From Veillonella seminalis (GTDB lineage Bacteria > Bacillota > Negativicutes > Veillonellales > Veillonellaceae): a stretch of DNA of 64,000 nucleotides. The translations under genes were made by a program, and so were the position numbers. The notes under the pieces are model-generated. The model had not been told where the DNA came from and did no database searches. It saw only the letters and a program-made list of their open reading frames with translations. Where the stretch lies: positions 1 through 64,000 of the forward strand of contig NZ_RQUZ01000001.1 in NCBI RefSeq assembly GCF_003992065.1, in the 5' to 3' direction. Shown here piece after piece: positions 1-64,000 of the stretch. Each line of letters opens with the position of its first letter. Positions within the stretch are counted from its first letter, which is position 1.

Positions 1-90
1 TGGTGTAATGCACTGCCACGCAAAATTCTAAATTACCGGACACCACAAGAAGTATTCATTGAAGAAGTTAATAAGTTACTGGGTTTTTAA
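1..90 (+). CDS. IS30-family transposase, C-terminal fragment (partial)
   Basis: Only the last 29 codons are present, open to the left edge and ending at TAA 88-90. The peptide contains CNALPRKILNYRTPQEVF, which matches the conserved C-terminal end of IS30-family DDE transposases, where a 'P-RK-L-Y-TP-E-F' pattern is usual. The catalytic DDE core is outside the window. Whether the full element is intact cannot be judged. Confidence 0.7.
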   Translation, partial: WCNALPRKILNYRTPQEVFIEEVNKLLGF

Positions 91-118
91 AAGTGTTCAA
101 TTTCATATTGCAATTTAC
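1..118 (+). mobile_element. Right end of an IS30-family insertion sequence
   Basis: The window opens inside the end of a transposase gene and continues into about 28 bases (91-118) that look like an IS30-family terminal inverted repeat (GTGTTCAATTTCATATTGCA then ATTTAC). The left end and most of the element lie outside the window, so the inverted repeat pairing and any target duplication cannot be checked. The element sits about 60 bases ahead of the parA promoter. Confidence 0.6.
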
Positions 119-170
119 TTCTTTTAAAAAACGTTAAATTGTGTTTAAAATGCAAGTTTTTATTCGGGGA

Positions 171-216
171 GTATGGTATAATATTTTTGTGTATTTGTAT
201 TAAGAAAATGAGGTGA
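171..216 (+). promoter_or_regulatory. parA promoter (extended -10) and ribosome site
   Basis: TGGTATAAT at 174-182 is an extended -10 element. No good -35 is visible at the expected distance. AGGTGA at 211-216 lies four bases ahead of the GTG start at 221 and supports that start. Confidence 0.5.
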
Positions 217-220
217 GCCT

Positions 221-982
221 GTGGGAAAAGTAATAGCCATAACAAATCAAAAAGGTGGAGTCGGCAAGACTACCACATCGGTTAATTTAAGTGCTTGTAT
301 TGCAAATTCAGGCAAAAAAGTACTGCTTATTGATATGGATCCACAGGGAAATGCTTCAAGCGGACTTGGTATTGATAAAGATAGTTTAGAACTTTGCATT
401 TATGATGTTTTAATCAATGGCATGACGATGAATGATGTTATCGTGCCGACAGCTCTAAAAAAATTAAAAATTGCGCCTGCATCAATCGATTTAGCCGGCG
501 CCGGGGTTGAGTTAGTAAATTTACCGAAACGTGAGCATATTTTGAAAAAGGCATTGAAGGAAATCAGAGATGATTATGATTTTATTTTCATCGATTGCCC
601 GCCATCATTAGATTTGCTTACGTTGAATGCACTGACAGCTGCTGACGGCGTATTAATTCCTATTCAAAGTGAATTTTATGCTTTGGAAGGCGTCAGTCAG
701 TTGATTAATACCGTTAATTTAGTTAAAAAATCCCTCAATGAAAAACTTGAAATTGAAGGGGTATTATTAACTATGTTTGACGGTCGCACTAATTTGTCTA
801 TTCAAGTGGCTGATGAAGTGAAAAAATTTTTCACCACTAAAGTGTATAAAACTATCATTCCTCGTAATGTTCGGTTAAGTGAAGCCCCTAGTTACGGAGA
901 ACCGATTATTATTTATGATCCGCGTTCTAAGGGGGCCGAGGTATATATGAAATTAGCCAAGGAGGTCATCAAAAATGCCTAG
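221..982 (+). CDS. parA: Chromosome-partitioning ATPase ParA (Soj)
   Basis: A 253-residue ParA/Soj-type ATPase that works with ParB to move and organise the replication origin region. The deviant Walker A KGGVGKTT is at residues 11-18, with the signature lysine at 11, and the Walker B-like segment FIFIDCPPS follows near residue 120. The length is normal for the short chromosomal (type Ib-like) family, without an N-terminal HTH. The start is GTG, supported by AGGTGA. The 3' end overlaps parB by eight bases, so the two are co-transcribed. Chromosomal parAB usually lies near the origin, but no parS site or other origin genes are visible here. Confidence 0.95.
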   Translation: MGKVIAITNQKGGVGKTTTSVNLSACIANSGKKVLLIDMDPQGNASSGLGIDKDSLELCIYDVLINGMTMNDVIVPTALKKLKIAPASIDLAGAGVELVNLPKREHILKKALKEIRDDYDFIFIDCPPSLDLLTLNALTAADGVLIPIQSEFYALEGVSQLINTVNLVKKSLNEKLEIEGVLLTMFDGRTNLSIQVADEVKKFFTTKVYKTIIPRNVRLSEAPSYGEPIIIYDPRSKGAEVYMKLAKEVIKNA

Positions 983-1973
983 AGACAGTAAGAAAAAGGG
1001 TGGTCTCGGCAGAGGTGTTCTTTCCTTGTTGCCGCAAGATACACCGGAAAAGGAATCAGCGGTAAATACAGATGTTGAGGCGGCCGGTAAACAGAACGGT
1101 ATTGTGGAATTACCGGTAACAGACATTGAACCGAATCCAAATCAACCGCGTCGTCATTTTTTAGAAGATGAAATGGCAACATTGGTAGAATCGATTCGTC
1201 AATATGGTATCATCCAGCCTATCGTAGTTTGTAAAATGAATGATAAATATCAAATTGTGGCCGGTGAGCGTCGTTGGCGAGCAGCTCAAATAGCGGAACT
1301 CACGACCATACCGGTAGTTATTAAAGACTATAGTATGGAACAGATTACGGAAATTGCTTTGGTTGAAAATTTACAGCGTCAAGATTTGGACCCGGTAGAA
1401 GAAGCTTATGCCTATAAGCGCTTAATGGATACGTTTAAAAAGACGCAGGAAGCTATTGCTACTCGCTTGGGACGCAGTCGTTCCCATGTGGCCAATATGG
1501 TTCGCTTATTGCAATTGCCGGATTTTATCCTTACGGAATTATCGGTTGGAGATATTTCAATAGGTCAAGCCAGACCATTATTAAGCTTAAAAAATAAAGA
1601 GTTACAAAAAGAAGCGTTAAAGCTGATTAAAGAAAAAGAACTTACGGCCCGTCAAGTGGAAGCGCTGGTTAAGCAGATGACGGACGGTACATACGGTCAA
1701 CCGGCTAAAGGCAGAAACAAAACTCCGCAAACAGCAGAGTTACGGGAGATTATGGATCGCTTAAAAGTGAGTCTCGGTGTGCCGGTAGACATTAAAATAA
1801 AAGCAGGTAAAAAGGTACAAGGGAAAATGGAGATAGCTTTTCGCAGTGAAGACGAATTGGACTATCTGATTGACTATTTAGAGGCCCAAGGAATGGGTGA
1901 AGTTGAGGGAGCTTCCCCTGCACAAACTGAGGCTGATACTGATGAATCAGCTTCCATTTCATTTCGTGTGTAA
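975..1973 (+). CDS. parB: Chromosome-partitioning protein ParB (Spo0J)
   Basis: A 332-residue ParB. The N-terminal part begins with the usual basic KKKGGLGRG segment. The ParB/Srx domain (about residues 45-135) contains the CTP-binding GERRWRA motif. The HTH region follows (ATRLGRSRSHVANMVRLLQLP) and a C-terminal dimerisation tail ends the protein. In this family ParB binds parS, spreads as a CTP-dependent clamp and stimulates ParA. An AGGAGG site at the end of parA serves the ATG at 975. No parS-like palindrome was found in the window. Confidence 0.95.
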   Translation: MPRDSKKKGGLGRGVLSLLPQDTPEKESAVNTDVEAAGKQNGIVELPVTDIEPNPNQPRRHFLEDEMATLVESIRQYGIIQPIVVCKMNDKYQIVAGERRWRAAQIAELTTIPVVIKDYSMEQITEIALVENLQRQDLDPVEEAYAYKRLMDTFKKTQEAIATRLGRSRSHVANMVRLLQLPDFILTELSVGDISIGQARPLLSLKNKELQKEALKLIKEKELTARQVEALVKQMTDGTYGQPAKGRNKTPQTAELREIMDRLKVSLGVPVDIKIKAGKKVQGKMEIAFRSEDELDYLIDYLEAQGMGEVEGASPAQTEADTDESASISFRV

Positions 1974-2046
1974 CCTGCGCTTGTCATAATTTTTTGCGAG
2001 CACGGTACAATCACGACGTATATTAAAGGCAGGTAAGTAAGAAGCT

Positions 2047-3273
2047 ATGACAACTATGGAACAAACACCAAAAGCAAATCGCGTTCATATCGGTTTTTTC
2101 GGTCGCTGTAATGCCGGTAAATCTACATTGATTAACATGCTTACAGGTCAGCCGATTGCACTGGTATCGGATATAGCGGGTACGACAACCGACCCTGTAA
2201 GTAAGGCTATGGAAATTTTGCCGTTGGGGCCGGTAGTTATTACCGATACGGCGGGCGTTGATGATACATCAGAACTCGGCCCGTTGCGTATTAATAAGAC
2301 AAAGGAATTATTGCCGCGCATGAATTTGGCAGTCTATGTCTTGAAAACCGATGAGGCACTGACTGCTGCGGATTTGGAGTGGCTTGGTCTGTTACAGCGT
2401 CAAAATGTTAATACCTTGCTTATTTTGAATGAAGTGGCCGGTAAGACTGCCGACACATATATGGCAGAATCCGGCACTTTATTGAACGAATTAAACTTGC
2501 CTTGTATCGGGGCCAATTTATTGACGAACGATAAACAGCAGATAATTTTAGAAAAATTAGGCTCTATGAGACCAAAGGACAGTGAAGATGAGCAATCATT
2601 ATTGGCCGGCTTAGTGGAACCTCATGATATTATACTTTTGGTATGTCCGATTGACGGAGCAGCACCGAAAGGACGCCTTATATTGCCGCAAGTACAGATG
2701 ATTCGTGAGATTTTGGATGCTCATGGAATGAGTCTTGTTGTGCAGACGGAAGAAGTAGCAACGGCCCTTACTAAATTGGCGGAAAAACCTAAATTGGTGA
2801 TTACCGATTCACAAGCTTTTGATGCCGTGGCTAAACAGGTACCGGATGATATTCCGCTTACCTCTTTTTCCATTTTGATGGCTCGTTTTAAAGGAAATTT
2901 AAAGACCTTAGCTGCCGGTGTCAAAGCTGTTAAAAACTTAAAACCCGGTTCTAAAGTATTGATTAGTGAAGGTTGTACGCATCATCGTCAATGCGATGAT
3001 ATCGGTACGGTTAAAATCCCGCGTTGGTTAAAACAAGCGGGCTATGAAGATTTAGATTTACAATGGACCAGTGGCGGTGCATTCCCCACTGATGTGACGG
3101 ACTTCGATTTGATTATTCACTGCGGAGCTTGTATGTTGACGCGCCGAGAAGTATTACGACGTTTAGAGGTATCGGAAGAACAAGGGGTACCTATCGTAAA
3201 TTATGGTGTGTTAATTGCGTCATTACATGGTATACTAGAGCGTGCACTTAGTCCGTTTGTTGCTGAATTATAA
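2047..3273 (+). CDS. hydF: [FeFe]-hydrogenase maturation GTPase HydF
   Basis: A 408-residue HydF, the GTPase scaffold on which the 2Fe subcluster of [FeFe] hydrogenase is built and from which it is delivered. The N-terminal G domain has the P-loop GRCNAGKST and the G3 motif DTAG. The C-terminal [4Fe-4S] site is visible as CTHHRQC followed by HCGAC, the usual C-x-H...H-C-x-x-C pattern. HydE, HydG and the hydrogenase are not in the window. The start may be ATG 2047 or ATG 2056, because the ribosome site is weak. It implies that the organism makes an [FeFe] hydrogenase. Confidence 0.93.
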   Translation: MTTMEQTPKANRVHIGFFGRCNAGKSTLINMLTGQPIALVSDIAGTTTDPVSKAMEILPLGPVVITDTAGVDDTSELGPLRINKTKELLPRMNLAVYVLKTDEALTAADLEWLGLLQRQNVNTLLILNEVAGKTADTYMAESGTLLNELNLPCIGANLLTNDKQQIILEKLGSMRPKDSEDEQSLLAGLVEPHDIILLVCPIDGAAPKGRLILPQVQMIREILDAHGMSLVVQTEEVATALTKLAEKPKLVITDSQAFDAVAKQVPDDIPLTSFSILMARFKGNLKTLAAGVKAVKNLKPGSKVLISEGCTHHRQCDDIGTVKIPRWLKQAGYEDLDLQWTSGGAFPTDVTDFDLIIHCGACMLTRREVLRRLEVSEEQGVPIVNYGVLIASLHGILERALSPFVAEL

Positions 3274-3321
3274 GATACGGTCGGTGCATTAATCTTTTAA
3301 CAAGAATTAAGAATTTTATGT

Positions 3322-3480
3322 TATAATAATAGTTCGACCAATAGTCGTATTGATCGTTAAAAATGGTACCGCAGTTATACCGGTACCTCCTTATTATGGC
3401 CACAGTATTCATATTATTGCTGTATTAGGCTGTATTTTAATTTTAAATTCATTATATTCGTATAATTTTAAATAGAAAGG
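3322..3480 (+). promoter_or_regulatory. Promoter and structured leader before the DUF4446 gene
   Basis: TATAAT is at 3322-3327. Downstream are two compact hairpins: CAATA/TATTG around GTCG (about 3339-3352) and a perfect 7-bp stem GGTACCG/CGGTACC (3365-3371 with 3381-3387). The TGGTACCGC string resembles a T-box core, but there is no Stem I or terminator run, so it is not called as a T-box. The function is unknown. Confidence 0.35.
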
Positions 3481-3486
3481 CAAATC

Positions 3487-4008
3487 ATGTTAGAAAATAT
3501 GCAACTTTGGATCGCCATTGCCGGCGGTTTATTACTTATTGTAGTATTTCTCTATTGCCTCGTGTTGCAAAGTAAAATTAATTCCTTAAGTAAACGGTAT
3601 GATTATTTTATGCGCGGTGAAAATGGCAGTAGTTTAGAGCGTAAATTATCAGTAGAAGTTAAAGAATTGCGTGATGCGGCGGAATCCATTGAAGGTTTAT
3701 TCCAGCAGCAAGAAGCAATTCAAGCAACACAGCATAATACATTTCAGAAAATCGGCTTTGTTAAATACAATGCCTTTGAAAATATAGGAAACGACTTATC
3801 GTTCTCCGTAACTTTATTGGATGGTAATAATAACGGGATTTGTATTTCCAGTGTGTATGGTCGCAGCGAATCTCGTATTTTCAGTAAGCCGATTGTCAAT
3901 GGTAAAAGCCTTGCCAGTCTTTCGCAAGAAGAAATGGAAAGTTTACAGGAAGCTTTGGGAACTAAGAGCAATGAAGAAGCTCTTATTAGTGCATCCGTTG
4001 TAAAATAA
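3487..4008 (+). CDS. DUF4446 family membrane-anchored protein
   Basis: A 173-residue protein with one N-terminal membrane segment (about residues 8-28), a short coiled region, and a soluble domain whose pattern VKYNAFENIG-DLSFSVTLLD-N-NG is typical of DUF4446. The family is common in Firmicutes and often lies near parA/parB, as here, but its role is unknown. AAAGG precedes ATG 3487. It is followed by an M23 peptidase, so a link to the cell envelope is possible but only inferred. Confidence 0.8.
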   Translation: MLENMQLWIAIAGGLLLIVVFLYCLVLQSKINSLSKRYDYFMRGENGSSLERKLSVEVKELRDAAESIEGLFQQQEAIQATQHNTFQKIGFVKYNAFENIGNDLSFSVTLLDGNNNGICISSVYGRSESRIFSKPIVNGKSLASLSQEEMESLQEALGTKSNEEALISASVVK

Positions 4009-4146
4009 GGCTAATGAAGTTTTTTTATAAGGTGGAAGGTTACAATTAGCAGTCACATTTTTATTTTAGCTGTGAAGTTTAAAATTTAATTAGTACCTGT
4101 TAAAGGCGTTAAAGGTTTAAGTAAAAAGAAGGAGTTGGGGCAATAT

Positions 4147-5133
4147 ATGAAAATACCGGGCTTTTTGGCACAGCATGTGCAAAGTCAGGGCGATTCGTAT
4201 ACGTTGCAAATAACAAAGCAGCAATGGCGTTGGGTTTTGACCGGCGTGGTTATATTGTTGGTTGTTACGCTGGGCTTTGGCATATGGGGGATTACCCGTC
4301 AGGCTGAAGTGATGCAATTACGTCAACAAACGCAGTTGCAGACGGAACAATTAAAATTATTGCAACAAAAGACAGAGATTTTAGATAAAAAAATGGAATC
4401 GTTGGATCAGTTGGATAAAGAGATCCGTCAAATGGTTAAGGGTTCTGAATCCGGTACTATACCGCAAGGCGGCGGTGAAGCACAAACACCGCAGGCTGCA
4501 TCAGGCGATAAAGAGGAGCCTGGCGGTGCCACAAAGAGTGATTCTGACAGCGGAGTGAGTAATTCCGGTACTTCAGTAACGAGTTTATCGGCCAAATTAT
4601 CGCGACTTGATCGTTTGGCACAACAACGAATGGCTTCGTTTTATATGTTACGCAATATTTTGCGTGACGGTGCAGGCCAGAATATCCGTGATTTACAGTC
4701 GGTAGCGTTTGCTGCCAATAATCCGGGCAATACATCTACGATGCCGTCTATTTGGCCGACTAAAGGGGTTATTACGTCCAATTTCGGTACTCGTATCGAT
4801 CCTGTATATGGCGGTTCAGCTACCCATGAAGGCCTTGATATTGCTAATGATTACGGTACTCCGATTGTTGCAACGGCAGCCGGTACGGTTACTTTTGCCG
4901 ATGCAACATCGGGTGGTTACGGTAATTTAGTTGAAATCGATCATGGCAATGGTTTTGTAACGCGTTACGGACATAACTCAGTCTTGCTTGTTCATGCAGG
5001 CATGCAAGTAAAACAAGGCGACACAATTGCTTTAATGGGCAGTACCGGTAAGAGTACGGGCAGTCATGTTCATTACGAAGTGGATATTAACGGCGTGGCT
5101 GTGGATCCGTTGTTATTCTTGCCGATTCAGTAA
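4147..5133 (+). CDS. Membrane-anchored M23 family metallopeptidase
   Basis: A 328-residue protein taken from ATG 4147. The upstream TTG at 4135 touches the GGAG site and is too close to be used. It has an N-terminal membrane anchor (about residues 25-47), a coiled coil rich in Gln/Leu, a low-complexity Gly/Ser linker, and a C-terminal M23 (LytM) domain. Zinc ligands are visible as H227-x-x-x-D231 (HEGLD) and H307-x-H309 (HVH), so the enzyme looks active. Such proteins cut peptidoglycan cross-bridges or activate amidases during division. Confidence 0.88.
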   Translation: MKIPGFLAQHVQSQGDSYTLQITKQQWRWVLTGVVILLVVTLGFGIWGITRQAEVMQLRQQTQLQTEQLKLLQQKTEILDKKMESLDQLDKEIRQMVKGSESGTIPQGGGEAQTPQAASGDKEEPGGATKSDSDSGVSNSGTSVTSLSAKLSRLDRLAQQRMASFYMLRNILRDGAGQNIRDLQSVAFAANNPGNTSTMPSIWPTKGVITSNFGTRIDPVYGGSATHEGLDIANDYGTPIVATAAGTVTFADATSGGYGNLVEIDHGNGFVTRYGHNSVLLVHAGMQVKQGDTIALMGSTGKSTGSHVHYEVDINGVAVDPLLFLPIQ

Positions 5134-5212
5134 TTTGTTTACGGTTATTTCCGGCTGATTTATGAAACAACAGCATAAGGGCGTTTGATAATTGTATAGT
5201 TATCATAAAAAT

Positions 5213-5308
5213 AAAAGCTATAACATTCATATATGGTGTTGCGTGACGAGGAATTCTTCGGAATTACGTTGTTTCGCAATGCCTTAGGTGAGCTGTTATA
5301 GCTTTTTT
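5213..5308 (+). terminator. Large nested hairpin, probable terminator
   Basis: A 13-bp stem AAAAGCTATAACA/TGTTATAGCTTTT (5213-5225 with 5294-5306) encloses further stems TTGCG/CGCAA and AATTC/GAATT capped by a UUCG tetraloop. A T run follows. It is far longer than a usual terminator and could also be a small structured RNA or a bidirectional terminator. Confidence 0.5.
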
Positions 5309-5413
5309 GATTAAAAAAATCAAAAGAATTTTCAATGTATATACTTTAAGTATAACGCTATAAAGACAGATGTGGTAAAATGATAATATACAATTGTGTA
5401 AAGGAGGTCCATC

Positions 5414-5992
5414 ATGGATACGTATGTGCAAGTCTATACGGGCGATGGCAAAGGTAAAACGACCGCTGCTATAGGATTGGCGATTCGCGCCATTGGTGCA
5501 GGCAAAAAAGTACTGTTTTTGCAATTTATGAAATCTAAGGTCTATAGTGAGCACGAAATTTTACCAACCCTACCTAACTTAACTCTGGAAACGGTAGGCA
5601 AGCCTTTTTTTATTATCCAGGAAGGGGTCAAGTCGAAAGAAGAATTGGCTCGTTGGGGTGATGAAGTCGTTGTATTTCCGGTCGGTAAACCGCCGGCTGA
5701 TTATGTAGCCCTAATTGCCAAAGGTATGGAACGGGCTAAAGAAGCAACCGCCTCAGGTGAATATGATGTAGTTGTGCTTGATGAATATGTAATGGCTCTG
5801 TTTTTCGGACTCGTCAGTCGTGAAGAAACCGAGGCTTTATTGGCACATCGTTCACCAAAGACGGAATTGATTTTTACCGGACGCGGTGCACCGGATTGGC
5901 TCATTGATGCGGCTGATTTGGTTACTTCTATGGAAGAAGTAAAACATTATTACACAAAAGGCGTTTTGGCCAGAGCCGGTATTGAAAATTAA
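5414..5992 (+). CDS. cobO: Cob(I)yrinic acid a,c-diamide adenosyltransferase (CobO/BtuR type)
   Basis: A 192-residue ATP:corrinoid adenosyltransferase that attaches the adenosyl group to cobalt in adenosylcobalamin synthesis or salvage. The P-loop GDGKGKTT is at residues 10-17, followed by the family segment ARAxGxGKKVLFLQFMKS and the Walker B-like VVLDEY. The length is standard. AAAGGAGG precedes ATG 5414. No other cobalamin genes and no cobalamin riboswitch are near, so it stands as a single gene, as is common for a salvage enzyme. Confidence 0.93.
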   Translation: MDTYVQVYTGDGKGKTTAAIGLAIRAIGAGKKVLFLQFMKSKVYSEHEILPTLPNLTLETVGKPFFIIQEGVKSKEELARWGDEVVVFPVGKPPADYVALIAKGMERAKEATASGEYDVVVLDEYVMALFFGLVSREETEALLAHRSPKTELIFTGRGAPDWLIDAADLVTSMEEVKHYYTKGVLARAGIEN

Positions 5993-6148
5993 CCGTAATA
6001 AAATCAGATAGAATATTTTAAGTTATGAGATTTAAAATAGAGGAATTTTTTCACTCTATGGAGAATATTTAAAAGAATGCCCTTTTCAGAGACTGAAGGG
6101 GCTCGGCGGATATAGAGAAAACCGCAAGGAGTTACTATAGGAGGGTAG

Positions 6149-7261
6149 GTGTTGCCTGTGACCGGATTAGCCATAGTGCTACTGGTTATTTTTGTTCTGA
6201 TTATAGTCGCCATTTTTAATCCCATTACGTATGAGGTTGAATTATCAGCGCGTAAACCATATAAAGCGCGTCTTTTCATCCAGTGGTGGGGAAAAATGTT
6301 CCGTATTCACTTTGCCTATGAGCAGGAGAAACCTTTTTTCAAAGAAGTCTATATTTTGCGTAAAGCAAAATTGGGCAATGTCCGTGATTATGAAGATTGG
6401 CTGTCACGCCGTGTAGCGGAAGAAACAGCTGAAGCTGATGAATCTAAGGTTTACGAAGAGGAATTAGAAAAAGCACGGAACAAAGAGGAAGAAGAATCTA
6501 AAGACACTGTACCGAAGACAGTCATCAAAAGCGTACGCTTTGATGCTGACGGTAAACCGGTAGAAATGGTGGAAGAAGTCGTTGAAACAAGCGGTGACCG
6601 CATTGTAATGACCGATCCGACTACGGGAAATATTGAAGGAACCGTGTCACCGAGTGAATTGCGGGCTGAAAATGAAGCAGCGGCTGCTAAGGCGGCACGT
6701 CAAGCTGAAAAAGGAACCGAGTCTGACAGTCAATCTGATAGTACTGAAGATGCAAAAAGTACTGATGATAAAGAGGCTAAGGAAAATGATCCTAATAAAC
6801 GATGGTGGCTCAAACATGTAACCAATGGCGCCCTATATGAGAAATTGTTGCTGTTTACGAAGCGTTGTTACAATCATTCGAAACCTCGTCAATTTGAAAT
6901 TGAAGGTCAGTTCGGCACGGGTAATCCGTATCAAATGGGTTTAACCGCGGCTGCTTTATACTCGATTTGGCCTGAAAAAATGTCTCGGGTTGAATTAAGT
7001 TATATGGAACCGGCTTTCCGCGGCAGCTTAGATGTACGCGGTCGTATCAGTCCGGGCGTACTCGCTTTCTACGGTACTTTATTTGCCGTATCAAAACCGG
7101 TACGAGATCTTCTGATTGATGTGGTAAAATTTGCTTTGCGTTATCGTAAAGCACAGAAGGCCAAAAAAGAAGCCGAAGCTAAAGAAGCTGATAAGAAACA
7201 GGCTGCAGACAAAAATAACAAAGCTAAAGAATCAGATACCAAAGATAAAGCAGCAGCGTAA
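6149..7261 (+). CDS. DUF2953-like (YtfI-like) membrane protein
   Basis: A 370-residue protein with one N-terminal membrane helix (about residues 5-25), a long charged Glu/Lys/Ala-rich middle (about 90-220), a conserved domain (about 235-330; EIEGQFGTGNPYQMGLTAAALYSIWP) and a Lys/Ala tail. The GTGDPALTG-like pattern and the position directly before ytfJ match the DUF2953 family (B. subtilis YtfI). AGGAGG at 6139-6144 serves a cluster of possible starts: GTG 6149, TTG 6152 or GTG 6158. The family function is unclear; in Bacillus its partner YtfJ affects spores. Confidence 0.65.
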   Translation: MLPVTGLAIVLLVIFVLIIVAIFNPITYEVELSARKPYKARLFIQWWGKMFRIHFAYEQEKPFFKEVYILRKAKLGNVRDYEDWLSRRVAEETAEADESKVYEEELEKARNKEEEESKDTVPKTVIKSVRFDADGKPVEMVEEVVETSGDRIVMTDPTTGNIEGTVSPSELRAENEAAAAKAARQAEKGTESDSQSDSTEDAKSTDDKEAKENDPNKRWWLKHVTNGALYEKLLLFTKRCYNHSKPRQFEIEGQFGTGNPYQMGLTAAALYSIWPEKMSRVELSYMEPAFRGSLDVRGRISPGVLAFYGTLFAVSKPVRDLLIDVVKFALRYRKAQKAKKEAEAKEADKKQAADKNNKAKESDTKDKAAA

Positions 7262-7325
7262 TCGCATTGCTTGTTATACGTGAAACTAATCGGTGTGAAG
7301 TACACATGTATTAAGGAGGATACTC

Positions 7326-7700
7326 ATGGAAAATAAAAGCGTCTTTATTAAAGAGAATTTACAGCCTATTTTTGAAAAATTCAAAGATATGATTAAAGTG
7401 GAAACTGTAGTCGGTGAGGCAATTCAAATCGGCGATGCTACACTTGTTCCTTTCGTTGATGTAACCATGGGCTTCGGTACCGGTGGTGCCGGTAAAGGCG
7501 ATTGTGGCGGTGCCGGCGGCGGTGCTAAAATGGAACCGACTGCCATCCTCGTTATTAAAGGGGAACGCGTTGAATTATTCAATATTAAAGGTTCTGCTAA
7601 ATACAGCGGTTTTGACCGTCTTATCGGTATGGTTCCTGAAATTATCTCTAAACTAAAAAAGGACCAATATATTTATATCAATGAAAACGATGAAAAATAA
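7326..7700 (+). CDS. ytfJ: YtfJ/GerW family protein
   Basis: A 124-residue protein with the family's glycine-rich core GFGTGGAGKGDCGGAGGGAK and the following motif EPTAILVIKGERVELF. In sporulating Firmicutes YtfJ (GerW) is a spore-associated protein. Here it forms a pair with the DUF2953-like gene, 64 bases upstream, and a strong terminator follows. AAGGAGG precedes ATG 7326. Whether this organism sporulates cannot be told from the window; the pair is known to persist in non-sporulating relatives. Confidence 0.9.
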   Translation: MENKSVFIKENLQPIFEKFKDMIKVETVVGEAIQIGDATLVPFVDVTMGFGTGGAGKGDCGGAGGGAKMEPTAILVIKGERVELFNIKGSAKYSGFDRLIGMVPEIISKLKKDQYIYINENDEK

Positions 7701-7705
7701 AATTT

Positions 7706-7751
7706 AGTATCTCCAAACAGCCTCTTCTTTAAGGGGCTGTTTGGAGATACT
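7706..7751 (+). terminator. Intrinsic terminator after ytfJ
   Basis: A perfect 17-bp inverted repeat (7706-7722 with 7735-7751, GTATCTCCAAACAGCC and its complement) around a 12-base loop. The downstream side is T-rich but lacks a clean T run, so it may act in either direction. Confidence 0.75.
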
Positions 7752-7850
7752 ATTGATTTTATAGATGATTCATTTGATATTCATTATCAATCGGTATGAT
7801 AAATACATGACAAAAATGAATATAAAGTATTAAATTTATTTTTTTAGATA

Positions 7851-7879
7851 TTGTACTTTCCCTGTATTTCTGTTACTAT
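7851..7879 (+). promoter_or_regulatory. ompH promoter
   Basis: TTGTAC (7851-7856) and TACTAT (7874-7879) are separated by 17 bases. The gene starts 55 bases downstream behind an AAGGAGG site. Confidence 0.6.
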
Positions 7880-7933
7880 AGTGAGTATAGGGCAACATAA
7901 TACGCTCTAGTATTGTAAGGAGGTCTTTGGGAC

Positions 7934-8383
7934 ATGAATTTTAAAAAGAATCTTGCTGCTTTAGCAGTTATTGGAACAATCGGTTTAGGTGCTGCCAGCG
8001 CAGCTAATGTTGGCGTAGTTAATATGGCTCAGGTAATGCAGGCATATCCTGGTTACGGTGCTATTCAGATGCAGGCTCAGAAAGTTGAACAGGAATACGC
8101 TCCAAAACTTCAGAAATTGGAAACTGAAATCAACGCTATTAAAGACGAAAAAGCTAAACAGGACGCTATTGATAAAAAATATGCTCCGGTAGCTCAGAAA
8201 TACAACGAAGAAATGAACAAAATCTTCGCACCTGTTGACGCTAAAATCCAGAAAAAATTGGATCAGGTACGTGCTCAGAAAAACTTACCTTTCATCGTAG
8301 CTAACCCTACTGTAATCGTAAGCATCGAACCAAATTCCACTGCTGAAAACGTAACTGACGATGTAATTGCTTTGTTGAAATAA
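7934..8383 (+). CDS. OmpH/Skp-family periplasmic chaperone
   Basis: A 149-residue secreted protein. It has a clear signal peptide (Lys-rich start, hydrophobic core, cleavage near ASAAN at residues 21-25), then a helical, charged coiled-coil region with many Lys/Gln/Glu typical of OmpH/Skp. Skp binds unfolded outer-membrane proteins in the periplasm, so this gene points to a diderm cell. Codon use (CAG, GCT, AAA) differs from the neighbours in the direction expected for high expression. It has its own promoter and two terminators downstream. Confidence 0.85.
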   Translation: MNFKKNLAALAVIGTIGLGAASAANVGVVNMAQVMQAYPGYGAIQMQAQKVEQEYAPKLQKLETEINAIKDEKAKQDAIDKKYAPVAQKYNEEMNKIFAPVDAKIQKKLDQVRAQKNLPFIVANPTVIVSIEPNSTAENVTDDVIALLK

Positions 8384-8438
8384 GCAAGTAAATTCATTAG
8401 TAAGGGGCTATCATATTGATAGCAGACCCTCATTAAAA

Positions 8439-8475
8439 AAAGCGAGTCAAGGATGACCTTGGCTCGCTTTTACTT
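8439..8475 (+). terminator. Intrinsic terminator after ompH
   Basis: The stem AAAGCGAGTCAAGG/CCTTGGCTCGCTTT (8439-8452 with 8457-8470) has one wobble pair and a 4-base loop, and is followed by T-rich sequence. Confidence 0.85.
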
Positions 8476-8525
8476 TTTATGAGGCTATAGAATAAGGGTT
8501 ACGTGTAAATATGTTGTTTGAATCA

Positions 8526-8563
8526 CGATGCATTCCTATGAGGATGGAATGTATCGTTTTTTT
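8526..8563 (+). terminator. Second terminator downstream of ompH
   Basis: The stem CGATGCATTCC/GGAATGTATCG (8526-8536 with 8546-8556) is followed by seven T on the plus strand. It lies at the convergent end of the minus-strand cupin gene and would stop read-through in the plus direction. Confidence 0.7.
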
Positions 8564-8849
8564 ATTCCGGTTTGTGTACTAATGTAACGATGAATTCACT
8601 GTCTTCCACCAGCGTTGCCTGAATGAAGTTATCACCGTTGAAATGTAGCACCGTACCCGGAGTTAATACATGTTGTTCTTCCTGATTGAGTTGAACATCT
8701 ACTTTGCCTTTAACTACGGTAAAGACTACATTGGCTTCCGGATGATTATGGTTTTCCACTTTTTCACCGGCTTTGCCGCCTTTTTTTACGACTACGAAAT
8801 TAGGTCCTTGGAATAATAAGCCTAATTCGTTTTTTTCTGTACTAACCAT
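8562..8849 (-). CDS. Small single-domain cupin protein
   Basis: A 95-residue protein that is essentially one cupin barrel. The first cupin motif is partly visible as EKVENHNHPEANVVFTVVKGKV, with histidines that could bind a metal; the second motif (about residues 62-75, PGTVLHFNGD) is less conserved. The start ATG 8849 has AGGAGG upstream on the minus strand. Small cupins of this kind have many possible roles and no substrate can be inferred. A branched terminator-like structure lies just upstream. Confidence 0.75.
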   Translation of the reverse strand: MVSTEKNELGLLFQGPNFVVVKKGGKAGEKVENHNHPEANVVFTVVKGKVDVQLNQEEQHVLTPGTVLHFNGDNFIQATLVEDSEFIVTLVHKPE

Positions 8850-8870
8850 GAGAATACCTCCTTTACGGGT

Positions 8871-8955
8871 AAAAAAATTGCCGACAGTACGTTGCCTTAT
8901 AGACTATAAGGGAAAGGTAAATTAGTTATAAAGTGCAATGGTCAGCTGTCGGCAA
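8871..8955 (-). terminator. Branched hairpin with T run (minus strand)
   Basis: A perfect 10-bp outer stem CTGTCGGCAA/TTGCCGACAG (8946-8955 with 8878-8887) encloses an inner 7-bp stem CCTTATA/TATAAGG. Read on the minus strand it is followed at once by seven T (8871-8877). It can end the transcript from the reductase genes or act as an attenuator in front of the cupin gene. Confidence 0.6.
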
Positions 8956-9030
8956 GATCTATAATATGTTGTTTATTTTAGGGGCGTACATTACATAGCT
9001 GCTGTTTTGGCTATGTGTTCAAATCTTTTA

Positions 9031-9693
9031 TTAAGCACGTACAATTTTGTACTGTGGGAATTCACCGTCAATTAATTCTACGGTGAATTTAAATTTAGGA
9101 TCGGCGGCACTTACGAAGCCGGTGAACCAAGCTTGGTAAGTGGCCATCATGAATGTTTGATCCACGCCGGCCTTGGCCCAGTTGGCTTTTTGATTGGCAT
9201 GACTGCCTTCCCAAACATATTCGTCAGGCGTATCGGCCAGAACCGTGTCACCGCCGTCACAAGGCATGCCGTTCAGGTAGTAGTTTTGCATAACCTGGTA
9301 GATTTCCTGCGGTGTATGCTCACCTTTATTAAGCTCGTCAGCCGCTACTTTCCCACAAGCGGCACCCTGGGTTACGAAGGCGGTTAAAATAGCCGTTTCC
9401 GCATCTTCGCCACCGCAATCAAGCAAGTCTTTGATGAAATTAGCCTCACGAACTGTCGCAATCTCAATCTGGTTCTGTAACCAGCCGTGAATATTGCTGT
9501 GGTCGATGATCATTTCAAGATTACGATCGGCCGGAATCGGTTTACCGTAAAGATCGACGGCTACGAAATGAAGTTCATCGGCTAAATCACCTAAGGATTT
9601 CTGAGCTTCTTTATAAATTAAATCTTCGCGCTCGATAACGAGGCGGATTTTTTTATACAACCAAAAATGAATATGACCCAAGAATGCTGACAT
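9031..9693 (-). CDS. Protein of unknown function next to a siroheme-type reductase
   Basis: A 220-residue soluble, mostly helical protein that I do not recognise. It has no signal peptide or membrane segment. Three cysteines sit in possible ligand contexts (LLDCGGEDAE, GAACGK, GMPCDGGDT), and two tryptophan-rich patches lie near the C-terminus. It follows the DUF1858 reductase gene by two bases, so the two are almost certainly translated from one message, and a role as its partner or accessory protein is a reasonable inference. Confidence 0.6.
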   Translation of the reverse strand: MSAFLGHIHFWLYKKIRLVIEREDLIYKEAQKSLGDLADELHFVAVDLYGKPIPADRNLEMIIDHSNIHGWLQNQIEIATVREANFIKDLLDCGGEDAETAILTAFVTQGAACGKVAADELNKGEHTPQEIYQVMQNYYLNGMPCDGGDTVLADTPDEYVWEGSHANQKANWAKAGVDQTFMMATYQAWFTGFVSAADPKFKFTVELIDGEFPQYKIVRA

Positions 9694-9695
9694 GA

Positions 9696-10694
9696 TTACG
9701 CTCCTTTACGAAGATTATTCAAACGAGTTACGAGTTCGGCAACATCAAAGCCGTGAATAGAAGCGGCCTGCCATAACGGTTCGGAAGTGGCGGACGGACA
9801 GCCGAGACAGCCCATGCCGATTTCTTGGAGAGCCGGAATGGTGTTTGGATATACTTCAATGATTTCACGAATGATGGAGTTTTCTGTAATAGGTTCACCT
9901 GCTTGTAAGCCCTGCGCACCGTTTATGCCCATACCCGGTAATTTTACAGCCGGTTCGGCGTTTACATTGGCAGCGGCAGCTGCGCTGATGGTCGCGGTTA
10001 CTTTGGTATCAGCTGCTTTAGTATTAGCTAAATCGCCCAATACAGCTTCTTTGAAAGCGTCGAGACCGATGCGATCGATGAAGGCGCCGATACGTTCAAT
10101 GTGAGCGTTTTCTTTGTAGAAGGTTACCATACGGTTAACTAACTCCAATACTTCTTTTTCCGTTGCGACTTCGGCAATGAGGTCGGCGAAGCGAGGATGA
10201 GCCCCAGCACTGCCGCCGGCATATACCTGCCAACCGTCAACGGTACCGATAACCCCGATATCTTTGGTGATGGATTCGGAACAGGAGTTCGGGCAACCGG
10301 ATACGCCCATTTTCATTTTGGACGGCATTTCTTGAGATACATATAATTTTTCGAGTTTCATACCGAGGCTTACGCTGTCTTGTTTAGCACGTTTACAGAA
10401 TGTTGTACCCGGGCAAATTTTGACACTGCGTACGCGGTTGGATGTGGTGTAAGCCGGTGCCATGCCGAGCATGTCCCAAGCTTTATCTACATCTTCCGCT
10501 TTTAAATTGGTGATCATAATGCGTTGACCACCGGTGATTTTGAGGGTGGCTTTGAATGTGTTAGCCACATCTATAAATTTTTGAAGCATAGCGGGTTGTA
10601 CGAAACCTCCCGGAATGCGTGGTGTAATTGCATAACGGCGTTCACCGTTGCGAATGCGTTGTAAGTTACCTGCTACTTGAGCCATAATTGTCAT
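9696..10694 (-). CDS. Nitrite/sulfite reductase-like hemoprotein with C-terminal DUF1858 domain
   Basis: A 332-residue protein. ATG 10694 was chosen because AAAGGA lies five bases upstream; an in-frame ATG further up has no site. The NirA-type fold has a ferredoxin-like half (residues 1-70) and the siroheme/[4Fe-4S] ligand pattern C-x5-C (CPGTTFC) and C-x3-C (CPNSC). After a long Ala-rich linker a DUF1858 domain follows (about 255-330) with CLGC. The protein is shorter than assimilatory sulfite reductases and has no flavin domain. Likely substrates are small N or S oxides, but this is not certain. Confidence 0.8.
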   Translation of the reverse strand: MTIMAQVAGNLQRIRNGERRYAITPRIPGGFVQPAMLQKFIDVANTFKATLKITGGQRIMITNLKAEDVDKAWDMLGMAPAYTTSNRVRSVKICPGTTFCKRAKQDSVSLGMKLEKLYVSQEMPSKMKMGVSGCPNSCSESITKDIGVIGTVDGWQVYAGGSAGAHPRFADLIAEVATEKEVLELVNRMVTFYKENAHIERIGAFIDRIGLDAFKEAVLGDLANTKAADTKVTATISAAAAANVNAEPAVKLPGMGINGAQGLQAGEPITENSIIREIIEVYPNTIPALQEIGMGCLGCPSATSEPLWQAASIHGFDVAELVTRLNNLRKGA

Positions 10695-10987
10695 CGTCCT
10701 TTCCCTTGACGGCACTCACTTTACGAGTGCAATACTTCTACGTATAATAAAGAAGGTATCGTTTACTTTTTAATACGTTTAAACGATTACTTCATATTCT
10801 TTAGTAAACGGAACTTTTCGTGTTTACATGCTTATTATAGGACATTTAACTTGAAATGTATGTAGCCGGTGCTACATTTTTATTTTTTTAGATATAATTT
10901 AAGAATGATTCGTTATTGCACTTCTGAAAAGGGAATGGCTGTATAGGCAGTCATTCAACATAACGATTATGTCATGCGAGGTATGTA
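10695..10987. promoter_or_regulatory. Divergent promoter region between the reductase genes and sfsA
   Basis: A TATAAT on the minus strand (plus positions 10833-10838) would serve the reductase pair. AT-rich sequence with the palindrome GTTTAAAC nearby (about 10777-10784) could be an operator. No gene is seen. Confidence 0.35.
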
Positions 10988-12139
10988 ATGAAACAGTTAT
11001 ATGAAAAGGTATTAACCGGACGGTTTGTAGAGCGCCCCAATCGTTTTGTAGTCCATTTGGCGATGGATCATTTGGATGGTGAAGTGGTTCCGGCCCATTT
11101 ACCTAATCCGGGGCGCATGTGGGAATTACTATATCCGGGTGTGAAATTTTATGTGGTGCATCACCCGAAGGCGGGAGCTAAAACGCAATATCGTGTTATC
11201 GGCATTGAGCGTGACGGTGTGCCAATTATGCTTGATACCAATTATAGTAATGATGTGGCTGAGTATTTAATCGCGACTAAACAAATTCCGGGCTGGGAAG
11301 AGTGGTCGGTGGTGCGCCGTGAGTATACGGTGGGCAACAGCCGCTTCGACTTGTTTTTGACCAATGATGACGGGGAAGCTTTTTTATTGGAAGTAAAATC
11401 ATGCACCTTATTCAGCAGTGAAGGAGCCATGTTTCCTGATGCCATAACGGAACGGGGACGGAAACATTTATTGCATTTGCAGGCCTTACAAAGTGAAGGC
11501 TACCATACGGGCGTCTTGTTTTTGGTGCAATGGGAACGGGCCCGTTGGTTTCTGCCGGATTATCACACGGATTTGGAATTTGCCAAAACATTTGCCGAAG
11601 TAGCGGGTGATCTTGATTGGAAAGCCATAGCCCTTCGTTGGACGGAAGAATTTACCATGCCCACAGTCATTCGTGAATGTCACTATGATGCGAACTTGCT
11701 TCGCCGTGAAGCGGAAGATCGCGGTGATTATTTGGTGGTCTTACAATTGCCGGATGCTATGGATTTAGAAATTGGCAGCAAGGGTGTCATGCATTTTGAA
11801 GCCGGTTATTATACCTATGTAGGTTCCGCTAAAGCTAATTTGACGAAGCGTTTGGAGCGCCATAAACGGAAACGTAAGAAACTCCATTGGCATCTTGATT
11901 ATTTCCGCTCTCATTGTGAAATGATTGCTACTGTACCGATTAGAAGCAGTGCAGATTTGGAATGCGAACTGGCTAAAGCTATGAAAAAACTGGACACATG
12001 GGAAGTGCCGGGATTCGGCTCCAGTGATTGCGATTGCAACAGTCATTTATTCGGTACGACTTACAATCCGATTCATAATGAACCGTTTATGCTCATGGTA
12101 GAGAATTTCCGCATGAATCGCTTGGATGAGGAGATTTAA
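10988..12139 (+). CDS. sfsA: SfsA-family protein fused to a DUF123 (GIY-YIG-like) domain
   Basis: A 383-residue fusion. Residues 1-225 match SfsA: the N-terminal OB-like part with VPAHLPNPGRM, and the nuclease-like core with ExK in LEVKSCTL. Residues about 235-375 match DUF123, a GIY-YIG-like domain (GYYTYVGSA, then LHWHLDYFRS and FGSSDCDC-SHLF). SfsA alone is about 235 residues. Both halves resemble nucleic-acid enzymes, so a DNA or RNA repair role is possible. The catalytic Tyr/Gly positions look kept. A GAGGT site precedes ATG 10988, and ynfA follows after three bases. Confidence 0.88.
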   Translation: MKQLYEKVLTGRFVERPNRFVVHLAMDHLDGEVVPAHLPNPGRMWELLYPGVKFYVVHHPKAGAKTQYRVIGIERDGVPIMLDTNYSNDVAEYLIATKQIPGWEEWSVVRREYTVGNSRFDLFLTNDDGEAFLLEVKSCTLFSSEGAMFPDAITERGRKHLLHLQALQSEGYHTGVLFLVQWERARWFLPDYHTDLEFAKTFAEVAGDLDWKAIALRWTEEFTMPTVIRECHYDANLLRREAEDRGDYLVVLQLPDAMDLEIGSKGVMHFEAGYYTYVGSAKANLTKRLERHKRKRKKLHWHLDYFRSHCEMIATVPIRSSADLECELAKAMKKLDTWEVPGFGSSDCDCNSHLFGTTYNPIHNEPFMLMVENFRMNRLDEEI

Positions 12140-12142
12140 CAT

Positions 12143-12469
12143 ATGGAGATTGCTAAATCATTATTCTATTTCGTCGTGGCCGGTCTTTTTGAAATCGGTG
12201 GCGGCTACCTGGTATGGCTTGCTTTAAAAGAGGATAAGGGCCCTTGGTACTTGGCGGCCGGTGCGGTGGTGCTATTTTTATACGGCATCGTGCCTACCTT
12301 GCAGGAAGCCTCTTTCGGTCGTGTCTACGCGGCGTACGGTGGAATTTTCATCGTTTTATCCATCCTTTGGGGCTGGCAGGTTGATAAAGTAGTGCCCGAT
12401 ATGGCCGATTTAGTCGGCGGAGCCATCGCTCTGGTCGGTGTTTTGATTATTATGTACTATCCGCGTTAA
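12143..12469 (+). CDS. YnfA-family (UPF0060) small membrane protein
   Basis: A 108-residue protein with four predicted membrane helices and the family signatures [18 protein letters not shown] and GRVYAAYGG. The fold is like that of small multidrug-resistance transporters, and family members have been linked to drug efflux, but the native substrate is unknown. It starts three bases after the stop of sfsA with a GAGGAG site inside the sfsA end, so the two are co-transcribed. Confidence 0.9.
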
Positions 12470-12644
12470 CGGATATGGTACATTTTGATAAATGCCTTAA
12501 AAGTCACAATAAACCGGCTTAGATAATGCGATAACTGCGTGAAAAAGTAGCGAAAAAGCACTAAAAATGCTATAATATAAGTTGCTAATAAATTAAATGA
12601 GCGATTGAAATGTACTATTAGTTATTATTAAATGAGGTGAGACT

Positions 12645-15122
12645 GTGGAGGAAACGACCTGGAGTCACGGGAAAATTGAGCCCGTCCAGATTGATAAAGA
12701 AATGAAGAGCTCCTATATCGATTATGCCATGAGTGTAATCGTTATGCGTGCCTTACCGGATGTTCGCGATGGTCTTAAACCGGTGCATCGTCGTATTTTG
12801 TACGCTATGCATGAAACCGGTATGGCCCCTAATAAGCCTTATAAGAAATCGGCCCGTATCGTCGGGGATGTACTTGGTAAATATCATCCGCACGGGGATA
12901 GTTCCGTATATGATGCGACGGTGCGTTTGGCACAGGATTTTAATACGCGTTACCTCTTGGTAGACGGTCATGGCAACTTCGGTTCTATCGACGGTGACTC
13001 GGCGGCGGCTATGCGTTATACGGAAGTACGTATGGCTCGTATTACTACGGAAATGCTTGCTGATATCGACAAAGATACTGTTGATTTCATGCCGAACTAT
13101 GATGAATCTTTACAAGAACCGACTGTATTGCCGGCTAAAATTCCGAACTTGTTAATTAACGGTTCGGCCGGTATTGCGGTTGGTATGGCAACGAATATTC
13201 CGCCGCATAACTTGAATGAAGTGGCGGACGGCTTAATTATGCTCATCGACAATCCGGATGCGGATGTTAATGATTTGATGACTGCCATTAAAGGTCCGGA
13301 CTTCCCGACCGGGGCGTTAATTCTCGGTCGTGACGGTATTAAAAAAGCTTACAGCACCGGTCGCGGCAGTATTAAGATGCGTGCCCGTGCCACTATTGAA
13401 GAAATGAACAAGGGCAAACATCGTATCGTGGTAACGGAAATTCCGTACCAGGTAAATAAAGCCCGAGTTATTGAAAGTATTGCCGAATTAAGCCGTGATA
13501 AAGTTATCGACGGTATTACGGCTCTTCGTGACGAAAGTGACCGTCGCGGTATGCGTATCGTGGTAGAACTTCGTGCCGATGTACAGCCTGATATCGTTCT
13601 TAATAAATTGTATAAACACACTCAATTGCAAGACACCTTTGGTGTAATCATGCTTGCCTTGGTAGACGGTCATCCGCGCGTATTGACGTTAAAAGAAGTG
13701 CTCACGCATTACTTAAATCATCGTTTAGGTGTTATCGTTCGCCGTACGCAGTTTGAATTGGCCAAAGCAGAAGCACGTGCTCACATCTTGGAAGGCTTGC
13801 TCATCGCACTTGATCATATCGATGAAGTTATTGCTACGATTCGCGCATCGGAAACTGATGAAATCGCGAAAAACGCATTGATGCAAAAATTCGGTTTAAC
13901 CGAAAAACAAGCCGTAGCTATTTTGGATATGCGTTTACGTCGCTTGACCGGTTTGGAACGCGAAAAGATTGAAGACGAATACAAACAGTTGGAAATCCTC
14001 ATTGCGGACTTGAAAGCCATCTTGGCCAGCGAAGAACGTCAACGCGGTATCATTAAAGACGAATTGACCGATATGAAACAGAAATACGGTGACAAACGTC
14101 GCAGTGAAATTACGATTGATACCTCCGAACTTGATGTGGAAGATTTGATTGCCGATGAAGAAATGGTTATCACATTGACTCGTCAGGGCTATATTAAACG
14201 CATGAATGCCAATGTATATCGCAACCAGCATAAAGGCGGTGTGGGCGTAGTCGGCATGAAGACGAAGGAAGATGATTATGTAGTACAGATTTCTCATGTA
14301 CGCACTCATAATACACTCTTATTCTTCACGACGGCGGGTCGTGTATATCGCTTGAAAGGTTACGAAGTACCGGAAGCATCAAGCCGTAACTCACGCGGTA
14401 CAGCGATTATCAATGTATTGCCACTCAATGTGGGTGAAACAGTTACGACCATGATTGATATGGAAACAGTTGACCATAGCCTTAACTTGTTAATGGTAAC
14501 GAAACAAGGTGTAGTAAAACGTACCTCCATTGAAGAGTATCAAAACATTCGCCGCAGCGGTTTGAATGCGATTTCCTTGGCTGATGATGATCGACTCATT
14601 TCCGTATGCCTTACTTCCGGTAATCAGGATGTTCTCTTGGGAACCCGTAAAGGCATGGCTATTCGTTTCAATGAAGAAGACGTACGTCTCATGAAACGTT
14701 CCGCTCAGGGTGTTCGCGGTATTAAACTTAATGCCGGTGATGATGTAGTCGGTGCCGGTGTGATTACCGAATCGGGCGAAGTCTGTCAGGTATTTACCAT
14801 CAGTGAAGAAGGTTTCGGTAAACGCAACAGCGAAGATGCATACTCGCTCCAGAAACGCGGTGGCAAAGGGACGAAAAACTTCCGCATTACCGACAAAACC
14901 GGTGATGTCGTAGCCGTAGAAATCGTAACTGACAGTGATGAAGTAATGCTTATCTCCGAACAGGGCAAGATTATTCGTTTTGATATGAAAGATATTGCCG
15001 TTAAAAAAGGTAAAGCAATTTCCGGTGTAAAATTGCAGAATCTTGAAGGCGGGGATAAAGTAGCTTCCGTTGCTATTATCGCCAAAGATGAGTTGGATAC
15101 AGAAGAAGACAGCTTGTTCTAA
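12645..15122 (+). CDS. gyrA: DNA gyrase subunit A
   Basis: A complete 825-residue GyrA, the DNA-breaking subunit of gyrase. The breakage-reunion domain carries the catalytic tyrosine in AAMRYTE (Tyr125). The quinolone-resistance region reads [11 protein letters not shown], so the residues equal to E. coli Ser83 and Asp87 are the sensitive forms (Ser86, Asp90). The C-terminal DNA-wrapping beta-pinwheel has the GyrA-box-like sequence QRGGKGT near residue 745. The start is GTG with an AGGTGA site. gyrB is not adjacent, and a terminator follows. Confidence 0.98.
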
Positions 15123-15171
15123 GTTGTTTTAATCAATAAAAATAAAAGGTATTGTAAGACTACAATCCTAA

Positions 15172-15222
15172 AATAAAGCGGTTTGAAGATTTAGGTAGCT
15201 TCAAGCCGCTTTATTGATTTTT
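15172..15222 (+). terminator. Intrinsic terminator after gyrA
   Basis: A 17-bp stem AATAAAGCGGTTTGAAG/CTTCAAGCCGCTTTATT (15172-15188 with 15199-15215) with one wobble pair, followed by a T-rich run. Confidence 0.85.
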
Positions 15223-15373
15223 TATTAAGTTATTGCTTCGATATTATTTTACCGTCTTTAATATGGACTCAAATACCTTTATTAATCAAAATAAATTCCT
15301 GAAAAATTCTCTTTTGTACAATTTTATGGTAAAATACATATATATAGAATGAAATATATAGATATAGTTGTAT

Positions 15374-15604
15374 TTTACAAAGTGTAAATATGTAGTATAA
15401 TTATAGAGTTCGCTGATTATCACTCAGCCCCTATCGGTACTCTATCGTAAGTATCGATTGGCCCTAAGTGCAGTGACTATAAAATCCTAAGAGGTTAGGT
15501 AATTTGGGTTAGAGAACAGATCCTAATAAAATGTACAGCGTTATAAGAAAATCAGAACGCTATAACCGTGTATTATTACTGTTAGTTCATAGGAGGCGAG
15601 TCCT
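15374..15604 (+). promoter_or_regulatory. Promoter and structured 5' leader of the DUF2156 gene
   Basis: TTTACA (15374-15379) and TATAAT (15396-15401) are 16 bases apart, giving a start near 15408 and a leader of about 195 bases. The leader can fold into a long stem-loop at 15421-15470 (CACTCAG/CTAAGTG outer, CTATCGGTAC/GTATCGATTG inner), a small CCTAA/TTAGG hairpin near 15490, and AGCGTT/AACGCT near 15540-15560. It matches no riboswitch class that I can recognise. The ribosome site AGGAGG is at 15591-15596. The stretch 15223-15373 shows nothing else. Confidence 0.5.
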
Positions 15605-16513
15605 ATTTTAGAATTTAAAAGATTTGAATTAAAAGATAAACCAATCATTGATGATTATTTTGCAATTCATCATTATGAATCATCAGATAACTGTTTTACC
15701 ACATTATATATGTGGCAGGACGCTTACGGTATTCAATGGGCCGAAGAAGACGGCGTATTGTTTATCAAAGGGGGCGGTAAACGTGAACCGTTTATGTTGC
15801 CGCCGTTTGCCGGTAAAGACGCAAAATTCGTAGACGGTCTTGATATGGCCAAAGAATGGTTTGAAGTAAATAATTTACCGTTCCGTTTAAAAGGCGTTAA
15901 TCCGATCATGATGGAACGTATGAATACGCTTTGTCCTGATTGTTATGAATTTACGCCGGACCGTGACAATTTTGAGTACATTTATAAGACTCAAGATTTG
16001 ATTACTTTATCCGGTAAAAAATTGCGTCAGAAGAAAAATCATTTAAACCAGTTCCGCATGCAGTATACCAACTATGAGTACATGCCGCTTACTTCGGATA
16101 TTTTTGCCGACTGTATCGCTACGGCTGAATCTTGGGTGGAAACGCATCATGAAGAAGGCATCGAAGATGAGTTGGAATCCATTAAATTGTTATTCGCTCA
16201 TTGGGATGAACTCGGTCTTGTAGGCGGTGCTATTAAATTGTTCGGTCGAATCGAAGCATTCACTATCGGTGAATACTTGAACGAACGTATGGCTTTGATT
16301 CATATTGAAAAAGCAAATCCTACTATTCGCGGTTTGTACCAGGCTATCAACAATGAATTCATTCGTCATGAATTTGCCGATACAGAATTTGTAAACCGTG
16401 AAGAAGATATGGGCTTACCGGGTCTTCGTAAGGCTAAAGAATCGTATAATCCGGATCATTTTGCCGAAAAATATGATGCGGTCTATGCCGATATTTGTCC
16501 GATTAAGGAATAA
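15605..16513 (+). CDS. DUF2156 domain protein (lysylphosphatidylglycerol synthetase-like C-terminal domain), apparent ATT start
   Basis: A 302-residue soluble protein of the DUF2156 family, which has a GNAT-like fold related to the aminoacyl-transfer domain of phosphatidylglycerol lysyltransferases; its substrate is unknown. Family members normally begin with a pattern like LxFKxxxLxDKxxxDxY, then SFTTLYMWxDAYG. Here that N-terminal part (LEFKRFELKDKPIIDDYF) is in frame from ATT 15605, and AGGAGG lies eight bases before it. The first ATG (15710) would remove 35 conserved residues and has no ribosome site. So ATT is the likely start codon. Confidence 0.8.
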   Translation: MLEFKRFELKDKPIIDDYFAIHHYESSDNCFTTLYMWQDAYGIQWAEEDGVLFIKGGGKREPFMLPPFAGKDAKFVDGLDMAKEWFEVNNLPFRLKGVNPIMMERMNTLCPDCYEFTPDRDNFEYIYKTQDLITLSGKKLRQKKNHLNQFRMQYTNYEYMPLTSDIFADCIATAESWVETHHEEGIEDELESIKLLFAHWDELGLVGGAIKLFGRIEAFTIGEYLNERMALIHIEKANPTIRGLYQAINNEFIRHEFADTEFVNREEDMGLPGLRKAKESYNPDHFAEKYDAVYADICPIKE

Positions 16514-16520
16514 AGCATAA

Positions 16521-16547
16521 GGGGAGTCCCGAGGACTCTCCTTTTTT
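16521..16547 (+). terminator. Intrinsic terminator after the DUF2156 gene
   Basis: The stem GGGGAGTCC/GGACTCTCC (16521-16529 with 16533-16541) has a 3-base loop and one wobble pair, followed by six T. Confidence 0.85.
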
Positions 16548-16637
16548 GTATATACACTGAATTGAACTATGTAGTGCTTTAATTGGCATGCATATTATCT
16601 GACTATAATTGAGTGTTATGAAAAAAGAGGTGTGATT

Positions 16638-17858
16638 ATGGAATTTAGAATTGCCAATACCAATGACACAAAGGCCGTGGAGAACTTGTGGGCCTATTGC
16701 TTTGAAACCAAAGACGATCCGTTTTTCCAATATTATTTCAGCAAAGCGTATGAACCGGAACATACCATGGTGGGGTATGACGGCAACGTATTGACCAGTA
16801 TGGTACATTTACGTCAATACACGCTTAATGTGCGCGGTGCGCTTGTACCGGTTAGTTACATGGTAGGGGTAGCCACCGATCCGGTAGCGCGTCGTGGCGG
16901 TATCGGCGGCCAATTATTAACTGCTTCTTTGGAAGAGTTAAAGCAGCGCGGCCAGGGTATCACTATTTTAATGCCGTCTAAAGCAGCATTTTATCAGCAG
17001 TATGGTTGGGAATTATACGCTCATCAATGGGTGCAGACATTGAGTCTTGAAGAATTGCGTCCGCTTACAGATAAAACGTTACACTTCGGCCTTTTGCAAT
17101 CGGAAGACGAATGGACTAAGTTAGCGCCTATTTATGAGGCTTATACGGAAGGTTTATCCGGTTATGCCGTACGTGGTGAAAAAGAATGGCATCGCTTGTT
17201 GGGTAGCTTCTTTGCGGAAGGCGTACGTGTAGCCTATGTGCAGACCGAGGACGGTCAGATTGAAGGCTATGCGGTGTATCGTTTGGGAGCGGAAGAAATT
17301 CCGGTAACCGAATTTGTTTATACCTCCCGTCGCGGTCAAAAAGGGCTCTTAAATTACTTGTATAATCATCGTTCACAAGGTTCAAGTATTCGCTGGAACG
17401 AAGGTATGCAGGATGAGTCCTATATTTTCCATCCGAACGGTAAAACCGGTCATACGACTATGCCGTATATGATGAGCCGTATCGTTGATGTTACAACCGC
17501 TATGGCGAGTGTGCCGGCTCATATTGATGCGCATTGGGCCAATCAGCCGGGCGTAGTTGACGGTAAGACGTATACTTTTACGTTGGGAGTGAAGGATTCC
17601 TTGGCAACTTGGAACGAAGGCACTTATGAAGTTACTATTCATAGTGACGGCCATGTAGCGGCCGTTACAACAGCGGACGAAGTTAAGGCTGATGTACAGG
17701 TTTTAAGTGAAGTTGGCGCCTTAAGCCTTATCCTCATGGGCCGCATGACAGCCTCTGAGTTACTGTTTGAAGGTAAGGTATGCGGTGAAAAAGCGGTTAT
17801 TGCCATGCTTAACCGCGTATATCCGAAACAAAAAACATACATTAATGAATGGTGGTAA
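16638..17858 (+). CDS. Eis-like GNAT family N-acetyltransferase
   Basis: A 406-residue protein from ATG 16638, seven bases after AAGAGG; the GTG at 16632 is too close to the site. The N-terminal GNAT domain has the acetyl-CoA loop VARRGGIGGQLL and the segment AFYQQYGWELYAH typical of the Eis family. A second GNAT-like half follows, then a C-terminal sterol-carrier-like domain (about residues 305-405). Eis enzymes acetylate amines including aminoglycosides in some species, but the natural substrate here is unknown. It stands as a single gene between a terminator and the dpaL pseudogene. Confidence 0.85.
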   Translation: MEFRIANTNDTKAVENLWAYCFETKDDPFFQYYFSKAYEPEHTMVGYDGNVLTSMVHLRQYTLNVRGALVPVSYMVGVATDPVARRGGIGGQLLTASLEELKQRGQGITILMPSKAAFYQQYGWELYAHQWVQTLSLEELRPLTDKTLHFGLLQSEDEWTKLAPIYEAYTEGLSGYAVRGEKEWHRLLGSFFAEGVRVAYVQTEDGQIEGYAVYRLGAEEIPVTEFVYTSRRGQKGLLNYLYNHRSQGSSIRWNEGMQDESYIFHPNGKTGHTTMPYMMSRIVDVTTAMASVPAHIDAHWANQPGVVDGKTYTFTLGVKDSLATWNEGTYEVTIHSDGHVAAVTTADEVKADVQVLSEVGALSLILMGRMTASELLFEGKVCGEKAVIAMLNRVYPKQKTYINEWW

Positions 17859-17970
17859 AATTTAATAAATTAAAGCCCTTATAAGGTTCAGACTCTATTA
17901 ATAACGGATGTATTACATTTAAATCGATAGCTTTCTTGTATCTTATGAATGACATAAGTTAGGAGGATCC

Positions 17971-19006
17971 ATGATAGATATTATCCCTATTCAAAAAGAT
18001 GTAAGACATAGTAATTTTGATGCTTTATTTACAGTTGCCAAAGCGAAAGAGGTTAAAGAATTTCACGAGAGTTTGCCGGGGTATAAGGTAACACCGTTGC
18101 GAGAATTGAGAGCTTTAGCTAAACATGTGGGCCTTAAAAATTTATTTGTGAAAGATGAAAGTTATAGATTTGGGCTGAATGCTTTTAAAGGTTTGGGTGG
18201 CCAAGAATTTAGGGCAGCAAGCTGTTGTATATATGCCGAAAGGGTCTGCGGTTGAGCGGCTGGAAAATATTCGTAATCTTGGGGCTGTAGCCGAAATTAC
18301 CGAATTTAATTATGATGATACGGTGCGTTTTGCCAAATCACAAAGTGAAGCAAACGGTTGGATTTTAGTGCAAGACACGTCTTGGCCAGGCTATGAGGAA
18401 ATTCCCGGCTTAGTTATGCAAGGCTATATGACAATGGCTCTTGAAGCGGTGCAGGCTTTGGGTGAGACCGTACCTACTCATATTTTCTTGCAAGCCGGTG
18501 TTGGCGCTATGCCCGGGGCCTTGACCGGATTTTTCAGCCATTATTACGGCGATAAGAAACCAACCATTATCTATGTGGAGCCGGATAAGGCAAATTGTGT
18601 ATTTCAGACGGCTAAAGCCAATGATGGCACCTTACATGCCGTGACCGGTGATTTAGACTCTATGATGGCAGGGCTTTGTTGCGGTGAGGTATGCACGATA
18701 GCTTGGGAGCAAATTCGACAATTTGGTGACTACTGCGTATCTTGTGATGATAAAGTGGCAGCCGATGGAATGCGCGTGTTAGGGAATCCGTTAGCCGGTG
18801 ATGCTCAGGTAATTTCCGGTGAGAGTGGTGCTGTTACTACCGGACTCGTTTATCGGCTCATGGCTGATGCGGATAAAGCTCATATGCGTTCGGAGCTTGG
18901 GTTGAACGAAGAATCGGTTGTTCTTTGCATCAGTACGGAAGGCGATACGGATAAGGCCAACTATCGTCGGATTGTCTGGGATGGCGCTTCCGGGCTTAGA
19001 AAGTAG
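17971..19006 (+). pseudogene. dpaL: Diaminopropionate ammonia-lyase, disrupted by an internal deletion and frame change
   Basis: Two reading frames together resemble DpaL (YgeX), a PLP enzyme that turns 2,3-diaminopropionate into pyruvate and ammonia. The first (17971-18255) contains the PLP lysine motif KDESYRFGLNAFK. The second continues as NLGQQAVVYMPKGSAVERL from about 18202 to the stop at 19006. About 60 residues expected between the two parts, including the TDGNHG phosphate-binding and catalytic segment, are missing, and the frame changes at the junction (about 18195-18203). The product cannot be active. AGGAGG precedes ATG 17971. Confidence 0.88.
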
Positions 19007-19024
19007 AATTATCCGGGAAATAAT

Positions 19025-19066
19025 AAGACACTTTGCAATGAATCAGTCGCAAAGTGTCTTGTTTTT
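19025..19066 (+). terminator. Intrinsic terminator after the dpaL remnant
   Basis: A perfect 12-bp stem AAGACACTTTGC/GCAAAGTGTCTT (19025-19036 with 19049-19060) followed by GTTTTTT. Confidence 0.9.
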
Positions 19067-19168
19067 TATTATAATGAAATTAGATTGAGATTTTTGATTA
19101 TAAATAGGGTATAATAAAGTTAGAAACGGGAAATTTAAGCCGTTTGTATAAAAGCATGGAGGACTCTT

Positions 19169-20410
19169 ATGAAAGATTTGTACTGTATGTTGGAGAGAGA
19201 GGTACTACCTGCTTTTGGTTGTACGGAGCCGATTGCGTTGGCCTTTGCGGCGGCGAAAGCGGTTGAAGTATTGGGGGCTTTTCCGAACAGCTTGCACGCT
19301 GATTGCAGCGGCAACATCATTAAGAACGCCAAGAGCGTTACGATTCCGAATGCCGGGGGGCGGACAGGTTTTTACTACAGTTTGATTTTGGGCGCCATTG
19401 TGGGAGATGCGTCTAAAGAATTGGAAGTGCTCGAAGGCCTGACGGTAGACGATGTGAAGCGAGCTGACGAATTATTTAACAGCAATTTCTGTACCGTATC
19501 GTTAGCGGAAGGTGTGGCGAATCTGTACATCGCGGTGACGGCTAAAACGGCGGATCACGAAGTGAAAGTAACAGTTCAGCAGAAACACACGAATATTACT
19601 CACATCGAAAAAGACGGTGAAGTCATATTTGATATGCCGATGGAACAGATTTTGGCCGAAGAAGTGCAAATGACATTTGACGATTGTTATGAGTTCGCTG
19701 AAAACGCCGATTTTAATCGGTTAAAAGAATTATTGCATCGTCAATTTGATTATAATATGGCGATTGCCGAAGAGGGTATGAAAAATTCATACGGCTCCAA
19801 TATCGGGAAGCTTATCATTGAAGAATCGGCGAGTATCGCAGATAAGGCTCGTGCCTATGCGGCAGCCGGCTCCGATGCCCGTATGGGCGGTTGCAGCATG
19901 CCGGTTATGATTAACTGTGGCAGCGGTAATCAAGGGATTACTTTGGCCGTTCCGATTTTTGTATATGCCGAAGAATATAATGTGCCGGAAGAACGTCGTT
20001 ATCGTGCGTTGGCCTTGGCTAATGTATTGGCGCTTTATATTAAGCATGATATCGGCCGTTTAAGTGCATACTGCGGTGTTGTGAGTGCGGCTTCGGCTAC
20101 GGCGGCGGGTATTGCTTATTTAATGGCTGAGTCGAAAGAAGTTGTGTGGGAAACTTTATCGAATGCTCTGGTTGGCACATCCGGTGTCGTTTGTGACGGT
20201 GCTAAAGCGTCCTGTGCGATGAAGATAGGCATGTCTTTGGGTAATGCGTTATTATCTTATCGCCAAGCAAAAACGAATAACAGTTTTAAAAACGGTGATG
20301 GTATTGTTAAAGCCAACATCGATGAAACGGTCCATACGGTAGGCCGCATCGCTCGTGAAGGCATGCGTGAAACGGATATCGTGATTTTAGAGTCAATGAT
20401 TGAAAGATAA
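19169..20410 (+). CDS. cyuA: L-cysteine desulfidase family protein (CyuA/UPF0597)
   Basis: A 413-residue protein of the UPF0597 family, which includes the [4Fe-4S] L-cysteine desulfidase that releases sulfide, ammonia and pyruvate. Conserved cysteine contexts are visible: FGCTEPIALAFAAAKA near the N-terminus, then SAYCGVVSAA and VVCDGAKASCAMK in the C-terminal part, which bind the cluster in characterised members. Related serine dehydratases share the fold, so the substrate is inferred. GGAGG lies before ATG 19169. It may link to the cysK/cysE unit in cysteine balance. Confidence 0.88.
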   Translation: MKDLYCMLEREVLPAFGCTEPIALAFAAAKAVEVLGAFPNSLHADCSGNIIKNAKSVTIPNAGGRTGFYYSLILGAIVGDASKELEVLEGLTVDDVKRADELFNSNFCTVSLAEGVANLYIAVTAKTADHEVKVTVQQKHTNITHIEKDGEVIFDMPMEQILAEEVQMTFDDCYEFAENADFNRLKELLHRQFDYNMAIAEEGMKNSYGSNIGKLIIEESASIADKARAYAAAGSDARMGGCSMPVMINCGSGNQGITLAVPIFVYAEEYNVPEERRYRALALANVLALYIKHDIGRLSAYCGVVSAASATAAGIAYLMAESKEVVWETLSNALVGTSGVVCDGAKASCAMKIGMSLGNALLSYRQAKTNNSFKNGDGIVKANIDETVHTVGRIAREGMRETDIVILESMIER

Positions 20411-20503
20411 AAATCCTGATTAATTTGAGTTTTAACTGGCCTGAAAGCAAGTTTATAACTATAATTAAAATATAAGGTATATCTAAGAAAGAGAGTGACT
20501 ACA

Positions 20504-21262
20504 ATGAGCAAAACAGTATTAATCACAGGTGCTACGTCAGGGATTGGCCATGCTACGGCCTTAGCTTTTGCCAAAGCAGGGTATGACCTTTTGGTTTGCG
20601 CTCGTCGTTTGGAAGTATTGGAAAATATGAAAGCCGAATTCGAACCGGAATACGGTATTAAGGTTACGCCGTTTGCCCTTGATGTAACCGATCGTAAAGC
20701 TGTTTCCGAAATATTACCGGCTGTGATTGAAAAAGCCGGTGGTGTAGATATTCTCGTGAACAATGCAGGGCTTGCACAAGGACTGGATCCGTTCCAGGAA
20801 AGCTCCATAGACGATATTGAGCTCATGATTAATACGAATGTAAAAGGTTTGCTCTATGTATCGCGTACCGTGTTGCCATTCATGTTGGCTAAAAATGCCG
20901 GTCATATTATAAACTTGGGTTCTACGGCCGGAATTTATGCTTACGCTAAGGGCGCTGTATACTGTGCGACTAAAGCGGCGGTTAAAACATTGAGTGACGG
21001 TATTCGTATCGATACTATTGAGTCGGATATCAAAGTAACGACAATTCAACCGGGCATTGTAGAAACGCCGTTCAGCGAAGTTCGATTCCACGGCGATAAG
21101 GAAAAAGCGGCGGCGGTGTATGCCGGTGTTGAAGCTTTGCAGGCTGAAGACATTGCGGAAATTATCGTATTTGCCGCTACGCAGCCGAAACGCGTGCAGA
21201 TTTCGGATATTACAATTATGGCCAATCAGCAAGCCACAGGCTTTATGATTGCCAAGAAATAA
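20504..21262 (+). CDS. Short-chain dehydrogenase/reductase (YdfG-like)
   Basis: A 252-residue NAD(P)-dependent SDR from ATG 20504; the GTG at 20495 overlaps the purine-rich ribosome site. The nucleotide loop TGATSGIG is at residues 7-14, NNAG follows near residue 85, and the catalytic set is visible as the Ser of LGSTAG and YCATK. The C-terminal pattern ITIMANQQATGFMI is close to YdfG-type 3-hydroxy acid dehydrogenases, which oxidise serine and other 3-hydroxy acids. The substrate is not proven. Confidence 0.85.
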   Translation: MSKTVLITGATSGIGHATALAFAKAGYDLLVCARRLEVLENMKAEFEPEYGIKVTPFALDVTDRKAVSEILPAVIEKAGGVDILVNNAGLAQGLDPFQESSIDDIELMINTNVKGLLYVSRTVLPFMLAKNAGHIINLGSTAGIYAYAKGAVYCATKAAVKTLSDGIRIDTIESDIKVTTIQPGIVETPFSEVRFHGDKEKAAAVYAGVEALQAEDIAEIIVFAATQPKRVQISDITIMANQQATGFMIAKK

Positions 21263-21273
21263 GTGAATGACAG

Positions 21274-21304
21274 TTGCCTGTGGCGAATACATCGTTACAG
21301 GCAA
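21274..21304 (+). terminator. Hairpin after the SDR gene
   Basis: A perfect 8-bp stem TTGCCTGT/ACAGGCAA (21274-21281 with 21297-21304). The T-rich part comes only about 15 bases later, so termination is possible but weak. Confidence 0.4.
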
Positions 21305-21546
21305 TTGGCAGTTATACATCTTTTTATTGAGTTCACTATAGAACTCTAATCAGACCGTGGGATTGGGGGAATGTACTGGCAGCGTCTGGGAAAGGCTTAA
21401 CCGACATAGTATAGGCGGTGGGCAACATTTGATTGAACAGAATATTTTACTTTTGTATTGTGCGTTTTTAAAGATTGACATTGTGCCGATTTTGAATTTT
21501 TTAAGTGTATCAGATGGTTATTTTTCTTTATACCAGGGGGAAACTT

Positions 21547-21795
21547 ATGAAAATAATTACGGTCAATAAGATTAAGTGCAATCATTGTGTAGATGAAATC
21601 GAAGCTACGGTACTACAGCCGTTCATAAGGTATCGGCGTGATAAGGTAGCAGTTGACCATGGTCTTGAATTGTTAAAACAAAATTCGGCGAAATGTGTAA
21701 CTGTCAATCATGTTATTCATGACGAAATAAAGGCGCTCACTCGAGGAATAAACGATAAAATTCCCGACAATTATCCTGTCTGTCATCCTACGTAA
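21547..21795 (+). CDS. Small protein with an N-terminal CxxC, HMA-like start
   Basis: An 82-residue protein from ATG 21547 with AGGGGGA upstream. It begins MKIITVNKIKCNHCVDEIEA, which is like the metal-binding loop (C-x-x-C) of heavy-metal-associated domains, but the rest does not follow the HMA pattern clearly. It could be a divergent metallochaperone, or the start of an HMA gene that continues in scrambled sequence. It stands alone, 284 bases after the SDR gene, with a terminator downstream. Confidence 0.5.
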   Translation: MKIITVNKIKCNHCVDEIEATVLQPFIRYRRDKVAVDHGLELLKQNSAKCVTVNHVIHDEIKALTRGINDKIPDNYPVCHPT

Positions 21796-21821
21796 ATTTT
21801 AATTAATGACAATTTAATAAT

Positions 21822-21858
21822 AAAAAACAGCAATGGACTTGTCCATCGCTGTTTTTTA
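21822..21858. terminator. Bidirectional terminator between two small convergent genes
   Basis: The stem AAAAACAGC-A-ATGGAC/GTCCAT-C-GCTGTTTTT around a short loop has A and T runs on the two sides, so it can work for both strands. Confidence 0.8.
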
Positions 21859-21883
21859 TTGAGTAATTATGATTTAGCAACTA

Positions 21884-22051
21884 TTATTCTTCCGAGCTTT
21901 TTGAAGTGAAAGAACGGTAGAGGTAATAAACGAAGCCGCAAAGTAAGAGAATGGATACAATCATAAAGCCTACTTTGAAAGCAAATACCATCATTTTGAA
22001 GGAAATATACATAAATAAGCCGGCTAATAATAACATAATTAAAGATTTCAT
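21884..22051 (-). CDS. Small membrane protein (55 residues)
   Basis: A 55-codon gene with a GGGAGA site nine bases before ATG 22051. The product is almost wholly hydrophobic, with two likely membrane segments (about residues 3-22 and 27-46), and ends in a short polar tail, RSFTSKSSEE. I do not recognise a family. The convergent terminator next to its stop and the good ribosome site support it as real. Confidence 0.55.
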   Translation of the reverse strand: MKSLIMLLLAGLFMYISFKMMVFAFKVGFMIVSILLLCGFVYYLYRSFTSKSSEE

Positions 22052-22303
22052 TTTACATGTCTCCCTACTGTCAAAACTTTAATTTAAATGAGTACAAAAC
22101 AGTAGCAAAGCATCGCGAGTATTATAGGTACGATGCGATCGATTAAATTGGCTTGATTATTGTGCCGATTATGAGCACATTGCTTGCTGTTCTTTTTGAA
22201 TTATAGCAAATCTGAAAGTAAATCGCAAATTATTGATGTAAAAATAACTATTTATTATGATTAGTTTTATTTTAGGCCGGCTATTAATAATGTGTTCTAT
22301 AAG

Positions 22304-22346
22304 AAATGACCGCCAATCTAATAAAGAGCTGAATTGACGGTCATTT
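22304..22346 (-). terminator. Terminator-like hairpin after the ADP-ribosylglycohydrolase gene
   Basis: The stem AATGACCGCCAAT/ATTGACGGTCATT (22305-22317 with 22333-22345) has one imperfect pair; T-rich sequence follows on both sides. Confidence 0.6.
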
Positions 22347-22352
22347 TGTGAT

Positions 22353-23165
22353 TTATTTAATTTTTTTCGGTAAAATAAATGTTTTTTCAAATTCGCAGAA
22401 TAGCTTTAAGAGTTTAATATCTAAGTAAGATAAGGCTTCATCTCCGATGTCTCTCGGTATACCGAAGAACGGTTCCGCAATGGAGCCTGCAATGGCGGCC
22501 AAGGTGTCACTGTCGCCGCCGATGGAAATGGCATTGCGAATGGTATCTTCAAAATCGTTACCTTCAAGGAAGGCGACCACGGCTTGCGGTACGGTTCCTT
22601 TGCAACTGCCGTCAAATTCGTAGGTAGGGCGGATTCCGTCAATTGTAAAGTTCAAGTCGTAATAATTATCTTGGACAAATTTACGAATATCCTCCTTACT
22701 TGCCCCGGTGCGAGCTAAGTAGATAGCACCGGCTGTGGCTTGCGCACCGGCAATACCGTCCGGGTGGTTATGAGTGACAGCCGTTACGGTGTGAGCCAGC
22801 TCGAGAACTTCTTCGAGGCTGTCACCGACATAGGCACAGCCGCTGACACGCATAGCGGCACCGTTGCCGTAGCTGTTATACGGCTTTGGATCTTTACTGT
22901 AAAGCCAATCGGCAAACATACTGCCATAGTCATAATTGAGACCGCGGAAAGCACGCCCCAATATACGCATTGTCATTACGGTTGTTTGGGCCAATTTTTC
23001 ACGAGATTCGGAACCGGCTTTTAGTAAGGTCGCACCAACGGCAATGGTCATTACCGAATCATCGGTAGCATGGCAAGGGGGTTTAAAAAGTTCAAATTCT
23101 TTAGACTTCAGATTATCCCATTTAAAACGGGAGCCTACAACGTCGCCTACAATTGCACCTAACAT
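22353..23165 (-). CDS. ADP-ribosylglycohydrolase family protein
   Basis: A 270-residue protein from ATG 23165, nine bases after GAGGAGG; the longer open frame adds 12 residues without support. It starts MLGAIVGDVVGSRFEW-like (here SRFKW) and carries the two metal-binding motifs of the family, TDDS (ATDDSVMTIAVG) and GGDSDT near the C-terminus, so both Mg sites look intact. Family members remove ADP-ribose from proteins or small molecules, for example DraG. No ADP-ribosyltransferase is nearby, so the target is unknown. Confidence 0.92.
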   Translation of the reverse strand: MLGAIVGDVVGSRFKWDNLKSKEFELFKPPCHATDDSVMTIAVGATLLKAGSESREKLAQTTVMTMRILGRAFRGLNYDYGSMFADWLYSKDPKPYNSYGNGAAMRVSGCAYVGDSLEEVLELAHTVTAVTHNHPDGIAGAQATAGAIYLARTGASKEDIRKFVQDNYYDLNFTIDGIRPTYEFDGSCKGTVPQAVVAFLEGNDFEDTIRNAISIGGDSDTLAAIAGSIAEPFFGIPRDIGDEALSYLDIKLLKLFCEFEKTFILPKKIK

Positions 23166-23470
23166 AGTAATACGCCTCCTCATATCCAACACCTGATTCA
23201 ATTAAAAAATAATGAATATTTAGGTTAAAAACCATAAAATATCATTAGGCTTATATTATACCACATGCTTTTTCCAATAAATATAGAGGGGAAGTTCAAT
23301 GGTTTTTATCAAGATTTTTGAAATATAATTAAAAAATGAAGCTGTGAAAATTAAAAGAGGGAAACTTTCAATGAGTGTGGAACTCTTTACTTATAGAATA
23401 TGCCATAAAATTGTGGACGAGGATTTTTTTGAAAATAGGTATAGGGGAGTAAAAAAACGGGGAGGATGGC
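23166..23470. promoter_or_regulatory. Non-coding stretch with the minus-strand promoter of the glycohydrolase
   Basis: TGGTATAAT on the minus strand (plus positions 23255-23263) is an extended -10 for the gene ending at 22353. The plus-strand part before 23471 holds only short open frames without support. Confidence 0.45.
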
Positions 23471-23816
23471 ATGGATTATTGGGGTCTGATAAGACGAATT
23501 ATTATTGCATGTTTAATCCTGGCGTCGGCGTCTATCATGGTTTCCACGAACAGTGTGGATAAAGTTTTTGAGCAGGCCACCAGATGGGTTGGCTACTGGG
23601 AACAGGGGAAAAAAGCATTAGGTTTCGGATCCGATGGATTTGGTTTCACAAACTGAGGATACCATTGTGATTAAATATACTTCACACACGGTTGTCGCGG
23701 AAGGTAGCGGTACGGTGCGAAGAGAGTTTGCCGGCGAAGCGACGATGCGTAAGGACGGCCCCGTATGGTTAATTGATAAAATCCAAGAGCATCAAGTGAG
23801 AGTGGCTGACGAATAG
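23471..23816 (+). pseudogene. Small exported protein gene broken by a frameshift
   Basis: ATG 23471 has GGAGG five bases upstream and encodes a hydrophobic N-terminus (RRIIIACLILASASIMVS) like a signal peptide. The frame ends at TGA 23654-23656, but the next frame, open from 23622 to the stop at 23816, reads on as a well-formed beta-rich domain (DTIVIKYTSHTVVAEG, ATMRKDGPVWLIDKI) with no start site of its own. One product of about 115 residues with a frame change near 23620-23640 is the simplest reading. The family is not recognised. It could be a sequencing error rather than a true mutation. Confidence 0.5.
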
Positions 23817-23927
23817 ACTGAGGACGAGCATAATTTGGAATTGACATATACTAATGGTAGAATAGAATTAATAACATTTAAATTATTTGATATTATTAAG
23901 TGATATATAAAAGAGGAGTATTTTACG

Positions 23928-24689
23928 ATGAAATGTAGAAACTGTGGCACAGAGCTTAAAGAAACCAGTCGCTTTTGCCCAAGCTGCGGCACAGCAGTAG
24001 ATATGGAAGATACCTTGGCCAAGCCGAACGAAAATCAAGTTAATCAATCGGAACTGGCAACGCAGGGAGCCGAACCCGACAAGATTAGTAAGACAAGTCA
24101 ATTTAATCAACCTGTTTATGTGGAAGAATCACAGCAAACGGATGATGCCGATACAGCGCAGTCTGATACAGAGAATGCTTCGCATAGTGAAACGAATGAG
24201 TCTGAGAATCGGGTTGCTCCGGACAATGGTAATCGGCGGGGGTATGATAACGGGAATTACGGCAGTTATACGAATGTAACCGATGCAGGCGGATATCCTC
24301 TGAATTGGGTAGGCTCATTACCGTTGATAGATAATTACAAGATGTGTTTTAGAGAGAAATATTTTGATTTCAGCGGCCGAGCCACGCGCGGTGAATATTG
24401 GAAATTTACATTAGTGCAGTTCATAGTATGTTTCTTTGTATCGTCGTTGCTTTGGCTTTTTACCGACTTTGGCTACTTTGTACACTCTGCCATTAACTTA
24501 ATATTGTTAATACCGGCTTTATCCGTACAGGTACGTCGTTTGCATGATATCGGGCGAAATGCTTTGTGGTATTTGTTGGTATTTATACCATTTGGCGGGC
24601 TTGTAATCTTTATTTTCAATTTACAGAAGAGTCAGCCGAATCCCAATGAATACGGACCGTTACCGGATTATTCTCATTATGCGCCATAA
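23928..24689 (+). CDS. Zinc-ribbon and DUF805 membrane protein
   Basis: A 253-residue protein. An N-terminal zinc ribbon (residues 1-25, CRNC and CPSC) is followed by a long acidic, Gln/Asn/Ser-rich disordered linker (about 30-115). A C-terminal DUF805 domain has FDFSGRATRGEYW, three membrane helices and the marker VRRLHDIGRNALW. DUF805 proteins are common small inner-membrane proteins without a clear function. AGAGGAG precedes ATG 23928. The zinc ribbon may regulate or recruit, but that is inference. Confidence 0.85.
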   Translation: MKCRNCGTELKETSRFCPSCGTAVDMEDTLAKPNENQVNQSELATQGAEPDKISKTSQFNQPVYVEESQQTDDADTAQSDTENASHSETNESENRVAPDNGNRRGYDNGNYGSYTNVTDAGGYPLNWVGSLPLIDNYKMCFREKYFDFSGRATRGEYWKFTLVQFIVCFFVSSLLWLFTDFGYFVHSAINLILLIPALSVQVRRLHDIGRNALWYLLVFIPFGGLVIFIFNLQKSQPNPNEYGPLPDYSHYAP

Positions 24690-24741
24690 GATTCGGTAGA
24701 GGATAAATCTGACTGAATTTTAAAAATCTAAAAAAATTCTC

Positions 24742-25016
24742 TTGACAAAGTATATTTGTTGTGAGAGAATAGCAACAATCAAATGAGATATGTGATGAAC
24801 AGGTATAAAGAACTATTTAGTTGCTTACAGAGAGTTGCCGGTCGGTGTGAGGCAATAGAACGGATAGTATCGAAACTCGCCTGCGAGCATTGTGGCTGAA
24901 CCTCAGTAAGCCGTGACGGTAGTTCCGTTATAACTGCAAGAGAACCAACTAGGGTGGTACCGTGTTATAGTTTATGATGCCCCTGGAACACATTATGTGA
25001 TTCCGGGGGCTTTTTT
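24742..25016 (+). promoter_or_regulatory. Leucine T-box leader with promoter and terminator
   Basis: TTGACA (24742-24747) and GAGAAT (24765-24770) are 17 bases apart. The RNA has the Stem I AG-bulge motif AGAGAG, a distal loop GGTGTGAG (24844-24851), the specifier loop with codon CTC at 24876-24878 (GAAACTCGCC), and the T-box AGGGTGGTACCGTG at about 24951-24964. A terminator GCCCCTGGAA/TTCCGGGGGC follows (24979-24988 with 25001-25010) with six T. Binding of uncharged tRNA-Leu (anticodon GAG) is expected to favour antitermination and expression of leuA onward. Confidence 0.92.
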
Positions 25017-25146
25017 GATAGGTGAAAAATTATTGGAAGTATTTAAACTTCAAGTCTAACAGTTTTTATATTTCAGGTCTTCAAATCTTCAGTCTTACAT
25101 TCATCCATCAAAAGCATAACTGTTAATATGACTATTAATGTATATA

Positions 25147-25191
25147 ACGCCCCTGGACGTACAGTCTGACTGTGCATCCGGGGGCGTTTTT
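25147..25191 (+). terminator. Second terminator in the leu leader, related to the T-box terminator
   Basis: The stem ACGCCCCTGGA/TCCGGGGGCGT (25147-25157 with 25177-25187) with an inner ACAGT/ACTGT hairpin is followed by a T run. Its GCCCCTGGA/TCCGGGGGC core is the same as in the T-box terminator 170 bases upstream, which suggests duplication. A second stop point before leuA means a further control step or a separate downstream promoter. Confidence 0.75.
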
Positions 25192-25258
25192 ATATTACCC
25201 GCCCACATGTTGAAAGGTTTGTAAACGACAGTGGGCATGACGGTTCTTTTGAGAAAAA

Positions 25259-25424
25259 AGAGAGAGCCTGCATCATGGGTGAGAGCATGAGGCGGTGGGG
25301 ACTTATTTGAGTGAGAAGAGAGGGAACCGGCCCTGTGGGTGAGAGCACGGGGCCAAGCCGGTTCATTCTTGTAAAAAGAATTTGAGGCTGCGGGTGAGAG
25401 CGTAGCACAATAGTTCTTTTGATT
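25259..25424 (+). repeat. Three repeated hairpins with a GGTGAGAG loop in the leuA leader
   Basis: GGGTGAGAGC occurs three times (25277-25286, 25337-25346, 25392-25401), 60 and 55 bases apart. Each copy is the loop of a hairpin whose stem differs in sequence but keeps pairing: about GCATCAT/ATGAGGC, GGCCCTGT/ACGGGGCC and GCTGC/GTAGC. The first two are preceded by AGAGAG. The AGAGAG-stem-GGTGNRAG arrangement is the same as the distal part of Stem I in the three T-boxes of this window. A-rich hairpins (for example GTTCTTTT/AAAAGAAC at 25413-25435) lie between or after the copies. No specifier or T-box core follows. Confidence 0.7.
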
Positions 25425-25494
25425 ACGAAAAGAACGTTTTATTATATTGGCGTTATAGTTGAGAAATAAGAGAGCAAAAAGAGAGGAAATTCAT

Positions 25495-26838
25495 ATGGAA
25501 CAGGGGCAAGCAACTAATCAAATCAACGAAGTTACAAATCAAGTAGTCAATCAGACAAACGATAATGCAGTAAATCAAGATCGAGTGTATTTCTTTGATA
25601 CAACTTTACGGGATGGTGAACAGAGTCCGGGCGTATCGTTACAAACTCCGGAAAAAATCGAAATCTCTCAGAATTTGGTTCGTTTAGGCATCGATGTGAT
25701 TGAAGCGGGTTTTCCGGCTGCTTCGCCGGGCGACTTTGAAGCGGTTAAGAAAATTGTCGATGAAGTACGCGGCATTACGATTTGCGGTTTGGCCAGAGCC
25801 AACAAGGCAGACATTGAGCGTACGGCGGAAGCCTTGAAAGGTGCAGCCCACAGTCGTTTACATGTATTCATTGCCACCAGTGATATTCACTTGGAATACA
25901 AGCTTAAGAAAACGCGTGCCGAAGTGATTGAGATTGTGAAAGATTGCTTAGCCTTTGCAGCCGGTAAATTTGATGAAATCGAGTTTTCCGCGGAAGATGC
26001 TTCACGAACCGATTTGGATTATTTATGCGAAGTTTTTGCCGTTGCCATCGAAGGGGGCGCCACGATTTTAAATGTGCCGGATACGGTAGGTTACATGACA
26101 CCGGATGAATTTGCGTATAAGATTCGCTATATTAAAGAACATGTAAAGGGCATAGATAAAGCAATTATCAGCGTTCATTGTCACGATGATTTGGGGATGG
26201 CCAATGCCAATACGTTGGCGGCTATTCAGGCCGGGGCTCGTCAGGTGGAAGGCACGATTAACGGGCTTGGCGAACGGGCCGGTAATGTGGGCATTGAAGA
26301 AGTGGTGATGGCGTTAAAAACGCGAGCCGATATCTACGGCGTTATGACGGGGATCGATACGAAGCAGTTCACTCGCGTCAGCAAGTTGGTAAGTAAATTG
26401 ACCGGTATGGTAGTACCGCCGAATAAAGCAATCGTAGGTCGTAATGCCTTCGCTCATGAATCAGGTATTCATCAACACGGTATGTTGAATAATCCGACTA
26501 CCTATGAAATCATGACACCGGAAAGTGTGGGGGCTGAAAAAACGAGTATCGTGCTTGGCAAACATTCCGGACGTCATGCCTTTGAAAGCCATTTGGAAGG
26601 TATGGGCTTTAAGTTCACTATGGAAAAAGTGAACGATTTATTCGCCAAATTCAAAGCGTTGGCAGATCGTAAAAAAGAAATCTTTGATGAAGATATTTTG
26701 GCTTTGGTTATCGATAATATCGACCATGTCAAAGCGGTGGAACTTATCCATCATCATTATAAATCCAACGAACGCGGCTATGCCTATGCCGATGTTCGCT
26801 TGAAAACACCGCAGGGAATTCGTGAAGATGCGGCGTGA
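25495..26838 (+). CDS. leuA: 2-isopropylmalate synthase, apparently truncated in the regulatory domain
   Basis: A 447-residue LeuA from ATG 25495 (AGAGGAAA upstream), the first enzyme of leucine synthesis (2-oxoisovalerate plus acetyl-CoA). The catalytic barrel is complete: FFDTTLRDGEQSPG, the metal-binding HCHDDLGMA and NGLGERAGN. A Gln/Asn-rich 30-residue tail precedes it. The protein ends at residue 447 with LKTPQGIREDAA, in the first part of the C-terminal leucine-binding domain, so the enzyme is about 60-70 residues short. The matching end of the domain is found out of frame right after the stop. Leucine feedback may be lost, but catalysis could remain. Confidence 0.92.
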   Translation: MEQGQATNQINEVTNQVVNQTNDNAVNQDRVYFFDTTLRDGEQSPGVSLQTPEKIEISQNLVRLGIDVIEAGFPAASPGDFEAVKKIVDEVRGITICGLARANKADIERTAEALKGAAHSRLHVFIATSDIHLEYKLKKTRAEVIEIVKDCLAFAAGKFDEIEFSAEDASRTDLDYLCEVFAVAIEGGATILNVPDTVGYMTPDEFAYKIRYIKEHVKGIDKAIISVHCHDDLGMANANTLAAIQAGARQVEGTINGLGERAGNVGIEEVVMALKTRADIYGVMTGIDTKQFTRVSKLVSKLTGMVVPPNKAIVGRNAFAHESGIHQHGMLNNPTTYEIMTPESVGAEKTSIVLGKHSGRHAFESHLEGMGFKFTMEKVNDLFAKFKALADRKKEIFDEDILALVIDNIDHVKAVELIHHHYKSNERGYAYADVRLKTPQGIREDAA

Positions 26839-26942
26839 GTACGGATGTAATTTCATCCAGCGTTTTGGCCTATATTAACGCTGTAAACTATGTGTACTTG
26901 GCGGAAGAAATTGAGCAGGAAACAGCACAGGAAATAGAGTAG
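26832..26942 (+). pseudogene. leuA: Remnant of the leuA C-terminal regulatory domain, out of frame
   Basis: From about 26832 the sequence encodes GVSTDVISSSVLAYINAVN, which matches the final helix segment of the LeuA allosteric domain (usual form GRGVSTDVI-AS--AYINALN). It is in a different frame from leuA, whose stop TGA (26836-26838) overlaps it. A non-triplet internal deletion of about 60-70 codons explains both. A short GTG-started peptide of 35 residues could be made but is probably meaningless. The rest up to leuC shows only small hairpins. Confidence 0.72.
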
Positions 26943-27053
26943 CTGTTACACACGATGAAGCTGAGAGAGCTTCAAGGTGAGATATTAGAGCTGATAAAGC
27001 GTAAATTCAGCATATGAGAGAAAAAATTTGAGAGAATTGAGGAGGACTTCGTT

Positions 27054-28313
27054 ATGGGGATGACGATGACAGAGAAGAACATGGCACGCCACGCCGGTGT
27101 GGCTGCTGTGAAAGCAGGCGATATTATTGAGTGTAAGGTAGATGCCGTATTGATGAACGATATTACCTTTCCACCGGCGCTTAAAGAGTTTAGAAAAATC
27201 GGCAAACCTGTTTTTGACCGTGACCGTATTTATTTGGTGCCCGATCATTTCACACCGAATAAAGATATCAAATCCGCTGAGCAGGTTAAAGTGATGCGTG
27301 ATTTTGTGAAAGCGGAAAAAATTACTCATTATTTTGAGGTAGGTCGTATGGGCATTGAACATGTATTGTTGCCGGAACAGGGCTTGGTAGCCCCCGGTGA
27401 TATGATTATCGGGGCTGATTCCCATACTTGTACCTACGGTGCGTTGGGTGCTTTTGCTACCGGCGTCGGTTCCACCGATGCAGGCGTTGCCATGGCAATG
27501 GGCCAAACTTGGTTCAAAGTGCCGGAAACAATCAAGGTGGAGCTTACGGGCAAACCGAACCGTTGGGTAACCGGCAAAGATATTGTGCTTGAACTCATCG
27601 GTCGTATCGGTGTTGACGGTGCCCGTTATAAAGCGATTGAATTCACCGGCGACGGGGTAGCTCATTTAACGATGGCAGACCGTTTGACCATTTGTAATAT
27701 GGCGATTGAAGCGGGCGGTAAATGCGGCGTTTTCCCTTATGATGAAACGACAAAGGCCTATGTGACGGGTCGTGTGAAACGTGATTTTACACCGGTTACG
27801 GCTGACGACGATGCTGTTTACGGTGAAACGGTAACGATTGATTTAGCTGCTTTGAAACCGGTAGTGGCGTTCCCTCATTTGCCGTCCAATACTCATTGTG
27901 TAAATGAAATCGCCAAAGATATCAGCATCGATCAAGTGATTATCGGTTCCTGTACCAATGGGCGCTATGAAGACTTGAAGGCGGCGGCCGAGATTTTTAA
28001 TAATCGCAAAGTAGCCGATTTCGTACGATGCATCGTTATTCCGGGCAGCCAGGCTGTGTATGATGAGGCTGTCAAAACGGGCTTGGTAGATATTTTTGTA
28101 GATGCCGGCTGTGCCGTAAGCACGCCGACCTGCGGTCCATGCTTGGGCGGTTACATGGGTATTATGGCGGCCGGTGAACGAACCGTGTCGACGACGAATC
28201 GTAATTTCAGAGGCCGCATGGGTCATGTAGACAGTGAAGTATATTTGGCCAGCCCATATGTGGCGGCGGCCAGTGCCGTTATGGGACGCATTGCCGGTCC
28301 GGAGGAGGTATAA
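27054..28313 (+). CDS. leuC: 3-isopropylmalate dehydratase large subunit
   Basis: A 419-residue LeuC of the short, archaeal/bacterial type 2 class, which with LeuD isomerises 2- to 3-isopropylmalate. The three cluster cysteines are visible in [15 protein letters not shown] and CGPCLGG, so the [4Fe-4S] site is complete. GGAGG lies eight bases before ATG 27054. leuD starts one base after the stop. Confidence 0.95.
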
Positions 28314-28314
28314 T

Positions 28315-28809
28315 ATGGATTTTCAAGGTAAAATATGGCGCTACGGCGACAATGTAGATACAGATGTAATTATTCCGGCCCGCTATTTGGCCATTGCGGA
28401 TATGGACGAATTGGCCACTCATGCTATGGAAGATATTGATACCACCTTTGCACCGAATGTAAAGCCCGGCGATATTATGGTGGCCGGTAAAAACTTCGGT
28501 TGCGGATCTTCCCGTGAGCATGCATCGGCTGTTATTAAGGCCAACGGCGTACCTTGTATTATTGCCCACAGTTTTGCCCGTATCTTCTTTCGCAATGCCA
28601 TTAATATCGGCTTGCCGGTAATTGAAATCGGTGATGAAGTTGAAAAAATCCATGCCGATCATGAGGTAGGTGTGGATATGAGTACGGGGGAAGTACATAA
28701 TTTGACGACCGGCGAAGTGTATCAAGGGACTGCTTTGCCGCCTTTTGTACAAGTCATCGCCAAAGCCGGAGGACTCGTAAATTTTGCCAAACAACGCAGT
28801 GCTACCTAA
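28315..28809 (+). CDS. leuD: 3-isopropylmalate dehydratase small subunit
   Basis: A 164-residue LeuD taken from ATG 28315, which follows GGAGGAGG at 28301-28308; a longer open frame upstream runs through the end of leuC and is rejected. Signature segments are [11 protein letters not shown] and [13 protein letters not shown], the swivel-domain substrate loop. It forms the heterodimer with LeuC, and the close spacing supports coupled translation. Confidence 0.95.
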
Positions 28810-28911
28810 AGTTTGCACATAAGTAGGCAATTAATATATAGTGTTTTATATTTAAAATAAACTTCACCATCTTTTTGGGGAAAAATTTGAGAAAAAACAG
28901 AGGGAACGGAT

Positions 28912-29985
28912 ATGAGTAAAACAAAAACGGTTGTTGCCATTAACGGCGACGGGATTGGTCGTGAAATTGTAACAGCCGCCCGGCGTGTGGTTGATGCGGC
29001 TGTGGCTAAAGATAATATAAAAATAGAATGGATTGAGCAAAAGTCCGGTGGGGAAGCCATTGACGCGTACGGCGAGCCGTTGCCGGCCGATACGATTAAA
29101 GCCTGTGAAGCGGCTCATGCCGTTTTGTTGGGCGCTGTAGGCGGACCGCAGTGGGATGATGTGGCACCGGCTATTCGCCCCGAGAAAGCGATTCTTGGTC
29201 TTCGTAAAGCTTTGGGCCTCTTTTGCAATTTGCGCCCTGTCCGTATCTTTAAAGCCTTGCAGGAATATTCACCACTCAAACCGGAACTCGTACAGGATGT
29301 AGATTTTGTTATCGTTCGCGAACTGACGGGTGGTATTTATTTTGGTGAGCGTGAAGAAGCACAGGGGGAAGGCCCTAATGAGTTGGCTTGGGATAAGGAA
29401 ACCTATCATCGCTATGAAATTGAACGCATTATGGACGTGGCCATTGAAACAGCCGGTAAACGACGCGGTAAGGTAACGAGTGTTGATAAGGCAAATGTGT
29501 TGGCATCTTCTCGCCTTTGGCGTAAAATTGCGCAAGAAAAAGCTCAGGCCAATCCGGAAATTGCCATGGACTATCTATATGTGGACAATACGGCCATGCA
29601 ACTCGTTGTTAATCCGGGCCAATTCGATGTTATCGTGACCACCAATTTATTCGGTGACATTTTGAGCGACGAAGGTGCCGTTGTATCCGGTTCGCTCGGT
29701 CTTTTACCATCCGCTTCCATCGGTACGGGCACCGCTTTGTATGAACCAATCCACGGTTCGGCACCGGACATTGCCGGTCAGGGCATCGCCAATCCTTTGG
29801 GTACCATTTTGTCGGCAGCCATGATGTGTCGCTATTCCTTGAACGCGCCTCAGGCGGCTGATGCCATTGAAGCGGCCGTTGAAAAAGCTTTGGAAGCCGG
29901 CCATCGTACGGGGGATATCTACAAGGCCGGCATGAAACGTGTCAATACTATCGGTATGACGGATGCCGTTTTACAATATCTTTAA
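28912..29985 (+). CDS. leuB: 3-isopropylmalate dehydrogenase
   Basis: A 357-residue LeuB that oxidises and decarboxylates 3-isopropylmalate to 2-oxoisocaproate with NAD. It shows the NGDGIGREI start, the loop LRKALGLFCNLRPVR, ELTGGIYFG with the catalytic Tyr, VDNTAMQLV with the Asn/Asp set, and the NAD-binding EPIHGSAPDIAGQGIANP. The spacing of about 100 bases from leuD and the terminator after it show it is the last gene of leuACDB. Confidence 0.96.
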   Translation: MSKTKTVVAINGDGIGREIVTAARRVVDAAVAKDNIKIEWIEQKSGGEAIDAYGEPLPADTIKACEAAHAVLLGAVGGPQWDDVAPAIRPEKAILGLRKALGLFCNLRPVRIFKALQEYSPLKPELVQDVDFVIVRELTGGIYFGEREEAQGEGPNELAWDKETYHRYEIERIMDVAIETAGKRRGKVTSVDKANVLASSRLWRKIAQEKAQANPEIAMDYLYVDNTAMQLVVNPGQFDVIVTTNLFGDILSDEGAVVSGSLGLLPSASIGTGTALYEPIHGSAPDIAGQGIANPLGTILSAAMMCRYSLNAPQAADAIEAAVEKALEAGHRTGDIYKAGMKRVNTIGMTDAVLQYL

Positions 29986-30045
29986 TAGTGTAATCGTTTA
30001 GCCCAGTCTTAAACGTTAATTACCTTGCAATACTTTTAATGCTTA

Positions 30046-30098
30046 TAAAAACCGCCATATAACAGCCTGCATTATCTTGCTGTTATATGGCGGTTTTA
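30046..30098. terminator. Strong terminator at the end of the leu operon
   Basis: A perfect stem of about 20 bp (30046-30066 with 30079-30098, core ACCGCCATATAACAGC) around a 12-base loop. A and T runs on both sides suit bidirectional use between leuB and the convergent panB. Confidence 0.9.
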
Positions 30099-30219
30099 TT
30101 CAATCTTAACTTTTGTCAGTGTAAATTATAATGTATATAAAACGAATAAAAGTGCTGAAATTGAGTGCTTTCTAAAATTACCTAAATTGAATTTAGGTAA
30201 GAACTTTTTGAATTATAAA

Positions 30220-31059
30220 TTAATATAATTTTTCCAGCACGGAATCGTCAATTTTGAAGGTATGTTCTTCAGCCGGAAATTCACGGCTTTTTACGTCTGC
30301 TATGTAGCTTTTAACGGCATCAATTGTAATATCGTGGAGGTTGGCGTACTTCTTAACGAATTTAGGGGTAAAGCCGTTGCTGACACCCAACAAATCGTTG
30401 CAAACGAGGACTTGACCGTCACAACCGTTGCCGGCACCGATGCCGATGGTCACCATGTTTTTGAGCGACTGTGTTACCTTCGTAGCCAAAGCGGCCGGTA
30501 CGCATTCCAATACACACGCGAAAGCACCTGCTTCTTCTAAGGCTTTGGCATCGTCGATTAATTGTTGCGCAGCGACCATTTCTTTGCCTTGCACTTTAAA
30601 ACCGCCCAACTGATTTACCGATTGAGGTGTTAAACCGATATGAGCTACTACCGGAATACCGGCAGTGGTAAGTTTTTTGATTAAAGGTGCTACTTCCTGA
30701 CCGCCTTCGAGTTTAACCGCCGTACAGCCGGTTTCTTTTAAGAAGCGACCGGCATTGTACATGGCATCGGCCATATCGGCCTGATAGCTCATAAACGGCA
30801 TATCGGCCACTACAAGGGCCGTTGAATTACCGCGGACTACCGCTTTGGTGTGATGAATCATTTCATCCATGGTTACGGGAATGGTGGATGTGTAACCGAG
30901 CATCACATTGCCGACGGAATCGCCTACCAATATCATGTCGATGCCGGCTTCATTAACATTACGTGCCATGGCAACATCGTAAGCGGTAATCATGGTAATC
31001 GGTTCGCCTTGTTCTTTCATCTGTTTAATGGTTGTTACAGTTTTTGGTTTATTGTTCAT
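30220..31059 (-). CDS. panB: 3-methyl-2-oxobutanoate hydroxymethyltransferase
   Basis: A 279-residue PanB, the first committed enzyme of pantothenate synthesis (2-oxoisovalerate to ketopantoate). It shares its substrate with LeuA, which fits the placement. Motifs seen are MITAYDVAMA, VGDSVGNVMLGY with metal-binding Asp, KLEGG and IGAGNGCDGQVLV. The start ATG 31059 has AGGAGG upstream and overlaps the end of the DUF2520 gene by 11 bases, so the two form an operon. Confidence 0.96.
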   Translation of the reverse strand: MNNKPKTVTTIKQMKEQGEPITMITAYDVAMARNVNEAGIDMILVGDSVGNVMLGYTSTIPVTMDEMIHHTKAVVRGNSTALVVADMPFMSYQADMADAMYNAGRFLKETGCTAVKLEGGQEVAPLIKKLTTAGIPVVAHIGLTPQSVNQLGGFKVQGKEMVAAQQLIDDAKALEEAGAFACVLECVPAALATKVTQSLKNMVTIGIGAGNGCDGQVLVCNDLLGVSNGFTPKFVKKYANLHDITIDAVKSYIADVKSREFPAEEHTFKIDDSVLEKLY

Positions 31060-31969
31060 GGGAAGTCTCCTCCTCAGTAGCAGCTTCAAAATTAGATTGG
31101 TTATTTAAACATTCGGCTGATTCAAACAGACTGAATAATTCATCCGCCATAAGTGGCGTAATAGTCTGATTAGCCAGAGCCACACAAGTTGTGGCACTTC
31201 CTAAGGTTTTATAAAGGGGCCGTATGGAAGCGGGTAATACTTCTAAATGCCGCTCCACCGTTGTAATGTCACCGCGGGCGATGGGACCCGTTAAGGCCTC
31301 ACCCGGTGCGGTTACGGTTTTCAGATTGGCGGCTACGCCTTCAAATAAAGGACGTAATGCATCGTATGCATCTTGCAAGTTATCGGTCCAACGGCTCATC
31401 AGTTTCTGTGCCAAAGCTTGTAAAGTAACTGTGTAGTTGGCACAAATGCAGGCAGCCGCATGATACAGTGCTCTGTCTTTGGTCGGGACATAAAAACTGC
31501 GACCTTTTAAGAGGGTTACCAGTTCCTTGGCGGCCTCAAGTGCTTTGGTATCACCGTCAATGGCCATAAAGACGCCTTCTAAAGGTGTCAACGGTTCTTG
31601 AGCGGAGGCAAAGCTTTGGAGCGGATGGAGGCTGCCTACGGAGGCTCCTGTTTTTTGTAAAGAAGCCAACGGCGCCAAATCCAAACTGCCGCTGCAGTGT
31701 AAATATATGCTATTGCGCATAGCCGGCTCGTGTTGAGCCTTTTGAGCGAGGTCTTGGGCGACGGCAGGTACCAACCGGTCCGGTACTGTGAGTAGTACTA
31801 CATCAGCCTCAGCGGCTAAGGCTGTGTGAGATAAGGTCGGTACCTTGAATCGGGCGGCTAAAGTGGCAGTTTTTTCAGAAGAAGAACCAACAATGCCGAC
31901 CAGGTGGTGAGGCAAGTGGTGCGCTAAGGTGCAACCGACTTTGCCACCGCCGATAATGCCAATTTTCAT
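31049..31969 (-). CDS. Rossmann-fold and DUF2520 domain oxidoreductase
   Basis: A 306-residue protein from ATG 31969 (AAAGGAG upstream). The N-terminal NAD(P)-binding fold begins IGIIGGGKVGCTLA, and the helical C-terminal DUF2520 domain contains DRALYHAAACICANYTV. The layout resembles ketopantoate reductase and F420-type reductases. Overlap with panB suggests it could be the ketopantoate reductase step missing here, since no panE is seen, but this is only inferred from position. Confidence 0.8.
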   Translation of the reverse strand: MKIGIIGGGKVGCTLAHHLPHHLVGIVGSSSEKTATLAARFKVPTLSHTALAAEADVVLLTVPDRLVPAVAQDLAQKAQHEPAMRNSIYLHCSGSLDLAPLASLQKTGASVGSLHPLQSFASAQEPLTPLEGVFMAIDGDTKALEAAKELVTLLKGRSFYVPTKDRALYHAAACICANYTVTLQALAQKLMSRWTDNLQDAYDALRPLFEGVAANLKTVTAPGEALTGPIARGDITTVERHLEVLPASIRPLYKTLGSATTCVALANQTITPLMADELFSLFESAECLNNQSNFEAATEEETSHEQ

Positions 31970-32314
31970 GAAACTCCTTTCTGCTTTGTGACGGTCGCAA
32001 AATTCCATAAAAAAAGGCGCACTTCGACCTCGAAATGCGCATAAAATTCCTATGTTGCGTCTCGTCCCGGTCTGATAGATCCAAGCGATAAAAATAGAAT
32101 AGAAAATATAAAGATGTAAATTATGTTGAAACAGATGCAGTTCTTGACAGATACCACTCTGATTCACTGTTATTATAGCATAGCCGAATATTTATTGAAA
32201 TATGATGTCGCAAGTATAAATAAACCGTATAAGAGCCGTTCACATACTCTCTGTGATGAATAAAAGTTCTGTGAGAGAGGAAGTAAGTTTTATGACGAAT
32301 TATGAAAATTCGTA
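31970..32314. other. Non-coding stretch between the DUF2520 gene and the Trp T-box
   Basis: The region carries the upstream part of the minus-strand panB unit: a minus-strand TATAAT can be read at about 32170-32176. No gene or further clear structure is seen. Confidence 0.3.
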
Positions 32315-32637
32315 TTGACTTCTTAATTCGCTTGTGTGTATAATTGAACAAAACATATAGTTATCATCTGCGAACAGGAAGAGTAGGTATACGAGTTCGG
32401 CTACAGCGAGTCGGGAATGGTGGAAGCCCGGTGCAAGAAAGTATAGTGAATGGACCTGGGAGATGTGGCCCGAACTGAGGGTAGGCGCCACCGGTCATCT
32501 CCGACCGTTACCAAAGGAGCGCGTATCGCCTGTATTGGGTAGGCCGTACGTAGTGAGCCGGGTCTTTTGACCAATCGGGGTGGCACCGCGGATTAACCTT
32601 CGTCCCTATATATTTTGGGATTGGAAGGTTTTTTTTA
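32315..32637 (+). promoter_or_regulatory. Tryptophan T-box leader with promoter and terminator
   Basis: TTGACT (32315-32320) and TATAAT (32339-32344) lie 18 bases apart. Stem I has AGCGAG and the distal loop GGTGGAAG; the specifier is TGG at 32451-32453 (GAATGGACC), the only Trp codon. The T-box GGGGTGGCACCGCG is at 32577-32590. A terminator AACCTTC/GAAGGTT follows (32595-32601 with 32624-32630) with eight T. The leader should sense uncharged tRNA-Trp and switch on the transporter genes behind it. Confidence 0.93.
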
Positions 32638-32662
32638 TACCCATTTTTAGGAGGAGAACAGT

Positions 32663-34123
32663 ATGGAGCGAATTCAAGATGTTTCGAAATTAGTATATAC
32701 TCACGTACAAGGCGGTCAGTTCCGCTGGGTTACGGTGAGCACCTTAATGTTGGCGCTGGGCACGATTTTACACTTAGTGAGCCCAAGTGTGGCCGGCATT
32801 ACACCGAACTGGATGATTGCTACGTATTGCGTAGCCATTCATTTAACCAGACCAAATTATCGTCAGTCTCTGGGGATTGGCCTTGTAGCGGCGCTCATTA
32901 ACCTTATGACGTCGAAATCGGCGTTCCCGTATGCCAACCTTTTGAGTGAACCGGCCGGCGCACTTACCGCAGCTTTTGTGGTTCAGATGTTTAGCCGACT
33001 CAAATTCGGTCGTATGGTAGTGCCGCCGGTAGTATCCGGATTTTTCAGTACAGTCGTATCGGGTGGGATTTTCGTTACGGTTTTATATGTAGTGTTAGCC
33101 TTACCGACTGATGTATACGTAAAAGCTATATGGCCGTTAGTTCTTTTGGTAGCTGCCATCAACGCTGTTATTACACCGCTTTTATACGTTCCGGCACAGC
33201 GCTTATTCGCTCGCCGCGGTTATTTACCGAAAGCAGACGAAGTTATTTCCAGCGACCACAGCCAATATGAATTGACTCCGGCTACGGATGCTAAAATCTC
33301 GATTGAACATTTCTCATATTATTACGGCCAACAAACCAAACCGGCCCTTAAAGATATTAATTTAGTTGTAAATGACGGCGACTTCCTCGTAATTACCGGC
33401 CCTGCCGGTTGTGGTAAATCGACTTTATGTATGGCTATGATCGGTGCTGTTCCTAAGTTCTACGGCGGCCGCATGGAAGGTATGGTATTTGTTAACGGTA
33501 AAGCAACAACGCAGGCTGAAATATCCGAATTGGCCACTGAAATCGGCGTTGTTCTGGCAGATTATGATACTCAGCTCGTTACCATGACCGTAGCTGAAGA
33601 AGTGGCGTTTGCCATGGAAAACCGCGGCTACACACCGGAACAGATTAAAGAACGCAGCGCTGTAGTCTTCAAACAAGTCGGTCTTGAAGGTATGGAACAG
33701 CGTAAAATTCCAAGCCTCTCCGGCGGGCAACGTCAACGTTTGGCCATCGCTTCCGTATTGGCTACGAATCCTTCCATCTTGGTATTGGATGAACCGACCA
33801 GTTCCCTGGATCCTGAAGGGACCGCTGAATTGTATCGCTTAGTAGGTGCCCTCAACAAAGAGTACGGCATTACCGTAGTCGTTATTGACCATGATTTGCA
33901 TGCAGTTCTTCCGTATGCCAACCGTATGGCGCTTATGGTGGATGGCGAACTTCGTACCGATTCCTTACCGGAAGAAACGCTTCGTTATATGTATGATCAC
34001 AATATCTATGTAGACGCGTTGCCATCGATTTTCACAACGTATATGCGTTTAGAAGCGGCCGGATTTACTTTTGAAAAACCATGGCTCAGTGTGGCAGCCG
34101 CCAAAGCGGGGCTTAAAAGCTGA
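32663..34123 (+). CDS. TrpP-like S component fused to an ECF-type ATPase
   Basis: A 486-residue fusion. Residues about 20-200 are a polytopic membrane domain similar to TrpP, the putative tryptophan transporter of Bacillus (LALGTILHLVSPSVAGITPNW, with TM helices to LYVPAQRLFARRG). Residues about 220-450 are an ABC ATPase with Walker A GPAGCGKST, signature LSGGQRQR and Walker B ILVLDEPTS. With the next two genes it makes all parts of an ECF importer. The Trp T-box upstream makes tryptophan, or a close precursor, the likely substrate. AGGAGG precedes ATG 32663. Confidence 0.85.
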   Translation: MERIQDVSKLVYTHVQGGQFRWVTVSTLMLALGTILHLVSPSVAGITPNWMIATYCVAIHLTRPNYRQSLGIGLVAALINLMTSKSAFPYANLLSEPAGALTAAFVVQMFSRLKFGRMVVPPVVSGFFSTVVSGGIFVTVLYVVLALPTDVYVKAIWPLVLLVAAINAVITPLLYVPAQRLFARRGYLPKADEVISSDHSQYELTPATDAKISIEHFSYYYGQQTKPALKDINLVVNDGDFLVITGPAGCGKSTLCMAMIGAVPKFYGGRMEGMVFVNGKATTQAEISELATEIGVVLADYDTQLVTMTVAEEVAFAMENRGYTPEQIKERSAVVFKQVGLEGMEQRKIPSLSGGQRQRLAIASVLATNPSILVLDEPTSSLDPEGTAELYRLVGALNKEYGITVVVIDHDLHAVLPYANRMALMVDGELRTDSLPEETLRYMYDHNIYVDALPSIFTTYMRLEAAGFTFEKPWLSVAAAKAGLKS

Positions 34124-34252
34124 TTCATTAAAATTGAGTAATTAAGGGCTAACACTTTAAGGCCAATGATTAAAAAGTAAATGATTTAAAACTTAGCGAA
34201 TTAAGGCTATAGATTGACAGTGAAGAACGAATTCAAACAATAGGAGGTTCGT

Positions 34253-35062
34253 ATGCTGGAAGTAAAAGGCTTGCGTTTCGGCTATGTGCTGGGCCAAGAT
34301 ATTATAGATAATGTAGATTTTTCCATCGGTGAAGGCGAGTTTATCGCTATCGGCGGTCGTAACGGCTGCGGCAAAACAACGGTGACTCGTTTGTTGATGG
34401 GACTCGAAAAACCGCGCAGCGGCAAAATTTATTATAACGATACAGATATTACGGCGTTACCGCCATCAGAACGGGGGCGTTTTATCGGCTATGTATTCCA
34501 ACAGCCGGACCGTCAGATGTTCCGACCTACCGTTGCTGAAGAAGTAGCATTCGGACCGGAACAATTAGGTTATACCAAAGCCGAAGTGGCCGATATTACC
34601 TCTAAAGCCTTGGTAGACACCGGTATCAGCCACTTGCGTGATGCGTATCCGCCGACTTTACGTCGCGGTGAAAAACAGCGCGTGGCCATCGCCTCGGCTC
34701 TTGCCATGAAATCCAAGATTTTGATTTTGGATGAACCGACCAGTGGTCAGGATGGCAAGGAAACACGGGAATTATTGGAATTGTTGGAAACCTTACGTGC
34801 CACTGGTCTTACCATTATTCTTGTTACCCATGATATGGAAATTATGGCCAGTCATTGTACGCGTGCCATTATCGTAGGCTACGGCACGAAAGCTTTTGAC
34901 GGGAAGCCGGAAGAATTATTTACGAAACGTGATGATTTATTTGATTTGGGGCTTACTAAACCGCCTTGCGTGGAATTGGCGGAAGCCGTACCGGGACTCG
35001 GTTATTGCAAATCAATGGCAGAATTTGAAGCAAAAATGTTGAGCTTAAAGGCTCGCAGTTAG
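34253..35062 (+). CDS. ECF transporter ATPase subunit
   Basis: A 269-residue ABC ATPase of the EcfA type with Walker A GGRNGCGKTT, Q-loop in YVFQQPDRQMF, and Walker B ILILDEPTSGQD with the switch His in VTHD. The signature motif is LRRGEKQR rather than LSGGQ, which is a clear departure: two of the five core residues kept in most ABC proteins are replaced. It probably pairs with the ATPase half of the upstream fusion, whose signature is normal, giving one canonical and one degenerate site. AGGAGG precedes ATG 34253. Confidence 0.88.
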   Translation: MLEVKGLRFGYVLGQDIIDNVDFSIGEGEFIAIGGRNGCGKTTVTRLLMGLEKPRSGKIYYNDTDITALPPSERGRFIGYVFQQPDRQMFRPTVAEEVAFGPEQLGYTKAEVADITSKALVDTGISHLRDAYPPTLRRGEKQRVAIASALAMKSKILILDEPTSGQDGKETRELLELLETLRATGLTIILVTHDMEIMASHCTRAIIVGYGTKAFDGKPEELFTKRDDLFDLGLTKPPCVELAEAVPGLGYCKSMAEFEAKMLSLKARS

Positions 35063-35070
35063 GAGGAACC

Positions 35071-35751
35071 ATGCAACGATTAGTACCATTTACCAAAATA
35101 TTAATGACCATCGCATTTTCCGCATGGGCTGTCCTTTTGACAACGACTTATGAATTGAGCCTTTTATTAGCCTTGGAATTGGTAATTTTATTAGTTACCG
35201 GTTTGTTGGTTCGTCAATATAAAGCCGTTTTAACATTAGCCGCTTTTGCCGTATTTTTGGCTGTTGTTCAATTCCTCGGCGGCGGTACTTTGGAATCGGC
35301 GTATGTAACCGGTCTTCGTATGCTTTGTATGACGATGGTATTTATCATGCTCTTGGCGACGACCAAATTGCAGGATTTGACGGCCGCCTTGGTAACGCAG
35401 TGTAAAATCCCTTACGAATATGCCTTTATGTTTACCGCAGCACTTCGATTTGTACCGGATTTCATTGCGGAAAGTCATGCCGTTCAAGAAGCACAAGCTT
35501 GCCGCGGCCTCGCTTTGGAAGGCAATTTCTTTAAACGCTTTGCCTCCTACGGATCCGTTATTCAGCCTTTGTTGTTAAAATCCTTGGGCCGCTCCGAAAC
35601 GATGGCGTTATCCTTGGAACTTCGCGGTTTCGGCAATAAAGACCACAGCTTCGTTGCCACCGTTGGTATGCGTGCTTTGGATTATGTCGTAACAGCTGTT
35701 TTAGTGCTTATTACGATTGCCATTATTATGTATGTGCGAGGCGCTATATGA
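35071..35751 (+). CDS. ecfT: ECF transporter transmembrane subunit EcfT
   Basis: A 226-residue integral membrane protein with about five to six helices and the EcfT coupling-helix motifs AQACRGLALEG and SLELRGFG, where the Ala-Arg-Gly signatures contact the ATPases. It joins the ATPase pair to the S domain. It starts eight bases after the previous gene and its stop overlaps the start of hisJ (ATGA), so the unit continues into hisJ. Confidence 0.9.
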   Translation: MQRLVPFTKILMTIAFSAWAVLLTTTYELSLLLALELVILLVTGLLVRQYKAVLTLAAFAVFLAVVQFLGGGTLESAYVTGLRMLCMTMVFIMLLATTKLQDLTAALVTQCKIPYEYAFMFTAALRFVPDFIAESHAVQEAQACRGLALEGNFFKRFASYGSVIQPLLLKSLGRSETMALSLELRGFGNKDHSFVATVGMRALDYVVTAVLVLITIAIIMYVRGAI

Positions 35752-36698
35752 GTAATGATATTCCCGATATGAACGGTAACCAGCCTTTTAATAACAGTCA
35801 CACAACAAATGTGGCGACTCCCATCGGCCCGAAGGCGGCTCAAAATCAGTATCCCGTGGCCGGTAATAATCAGTATGAAGGGCAGTTGGCTGACGGACAT
35901 ATTCATACTGAACTTTGCCCGCACGGCAGCGGCGATAAGGTGGCAAGTATTATTGAAAAAGCCATTGAATTCGGTTTTTATAAACTTTGCATAACGGAAC
36001 ACGCACCGTTGCCAAGCGGTTTCAGTAAACGCTATAAAGGCGATCCGGAAGGTTTGGCTACGGCGTCGCTTCGCATGGATCAAGTAGAGCCGTATTTGGC
36101 TTTGGGCAATGAGCTGCAACGCGAGTACGGACAATACATTAATTTGTCGGTCGGTTTTGAAGTGGATTTTTTACCCGGCTTTGAAGCGGCTACACAGGAA
36201 TTCTTAAATATGGTGGGGCCGTATACGGGCGAAAATCTTTTATCTGTTCATTTTATGCAGGGCGCTAATGACGGTTTTTGGTGCCTTGATTATAGTGAAG
36301 CCGAGTTTGCCAAAGCGTTTGGTCAATATTTGACAAAGCAGGATGTTTTATATCGACGCTATTTTGAATTGGTATTGCAGGCGGTGCAAACGGATTTTGG
36401 TCCGCATACACCGGTGCGCATCGGTCACATTGATGTGATTAAAAAGTATCAAAAGCATTTTAATTTCAGATCGTCTTATGATCAACAGACGCAACAGGTA
36501 ATTATGGAAATCTTGCGTACCTTAAAAGTACAAAATCGTATGCTTGACTATAATGTAAGCGGGGTTTTCAAGGCAAACTGCGGTGAAATGTATCCGAGCC
36601 CTTTTATTCAGGGCATGGCCTATGTCTTGGGTGTACCGTACATGATGGGATCTGACTCACACAGCTTGGATGCGTTTGTTCGAGCCTGGAGTGTGTAG
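35748..36698 (+). CDS. hisJ: Histidinol-phosphatase of the PHP family
   Basis: A 316-residue PHP-type histidinol-phosphate phosphatase (HisJ). Metal-binding motifs are DGHIHTELCPHG near residue 50, ITEHAP, the HF of SVHFMQG, and SDSHS at the end. An extra 45-residue Asn/Gln-rich tail precedes the domain. It overlaps ecfT by four bases and is therefore read from the Trp T-box transcript, although the his operon that needs it starts only 320 bases downstream behind a terminator. That is an odd control arrangement. Confidence 0.88.
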   Translation: MSNDIPDMNGNQPFNNSHTTNVATPIGPKAAQNQYPVAGNNQYEGQLADGHIHTELCPHGSGDKVASIIEKAIEFGFYKLCITEHAPLPSGFSKRYKGDPEGLATASLRMDQVEPYLALGNELQREYGQYINLSVGFEVDFLPGFEAATQEFLNMVGPYTGENLLSVHFMQGANDGFWCLDYSEAEFAKAFGQYLTKQDVLYRRYFELVLQAVQTDFGPHTPVRIGHIDVIKKYQKHFNFRSSYDQQTQQVIMEILRTLKVQNRMLDYNVSGVFKANCGEMYPSPFIQGMAYVLGVPYMMGSDSHSLDAFVRAWSV

Positions 36699-36802
36699 TT
36701 AAAGCTCAAGAGAATAACTTGAAGCTGATATAGTCGCCCTTCCGAGCGGCGGCAAGCGTAAATCAGAAATGGGAAATCAAATAGAGAGAACAATAAGATA
36801 AT

Positions 36803-36844
36803 AAGTCTTTGGCTGTATGATTGATACAGCTAAAGGCTTTTTTA
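36803..36844 (+). terminator. Terminator after hisJ
   Basis: The stem AAGTCTTTGGCTGTAT/ATACAGCTAAAGGCTT (36803-36818 with 36824-36839) has a 5-base loop and a T run. It separates the transporter unit from the his operon. The remaining sequence up to 37018 is AT-rich with a possible his promoter but no gene. Confidence 0.85.
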
Positions 36845-37018
36845 TTTATGTTGTATTTCGCTTGAAAACATTAATTCATTCCTTAAATACATAATTGCTA
36901 TGCTTAAATGAAAGTTGACTATCCCGGTTTGAAAGTGTATTATAACTTTAATACTTTAGTTAGATGAAGAATAAAAGCAGAGATAAAACTGGATGGAAAG
37001 AGAGAGTAGGGAGCAGGT

Positions 37019-38176
37019 ATGAGACAAAAACGTTTACCACCGGGATTTCGTGATGAGTTTGGCGAAGAAGCACAGAAAAAAGCGGCCCTTAGTCACGGCT
37101 TGGCCAAATGTTTTTATGAACGGGGCTATACCAAGATTAATACGCCGCTGATTGAATACAAAAATATATTTGATGATTACGACTTGGCCGTGCAACAACG
37201 GATGTATGAAGTCGTTGACAGTTCGCAGGAACGCATGGTAGTGCGCCCTGATCTGACATTGCCGATAGCTCGTTTCTTGGCTAATATTCAAGTGAATTTG
37301 CCAAAGAAATTCTATTATATCGGTGATGTTTTGGCTATGAATCAGGCACATCGCGGCTGGGCCAATCAAGTAACGCAGGCGGGGATTGAACTGGTCGGTT
37401 ATGCTTCTGAACAAGCGGAGTTGGAATGTTTGCTGATTATTAATCAGGTCAATCGTTTATGGCTCAATAATCGCCTCTATGTGGAACTTAGCGATGCTCG
37501 TTTTGCTGAAACGGTAGTGGCGGCTCTGGGGCTCAGTGAAAATGAACGGACTGCCTTATTTGATGCTTTATTTAACAAAAACCTGCCTGTTTATGAACGT
37601 TTAATTGAATCATATGCGGAAAATACTTTATATTCATTACTTAAGATTTGGCCGCGCCTTTTCGGATCCATTGATGAAGTAAAACGTGAACTGGAGGCCA
37701 TTATTTTACCGATGAATGCGCAGCGTTTGGTGAACAGAGTCATGGAAATGGCTCAGGCCGTGCAAAAATTATCGAGTCAGCAGGTGAGGATAGATTTTAG
37801 CAGCCCCGCACCACAGCCGTATTATACGGGAATTACGTTCCGCGGTTATGTTGACGGTGTAGCCAGTTACCTGGTGAGCGGCGGTCGCTATGATAAATTA
37901 CTCGCCAATTTTCAAAAGGAACCGACTTGTGCGGTGGGCATGGGTTTTGATTTAGATGTATTAACCGAAGTGGCTCATATCGAAGTGCCGAAGGCACAAC
38001 CGATTTATGTATACGCAGAGTTCGGTGCTTGGGATAAAGCGGCCGATTATTTGCTGGCACATCCGGCCTATAGCTTGGTATTGGCGGATACATTGGCGGA
38101 AGCTCGGACGCAGGCTAAAGCTGACGGAGCGAAGCTTTATGTAGTTACAGCGGAAGGGGTGAAAGCTGATGCTTAG
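37019..38176 (+). CDS. hisZ: ATP phosphoribosyltransferase regulatory subunit
   Basis: A 385-residue HisZ, a HisRS-like protein without tRNA synthetase activity that activates and gives histidine control to the short HisG. Class II synthetase-like segments are visible: PLIEY near residue 45, RPDLTLPIARFLA, and the C-terminal GGRYDKLLANF. The anticodon-binding domain of true HisRS is absent. It overlaps hisG by eight bases and opens the his operon. Confidence 0.93.
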   Translation: MRQKRLPPGFRDEFGEEAQKKAALSHGLAKCFYERGYTKINTPLIEYKNIFDDYDLAVQQRMYEVVDSSQERMVVRPDLTLPIARFLANIQVNLPKKFYYIGDVLAMNQAHRGWANQVTQAGIELVGYASEQAELECLLIINQVNRLWLNNRLYVELSDARFAETVVAALGLSENERTALFDALFNKNLPVYERLIESYAENTLYSLLKIWPRLFGSIDEVKRELEAIILPMNAQRLVNRVMEMAQAVQKLSSQQVRIDFSSPAPQPYYTGITFRGYVDGVASYLVSGGRYDKLLANFQKEPTCAVGMGFDLDVLTEVAHIEVPKAQPIYVYAEFGAWDKAADYLLAHPAYSLVLADTLAEARTQAKADGAKLYVVTAEGVKADA

Positions 38177-38801
38177 TATTGCGTTGACTAAAGGGCGTGT
38201 GGAAGAGCAAGTCATTCCGTTGTTTGAACGTTGCGGCATCGACTGTGAACCGCTTCGAAATAAAAAGCGCAAACTTGTTATTAATTTGGGCGATAATTTA
38301 AAAGTGATTTTGGTAAAAGGTGGCGATGTCTTGACCTATTTAAATAATGGGGTGGTTGATATCGGTATCGTAGGCAGCGATATTTTGGATGAGCAGCAAA
38401 ACACGGGCTATGAGTTATTGGATTTACAAACCGGTCGTTGTCAATTCATTTTAGCATCGCTGGCAGGCTATGATATGAATGAACCGCGGCGTCACACTAT
38501 CGGCACAAAGTATCCGAATATTACGAAACGCTATTTTGCGGGCCGCGGTAAAGATGTGGAAATTATCAAAATTGAAGGTTCTGTGGAGTTGGCACCGCTT
38601 ATCGGCTTAGCGGATGCTATCGTGGATATAACGGAAACGGGTACAACTTTGCGTGAAAATAATCTTCAGATTTTTGACAAACTGAGCCCGATTTCGACTC
38701 GCTTGGTCGCCAATCCTTTGGCTCTTAAACAAAAACGGAGTGAGATTTTTGACTTGGTAGATCGGTTAAAAGCGGCTCGGCAGTCGGACGATTTTAAATA
38801 G
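38169..38801 (+). CDS. hisG: ATP phosphoribosyltransferase, short form
   Basis: A 210-residue HisG of the short type that lacks the C-terminal regulatory domain and depends on HisZ. It has the N-terminal IALTKGRVEEQ, DIGIVGSDIL, and the PRPP-binding loop ADAIVDITETGTTLREN. It catalyses the first step of histidine synthesis. The gene overlaps hisZ, as expected for a strict two-protein complex. Confidence 0.95.
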   Translation: MLSIALTKGRVEEQVIPLFERCGIDCEPLRNKKRKLVINLGDNLKVILVKGGDVLTYLNNGVVDIGIVGSDILDEQQNTGYELLDLQTGRCQFILASLAGYDMNEPRRHTIGTKYPNITKRYFAGRGKDVEIIKIEGSVELAPLIGLADAIVDITETGTTLRENNLQIFDKLSPISTRLVANPLALKQKRSEIFDLVDRLKAARQSDDFK

Positions 38802-38859
38802 CTTTGAGATATATACTTGGGATATTTAATTTGAGAAAAACAGGAGAAAGGGTAATAGT

Positions 38860-40188
38860 ATGAAAATATACAGAGAACCGTTGGCCAAGATGCTGTCTTT
38901 GGTCAATCAATATACAGCGGCCACAACAGACTTGGTTATTGAACAACAGGTACGCCAGATTATTGAAACCGTTATTGCTAAGGGTGATGCCGCTTTACGT
39001 GATTACAGCGAAAAATTCGACGGGGTGAAGTTGACGGATTTAAAGGTAAGCGAAGAAGCGTTGGTAGAAGCGTATAATTCATTGGAACCGGTGTTAAAAG
39101 AGGCTTTGGAAGTTGCCAAAAACAACATTGAAGCCTTTCACAAACGCCAAATTGACCAGAGCTTTATCGACCTTGATACACCGGGTATTATGCGAGGTCA
39201 GAAAGTGACGCCGTTAAAGCGAGTGGGCATTTATGTACCGGGCGGTACCGCCGCTTATCCGTCCACGATTCTGATGTGTGCGTTACCGGCCAAATTAGCG
39301 GGCGTGAAGGAAGTCATTATGGTGACACCGCCTCAAAAAGACGGCATAGCACTTATTGTGTTGGGGGCGGCCAAACTGGCCGGTGTTGATGCGGTGTATC
39401 AGGTTGGCGGAGCTCAGGCCGTGGGTGCCCTTGCATACGGTACCGAATCGATTCCGAAAGTGGATAAAATCGTGGGCCCCGGCAATATCTATGTGGCCAC
39501 GGCTAAACGTCAGGTGTTCGGCCAAGTATCCATTGATATGATTGCGGGACCTTCGGAAATCGGTATTCTGGCGGATGAAACGGCGAATCCCATTCACTTG
39601 GCCGCCGATTTATTGTCTCAGGCAGAGCATGATAAACGGGCACGGGCTATTTTAATTACCGATAGTGAAGTATTGGCTCATGCCGTTGCGGATGAAGTGG
39701 AACGACAACTACAGACTTTACCGCGTCAAGACATTGCCCGCACAGCCATTGAAGAACGCAGTTTTATTGCCATTATGGATTCTGTTGCCGATATGTTTAC
39801 CTTAATGAATGAAGTGGCGCCGGAACATTTGGAAATTCAATTGGCCAATGCCATGAATTATATGAGTTTGGTTGAAAATGCCGGCTCCGTATTTCTCGGT
39901 TCGTACACGGCTGAGCCGTTGGGCGATTATATGGGCGGCCCGAATCATGTATTGCCGACCAGTGGCACAGCTCGTTTTTCCTCACCTCTCGGTGTATATG
40001 ACTTTGTAAAACGCACAGCTTTTATGCAATTTTCCAAAGAACGTTTGGCCGAATTGGCACCGCATATTGCTACCTTGGCTCGTACGGAAGGTTTGGAAGG
40101 CCATGCCCGTTCCATTGAAGTGCGTTTTGACCAAACAAAAGATTTTTCCGTAACGGATGAGGCGGAGGTCGTTGGCTATGGACACTGA
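38860..40188 (+). CDS. hisD: Histidinol dehydrogenase
   Basis: A 442-residue HisD that turns histidinol into histidine in two NAD-linked steps. Zinc ligands and catalytic residues are seen in LLSQAEHD (Gln, His), VAPEHLE (Glu/His), [21 protein letters not shown] and [10 protein letters not shown]. The length is usual. CAGGAG precedes ATG 38860. Its 3' end overlaps hisB by 11 bases. Confidence 0.96.
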
Positions 40189-40840
40189 TTATAAAGCGGC
40201 TAAGGCCGTTAATGGCAGCGAAGCGGTTAATGATAAGGCATCGGCTTCACCGCGTAAGGCTGCGGTAACACGGGTTACGGCGGAAACAAACATTGCGGTG
40301 GCTCTTAATTTAGATGAACAAACCGGTATTGATGTGAGTACCGGTATAGGCTTTTTTGATCACATGCTAACGCTGTTTGCCAAACATGGTCGTTTCGGTT
40401 TGACGGTTAAGGCGCATGGTGATACTTATATTGATGCGCATCATACGGTAGAAGATGTGGCTCTTGCTTTGGGACAGGCTCTTACGCAGGCCTTGGGTGA
40501 TAAACGGCAAATTGAAAGATATGGTGATGCCTGGGTACCTATGGATGAAGCTCTGACTCAGGTCGTGATCGATTTGAGCGGCCGTCCCTATTTAGTATTT
40601 AAAGCAGACTTGCAAACTCCTTTGTTGGGGAGCTTCGAAACGGAATTAGTGGAAGATTTCTTCCAAGCGCTTGCCATGAACGGCCTTATGAATCTTCATG
40701 TGCGCAATGAATACGGGCGTAATACTCATCATATTATTGAGAGCATGTTTAAAGCCTTGGGCCGAGCCTTGCGTAAAAGCGTAACAGTCAATGAGGCCAT
40801 TGAGGGCATTAACTCAACTAAGAGGAGTTTAACCGTATAG
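40178..40840 (+). CDS. hisB: Imidazoleglycerol-phosphate dehydratase
   Basis: A 220-residue single-function HisB. The start ATG 40178 lies inside the end of hisD after CGGAGG; a GTG-type frame 21 bases upstream is less likely. The metal-binding motifs are seen: [57 protein letters not shown]. About 30 extra N-terminal residues (Ala/Lys/Ser-rich) precede the fold. There is no phosphatase domain; hisJ supplies that activity. Confidence 0.95.
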
Positions 40841-40888
40841 AATGAAAGATTTGGCACAGTCGGTTATGAGAGAAGAGAAGGTACATGA

Positions 40889-41521
40889 ATGATTGCAATT
40901 ATAGATTATGATGCGGGGAATACCTTTAATGTGCAAAAAGCGTTCACTTATTTGGGGATTCCCAACGTGTTGACGGCGGATAAAGAAATTATTTTAAGTG
41001 CCGATGGGGTTGTAGTACCGGGCGTGGGAGCGTTTCGTCAGGCTATGGATACCTTGAAACGACGACAACTGGTGCCCGTATTGGAAAACGTGGTGACCGG
41101 TCGTATTCCTATATTAGGTATTTGTCTGGGGATGCAGTTGTTATTCGATTCGTCTACTGAGTATGGTGAAACGGAAGGACTCGGCTTTATTCCGGGAACG
41201 GTTGAGGCGATTCCGCAAGACTTGGGGATCATGGTGCCGCATACCGGTTGGAATCGTAATCGACTGCTGGATGCAACAAGTCCTTTTAGTTGTATTGACG
41301 GTGAATATACCTATTTTGTTCATTCCTATTATGTGAATTGCGATGCCCGATATATTACGGCAACCGCTGATTATGGTATTGAAATTCCGGCTGTAGTGGC
41401 AGCGGGGAATGTGTATGGCATGCAGTTCCATCCTGAAAAAAGCGCCGCCATAGGTCTTCGTTTGTTGAAGCGCTTTGGTGAAATATGCCATGGCGAATAC
41501 AAAGGGGAAGTAATGGCATAA
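40889..41521 (+). CDS. hisH: Imidazole glycerol phosphate synthase, glutaminase subunit
   Basis: A 210-residue HisH. The class I glutamine amidotransferase site is visible: nucleophile Cys in GICLGMQLLF, and the His/Glu pair in MQFHPEKS. It supplies ammonia to HisF. The usual order hisH-hisA-hisF is kept, but a gap of about 260 bases follows that carries an inverted repeat and possible promoter. Confidence 0.95.
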   Translation: MIAIIDYDAGNTFNVQKAFTYLGIPNVLTADKEIILSADGVVVPGVGAFRQAMDTLKRRQLVPVLENVVTGRIPILGICLGMQLLFDSSTEYGETEGLGFIPGTVEAIPQDLGIMVPHTGWNRNRLLDATSPFSCIDGEYTYFVHSYYVNCDARYITATADYGIEIPAVVAAGNVYGMQFHPEKSAAIGLRLLKRFGEICHGEYKGEVMA

Positions 41522-41730
41522 TAGAATTTTAGTAAGGCTGTATTAAATTTATAGCCGATGTCGTGAAAATTCAAAGACATTATTTATAGTGAAATTTGAT
41601 AATTAAAATAATTCTTAAAAGTTAGTGTTTGTTGTATATAAGGGTCGGTACTGCACATTTTTTTATAATAAAGACTAATACATTTTATAGAAAAGTTCGA
41701 TATAAAATGTAGACATATGTAAAATAGAGG

Positions 41731-41751
41731 TGTATATTATAAAATTATACA
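41731..41751 (+). promoter_or_regulatory. Inverted repeat before hisA
   Basis: TGTATATT-ATAAA-ATTATACA is a near-perfect 8-bp inverted repeat with a 5-base centre, 36 bases before hisA. A TATAAT (about 41664-41669) lies upstream in the same gap. It could be an operator for an internal promoter; the regulator is unknown. Confidence 0.35.
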
Positions 41752-41786
41752 TAATATAACAGCAGTACATAAAGGAGGGGATGACC

Positions 41787-42578
41787 GTGATTTTTCCGGC
41801 CATTGATATACAAGACAAACGCAGCGTTCGTTTATATAAAGGTGATTTTGATAAGGAAATAGTAGTTAATTACAGTCCGGTGGCACAAGCTGAAGACTAT
41901 GAGGCAGCCGGTATTAAGGCACTTCATGTGGTGGATTTGGATGGTGCTAAAGCCGGTAAACCGGTCAGTTACGATATTATTATCGGTATTCGTCAAGTTT
42001 TTAGCGGAATTATTGAAGTAGGTGGCGGCATTCGTGACGAAGAAACTATTAAAGCGTATTTAAATGCCGGTATCGACCGTATTATTTTAGGTTCGGTCGC
42101 TTTAAAGCAGGCGGAATTTACCAAAGAGATGTTGGCTACTTATGGTTCGGAACGAATTGTAATCGGTGTTGACGGCGCCGACGGCAAAGTGGCTACGGAA
42201 GGTTGGGTTGAAAAATCCGATGTGGATATGAGCCATTTAATTCGTGAGATGATGGCTGCGGGAGCTAAACATTTTATCGTAACGGATATTAATCGTGACG
42301 GTACTATGCAGGGCGTTAACCAGGAATTATTGGTTAGTTTGCATGAACAATTTCCGGAAGCTCGTATTATTGCATCCGGCGGTATTCGCAACGCCGGCGA
42401 TATTGTAGCACTTCGTGAAGTCGGTATTGTCGATTGTATCGTGGGTAAGGCTTTATATGAAGGCCCGTTAGCCTTGATGGATATTGTTGCTTTAGAAAAA
42501 AGTGAATTAGCAGGGACGTTGATCGAACCGTCGCCTTACTATACGCGACAAATTCATAAAGAATCAGCATCGTTGTAA
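41787..42578 (+). CDS. hisA: Phosphoribosylformimino-AICAR-phosphate isomerase
   Basis: A 263-residue HisA, a TIM-barrel isomerase. GTG 41787 is preferred because AGGAGG (41773-41778) lies eight bases before it and the protein then starts IFPAIDIQ, as in the family; ATG 41781 sits only two bases after the site. It has Asp at DIQD and VDLDGAKAG, and IEVGGGIR and ITDINRDGTM with the second catalytic Asp. It ends with an extra short basic tail. Confidence 0.93.
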   Translation: MIFPAIDIQDKRSVRLYKGDFDKEIVVNYSPVAQAEDYEAAGIKALHVVDLDGAKAGKPVSYDIIIGIRQVFSGIIEVGGGIRDEETIKAYLNAGIDRIILGSVALKQAEFTKEMLATYGSERIVIGVDGADGKVATEGWVEKSDVDMSHLIREMMAAGAKHFIVTDINRDGTMQGVNQELLVSLHEQFPEARIIASGGIRNAGDIVALREVGIVDCIVGKALYEGPLALMDIVALEKSELAGTLIEPSPYYTRQIHKESASL

Positions 42579-42665
42579 GTTAACTACTAACTTAAAAGAG
42601 TCTACCTTAAAATATAAGCCTTGATATTTTAAAGCTTATAAGAGTGATAAAGGAGTAGCGAGACC

Positions 42666-43424
42666 ATGTTGGCAAAACGTATTATCCCCTGTTTGGACGT
42701 GGATAACGGTCGTGTCAAAAAAGGGGTAAATTTTATAAATCTGGTTGATGTGGGTAATCCCGTAGAGATTGCCGCTTCCTATGAAACACAAGGTGCCGAT
42801 GAACAGGTATTTTTGGACATTACGGCGACGACGGAAGGTCGGGGGACCTTTAAAGATGTGATTTCCGCTATATCTAAAGAAGTATTTATGCCGCTTACCG
42901 TAGGCGGCGGAATTCGTACCGTTGAAGATATGCAACAGTTATTGCAGGCCGGTGCGGATAAGATTTCTTTAAATTCGGCTGCATTGGCCAATCCCCGGCT
43001 TATCCGTGAAGGGGCTGAAAAATTTGGCAATCAGTGCATCGTTGTGGCTATTGATGTGAAAACGGATCCGCTTACCGGTGAACGGTACGCTTATAGTCAT
43101 GGGGGCCGTAAAAAGACGGAGCGCTTGGCCTATGATTGGGCTCAAGAAGCAGTAGCTTTGGGAGCCGGTGAGCTGTTGGTGACAAGCATGGATAAGGACG
43201 GTACCAAATCCGGCTTTGATATTGAATTATATGAGCGTCTCGGTGAATTGGTACAGGTACCGATTATTGCTTCCGGCGGGGCCGGTACGGTGGACCACTT
43301 CGTGGAAGTTTTTACAAAAACTAAGGTAACCGGTGCTTTGGCAGCCTCTATTTTTCACTTCGGCGAAATAACGATTGCTGAATTGAAAGATGTGTTGCGC
43401 GCCCATCATATTCCGGTTCGCTAG
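42666..43424 (+). CDS. hisF: Imidazole glycerol phosphate synthase, cyclase subunit
   Basis: A 252-residue HisF that joins with HisH to form imidazole glycerol phosphate and AICAR. The typical start [22 protein letters not shown], the catalytic Asp of CLDVD and of [13 protein letters not shown], and [11 protein letters not shown] are all present. AAAGGAG precedes ATG 42666. It is followed closely by hisI. Confidence 0.97.
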
Positions 43425-43438
43425 GAGGCGTATTTAAG

Positions 43439-43807
43439 ATGGCTGAGAATGTTATATATACGGCGGGGGACAAAAAGGCAATTGATGACTTGATGCCCGA
43501 TTTTGCCAAGGGTCAGGGGTTATTGCCCACGGTGGTAGTTGATACGGTTACTAAGGAAGTACTTATGGTAGCCTACATGAATCAGGAAAGTTATGAACGG
43601 ACGTTACAATCCGGTGAAACCTGGTTTTGGTCGCGTTCACGTCAAGAACTATGGCATAAAGGTGCCACCAGCGGTCATACGCAAAAGGTGGTAAGAGCGG
43701 CTTTGGATTGTGATCGGGATACATTGCTGTTGGAAGTCATACCGAATGGACCGGCTTGTCATACAGGCGCACGGAGCTGCTTTTTTAATGAGATTAAACT
43801 CAAATAA
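43439..43807 (+). CDS. hisI: Phosphoribosyl-AMP cyclohydrolase
   Basis: A 122-residue HisI, single-function. Family motifs are [25 protein letters not shown], the Asp cluster DCDRDT and the zinc cysteines in [19 protein letters not shown] is in the gap after hisF. The HisE activity is on a separate gene just downstream rather than fused. Confidence 0.96.
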
Positions 43808-43846
43808 AAATAGTTTGGGAAGGCTTAATAAGAGAGAGGGACTATT

Positions 43847-44170
43847 ATGACGCAGGAATTGGCGGAATTATATGAAGTCATTAAGAATCGGCAATTGAAG
43901 CCGAAAGAAGGGTCCTATACGAATTATTTATTCGAAAAAGGACTGGATAAGATTTTAAAAAAAGTAGGCGAAGAGGCTACCGAAGTGGTTGTTGCGGCCA
44001 AAAATGAAGGCACTGAAGAACTTGTCAGTGAAACAGCGGATTTACTGTATCATGTATTGGTTTTGTTGGTTGAAAAAGGAATTCCTTATGAAGCAATAAC
44101 CGAAGAATTGGCTCGTCGTGAAGGACGCATCAGCAAAACAACGGATAGACCTGAAATAAAGAATTTGTAG
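43847..44170 (+). CDS. hisE: Phosphoribosyl-ATP pyrophosphatase
   Basis: A 107-residue HisE of the MazG-like fold. It shows SYTNYLFEKGLDKILKKVGEEATEVVVAAK with the acidic metal-binding helix residues and ADLLYHVLVLL. It performs the second step, after HisG. A terminator follows directly, so it may be the end of the main his transcript. Confidence 0.96.
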   Translation: MTQELAELYEVIKNRQLKPKEGSYTNYLFEKGLDKILKKVGEEATEVVVAAKNEGTEELVSETADLLYHVLVLLVEKGIPYEAITEELARREGRISKTTDRPEIKNL

Positions 44171-44178
44171 CCTGTGTA

Positions 44179-44207
44179 GGTCCACCCGAGAGCGGTGGGC
44201 CTTTTTT
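44179..44207 (+). terminator. Terminator between hisE and hisC
   Basis: The stem GGTCCACC/GGTGGGCC (44179-44186 with 44194-44201) has one wobble pair and six T. It splits hisC from the rest of the operon. Confidence 0.8.
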
Positions 44208-44252
44208 AAAAGGCATATCTTTGATGGATATAAGAAGAAAGAGAGCTTGGGT

Positions 44253-45341
44253 ATGAAAGAGAGTATTAAACAATTAAAACCATATATTCCGGAAGAGCCG
44301 GTGTCAGCTTTGCAGGCGCGTCTGGGTGTGGAGCGTGTAGTTCGTTTATCGGCCAATGAAAATCCGTACGGCACATCGCCGCAAGTGCGTGAAGCGGTCC
44401 TTAAGTATGTGACCGATCATGACAGCAGTCAGTATCCCGACGGTAATGCCGGTTCTTTGCGTACCGCCTTGGCAAAACATTTAAACGTGCCGGAATCATC
44501 TCTTGTTATCGGGGTGGGCCTTGATGAAGTTATTACGATGTTAAGTCGTGCCTTTTTGACTGCTAAGGACTCCATTGTTATCAGTACACCGACTTTTTCG
44601 GAATATGCTTTGAATGCCCAATTAGAGGGGGCTCAGATCAAAGCTGTGCCTTGTGATGCGGTTACGGGAGCTGCGAATCCGGACGGTATGTTGGCGGCTA
44701 TTGATGATACAACTCGCCTCGTGTGGCTTTGTAATCCGAATAATCCGACCGGTACGTATTGTTCGGTATCGGCCATTCGTGAGTTTATGCGGCAAGCACC
44801 TAAAGATGTGCTTGTTTTGATAGATGAAGCCTATATAGAGTTTGTTACGTCAACAGATTCGGCCAGTGCACTGCCGTTACTGGCGGAGTTTGGCAACATG
44901 GGTTTGATGAGGACTTTTTCAAAAGCCTATGGGCTCGCCAATTATCGGGTCGGTTATTTAGTGTTGAGTCCCGAGTTGTCCAATTATGTGCAAGCCATCC
45001 GCTTGCCATATAATCTGAATAGTGTGTCACAAGTAGCGGCGGAAGCAGCCTTACAGGACCAAGCCTTTATTGAACGTGTTGTTGCGGCTAATGCTGTGGA
45101 ACGACGTAAATGGGAAGCTTGTCTTGATGAACTTAAACTTCATTATTATCACAGTGAAGCCAATTTTATCTTTGTGGAATTCCCGACGACTGAAAAAGCA
45201 CAATACGTGGCTGACTATTGGTTGCAAGCGGGCTATCAGGTGCGATCCGGTCTCAGTCCGAAGTGGTTGCGTATAACAATCGGTCAGGCCGATGATTGTA
45301 AAAAAATGCAGATATTACTAAAAGAATGCAGATATTACTAA
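44253..45341 (+). CDS. hisC: Histidinol-phosphate aminotransferase
   Basis: A 362-residue PLP enzyme from ATG 44253. It has LSANENPYG, the NPNNPTG motif, DEAYIEF and the PLP lysine in RTFSKAYGLANYRVGY. It moves an amino group from glutamate to imidazole-acetol phosphate; such enzymes can also accept aromatic substrates. Its last residues are altered by a 20-base tandem duplication (CRYY in place of a predicted CLV end). It follows hisE after a terminator, so it may have weaker or separate expression. Confidence 0.94.
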   Translation: MKESIKQLKPYIPEEPVSALQARLGVERVVRLSANENPYGTSPQVREAVLKYVTDHDSSQYPDGNAGSLRTALAKHLNVPESSLVIGVGLDEVITMLSRAFLTAKDSIVISTPTFSEYALNAQLEGAQIKAVPCDAVTGAANPDGMLAAIDDTTRLVWLCNPNNPTGTYCSVSAIREFMRQAPKDVLVLIDEAYIEFVTSTDSASALPLLAEFGNMGLMRTFSKAYGLANYRVGYLVLSPELSNYVQAIRLPYNLNSVSQVAAEAALQDQAFIERVVAANAVERRKWEACLDELKLHYYHSEANFIFVEFPTTEKAQYVADYWLQAGYQVRSGLSPKWLRITIGQADDCKKMQILLKECRYY

Positions 45342-45349
45342 AAGAATGC
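45305..45349 (+). repeat. 20-base tandem duplication at the hisC stop
   Basis: AATGCAGATATTACTAAAAG occurs twice in direct tandem (45305-45324 and 45325-45344), followed by AATGC. Without the second copy hisC would read ...LLKECLV and stop a few bases later, so the duplication changed only the last residues. Confidence 0.9.
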
Positions 45350-45455
45350 TTGGTTTAATACTATCTTTTAAGCCTTTTGCCGATAATGTTTTGAGCTTTT
45401 TAAAAGAGGTTTAAAGGTAATAACTATATATTAATTATTGTTAGAAGATACGAAG

Positions 45456-45484
45456 CCCTTGTCTGAATTTAGGCAAGGGTTTTT
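45456..45484 (+). terminator. Terminator after hisC
   Basis: The stem CCCTTGTCT/AGGCAAGGG (45456-45464 with 45471-45479) with one wobble pair, followed by five T. Confidence 0.8.
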
Positions 45485-45583
45485 GCATGAACTTATTTTC
45501 CGGCTGAACATCTTGGCAAATGTGTTATGATAATATAGAGAGTAAAGATATAGAGTAATACTATAAACTATAAAGGAGACGCT

Positions 45584-46273
45584 ATGAAAGCAATTGTATT
45601 ATCCAGCGGCGGTGTGGATTCTACCACATGTTTGGCTTTGGCCATTGACCGTTTAGGCAAAGAAAATGTAGCGGCCGTATCCATTTTTTACGGGCAAAAA
45701 CATGACAAAGAGCTTCAATGTGCCCGTAAAATTGCGGCGTACTATGAAGTCCCTCATTATGAATTGGATCTGTCGCAGATTTTAAAATACTCCAATTCGT
45801 CTTTATTGCAAAATTCCACAGATGAGATTATTCATAAGAGCTATGCGGAACAGATTGAAGAGCAGGGTGAAGGCATGGTCAGCACCTATGTGCCGTTCCG
45901 TAACGGTTTGATGCTGTCCGCTGTAGCCAGTTTGGGTATGAGTTTATTCCCTGATGATACGGTGCAGCTCTATTTAGGGGCTCATGCCGATGATGCGGCG
46001 GGCAATGCGTATGCGGATTGCAGTGAAGCTTTTGTGGACGCTATGACAAAAGCGATTTCTTTGGGAACTTATGATAAAGTGCAGGTAGTGGCACCGTTTG
46101 CTGCTAAAAATAAGGCGCAACTCGTTAAAGTCGGCTTAGACCTTAAAGTGCCGTATGAATTGACTTGGAGCTGTTACGAAGGGGGCGACAAGCCTTGCGG
46201 TACTTGCGGAACTTGTATCGATCGTATTAAAGCTTTTGAACTTAACGGTACGACCGATCCGCTTATGAAATAA
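45584..46273 (+). CDS. queC: 7-cyano-7-deazaguanine synthase
   Basis: A 229-residue QueC, which makes preQ0 in queuosine synthesis. It has the N-type ATP pyrophosphatase loop SSGGVDSTT at residues 6-14, the acidic LGAHADDAAGNAYADCS region, and the C-terminal zinc cysteines in SCYEGGDKPCGTCGTCIDR. AAAGGAG precedes ATG 45584. No other queuosine genes and no preQ1 riboswitch are seen; it stands alone. Confidence 0.96.
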   Translation: MKAIVLSSGGVDSTTCLALAIDRLGKENVAAVSIFYGQKHDKELQCARKIAAYYEVPHYELDLSQILKYSNSSLLQNSTDEIIHKSYAEQIEEQGEGMVSTYVPFRNGLMLSAVASLGMSLFPDDTVQLYLGAHADDAAGNAYADCSEAFVDAMTKAISLGTYDKVQVVAPFAAKNKAQLVKVGLDLKVPYELTWSCYEGGDKPCGTCGTCIDRIKAFELNGTTDPLMK

Positions 46274-46340
46274 GATTATTATCTAAAAGTTAATCAGATA
46301 AAACGGAATAAGTTAATTATACAGATTAGGTGGTGACGAT

Positions 46341-46943
46341 ATGGCAGATAAAAAAACTTGGCAACGGGTGTTATTTATCGGCGACAGTTTGACGCGCGGC
46401 TATGATGTGCCGTACGGTAAAGGTTGGGTCGAATTATTGCAAGCTCATTTTGAGAAGAATATCACCGCTAATGGCGGCTCGAAACCGATGCTGGTAAATG
46501 CCGGTGTTGACGGGGCAACCTTACAGGCGATTTATAATAATTTAGAGCGTGCTTTGCATGAAGCAAGTTATGATGCGGTAGTTATTATGGGCGGTACGAA
46601 TGATATTTTGCATGGTAGAAATGCGGAAGATTGCTACTTTTCACTTATGCGTTCGGTACACCACATACAAAAAGCCGGCAGTGATGTAATTATCGGTTTG
46701 GCACCGCAGATTGATTGCGATCCGGACGGTGATGATGCAGTCTTGGTTGACTATAATGAACGGTTGCGAACCTATTGCGAAGAGCAGGGGTTATTGTATA
46801 TAGATTTTTACAAAAAAATCGCCGAGGCTGATTATCGCGGTGAAATCCTTTATGCCGGTGATGTGCATCCTAATGAGTTGGGTTATCACTACATGTATGA
46901 AGCGGCCTGTGATGTTTTGAAGTCGGGGTTCGGCGGTATGTAA
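46341..46943 (+). CDS. SGNH/GDSL-family hydrolase
   Basis: A 200-residue cytoplasmic SGNH hydrolase. The blocks are clear: block I FIGDSLTRGY with the catalytic Ser, block III GGTND, and block V DVHPNELGYHYM with the Asp/His pair. No signal peptide is present. Such enzymes include lysophospholipase and acyl-esterase TesA-like members; the substrate is unknown. AGGTGG precedes ATG 46341. It follows queC by 67 bases and may be co-transcribed with it. Confidence 0.88.
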   Translation: MADKKTWQRVLFIGDSLTRGYDVPYGKGWVELLQAHFEKNITANGGSKPMLVNAGVDGATLQAIYNNLERALHEASYDAVVIMGGTNDILHGRNAEDCYFSLMRSVHHIQKAGSDVIIGLAPQIDCDPDGDDAVLVDYNERLRTYCEEQGLLYIDFYKKIAEADYRGEILYAGDVHPNELGYHYMYEAACDVLKSGFGGM

Positions 46944-47025
46944 GTTGCAAAGCCTGTATTTATGCGGCTTTTTATAATTTAAATAGAAAAATTTGAATTT
47001 AATCGAAAAAAATAAATTTTAGATA

Positions 47026-47247
47026 TTGAAATTATTAGATTTACATGCTATAATAGGCTCATAACAAGGGAACAGTAGTTAATGGTTATTCAGAATCGGG
47101 CGCTACAACTCCAAGAACTTCTTTATCCCGGAAGTTCCGGCGAGTGAGTCCACTTGTTAAACCTCTAAATACCTATACCTAATCGTGAGTACAAATATGT
47201 ACGAACAACTTGCCGTTGCCTCCTCCCTAAGGGCAACGGCATTTTTC
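47026..47247 (+). ncRNA. Candidate structured RNA of about 185 bases (unknown class)
   Basis: A near-ideal promoter, TTGAAA (47026-47031) and TATAAT (47049-47054) 17 bases apart, starts an RNA near 47061. A closing helix TAACAAG/CTTGTTA (47062-47068 with 47153-47159) encloses a GAACTTC/GAAGTTC hairpin. A strong terminator GCCGTTGCC/GGCAACGGC (47212-47220 with 47232-47240) with five T ends the unit; its loop contains CCTCC. No open frame fits. It has a riboswitch-like layout (domain, spacer, terminator) but also the length of a 6S-type RNA; I cannot assign it. Confidence 0.55.
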
Positions 47248-47430
47248 TGTTTATAATGACTTATATATTTACCTTATTTATGAATAATGATACATATGAA
47301 GAATAGATGAACGATTATGAAAAACTTCACTGAAAGATCATCGAAATTTTCACATATAACTCATAAAATACAGGTAACATGTACATATGTTAAACATCAA
47401 TTAACACATAAGGTAAGTATATAGTATTGT

Positions 47431-47477
47431 ATGATTAATATAAAACTATTAATCATATAGTAAAAAGTTTGTATAAT
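47431..47477 (+). promoter_or_regulatory. Promoter with operator-like palindrome before the secreted protein gene
   Basis: ATGATTAATA/TATTAATCAT is a perfect 10-bp inverted repeat with a 6-base spacer (47431-47440 with 47447-47456). It lies over the -35 region of a TATAAT at 47472-47477. The position suits a repressor or activator site. The gene follows behind AGGAGG. Confidence 0.5.
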
Positions 47478-47498
47478 TTTGTACTAGGAGGTATAGTT

Positions 47499-47975
47499 AT
47501 GAAACGTAAATATGTATTAATGGTACCTGTCGCGGCGGTAACTCTTTGGGCCAACTCTTTCGGCGTTTTGGTAAATGCACAAGGCGTACAAGACATGAAC
47601 AACAATGTTCCGGCTGTATGGCAACAAGATGATCAGAATAAACAAGGTCAGCCAAATGATAAACAGGGTAAAAAAGCTGATAATAAACAGATCAACAAGA
47701 ATGACAAACAAGTTCAGAAGCAGCAGAATCCTCAGGTAGTCCCAAAAGCACCTGAAAAAGAAACTGTTAAAAAAGACAAAGCACCAAGCAAAGTAACTCC
47801 GGAAACTAAAGAAAAACGTAAAGTAGCATTGGCTAATGACTATAATAATCGCAGACCGGATGCTCAGAAACCACCGGTAAAACCGGAAGATAAGAAACCA
47901 TTGCCACCTAAAGATGACAAACCGGCTCCGCAAAGCACTAGTGCCGTTCAAATCGGTGTAGTCCTTAACGCGTAA
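47499..47975 (+). CDS. Secreted Lys/Gln/Pro-rich protein of unknown function
   Basis: A 158-residue protein from ATG 47499 (AGGAGG upstream). A signal peptide covers about residues 1-28 (KRKYVLMVPVAAVTLWANSFGVLVNAQG). The rest is low-complexity: Gln/Asn/Lys-rich, then Lys/Glu, then repeats of PPVKPEDKKPLPPKDDKP, and a hydrophobic end QIGVVLNA. There are no cysteines. It looks like a disordered periplasmic or surface protein. I do not recognise a family. It is isolated between non-coding stretches and has its own promoter. Confidence 0.7.
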   Translation: MKRKYVLMVPVAAVTLWANSFGVLVNAQGVQDMNNNVPAVWQQDDQNKQGQPNDKQGKKADNKQINKNDKQVQKQQNPQVVPKAPEKETVKKDKAPSKVTPETKEKRKVALANDYNNRRPDAQKPPVKPEDKKPLPPKDDKPAPQSTSAVQIGVVLNA

Positions 47976-48036
47976 ATTTAGTTTTTCTCTGAAAAACCTC
48001 CCTCACTGAGTTATGTAGCAATATGTACGAAATGCT

Positions 48037-48095
48037 AAAATAACACACAACACACACATAAAACACTAAACACTAAACACACAACACACTTAACT
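48037..48095 (+). repeat. CA-rich low-complexity tract
   Basis: About 60 bases made almost only of A, C and some T, with repeated AACACACA and AAACACTAAACAC units, between the secreted protein gene and its terminator. The RNA would be unstructured on this strand. Confidence 0.7.
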
Positions 48096-48120
48096 TTACA
48101 AGCATATGAAAATATATGCG

Positions 48121-48157
48121 AATACCCTCCGGACCATAGCGTTGGAGGGTATTTTTT
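48121..48157 (+). terminator. Terminator downstream of the secreted protein gene
   Basis: A perfect stem AATACCCTCC/GGAGGGTATT (48121-48130 with 48144-48153) with T run. Confidence 0.88.
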
Positions 48158-48542
48158 GCAATATTGTCTTGTTTTTTTACCATAAAGTTAAGTATAAAAT
48201 GCATTTAGGTTATACGTTTAAATTGATAAGATGTCTTTATTAACATGGTAAGAATCATTTGCGACCATAACGGTGAAATCTTGATACTCGGCATTGATTA
48301 AATGCTATGGGCTGCTAATATTTGACATTTTTAAGGCGTTTTATTAGAGACTATATCATTTAGGCGCGATAAAAGCCGGCAACGGTAACAACGCTTGAAA
48401 TTCGGTTATCAATAATTTTAATTGATAATAATCTTGTTTATCATTATGTGAGAACGATTTTTTGACGCTTATTATGCATAATCGATACCGATATTTATGT
48501 GGAAAATTCATTTTAAATATTCTTTATATTCAAAAGCTTTGC
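48158..48542. other. Non-coding stretch with nested inverted repeats
   Basis: No gene is seen. TTATCAAT/ATTGATAA (48406-48413 with 48421-48428) is a perfect 8-bp inverted repeat, and TGATAA/TTATCA (48423-48428 with 48438-48443) overlaps it. The ATTGATAAT pattern recalls iron-type (Fur) operators, but the fit is loose. They lie about 100 bases before the next promoter. Confidence 0.35.
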
Positions 48543-48862
48543 TATAATAAGCGTAGATTTCAAGGCTGTCGGTTTTCTGCCGGACCGGATGAAATACGTT
48601 TAAAGGTATAGGTTATTTCGAGGAGTTGGACAGACAATATACATTGGGTATATTGCATAGCGGACAGTACAGGTAAGACAGGATGCCTGTGAAGAGTGAT
48701 AGACAGTAGCTAAGTTTATGACCGGTAATTACGGGCCTCTTGTCTTATCGAGATTATATTGTGTATTCGGGAGCTGGGTAGGGAGATTGACCAACATAGG
48801 TTATACCGAGCAAATATATATATATGTATAACAGAAAGCAGCCTAGGAATAGGCTGTTTTTT
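48543..48862 (+). ncRNA. Candidate structured RNA of about 300 bases (unknown class)
   Basis: TATAAT at 48543-48548 (weak -35) and a terminator CAGCCT/AGGCTG (48839-48844 with 48851-48856) with six T bound a unit without any credible open frame. Internal helices include CAATATAC/GTATATTG near 48637-48657, ACAGG/CCTGT near 48680-48692, and GC-rich CCGG segments. It is too long for a tRNA-like element and lacks the conserved motifs of RNase P RNA, tmRNA and SRP RNA. A large regulatory or structural RNA is likely. Confidence 0.5.
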
Positions 48863-49046
48863 CTTTTTAGGCATGCAAAAGTTGAAAGAAGATTTAGATA
48901 GTGACGTTATGAAGTCGGAAAATGAATAATAACTAATATTGGACTGGCAAAAAATGTACAGTTGTAGTAAAATAAAGTACGTGCAACAGAGAGTCAAATA
49001 TTCGTCAGCTAATACAGGCGGAAAATCAAAAAGTTTAATTTCTCGG

Positions 49047-49408
49047 TTGACAGTATTAATTCATAGTGTTATAGTAGGTTTATGATTTGAATAGAAATTA
49101 GGACGAGGAAGAGAAAAGTACATATACTGTTGTATGTGCAGCGAGCCCGGATGGTGAAAGCGGGTCTTATGAAGTGTATGGAAGTGCATCTCGGAGTTAT
49201 TAAGGCAAAGCTATAGCAATATAGGGGAGTCTTTTTCGGGGGTCGCCCGTTACAGCGAATCTGTATAGTATGAACTGATAGGAGTTAAGGCTCCGGAGAA
49301 TATTTGTTCAAGGTACAGCAAAGGTTTGATTGTGCGCACAGTCAAATGAAACAAGGTGGAACCGCGATATATCGCCCTTGGTCACAAACGTGACCAAGGG
49401 CTTTTTTT
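49047..49408 (+). promoter_or_regulatory. Cysteine T-box leader with promoter and terminator
   Basis: TTGACA (49047-49052) and TATAGT (49070-49075) lie 17 bases apart. Stem I shows AGCGAG and the distal loop GGTGAAAG (49152-49160). The specifier is TGC at 49185-49187 (GAAGTGCATC), a Cys codon. The T-box AAGGTGGAACCGCG is at 49353-49366 and the terminator GCCCTTGGTCAC/GTGACCAAGGGC is at 49374-49401 with seven T. It should sense uncharged tRNA-Cys and control cysK and perhaps cysE. Confidence 0.92.
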
Positions 49409-49441
49409 ATTAGAGCTGAGAGACTCTATGAGAAAGGAACG

Positions 49442-50371
49442 ATGATTATTATGAGTACAGAACCTGTAAATGACACATTAAAATTGATTGGTAATACTCC
49501 TGTATATCAAATTGGGGAATCTAATGTTTTTGTAAAATTGGAAAAATACAATGCCGGCGGCAGTGTTAAAGACCGTGCCGTATATGGTATGTTGCGCGAC
49601 GCTCAACAGAAAGGTTTGATTAAACCTGACACTATTTTGGTAGAAGCAACTTCCGGTAACACCGGTATCGCACTTGCTATGTTGGGTGCTGTTATGGGTA
49701 TTAAAGTTGTTATCTTGATGCCTGAAAGCATGAGTAAAGAACGTCGTGAATTAGTAAAAGCTTACGGTGCTCAGTTGATTTTGACTCCAAAAGCAACCGG
49801 TATGAAAGGTGCTTTAGCTAAAGCTCAGGAAATTCTTGATGCTAACCCAAGTGCCGTAACTTTAGGCCAGTTCGTAAACCCTGCCAACCCTGGCATTCAC
49901 TACGAAACAACAGCTACCGAAATTCTTGAACAAGTTCCAAATGTAGGCATCGTAGTAGCCGGCGCTGGTACCGGCGGTACATTCACCGGGGTAGCTCGTA
50001 AATTGAAAGAACATAATGCTAACGTGAAAGCTGTTGCGGTTGAACCTGCCGGTTCCCCAATGATTTCCGAAGGCAAGGGCGGCGCTCATAAAATTCAAGG
50101 TATCGGTGCCGGTTTTATTCCTGAAAACTTTGATCAATCCCTTATGGATGAAGTTGTAACTGTAACTGATGATGATGCAATTGCTCAAGTACAGACTTTC
50201 ATGCGTGAAAGCGGTATCAGCATCGGTATTTCCGCCGGCGCAGCTATTAAAGCAGCTAAAGATTTAGCCACTAAAAACCCTGGCGTGCCTGTAGTAGCTA
50301 TCGCTCCGGACGGAGTTGAAAAATACTTATCTATGCTTGAATTTGATGATGTAGAATACGTAAAAGCCTAA
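49442..50371 (+). CDS. cysK: Cysteine synthase A (O-acetylserine sulfhydrylase)
   Basis: A 309-residue PLP enzyme that makes cysteine from O-acetylserine and sulfide. It has NTPVY, the PLP lysine in GGSVKDRA, the substrate loop EATSGNTGIAL, and GAGTGGTFTGVARKL for the phosphate. The start is ATG 49442 or ATG 49451; AAAGGA lies close to the first. Codon choice (GCT, GGT, AAA) suggests high expression. It stands behind the Cys T-box, 129 bases before cysE. Confidence 0.96.
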   Translation: MIIMSTEPVNDTLKLIGNTPVYQIGESNVFVKLEKYNAGGSVKDRAVYGMLRDAQQKGLIKPDTILVEATSGNTGIALAMLGAVMGIKVVILMPESMSKERRELVKAYGAQLILTPKATGMKGALAKAQEILDANPSAVTLGQFVNPANPGIHYETTATEILEQVPNVGIVVAGAGTGGTFTGVARKLKEHNANVKAVAVEPAGSPMISEGKGGAHKIQGIGAGFIPENFDQSLMDEVVTVTDDDAIAQVQTFMRESGISIGISAGAAIKAAKDLATKNPGVPVVAIAPDGVEKYLSMLEFDDVEYVKA

Positions 50372-50392
50372 GTTAATCGACATACGGTCAGC

Positions 50393-50412
50393 GCAACTGC
50401 CGCGGCAGTTGC
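50393..50412 (+). repeat. Perfect 20-base palindrome between cysK and cysE
   Basis: GCAACTGCCGCGGCAGTTGC reads the same on both strands. No T run follows, so it is more likely an RNA-stability hairpin or a protein site than a terminator. Confidence 0.6.
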
Positions 50413-50500
50413 CGAGCATTAGGCATAGCTTGAAGAGAGAAGACGGTCATGAAGTGACCATAGATATTTAGGGGCTGGGGGAAACCGGCCGGGAGGATGT

Positions 50501-51136
50501 ATGAAAGAACTTTGGCAAGCGATTCGCTATAATATCAAGCGCGTTATGGATTCAGATCCGGCTGCCACATCGGTATTGATGGTATTGTGGACGTATCCGC
50601 ATATAACTGCTTTATTCTGGCATTTTTTTGCTCATCGTTTGTATAAACGGGGTTATAAATTATTGGCCAGACGAGTGGCGCTGCATTCGCGTCATGTGAC
50701 GGGGATTGAAATACATCCGGGCGCGCAAATCGGTAAAGGCTTGTTCATTGATCACGGTATGGGTGTCGTGATTGGTGAAACCGCCATTGTAGGCGATAAT
50801 GTAACTCTGTTCCACGGCGTAACTTTGGGCGGTATGAGTTCAAAACGCGTGAAACGCCATCCGACGGTCGGCAATGATGTGCTTATCGGGGCCGGTACTA
50901 AGGTACTTGGCGATATTACGGTAGGCAGCGGTAGCCGGATCGGCTGTAATCTGGTTATCAAACGTGATGTGCCTGAGAATGTGGTCATCTATGAAACGGA
51001 ACCTGAAAACATTGTAGCTCGTAAGATTCGTTCTACAATTCATTTGGTTGACAGCCATACTCGCAAACATATGCCACGGCATAAAATTGCCTTCACACCA
51101 AAAGATATGACTGACGACATGGCATGGTTCATTTAA
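50501..51136 (+). CDS. cysE: Serine O-acetyltransferase
   Basis: A 211-residue CysE of the short (EpsC-like) type that makes O-acetylserine for cysK. The N-terminal helical part is reduced, and the C-terminal left-handed beta-helix is clear from hexapeptide repeats (IHPGAQIGKGLFIDHGMGVVIGETA, GVTLGG, NDVLIGAGTKVLGDITVGSGSRIG). The catalytic Asp/His in FIDHG is present. GGAGG precedes ATG 50501. Confidence 0.95.
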   Translation: MKELWQAIRYNIKRVMDSDPAATSVLMVLWTYPHITALFWHFFAHRLYKRGYKLLARRVALHSRHVTGIEIHPGAQIGKGLFIDHGMGVVIGETAIVGDNVTLFHGVTLGGMSSKRVKRHPTVGNDVLIGAGTKVLGDITVGSGSRIGCNLVIKRDVPENVVIYETEPENIVARKIRSTIHLVDSHTRKHMPRHKIAFTPKDMTDDMAWFI

Positions 51137-51381
51137 AACAATATTTTATGTTACATACTATTATCGGCAGTATGTAACTAGGCATTATAATGATAAAATA
51201 TGTGGATGTGACAATCTCGTTTTAAATGAAAACCGGCTTGACGTAAAGCCTTGATTTGGTTGAAATTATTCCCCAAATATCAGCGGGGGCTGAGTTTGGG
51301 GAGTTGACAAAGAAGAGATGAAAAATCAGTTTACTAAACTAAAACAACTTACTACACTTAAACCTTATACAAAATATACCA
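51137..51381. other. Non-coding stretch after cysE
   Basis: AT-rich sequence between cysE and its terminator. No open frame with a ribosome site and no clear structure is seen. Confidence 0.3.
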
Positions 51382-51430
51382 AAAAGAGGTGTGGAGCTGA
51401 GTCCTCAGGGATTAGCTCCACACCTCTTTT
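51382..51430. terminator. Bidirectional terminator between cysE and aroQ
   Basis: A perfect 17-bp stem AAAAGAGGTGTGGAGCT and its complement (51382-51398 with 51414-51430) with A and T runs on the two sides. It serves the convergent cys and aro units. Confidence 0.92.
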
Positions 51431-51501
51431 ATTATGTTGAGTTTGATTATACGGGGGATGGGACAAAACGTGTTGGTGTTTAGTCCCGAGAGTTATTGCG
51501 T

Positions 51502-51942
51502 TTACTCCGCGTCCGGATATGTATCGATAAGATAATCCATAGCTTCGAGATAGCCTTGTAAGCCGTGGCCTTTAATCGTTTTTTCCGCATATTCGCTTAC
51601 ATAGGAGTAATGGCGGAAGGATTCACGTTCGTCGGGATTCGAAATATGAACCTCAACGGTCGGCAGGCCGATGGCTTTTAATGCATCCAAAATCGCAACC
51701 GATGTGTGTGTATAGGCGGCCGGATTGATGATAATCGCCTCGGCATCATTGTGGGCTGCTTGAATTCGATCGACGAGGCTGCCCTCGTGATTGCTTTGGT
51801 AGAAACTAACGGCCACATGACGTTCATGGGCGTGCTGTCGAATCATTTGAATGAGATGTTCATACGTTTCAGAACCGTAAATATCCGGTTCTCTTAAACC
51901 TAACAGATTAATATTAGGACCGTTAAGAATTAAAATGTGCAT
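51502..51942 (-). CDS. aroQ: 3-dehydroquinate dehydratase, type II
   Basis: A 146-residue type II dehydroquinase. It begins ILILNGPNINLLGLREPDIYG with the catalytic loop and Tyr, and has NPAAYTHTSVAILDAL and VEVHISNPDERESFRHYS. It converts dehydroquinate to dehydroshikimate. GAGGAGG precedes ATG 51942, inside the end of aroE-aroK (20-base overlap). It is the last gene of the aro operon. Confidence 0.96.
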   Translation of the reverse strand: MHILILNGPNINLLGLREPDIYGSETYEHLIQMIRQHAHERHVAVSFYQSNHEGSLVDRIQAAHNDAEAIIINPAAYTHTSVAILDALKAIGLPTVEVHISNPDERESFRHYSYVSEYAEKTIKGHGLQGYLEAMDYLIDTYPDAE

Positions 51943-53182
51943 GGTATTCCTCCTCGATGTGTTGAGCGCCGTCGTTCGGATTGACTATGTCAAAAGCACA
52001 CTGTGAAAATGCGTCATAGAGAGGTTGCCGAACGGCATATAAAGATTTCAAGCGACTCAGACCGCCTTGCGAAAGAGGGCGACCGTCAACGGCCAGGTTT
52101 TCCAATGGGCGGCGAATCCAATAAATGCGTCCGTTTTGACGTAAAATCGGATAATTAACCGATTGTGTCACAACACCGCCGCCGGTAGCAATAATTGCAC
52201 CGGTAGTTTTGCAAAGTTTAGCCAAAAGAGCCGTCTCTTTTTCACGAAAGGCGGGCTCGCCATGAGTGGCGATGTATTCGCCGGGATGGCAGTAGCGTTT
52301 TTCAAATTCATCATCACAATCAATGAAAGGCCGTTGCAATCGTTCGGCTAAAGCAATGCCTACCGTAGTCTTGCCTACGCCGGGCATGCCGATGAGGACG
52401 ATATTTTCCTGTTGGTGGCGCATTTGGCGAATGATGGTTTCTGTAGCCTCCGGTTCAAAATCTTTTTGCATGAATAATTTGGCGGTTGCTACAGCCTGAC
52501 TTATCAACATAGGCAGGCCGTCGGTGTAGGGAATATTACGTCGCTCGGCGTCGATGAGGAGTGCCGTACGGTAGGGGTTATAGATTACATCGGCGACACC
52601 TTTAAGTTGTGGAAAGTCATCCAATGAAATCAACGCTTCCGGACAATTCGGATAGGTACCTACCGGCGTTGCATTAATGAGTACATCCGCATCGGCTCCG
52701 AAGGTAGCGGCTTCGCTGTAAAAAGGTTCAGTTTTACGGGACAGATGGATAATTTCACGTGCACCTAAATCGATCAGGGCTACATGAATCGTGTGAGCCG
52801 TGGCACCGTCACCAAGGACAATTACTTTTTGATCCTTAATATTGATGCCGGCCCACTCCAACATATAGATAAATCCGTCGTAGTCTGTATTGTGACCGTA
52901 CCAACTCCCGTCGGTTTGGCGCACCATGGTATTGACGGCACCGATATGTTTGGCAGCGTCGGATAGGGTTTGGCAGGCACTCATGACGTCTTTTTTATAA
53001 GGAATCGTCACATTTAAACCTTTTAGTTCCGGTTGAGCTAAAAACTCTGTCAGCTCTTGAGGAGCTCGTTCGTACAGTACATAGTGGGGATTGCCCAGAG
53101 CGTTATGAATTTGTGGCGAGTAGCTGTGCCCCAAGGTTTTGCCCAAAAGGCCAAAAGGGGTTAGAGCAGAATTTTGATTCAT
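51923..53182 (-). CDS. aroE: Fused shikimate dehydrogenase and shikimate kinase
   Basis: A 419-residue two-domain enzyme. Residues 1-255 are AroE: substrate loop GHSYSPQIHNA, catalytic Lys/Asp in LNVTIPYKKD and NTDYDGF, and the NADP loop VLGDGATAHTIH, where the usual GAGGA is GDGATA. Residues about 262-419 are AroK with Walker A GMPGVGKTT, DCDDEFE, and GGGVV with the shikimate-binding site. The fusion joins steps four and five of the pathway. It follows aroC by 61 bases. Confidence 0.94.
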   Translation of the reverse strand: MNQNSALTPFGLLGKTLGHSYSPQIHNALGNPHYVLYERAPQELTEFLAQPELKGLNVTIPYKKDVMSACQTLSDAAKHIGAVNTMVRQTDGSWYGHNTDYDGFIYMLEWAGINIKDQKVIVLGDGATAHTIHVALIDLGAREIIHLSRKTEPFYSEAATFGADADVLINATPVGTYPNCPEALISLDDFPQLKGVADVIYNPYRTALLIDAERRNIPYTDGLPMLISQAVATAKLFMQKDFEPEATETIIRQMRHQQENIVLIGMPGVGKTTVGIALAERLQRPFIDCDDEFEKRYCHPGEYIATHGEPAFREKETALLAKLCKTTGAIIATGGGVVTQSVNYPILRQNGRIYWIRRPLENLAVDGRPLSQGGLSRLKSLYAVRQPLYDAFSQCAFDIVNPNDGAQHIEEEYHAHFNS

Positions 53183-53243
53183 ACGTGTCCTTTCCGTTTA
53201 TTGGAATTGTCTTTTTCGGCCGGTTAACGGTGTTTTATGTCTA

Positions 53244-54338
53244 TCAGTCGAGTTTAAGGTCATTGTCCAATAAAAAATCCAATAAAATTAAGGCGGTTAC
53301 GGCTTCTACGACCGGTACGGCCCGAACAGCGATGCAAGGGTCATGGCGGCCTTTAATTTGTAAATCCGTATTGGCACCGGCTTCATAGCTGAAACTTGGT
53401 TGTACTTTGGCGATGGAAGCAGTCGGTTTCATGCCTACTTTTAGGACGAGCGGCATACCGTTGGTGATGCCTCCTTGAATACCGCCGCTGTTATTGTTTA
53501 AGGTGCGAACTTCACCGTTTTCCAAACGAAACGGATCATTTTGATTGGAACCGCGGTCGAGGCAACCGTCAAAACCGCTGCCAAAGGCAACGCCTTTAAC
53601 ACCCGGAATACCAAAGAGGACCTGACTGAGGCGATTTTCGATGCCGTCAAAATTCGGGTTGCCCAGACCGGCCGGCAAGCCGGTGGCAAATAATTCAATG
53701 ATGCCGCCCGTAGAATCACCTTCCTGGCGGAGTTCGTCAATATAGGTGATGGCTCTGAGGCGTGACTGTGAAGATACCATAGCTACGGTTTCGTGGCTTA
53801 CTTTTTGCAGTGCATCCATGTCCGGATCGGTAAAGCTGATTGTTCGGTCTTGAACGGAACCGATTTGTTTTAAATGGGCTCCGATTTCAATGCCTTTGGC
53901 TTTAAGTATTTGAAGGGCAATGCCGCCGGCGCAGCAAAGGGGGGCCGTTAAGCGACCTGAGAAATGACCGCCGCCACGCATATCAACGGCCTCACCGTAA
54001 CGCATGCGAGCCGTATAATCCGCATGGGACGGGCGAGGGATATCGCGCAGATTGTTATAATCTTTGGATTGTTGATTGGTGTTTTCAATATAAAAAGCCA
54101 GTGGTGAACCGCTGAGTTTACCGTTCACAAGGCCGCTCAGAAAGATCGGTTGATCCGCTTCTTTGCGCTGTGTCGTAATTAAACTTTGTCCCGGTGCACG
54201 TCGTTTCATAAAACGAGCAAGGGCGGCCTCATCAATTAAAATGCCGCAAGGCAGGCCGTCTACTACGGCGCCGATGGCTTTGCCGTGGGATGCACCAAAC
54301 ACGGAAATAGTAAGATTTTTGCCAAAACTCGAACTCAT
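53244..54338 (-). CDS. aroC: Chorismate synthase
   Basis: A 364-residue AroC, the last step to chorismate, using reduced FMN. Conserved patches are FGASHGKAIGAVVDGLPCG, the RPSHADYTARMRYG region with Asn/His, GGGHFSGRLTA and GGIQGGITNGMP. The start is ATG 54338 after CAGGAG. The gene is co-directional between aroA and aroE-aroK. Confidence 0.96.
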   Translation of the reverse strand: MSSSFGKNLTISVFGASHGKAIGAVVDGLPCGILIDEAALARFMKRRAPGQSLITTQRKEADQPIFLSGLVNGKLSGSPLAFYIENTNQQSKDYNNLRDIPRPSHADYTARMRYGEAVDMRGGGHFSGRLTAPLCCAGGIALQILKAKGIEIGAHLKQIGSVQDRTISFTDPDMDALQKVSHETVAMVSSQSRLRAITYIDELRQEGDSTGGIIELFATGLPAGLGNPNFDGIENRLSQVLFGIPGVKGVAFGSGFDGCLDRGSNQNDPFRLENGEVRTLNNNSGGIQGGITNGMPLVLKVGMKPTASIAKVQPSFSYEAGANTDLQIKGRHDPCIAVRAVPVVEAVTALILLDFLLDNDLKLD

Positions 54339-54416
54339 ACGCGTCTCCTGTTTTGAATGGTTAATGTTATAGTTATAGTATTTATATAGTAAGTTTGGCA
54401 GCTGTCAGCCCGGGAA

Positions 54417-55784
54417 TTATTCGGCATGACCGCCCAATTCATTCCAGTGTTTGAAAAATAAAGGATAGGATTTATTGATGGCCTGGCTGTCGGTAATAGT
54501 GATCGGGTCATCGCTGAATAGAGCCATGAGTGAAGCCGCCATGACAAGGCGATGATCATTATGTGAGGTTACGGTGCCGCCTGTAAGACGTCCCGTACCG
54601 TTGATGTACAGATTATCTCCTTCAATGTGAGCGGTTCCGCCTAAAGTGCGTACTAAATCGCGTACCGCCAATAAGCGGTCAGATTCTTTAAGGCGCAAAC
54701 GTTCACCGTTAATAAACCAGCTTTCGCCTTCGATGCTGCAAGCCAGGGCAGCCAATACCGGCAACAAGTCGGGACATTGTTCTAAATCAACCGTAATCGG
54801 GGCGATGGCTCTGCCTTCACAATGAAGACGTAGCGGTGTTTTTATATTGTCCAATTGATCGTCTTCAATAACGGTACCGTCTTCGGTTTGCCATTCTACG
54901 GTTGTTCCGGCACAATCAATGATATCCAATATACGTTTATCCGCTTGGGTAGAATCCGGTTGTAAGTTGGTGATGGTAAGCGGCTGACCGGTGATGGCAG
55001 CCGCAACGAGCCAAATGGCACTATTTGACCAATCGCCTTCAATCGGATAATTTTCGAGGCCGTGGTAGTGTTGGCCTTTTGGTACGGTAAAACTGTTGCC
55101 GTCATCGGTTGTATAGGCCATAACGCCAAAATCTGCCATTACATGACGAGTTAACGTCACATAATCGCGAGATTGTAATGGCGTAGTGCTGTTTATTAAG
55201 GTATCTTCATCCAATTTCGGTGAAGCCAATAAGAGTCCGGAGAAAAACTGGCTGCTCACATTACCTACCATTTCAAAAAGGCCGCCCGTTAAATGACCGC
55301 TGATTGTAAACGGCGGTTTGGTTGCGGAAAAGGTGATGCCGTGAGCTTCCAATTGACTTTTCAGCGGTTCCAACGGCCGATCGGGTAAGCGACCGGCGGC
55401 GGTTACATCCGTGGTATCGCAAATGGCGGAACCCACCGATAAAAGGAGGCGCAAAGTCGTGCCTGATTCATGTGCATCAATTGTGCCGTGGCTTTGATTT
55501 TCGGGGATTGATATAACGCGAACCCCACTCTCTGTTTTCTCAATAATGGCACCTAAACCGCGTAATGAGGCAATGGTGGCGTCAATATCTTCTGAATAGT
55601 GGGCAATCAGTAAGGTAGACGGACTGTCCGCCAAGGCGGCGGCAATGAGGGCCCGATGGGCATGTGCTTTAGCGGGAATCGCCGCAATGGTACCGGTTGG
55701 TATAGCGGCAGAGACCGTTTTAAATTCAGTGTTGGCGGTCGTAACCTTGATTGGTTCAAATTCAGATGGATTAGTTGGCACCAT
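54417..55784 (-). CDS. aroA: 3-phosphoshikimate 1-carboxyvinyltransferase (EPSP synthase)
   Basis: A 455-residue EPSP synthase. It has the paired inside-out repeats, the SKS-type region changed to AIPAKAHAHRALIAAAL, the glycine loop ESGTTLRLLLSVG, VSSQFFSGLLLASP, and the C-terminal SHNDHRLVMAASL. The PAKAHAHRA start in place of the usual SKSxTxRA is a noticeable variation and may affect glyphosate binding, which is inference. It overlaps aroB by 14 bases, with AAGGAGG upstream. Confidence 0.92.
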   Translation of the reverse strand: MVPTNPSEFEPIKVTTANTEFKTVSAAIPTGTIAAIPAKAHAHRALIAAALADSPSTLLIAHYSEDIDATIASLRGLGAIIEKTESGVRVISIPENQSHGTIDAHESGTTLRLLLSVGSAICDTTDVTAAGRLPDRPLEPLKSQLEAHGITFSATKPPFTISGHLTGGLFEMVGNVSSQFFSGLLLASPKLDEDTLINSTTPLQSRDYVTLTRHVMADFGVMAYTTDDGNSFTVPKGQHYHGLENYPIEGDWSNSAIWLVAAAITGQPLTITNLQPDSTQADKRILDIIDCAGTTVEWQTEDGTVIEDDQLDNIKTPLRLHCEGRAIAPITVDLEQCPDLLPVLAALACSIEGESWFINGERLRLKESDRLLAVRDLVRTLGGTAHIEGDNLYINGTGRLTGGTVTSHNDHRLVMAASLMALFSDDPITITDSQAINKSYPLFFKHWNELGGHAE

Positions 55785-56853
55785 GATGTGTTACCTCCTT
55801 AATGGCATAATCGGCTAATTTGCTGTGATCCACAGTGCGTAGTTCGCAGTGGCCCCAACGAGTGGGATAGATAATCGTGATAGTTTGACCATGGCTTTTT
55901 TTATCGTGTAAAGCAGCTTGGCAAAGCTCCGTAGTACTGATTGTTGTAGTAATCGGTAACTTGTGAGCGGTGAGTAAATGTAAGAAATCGGTTAATTCGG
56001 ATTCGCTGATGTGGCCGTTTTGATAAGCGGCGCGCATCATCAGTGCCATGCCGATGCTGACAGCCATGCCGTGTTTGACGGTGAAATGACTGCAAAGCTC
56101 AATGCCGTGACCGAAGGTGTGACCGAAGTTGAGTAAGGCTCTCACGCCGGCTTCTTTTTCATCGGCACTGACAATTTTTGCTTTCGCTTTAACACATAAG
56201 GCGATAATAGCTTCAATATGAGCCAAATCGGTTTGCTGTAACGGCTTAGTCGCTAAATCGGCCAATAATTCGGGATAATCGAGCATGCCGTATTTGATGA
56301 CCTCGCCGCAACCGTTACTGAATTCATCAGCCGGTAAGGTACTGATGGCTGTAGGATCGCAAAGAACCAAAATCGGTTGTTTGAACGCACCCCACAAATT
56401 TTTGCCCGCTTTTAAATTGACCGCTGTTTTACCACCTACGGAGGAGTCCACCGCAGCCAACAGGGATGTAGGCATTTGGATATAGTCGATACCGCGTAAA
56501 TAGGTGGCCGCCGCAAAACCCGCCATGTCGCCCACTACACCGCCGCCCAGGGCAATGAGTAAATCCTTGCGAGTGAGGGCTTTTTCAGCCATGAATTCCA
56601 CTAAATCTATGAGTCGTGAGGCATTTTTTTCAGCTTCACCATGGGGGAAGACGTATTCATATACCGTGTAGCCCGCTGCCGTAAGCTGATTCTTGACGAG
56701 TGAGCCATAGAGCGGTGCCACGTTGTCATCGCTGACGAGTACTGTGGGACAGGGCTTTTTGAGCGGCTCTATATAATCCGTAATATGTTGTAATACATTG
56801 TCTTCAATAATGACATCATAGGCAGTCGAGGCTTCGATATGAATACGTTCCAT
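55771..56853 (-). CDS. aroB: 3-dehydroquinate synthase
   Basis: A 360-residue AroB that closes the ring of DAHP using NAD and a metal. It has the NAD loop GGGVVGDMAGFAAATYLRGIDYIQMPTSLLAAVDSSVGGKTAVN, then the zinc ligands in NFGHTFGHGIE and the histidine VKHGMAVSIGM. The start ATG 56853 follows AAGGAG. Nine bases separate it from aroF. Confidence 0.96.
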   Translation of the reverse strand: MERIHIEASTAYDVIIEDNVLQHITDYIEPLKKPCPTVLVSDDNVAPLYGSLVKNQLTAAGYTVYEYVFPHGEAEKNASRLIDLVEFMAEKALTRKDLLIALGGGVVGDMAGFAAATYLRGIDYIQMPTSLLAAVDSSVGGKTAVNLKAGKNLWGAFKQPILVLCDPTAISTLPADEFSNGCGEVIKYGMLDYPELLADLATKPLQQTDLAHIEAIIALCVKAKAKIVSADEKEAGVRALLNFGHTFGHGIELCSHFTVKHGMAVSIGMALMMRAAYQNGHISESELTDFLHLLTAHKLPITTTISTTELCQAALHDKKSHGQTITIIYPTRWGHCELRTVDHSKLADYAIKEVTHHGAN

Positions 56854-56862
56854 GATAACTCC

Positions 56863-57870
56863 TTAATCTGCATTTAAAATTTTGCGCATAGCAAATACTT
56901 CTTTGGTAAGGGAAGCAAATTGATCGGGACGCAATGCTTGCGGGCCGTCACAAAGGGCTTTAGCCGGATCGATGTGAACTTCAATCATGAGACCGTCGGC
57001 ACCGCCACCGGTAGAAGCTAAGGACAAGGGACGAACCATGCGGCTCATGCCGGCAGCGTGGCTCGGATCCATGATAATCGGTAAGTGACTTAGCTCGTGA
57101 ATCATCGGAATAGCCGTTACATCAAGGGTGTTACGGGTTTTGGTTTCGAAGGTACGAATGCCGCGTTCGCAAAGTACGATTTGCGTATTGCCTTCGCTCA
57201 TGATGTATTCGGCAGCCATCAACCATTCTTCGTAGGTAGCGGATAAGCCGCGTTTTAAGAGAACCGGTTTCTTTAATTTGCCCACTTCTTTGAGTAAGGT
57301 GAAGTTCTGCATATTACGGGCGCCGATTTGAAGCATGTCCACATTATCGAAATACTGTAATTGCGACGGATCCATGACTTCGGATACGATTGGTAAGCCG
57401 GTTTCTTTCTTGGCCAATTCCAATAAATGTAAACCTTCAGGCCCCATGCCTTGGAAGGAGTATGGCGAAGTACGCGGTTTGAAAGCACCGCCGCGAAGGA
57501 TGGTAGCACCGGCTTCTTTGACGGCTTTGGCCGTAGCCAATACTTGTTCCGGTGTTTCTACGGAGCAAGGTCCGGCCATGATCGCGAAGTGGCCGCCCCC
57601 AATTTTTACGCCACTTACGTCTACGATGGTGTCTTCCGGATGGAATTTACGGTTCGCTTTTTTGAACGGTTCTTGAATACGAGTAACTTTTTCAACAATA
57701 TCCAAGGATTCAATCTGGCGTTTGTCGACGAGTGAAGTATCGCCGATGAGGCCGATTAATGAGTAGTTATCGCCTTTGCTTGGATGTAAGGTAATTCTTT
57801 GCACTTCCAATTTAAGGCGTAACTCTTGAATCTTCTCCGGACTGGCATTTTCCTTTAACGTAATAATCAT
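56863..57870 (-). CDS. aroF: 3-deoxy-7-phosphoheptulonate synthase (DAHP synthase)
   Basis: A 335-residue type I-beta DAHP synthase from ATG 57870 (GAGGAG upstream); the longer frame of 18 residues is unsupported. The N-terminal 70 residues are a ferredoxin-like/ACT-type regulatory domain, as in the Thermotoga enzyme that is inhibited by Tyr and Phe. The barrel has [42 protein letters not shown] and DPSHAAG with metal ligands. It is the first aro gene and lies behind a leader peptide attenuator. Confidence 0.94.
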
Positions 57871-58045
57871 CGTAATCTCTCCTCTTTCATCACTTATGAA
57901 TATTTGAAAGCATGTTTCGTTCATAATTCATATCCTTTACTAATGCTTGTAAAACTTGCGCGGTTACCTCTAAAAGCAACATGACTACATTTTCAAACGA
58001 GTTGTTTTAAATCGGCTTACTGCGTATTTCCTTTAAAATGATAGT

Positions 58046-58084
58046 AAAAAAGGAGCTACCCGCGTGCACTACGGGTAGCTCCTT
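58046..58084 (-). terminator. Attenuator terminator of the aro operon
   Basis: Read on the minus strand, AAGGAGCTACCCG and CGGGTAGCTCCTT (plus 58072-58084 and 58050-58062) form a perfect 13-bp stem with a 9-base loop, followed by at least six T. It stands between the leader peptide and aroF. The sequence TACCCGTAG in its 5' part (plus 58069-58077) can pair instead with CTACGGGTA inside the leader peptide (plus 58139-58147), nine perfect pairs, which would block the terminator. Confidence 0.9.
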
Positions 58085-58115
58085 AACTATACTAAGCCTA
58101 ACAATGATACCGAAA

Positions 58116-58208
58116 TCAGCGTAGCCCAAATAGTCCTTTACCCGTAGCCTGGATAAAGAACCAAAAATAGAAGTATTGGCTGTTCATAGTGCTGATTGCT
58201 GAGTTCAT
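58116..58208 (-). CDS. Leader peptide of the aro operon, rich in Phe, Tyr and Trp
   Basis: A 30-codon peptide with AGGAG eight bases before ATG 58208, starting about 26 bases after the promoter start point. Residues 11-18 read QYFYFWFF: four Phe, two Tyr and one Trp within eight residues. The 3' part of the peptide overlaps the sequence that competes for the terminator. This is the layout of a classical pheA/trp-type ribosome-mediated attenuator: stalling at aromatic codons when charged tRNA is short should free the antiterminator. The peptide itself has no other likely job. Confidence 0.9.
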   Translation of the reverse strand: MNSAISTMNSQYFYFWFFIQATGKGLFGLR

Positions 58209-58232
58209 TCAGTTGGCTCCTTTCTAAAGTGA

Positions 58233-58269
58233 TTGCCAACATTATAAACCTACGATTCTATCTTGGCAA
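58233..58269 (-). promoter_or_regulatory. aro operon promoter flanked by an inverted repeat
   Basis: On the minus strand TTGCCA (plus 58264-58269) and TATAAT (plus 58241-58246) are exactly 17 bases apart. The 7-base inverted repeat TTGGCAA/TTGCCAA (plus 58263-58269 and 58233-58239) spans the promoter from -35 to the start point and could be a regulator site. Confidence 0.75.
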
Positions 58270-58366
58270 GTCTTTTTTGCAAAACATTCGTAAATTCCGA
58301 GTAAACTGAGTATTTAGTTGATAAAGCTGAGTATTTCTGAAAGTATTGAAGTAATACTGTTTCGGT

Positions 58367-58396
58367 AAAAAGAAAGGCCGGCGAAGTGCCGGCCTT
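58367..58396 (-). terminator. Terminator after nrdB
   Basis: On the minus strand AAGGCCGGC/GCCGGCCTT (plus 58388-58396 with 58374-58382) forms a GC-rich 9-bp stem with a 5-base loop, followed by TCTTTTT. Confidence 0.88.
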
Positions 58397-58421
58397 AATG
58401 ATTTTGACTGATTGTGGTGAA

Positions 58422-59450
58422 TTATTCCAAATCGTCGAAATCGAAAGCGGCCGCTTTAGTATAGTTGGTAACTTTTGCTTCAAAGAAGTCCGTTTTAGTG
58501 CTGTTGAGGTTAGAGAAACTTTCAATCCAAGCCATAGGATTTTCCTTGATGTCAGGATAGAGATGTTTGAGGCCGATGGCTTCCAAACGAATGTTAGCCA
58601 AGTATTTGATATAGCGTTCAATCAATACATTGTTGATGCCGAGGATTTTGTCATCCGTAATATATTGACCCCAAGTAATTTCGTTTTCTGTACCTTGACG
58701 AAGCATATCGGTTAATTCGGCTTCCAATTCCGGTGTGAATAATTCGGGACGTTCCACGCGAAGTTCGCGAATTATATTTTGGAATAAAACAAGGTGAGTT
58801 ACTTCATCACGATTGATGTATTTGAAAATCGTACTGGTAGCAGTCATCTTGCCTTGACGAGCCAAGGTGTAGAAGAAGCTGAAACCGGAGTAGAAGTAAA
58901 TCCCTTCCAAAATGTAGTTCGCCATGATGGTGCGAATTAAATTATGTTCCGAAGGATCATCGCTGAAACGTTGGTAAATGTCGGCGATGAAGCGGTTACG
59001 TGCCAAGAGATGTTCATCTGTACGCCATTCGTCATAAATGCGGTCACGCGTAATCGGATTGGTTACGGTGTCCAAAATGTAGGAATAACTTTGAGCGTGA
59101 ATTTCTTCTTGGAACGCTTGAATATTAAGTAAGGATGCCACTTCGGCAGCCGTAATATAGCGACTTAAGTTGGGTAAATTTTCACTTTGAATCGAATCAA
59201 GGAAGTTGAGGAAGGAAATAATTTTGTCAAACGCACGACGTTCGCTGTCAGTCAAAAATGGGAATTGTTTGATGTCTTCGTTCAGCGAGATTTCTTCCGG
59301 AATCCAGAAGTTGTTGAGCATGGTGCGATACATCGTTGTGGCCCAGTCATATTTAATACGGTTCCATTCACGCAAGTTGGTTGTATTGCCGCCAATCATG
59401 CTTTCGGTACCGCGCTCGCCGTGTTCGTTAAAAATTAATTTTTTATCCAT
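58422..59450 (-). CDS. nrdB: Ribonucleoside-diphosphate reductase, beta subunit
   Basis: A 342-residue class I beta subunit from ATG 59450; the GTG at 59462 touches the purine-rich site. Diiron ligands are seen in the helices SIQSENLPNL, QEEIHAQSYSYIL (E, H), ANYILEGIYFYSGF and RDEVTHLVLFQ (E, H), with a Tyr in SYSY near the radical position. It makes the radical used by NrdA. A terminator follows, and 166 bases separate it from nrdA. Confidence 0.93.
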   Translation of the reverse strand: MDKKLIFNEHGERGTESMIGGNTTNLREWNRIKYDWATTMYRTMLNNFWIPEEISLNEDIKQFPFLTDSERRAFDKIISFLNFLDSIQSENLPNLSRYITAAEVASLLNIQAFQEEIHAQSYSYILDTVTNPITRDRIYDEWRTDEHLLARNRFIADIYQRFSDDPSEHNLIRTIMANYILEGIYFYSGFSFFYTLARQGKMTATSTIFKYINRDEVTHLVLFQNIIRELRVERPELFTPELEAELTDMLRQGTENEITWGQYITDDKILGINNVLIERYIKYLANIRLEAIGLKHLYPDIKENPMAWIESFSNLNSTKTDFFEAKVTNYTKAAAFDFDDLE

Positions 59451-59533
59451 AATGACATTCACCCTTTCTATATAAGTTCTTGTCTTTAGTATAGCATATT
59501 AAAGTAGTTAATCGATAAGAAAATTGCAGGTAA

Positions 59534-59585
59534 CGGCAGCCAAAACAACGTATGACACTAAGTCCATAGGGCCGTTTGACTGCCG
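59534..59585 (-). repeat. Hairpin between nrdA and nrdB
   Basis: CGGCAGCCAAAAC and GTTTGACTGCCG (59534-59546 with 59574-59585) pair imperfectly. On the minus strand no T run follows, so it may adjust or protect the nrdA part of the message. Confidence 0.4.
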
Positions 59586-59616
59586 ATTATCATGCGGTCT
59601 GTTAAGTTAATTTACA

Positions 59617-61902
59617 TCAAGAGGAGCAGCTGGTGCATTCGTCCATTTCGAGGGACTGATTGCGGATGTAGTAAATCGTTTTTACACCCTGTTTGTACGC
59701 TTCCACATAAAGGTTGAGGATTTCTTTGGCCTTTACTTGCGGAGTGATGTACAAGTTGAAGGACTGAGCCTGGTCGATATGACGTTGGCGGGCAGCACAG
59801 GCACGAATGCTCCATTGCTGGTCAATCGTGTGAGCTTCTTTGTAGAGCCAGAACGTGGAATTATCGAGATCAGGTGCAGTTTTAGGAGTAAAGCTGCCTT
59901 TCTTTTCTTCGATGAAGAACTTTTTGAAAATAGGGTCGATACCGGCTGTTGTGTTGGCGATGTTGGATGTACTGCCGGTTGGGGCAACGGCCATGAGATA
60001 GCCGTTACGCAAGCCGTATTTAGCTACATCTTTACGTAACTGCTGCCAACGTTCGGAGGTATAGCCGCGACGTTCAAAGTAAGCGCCGGTTTCCCATTCG
60101 GAACCTTTGAAGGCAGGGTAAGCGCCTTTTTCTTTAGCAAGTTCCATGGACGCTTTAATTGCATAGTAAGCGATGTTTTCAAATAATTTGTCCGCAGCTT
60201 CGATGTGTTCTTCCGATTCCCATTGAATCTGGTGACGCACCAAGTAGTGGTGGTAACCGCTGGTACCGAGGCCGATGGCACGATATTTTTCGCTGGTCAT
60301 CTTTGCTTCCGGTACCGGGAATTGGTTGATGGAAATAACATTGTCGAGCATGCGAATCTGAAGGGCTACATTTTCTTCCAATTCTTCGTCGGTGATTTTA
60401 CCGAGGTTAATGGAGTTAAGGTTACATGTTACCATGTCGCCGGTTACAGTTTTGGTAGTGATGCTGCCGTCCGGATTGATGATTTCTTCGCTCAAGTTAG
60501 TGAAACCTACGTTTTGGGCAATTTCGTGACATAAGTTGGAGGCATAAATCATGCCGGCATGTTTATTCGGGTTGGTGCGGTTAGCCGTGTCGCGGAAGAA
60601 GATGAACGGCGTGCCTGTTTCAACGGCGCTGCGCATGATTTTTTTCATCATATCCAAAGCGCTAACCTGGATCGGGTGAAGTTCGGGATTGTTTTCACAA
60701 AGAAGATAATGTTCGGTGAAGGCTTTGTTATTTTCGTCTTCATCGTAAAAATCTTCTAAGTTGAAGCCCATAACCTGCTGTACTTCATGCGGATCGAAGA
60801 GGCTGAAGTTTTCACGAGCCATCAAGCGTTCCATGAAGATATCCGGAATGGAAATAGCCGGGAAGATGTCGTGAGCTTTACGACGATCGTCACCGTTGTT
60901 GGTACGAAGTTCTACGAATTCGTAGAAGTCTTTGTGCCAAATATCGAGCGTTACGGTAGCACCGCCTTTACGTTTGCCGAGCTGGTCTACGGCTACGGCT
61001 GTATCGTTGTAAAGACGAACCCAAGGGATAACGCCGCCGGAGGAATTTTTGTAACCGCGAATATCACTGTTTAAGGCACGAACTTTACCCATGTAAATGC
61101 CGAGGGCACCGCCGTGTTTGGATACGCGGGAGAATTTGCTGTTTACATCGTAAATGGACCAAAGGTTGTCATCTACGCCGGAAATAAAGCAGCTGCTGAG
61201 CTGATGGAACGGGGTACCCGCATTAGCCAAGGTTGGTGTTGCGGTCGTCATTTTTAATTCGCTCATTAAGTCGTAGAATTTTTTGGCAAATTCCACTTTG
61301 CGATCCCCTTCGATGAGGGCGAGGTGCATAGCGATGGCCATGAAACGTTCCTGCGGCAATTCGTAAACTTCTTTGTCATAACCTTTTACAAGGTAACGAT
61401 CGGCCAATAATTTAATGCCTTCGTAGTTGAAGCGGTAGTCGCGCTTCGGTTTGATGTAATCGCCTAATTCTTCAAGTTCTTCTTCGGTATATTTAGTGAG
61501 GAAGAAATCGGCATAGCGTTTAGCTTCTACTAATTTTTTTACCAATGCAGGGAAGTTGCCGTAACCGAACGCTTTGTATTTGCGTTGGATAGCCGCTTCT
61601 TTATACAAGTCGAAAAGGAAGAGGCGTGCTGCTACATATTGCCAATCCTGGTTCATGCGGTTAACCATGTTACCGTAACCGTCGTCTACTTTTTGGATAA
61701 CTTTTTCGATTGCTGTCTGCACTAAGATTTTCTGGATTTCTTTAGTGCTCATGCCGTCAACGAATTGCAATTTGGAGTCCATTTCGAGTTCGATAGGATC
61801 GCAACTTTCGAGCCCCAAGCAGGCGAAGGCAATCATTTTTTTAGTTTTCTCTACCGAGAGCGGTTCGTAATGGCCGTCTCGTTTTTTAATCATAATAGCC
61901 AT
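59617..61902 (-). CDS. nrdA: Ribonucleoside-diphosphate reductase, alpha subunit
   Basis: A 761-residue class I alpha subunit that reduces ribonucleotides to deoxyribonucleotides. The N-terminal ATP-cone (about residues 1-90, IKKRDGHYEPLSVEKTKKMI) gives activity control by dATP. The active-site region has TPTLANAGTPFHQLSSCF with the first cysteine, NLCHEIAQN, and the late PTGSTSNIANTT loop. The C-terminal thiol pair is CTSCSS. AAGGAA precedes ATG 61902. Candidate NrdR-type repeats are in its promoter region. Confidence 0.95.
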   Translation of the reverse strand: MAIMIKKRDGHYEPLSVEKTKKMIAFACLGLESCDPIELEMDSKLQFVDGMSTKEIQKILVQTAIEKVIQKVDDGYGNMVNRMNQDWQYVAARLFLFDLYKEAAIQRKYKAFGYGNFPALVKKLVEAKRYADFFLTKYTEEELEELGDYIKPKRDYRFNYEGIKLLADRYLVKGYDKEVYELPQERFMAIAMHLALIEGDRKVEFAKKFYDLMSELKMTTATPTLANAGTPFHQLSSCFISGVDDNLWSIYDVNSKFSRVSKHGGALGIYMGKVRALNSDIRGYKNSSGGVIPWVRLYNDTAVAVDQLGKRKGGATVTLDIWHKDFYEFVELRTNNGDDRRKAHDIFPAISIPDIFMERLMARENFSLFDPHEVQQVMGFNLEDFYDEDENNKAFTEHYLLCENNPELHPIQVSALDMMKKIMRSAVETGTPFIFFRDTANRTNPNKHAGMIYASNLCHEIAQNVGFTNLSEEIINPDGSITTKTVTGDMVTCNLNSINLGKITDEELEENVALQIRMLDNVISINQFPVPEAKMTSEKYRAIGLGTSGYHHYLVRHQIQWESEEHIEAADKLFENIAYYAIKASMELAKEKGAYPAFKGSEWETGAYFERRGYTSERWQQLRKDVAKYGLRNGYLMAVAPTGSTSNIANTTAGIDPIFKKFFIEEKKGSFTPKTAPDLDNSTFWLYKEAHTIDQQWSIRACAARQRHIDQAQSFNLYITPQVKAKEILNLYVEAYKQGVKTIYYIRNQSLEMDECTSCSS

Positions 61903-62418
61903 GAATTAAGGTTCCTTCCCGTTACAAAGTTTTACACATAAAAATATGGCTCGGAAACAGTGACTTCACTGTGTTTACGTAAGCCGTTGATACACTCATA
62001 CCCTCTAAATACATCTATTTGGTAATATCGATGAGTTGTATTATAAATCAATATCTTGTATACGATATTACTTATCACATACAAGATACACCTCATTATA
62101 CTATTTTTCGACGGGCAAAAGAAAGAGGAGAATTACATTTTGTATTGAATATTTTGCATATGGTTAATATTGATTTTGCTTTTTGAAATTTTGCGGCTTG
62201 ACAATGGAGGAGGGCAGGAATGTATAAGGGTGTAAGCAGGTTCACAAGAAATGGTGATTCGCTTATGACGTTTGCAAACGGTCAATGAGAATTGTGAGAA
62301 TTCAAGAGTACATGTACTTTTTAGTAATAAGGGAAAAACGGTGCTGACACAGGTATGTATGCTTTTTAGTCATACATAGGCAGGGTACCGGGCAGATTTT
62401 TTACTTCAGGAGGCAAAT
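61903..62418. promoter_or_regulatory. Divergent regulatory region between nrdA and the DUF2922 gene
   Basis: On the minus strand TATAAT (plus 62095-62100) precedes nrdA. Just downstream, TATCTTGTAT and its exact complement ATACAAGATA (62052-62061 and 62079-62088) form an inverted pair 27 bases apart, centred on the start of transcription; this resembles paired NrdR boxes. On the plus side, CGTTTGCAAACG (62269-62280) is a perfect 12-base palindrome like a LacI-family site, ahead of the DUF2922 gene. No gene is seen in the 515 bases. Confidence 0.45.
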
Positions 62419-62661
62419 ATGGCTACAGGAACTATGAATGTTTTGAAAAAAGAATTACAACTCGTATTTTTAGATGATACCAACAAAGAAACTACGGTGA
62501 GAATCAGCGTTCCGAAAGAGGATGTGAGCTTGACTGCGGCTAAAACAGTGGCAGATATGATGCTGGCCAAACATTTTATGACCAGTGCTAAGGGGAAGGC
62601 CTTGAGCGGCTTCAAAGGGGCGTATGTGGTAGAAAATACCAGCGCACCGTTGGTAGATTAA
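62419..62661 (+). CDS. DUF2922 family protein
   Basis: An 80-residue protein of the DUF2922 family (KELQLVFLDDTNKETTVRISVPKEDVSL, then GFKGAYVVENTSA). These small proteins are widespread in Firmicutes, nearly always beside DUF1659, and have no known role. AGGAGG precedes ATG 62419. Confidence 0.85.
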   Translation: MATGTMNVLKKELQLVFLDDTNKETTVRISVPKEDVSLTAAKTVADMMLAKHFMTSAKGKALSGFKGAYVVENTSAPLVD

Positions 62662-62752
62662 TTTTGGGGCAGAGTCGGAAACTGATTCCGGAGCAGCGTT
62701 GGAGATTAAATCCGGCGTACTATTTAAAAGATAATATATTAGGAGGTTAATT

Positions 62753-62965
62753 ATGGCAGACGCAACAGTAAAAGAAGTAGTAAAAATTCAGATTCGTTTA
62801 GATTTGGGCGATAAAAAGGTAAAATCCATCAATATCGGTAATGTTAATCCGGAACTTGGTAACGCGGATTTTGAAGAAGTCGGTCAGGTTATGGCTAATC
62901 TTTGTGCTTATCCTTATAAAGATGTGGTTCGTGTAGAAACAACAACCATGACGCCACAGGCGTAA
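62753..62965 (+). CDS. DUF1659 family protein
   Basis: A 70-residue protein with the DUF1659 pattern: a beta start KIQIRLDLG, K-KS-NIGNVNPE, then a helix EEVGQVMANLCAYPYKDVVRVE. It sits 91 bases after the DUF2922 gene behind AGGAGG and before a terminator, the usual two-gene unit. Function unknown. Confidence 0.85.
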   Translation: MADATVKEVVKIQIRLDLGDKKVKSINIGNVNPELGNADFEEVGQVMANLCAYPYKDVVRVETTTMTPQA

Positions 62966-62999
62966 TTAATAATTTGAATAAAAAGTAATAATTAAGAAG

Positions 63000-63037
63000 A
63001 GCGGTGTAATCTGTTGAAACAGGTTACACCGCTTTTT
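63000..63037 (+). terminator. Terminator after the DUF2922-DUF1659 pair
   Basis: The stem AGCGGTGTAATCTG/CAGGTTACACCGCT (63000-63013 with 63020-63033) has one wobble pair and a 6-base loop, followed by six T. Confidence 0.9.
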
Positions 63038-63174
63038 TGTTGAATATTTTCGTAATAAAACGTGCCTGTGGTATAGGCAGTTTTTGTCAATTTAAGTTAT
63101 AATAAAAGTATATGGAAAAAGATAAAAATACTTTATCTGTCTGATGTTCTGTGTTTAATATGGGGGCATGATAT

Positions 63175-64000
63175 ATGACGATATTTAATATGAAAAAGAA
63201 GGCAATGCTTATTTTGGCCGGCTTGGCTTTGATATCCGGATCGGTATTCGCTGCCGGCAACAGCAATGTAACAACGGCCGACAATGCGGCAACTACAGGT
63301 GCGGATAAGGACTTGGCGGCGGTTGTTAATTACGCTGCTCAAGCTGCTGTTGATACAGGTTCGCCTTATGTAAAACGGGGAATTCCCAAACAAATTTTAG
63401 AAGCATTTTTACCGGCTTCGGGGGCAAAGACCGTTTTGACCAACGAAAGTAACTCCTTATATAAAGAACAGGCGTTACGCGTGGCCTTCCCGATGACGGA
63501 TGTTTCAAAATATGACTTGATTCCTCACTTTGACGGTTTTCCAAAGCAAATTCCGAGTTTTGCCAAAAATGTGTTCGTATTTTACATTCCTCAATTCATA
63601 AAAGCCGGCGGTGAGGCACAGGTTACCTTTACCGGCACGGCTTCTGAAATGGCACCGTACGTTGCAGAGGCGTTAAAACTGGCGGTTATGCAGACTAATT
63701 TGCAGGTCAGTCGTTCAGTATATGTGAAAATGGAACCGAATTCGGAAATGCAGTATGCCGATAGTTTGCGTGAATTAGTACCCGATTATAAAGTCGTCAG
63801 CACTACTGAGTTGAAAAACATGGGCCCATGGCGTGATTTCTGGGGTGATATTATTGATGTAAAGACCGTTAACGGCGGTAATTATGCGGATAACCAGCTC
63901 TTTGATTTATCTACGAATAAAAAAGCTCAGCAACAGCTGTTAGGCTATTATTCGTATAACTACAATATGGTTTCGTTAGATAATAATTATACCTATTATA
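63175..64000 (+). CDS. Secreted protein of unknown function (partial, cut by the window edge)
   Basis: A frame from ATG 63175 (GGGGG eight bases upstream; ATG 63190 is a possible alternative) stays open for 275 codons to the edge. The start NMKKKAMLILAGLALISGSVFAAG is a signal peptide with a likely cut after SVFA. The mature part has Ala-rich then mixed segments (AFPMTDVSKYDLIPHFDG, FVFYIPQFIKAGGEAQVTFTG). I do not recognise the family. It is probably periplasmic or surface-located. The C-terminus is missing, so length and anchor are unknown. Confidence 0.7.
   Translation, partial: MTIFNMKKKAMLILAGLALISGSVFAAGNSNVTTADNAATTGADKDLAAVVNYAAQAAVDTGSPYVKRGIPKQILEAFLPASGAKTVLTNESNSLYKEQALRVAFPMTDVSKYDLIPHFDGFPKQIPSFAKNVFVFYIPQFIKAGGEAQVTFTGTASEMAPYVAEALKLAVMQTNLQVSRSVYVKMEPNSEMQYADSLRELVPDYKVVSTTELKNMGPWRDFWGDIIDVKTVNGGNYADNQLFDLSTNKKAQQQLLGYYSYNYNMVSLDNNYTYY

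Follow-up and report, generated by a model that had tools for sequence, protein, structure and literature searches.

The shikimate operon of Veillonella seminalis is preceded by a leader that very probably (probability of about 0.88) functions as a classical ribosome-mediated transcription attenuator for the whole operon. We infer that it senses the charging of Phe and Tyr tRNAs and, in many but not all species, that of Trp tRNA. The leader is located on the minus strand of the window (the whole stretch of 64,000 nucleotides that was analyzed), between the ribonucleotide reductase beta gene and aroF. The sequence contains the elements of an attenuator: an open reading frame (ORF) led by a Shine-Dalgarno sequence, a run of cognate codons, a terminator before aroF, a mutually exclusive antiterminator and a spacing suited to a stalled ribosome. 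Here an SD-led ORF means that a Shine-Dalgarno sequence and a start codon are present in the sequence; its translation is predicted. Our analysis establishes the anatomy of the leader, its conservation and its alternative pairings, which are predicted to change with the position of the ribosome. The features of the leader are as follows:

58241..58269, minus strand: promoter, TTGCCA (58269-58264), 17-nt spacer and TATAAT (58246-58241), recognized in the sequence by its match to the consensus
58217..58223, minus strand: Shine-Dalgarno sequence AAAGGAG of the leader peptide, seen in the sequence and aligned in relatives
58116..58208, minus strand: leader peptide ORF, 30 codons plus TGA, MNSAISTMNSQYFYFWFFIQATGKGLFGLR, conserved upstream of aroF in the family
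58155..58175, minus strand: control codons 12-18, YFYFWFF (Tyr 2, Phe 4, Trp 1), identified by aromatic density relative to shuffles
58151..58162, minus strand: segment 1, GGUUCUUUAUCC, pairing with segment 2 if free of the ribosome (313 of 318 aligned cells paired in 27 Veillonellaceae)
58139..58147, minus strand: segment 2, CUACGGGUA, codons 21-24, 5' strand of the antiterminator (225 of 241 cells paired with segment 3)
58069..58077, minus strand: segment 3, UACCCGUAG, which forms the 5' arm of the terminator or pairs with segment 2 (nine perfect pairs)
58046..58084, minus strand: intrinsic terminator, a 14-bp GC-rich stem (58084-58050) followed by a U run (in the family, 330 of 338 cells are paired and five changes are two-sided)

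Most of this anatomy had been proposed in an earlier note made from the sequence letters. The promoter, the 30-codon peptide with its good ribosome site and the perfect nine-base alternative pairing between CUACGGGUA (58147-58139) and UACCCGUAG (58077-58069) were all found where it had placed them, and translation confirmed seven aromatics among the eight residues of the QYFYFWFF core. The terminator with its T run is also present before aroF, with a stem of 14 pairs rather than the 13 first described. The promoter hexamers match 11 of 12 consensus positions, and comparable hexamers (TTGCAT/TATACT and TTGCCA/TATACT) accompany other Veillonellaceae leaders. By count alone, the promoter-like matches in the region are not above chance (3 vs. 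1.8 expected from shuffles). Terminator-like sites number 3 vs. 0.4 expected in shuffles, and the leader RNA folds more stably than 200 out of 200 dinucleotide shuffles (z = -4.5).

Downstream of the leader, six genes on one strand (aroF-aroB-aroA-aroC-aroE/K-aroQ) encode a complete route to chorismate and are presumably co-transcribed:

56863..57870, minus strand: aroF, DAHP synthase (PRK08673 / TIGR01361), first gene of the operon, by model match and a start common to relatives
55771..56853, minus strand: aroB, 3-dehydroquinate synthase, by model match
54417..55784, minus strand: aroA, EPSP synthase, by model match
53244..54338, minus strand: aroC, chorismate synthase, by model match
51923..53182, minus strand: aroE-aroK fusion, shikimate dehydrogenase and kinase, by domain matches along the protein
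51502..51942, minus strand: aroQ, type II 3-dehydroquinase, by domain/model match

The aroE-aroK product did not reach the full-length model cut-offs, as expected for a fused protein. The most likely start of aroF is 57870 rather than 57924: as in relatives, the protein then begins with MIITLKEN and the gene has a ribosome site of its own. The protein is 96% identical to AroF of Veillonella ratti ATCC 17746. We found neither an aromatic leader nor an Rfam element ahead of pheA and the two chorismate-binding genes of this genome, so that, of the genes examined, only those of the common pathway have the device.

In the mechanism that we propose, the promoter of the window is presumably used and the ribosome presumably stalls on the control codons. 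Transcription would start roughly 25-30 nt ahead of the leader ORF, and a ribosome would trail the polymerase. When charged Phe or Tyr tRNA (or Trp tRNA, where it is coded) is short, the ribosome would stall in YFYFWFF and cover segment 1, leaving segment 2 free. Segment 2 (CUACGGGUA) would then capture segment 3 (UACCCGUAG) as it emerges, no terminator would form and aroF-B-A-C-E/K-Q would be transcribed. When aromatics are plentiful, the ribosome would pass the run and either cover segment 2 while segment 3 is being made or leave a 1:2 hairpin behind; segment 3 would then pair with segment 4, and transcription would end before aroF.

To assess how widely the leader is conserved, we counted SD-led ORFs upstream of aroF with at least five aromatic residues in 12, excluding one upstream region (L145) from the counts. 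Such an ORF is present in 26 out of 27 Veillonellaceae, 21 out of 22 other Veillonellales and 45 out of 74 further loci (taken from named public records and for the most part clostridial), and in 4.2% of shuffled upstream regions. The sole Veillonellaceae exception (L054) has four aromatics because its Trp codon is GGG, and a leader peptide is present in every Veillonellaceae aroF region that was read. A search with the 30-residue peptide as query matched 24 out of 60 relatives, all of one family; reading upstream of aroF added the rest. Within the Veillonellaceae, the run occurs in frame as QYFYFWFFIQ, KQYFYWFFIQ, NTFFWFFIQ, YAYFWYFTQ, PYFFWYYFFT and YAYFNFIS; the order and number of the aromatics vary and the run is kept, which fits sensing by codon identity rather than a specific arrest peptide.

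Leaders of other lineages include, for instance, IEYVFTYFSWGYFYFSAGYFCYDKFN upstream of aroF in other Veillonellales, FYSFFYFTFWGFYFSAGYLFCRKLNN in Clostridium species, SYNYYYYFNF in Peptostreptococcus porci and short leaders such as MKTAVFFYAYSYYYYFREKN in many Oscillospiraceae-type genomes. About half of the 40 aroF copies from other Negativicutes orders have such a leader (e.g., QKQYFYFFGWSYFFSFDFFGWEKVN and FSQGYYFSAGYFALGKIEY), with a terminator behind it in all 20 that were checked; none was found in family f14, from which several genomes were sampled. A terminator lies downstream of nearly every aromatic leader, and the order leader-terminator-aroF is preserved across orders and classes. 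The comparison of Negativicutes aroF upstream regions that the earlier note had called for thus gave recurring aromatic runs, terminators and alternative pairings, and its attenuator reading gains support from homologous leaders in the Veillonellaceae, their order, many other Negativicutes and many Clostridia. The leader that it had picked out as unusual in this window is real, and belongs to a widespread arrangement rather than one peculiar to the window. Some Negativicutes carry tandem aroF pairs (G128, with loci L167 and L168, G108, G073 and G137), and in G128 each copy has a separate, differing aromatic leader. In other Clostridia, aroF loci L070-L074, L076 and L078-L082, among others, have neither an aromatic leader nor a T-box, and several leaderless clostridial loci still carry a terminator-like hairpin before aroF.

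Joint sensing of Phe, Tyr and Trp, as originally suggested, describes only some of these leaders. Phe and Tyr codons are common throughout (112 Phe, 55 Tyr and 24 Trp in Veillonellaceae leaders; 216, 190 and 19 in clostridial ones), while Trp codons are absent from 31 out of 45 clostridial leaders and TGG is replaced by GGG in two Veillonellaceae. These Trp-less leaders and TGG-to-GGG changes make Phe and Tyr the common signal, and Trp looks like an optional component added in many lineages.

In the Veillonellaceae, three helices can be drawn: 1:2 (GGUUCUUUAUCC/GGGUAAAGGACU), 2:3 (CUACGGGUA/UACCCGUAG) and 3:4 (the terminator). Across 27 distinct sequences, 98%, 93% and 98% of their cells are paired, with two-sided changes at 2, 2 and 5 pairs, respectively. 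Covariation is thus slight for the antiterminator 2:3, which is nearly invariant within the family; because this helix hardly varies there, the case for it is built on its exact retention and on what other lineages show. In those lineages, the 3' part of the leader complements the 5' arm of its own terminator despite quite different sequences, as in ACGGGUA:UACCCGU, GCGAUUUGUGCG:CGCACGGAUCGC, GUGGUUUGUGCG:CGCACGGACCAC, AAUAUCGGU:ACCGAUAUU, UGAUGAGUC:GACUCAUCA, GUAAUUUGUG:CGCAGGUUAC, UCGGUAUG:CAUACCGA, UAAUGAGU:ACUCAUUA and AUGGAG:CUCCAU.

The leader-terminator complementarity of the window is matched by 1% of composition shuffles. By the same measure, p <= 0.05 was obtained for 22 out of 28 Veillonellaceae and 18 out of 48 other loci. 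Pairings in the rest of the Veillonellales (Megasphaera/Dialister-type) span 6-7 bp and only 2 out of 21 beat composition shuffles; those of other Negativicutes orders are also short (3 out of 20 beat shuffles). A duplex test on the whole leader with dinucleotide shuffles is weaker for the window (p 0.21) and weak for single loci in general (p <= 0.05 in 27 out of 97). In a register-anchored covariation test on 14 clostridial leaders, pairing was not above that of swapped arms, partly because bulges shift the register. For the clostridial loci, complementarity is seen to persist across the compared sequences while the sequence changes, and we do not claim formal covariation.

To model the effect of ribosome position, we masked 30 nt as the ribosome footprint and folded the RNA as far as the 3' end of segment 3. 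For the window leader, the predicted probability of helix 2:3 lies at 0.78-0.98 while the A site is at any of codons 12-18, and at 0.00 for codons 19-28. In V. parvula-type leaders, it is ~0 in the ribosome-free RNA, climbs as high as 0.88 when the ribosome stands on the aromatic codons and returns to 0 immediately after them. In 40 out of 54 loci with a credible pairing, a stall on one or more of the aromatic codons brings the probability to at least 0.5; past the aromatic run, nearly all 54 fall to ~0 at some position. In many short clostridial leaders, segment 2 begins 14-18 nt past the last aromatic codon, which is the reach of a stalled ribosome. For one genus-level group of five genomes (L052, L053 and L055-L057), the mask model yields no antiterminator. 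Footprint arithmetic predicts that stalling would work best at codons 14-17 of the window leader (Tyr, Phe, Trp, Phe). When the window leader up to segment 3 is folded with no ribosome on it, 2:3 is favored at equilibrium (0.69-0.98, depending on the cut point), and with a ribosome at or near the stop codon the probability rises again, to 0.55-0.94 (0.01 at the stop with a slightly different cut). Because both states are predicted to permit 2:3 at equilibrium, the "off" state must rely on a 1:2 hairpin made earlier or on timing.

Three other explanations have to be weighed against attenuation. The nascent leader could itself stall the ribosome, as TnaC does, perhaps with a bound free aromatic, in which case the residues would matter and not tRNA charging. 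The tail FIQxTGKxLFxLR is conserved in the Veillonellaceae and an S-x-G-Y motif recurs in other leaders, as an arrest peptide would have it. However, the order and number of aromatics vary freely among lineages, the conserved Veillonella tail coincides with the RNA stretch that pairs with both segment 1 and segment 3, and the conserved Ser is AGC in 38 out of 39 leaders, which points to a constraint on nucleotides. We therefore regard arrest by the peptide as improbable. Less probable again is that the terminator ends an independent small transcript (a small protein, an sRNA or the end of the upstream reductase genes) and that aroF has its own promoter downstream. The gap of ~180 nt between terminator and aroF would leave space for one, but it contains no promoter-like match on the minus strand and shrinks to only ~60-70 nt in most other Veillonella. 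Moreover, the reductase gene has its own terminator-like site (58396-58374), and the retention of the leader-terminator-aroF order across orders and classes speaks against an unrelated transcript.

The last alternative, and the least probable of the three, is that the ORF is incidental to another RNA device, such as a T-box, TRAP, a metabolite riboswitch or a leader-binding protein. The three T-boxes in the same window and the unusual stability of the leader RNA would fit such a device, but our searches argue against it. No known Rfam leader family matched the window leader at gathering or relaxed thresholds (best E 0.39, for unrelated families far below their cut-offs), and a search of the leader for a T-box (Stem I with specifier, T-box sequence, RF00230) gave no match. 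Nor did a search of 40 related aroF loci with and without leaders, meant to show whether T-boxes take over in leaderless species, find any. The genome has no match to the TRAP (mtrB) model PF02081, for which the B. subtilis control was positive. In addition, the aromatic ORF is far commoner than in shuffles.

Attenuation of this type is well known from the enterobacterial pheA (pheL), trp (trpL) and his leaders, with their control codons, 1:2, 2:3 and 3:4 structures and intrinsic terminator, whereas in Firmicutes the genes for aromatic amino acids are usually said to be under the control of T-boxes, TRAP or DNA-binding repressors. The window leader shares with the enterobacterial leaders the control codons, the alternative structures and the biosynthetic operon of the sensed amino acid; unlike it, they read one amino acid each, serve end-product branches and belong to another phylum. 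No Rfam leader family matched the window leader. Candidate His leader attenuators have been reported in Firmicutes, which mostly rely on T-boxes (B. cereus group, Eubacteriales and Erysipelotrichales; PMC2965389, PMC9413887), with similar control codons and alternative hairpins but before His genes.

The closest described counterpart in function is aroR of Corynebacterium glutamicum, a case of leader-peptide attenuation of aroF (Neshat et al. 2014, as cited in PMC11802643; also PMC4046766). According to the account in PMC11802643, a short leader peptide, there with Phe-Tyr-Phe, precedes the DAHP synthase operon, and ribosome stalling is reported to raise transcription under Phe limitation; by this description alone, it has the same job and mechanism as those proposed for the window leader. 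It differs in belonging to an Actinobacterium, in having three aromatics vs. seven and, reportedly, in showing no response to Tyr. The uORFC-13-1 motif upstream of aroF in Acholeplasma, a comparative prediction only, likewise combines a predicted promoter, a uORF with Phe codon(s) and a terminator before aroF (PMC8632094). However, it is described as limited to Acholeplasma and environmental sequences, has only "at least one" Phe and is described without a mixed aromatic run; the same study reports other RNA motifs from Veillonella, but not this one (PMC8632094).

In the open-access literature that we searched, we found no aroF leader attenuator described for Veillonella, Negativicutes or Clostridia. 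The mechanism is of a known kind, while its occurrence here, the mixed aromatic run and its breadth appear to be new. A leader that reads Phe, Tyr and often Trp codons before the common pathway would be a simple way to sense all end products together. If this holds in Negativicutes and in many Clostridia, among them commensals of the gut and mouth, attenuation would be a major regulatory mode for the pathway in the phylum. It would also annotate small ORFs that present libraries miss: five leader peptides searched against NCBIfam gave no matches, and those tested had no NCBIfam or Rfam match.

Some leaders may carry a further element. In 39 leaders of the W-G-Y-x-F-S-x-G-Y type, which are related by descent and are not independent events, Ser is encoded by AGC in 38 while neighboring codons vary synonymously. 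The RNA there, UUUAGC-NNN-GGYUA, has the potential to fold into a small hairpin, of 4 pairs in 27 leaders and of 3 in 11. This pattern suggests a constraint on the RNA, and not on the peptide, common to Clostridium and Negativicutes. The shorter UUUAGC-NNN-GGYU occurs in the coding part of S-x-G-Y leaders L061-L063, L099, L109, L122, L133, L136, L140, L144-L162 and L167-L201. Leaders of this type also have a conserved terminator arm RRCUCAU, with which an AUGAG in the leader is able to pair in many of them. One tentative and rather doubtful reading is an ancient, class-spanning leader family (F-x-W/Q-G-Y-x-F-S-x-G-Y-F-x-C-x-K) in many non-Veillonellaceae lineages of Negativicutes and several Clostridium species, in which the nearly invariant UUUAGC-NNN-GGYU of the coding RNA, with its potential 4-bp hairpin, has a second function in addition to the control codons; Veillonella would have lost the element and evolved YFYFWFF. 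If so, the second function could be, for instance, to pause transcription or the ribosome and so keep polymerase and ribosome synchronized.

The window also contains three T-boxes, at 49097-49382, 24786-24987 and 32361-32610, all on the plus strand. All three, which the earlier note had counted, are real, and two score above the Rfam cut-off; the remaining one (86.7 bits, cut-off 93) falls just below it and directly precedes a cysteine-synthase-like gene at 49442. A pan motif (RF01749) lies at 32160-32058 on the minus strand, divergent from the T-box at 32361.
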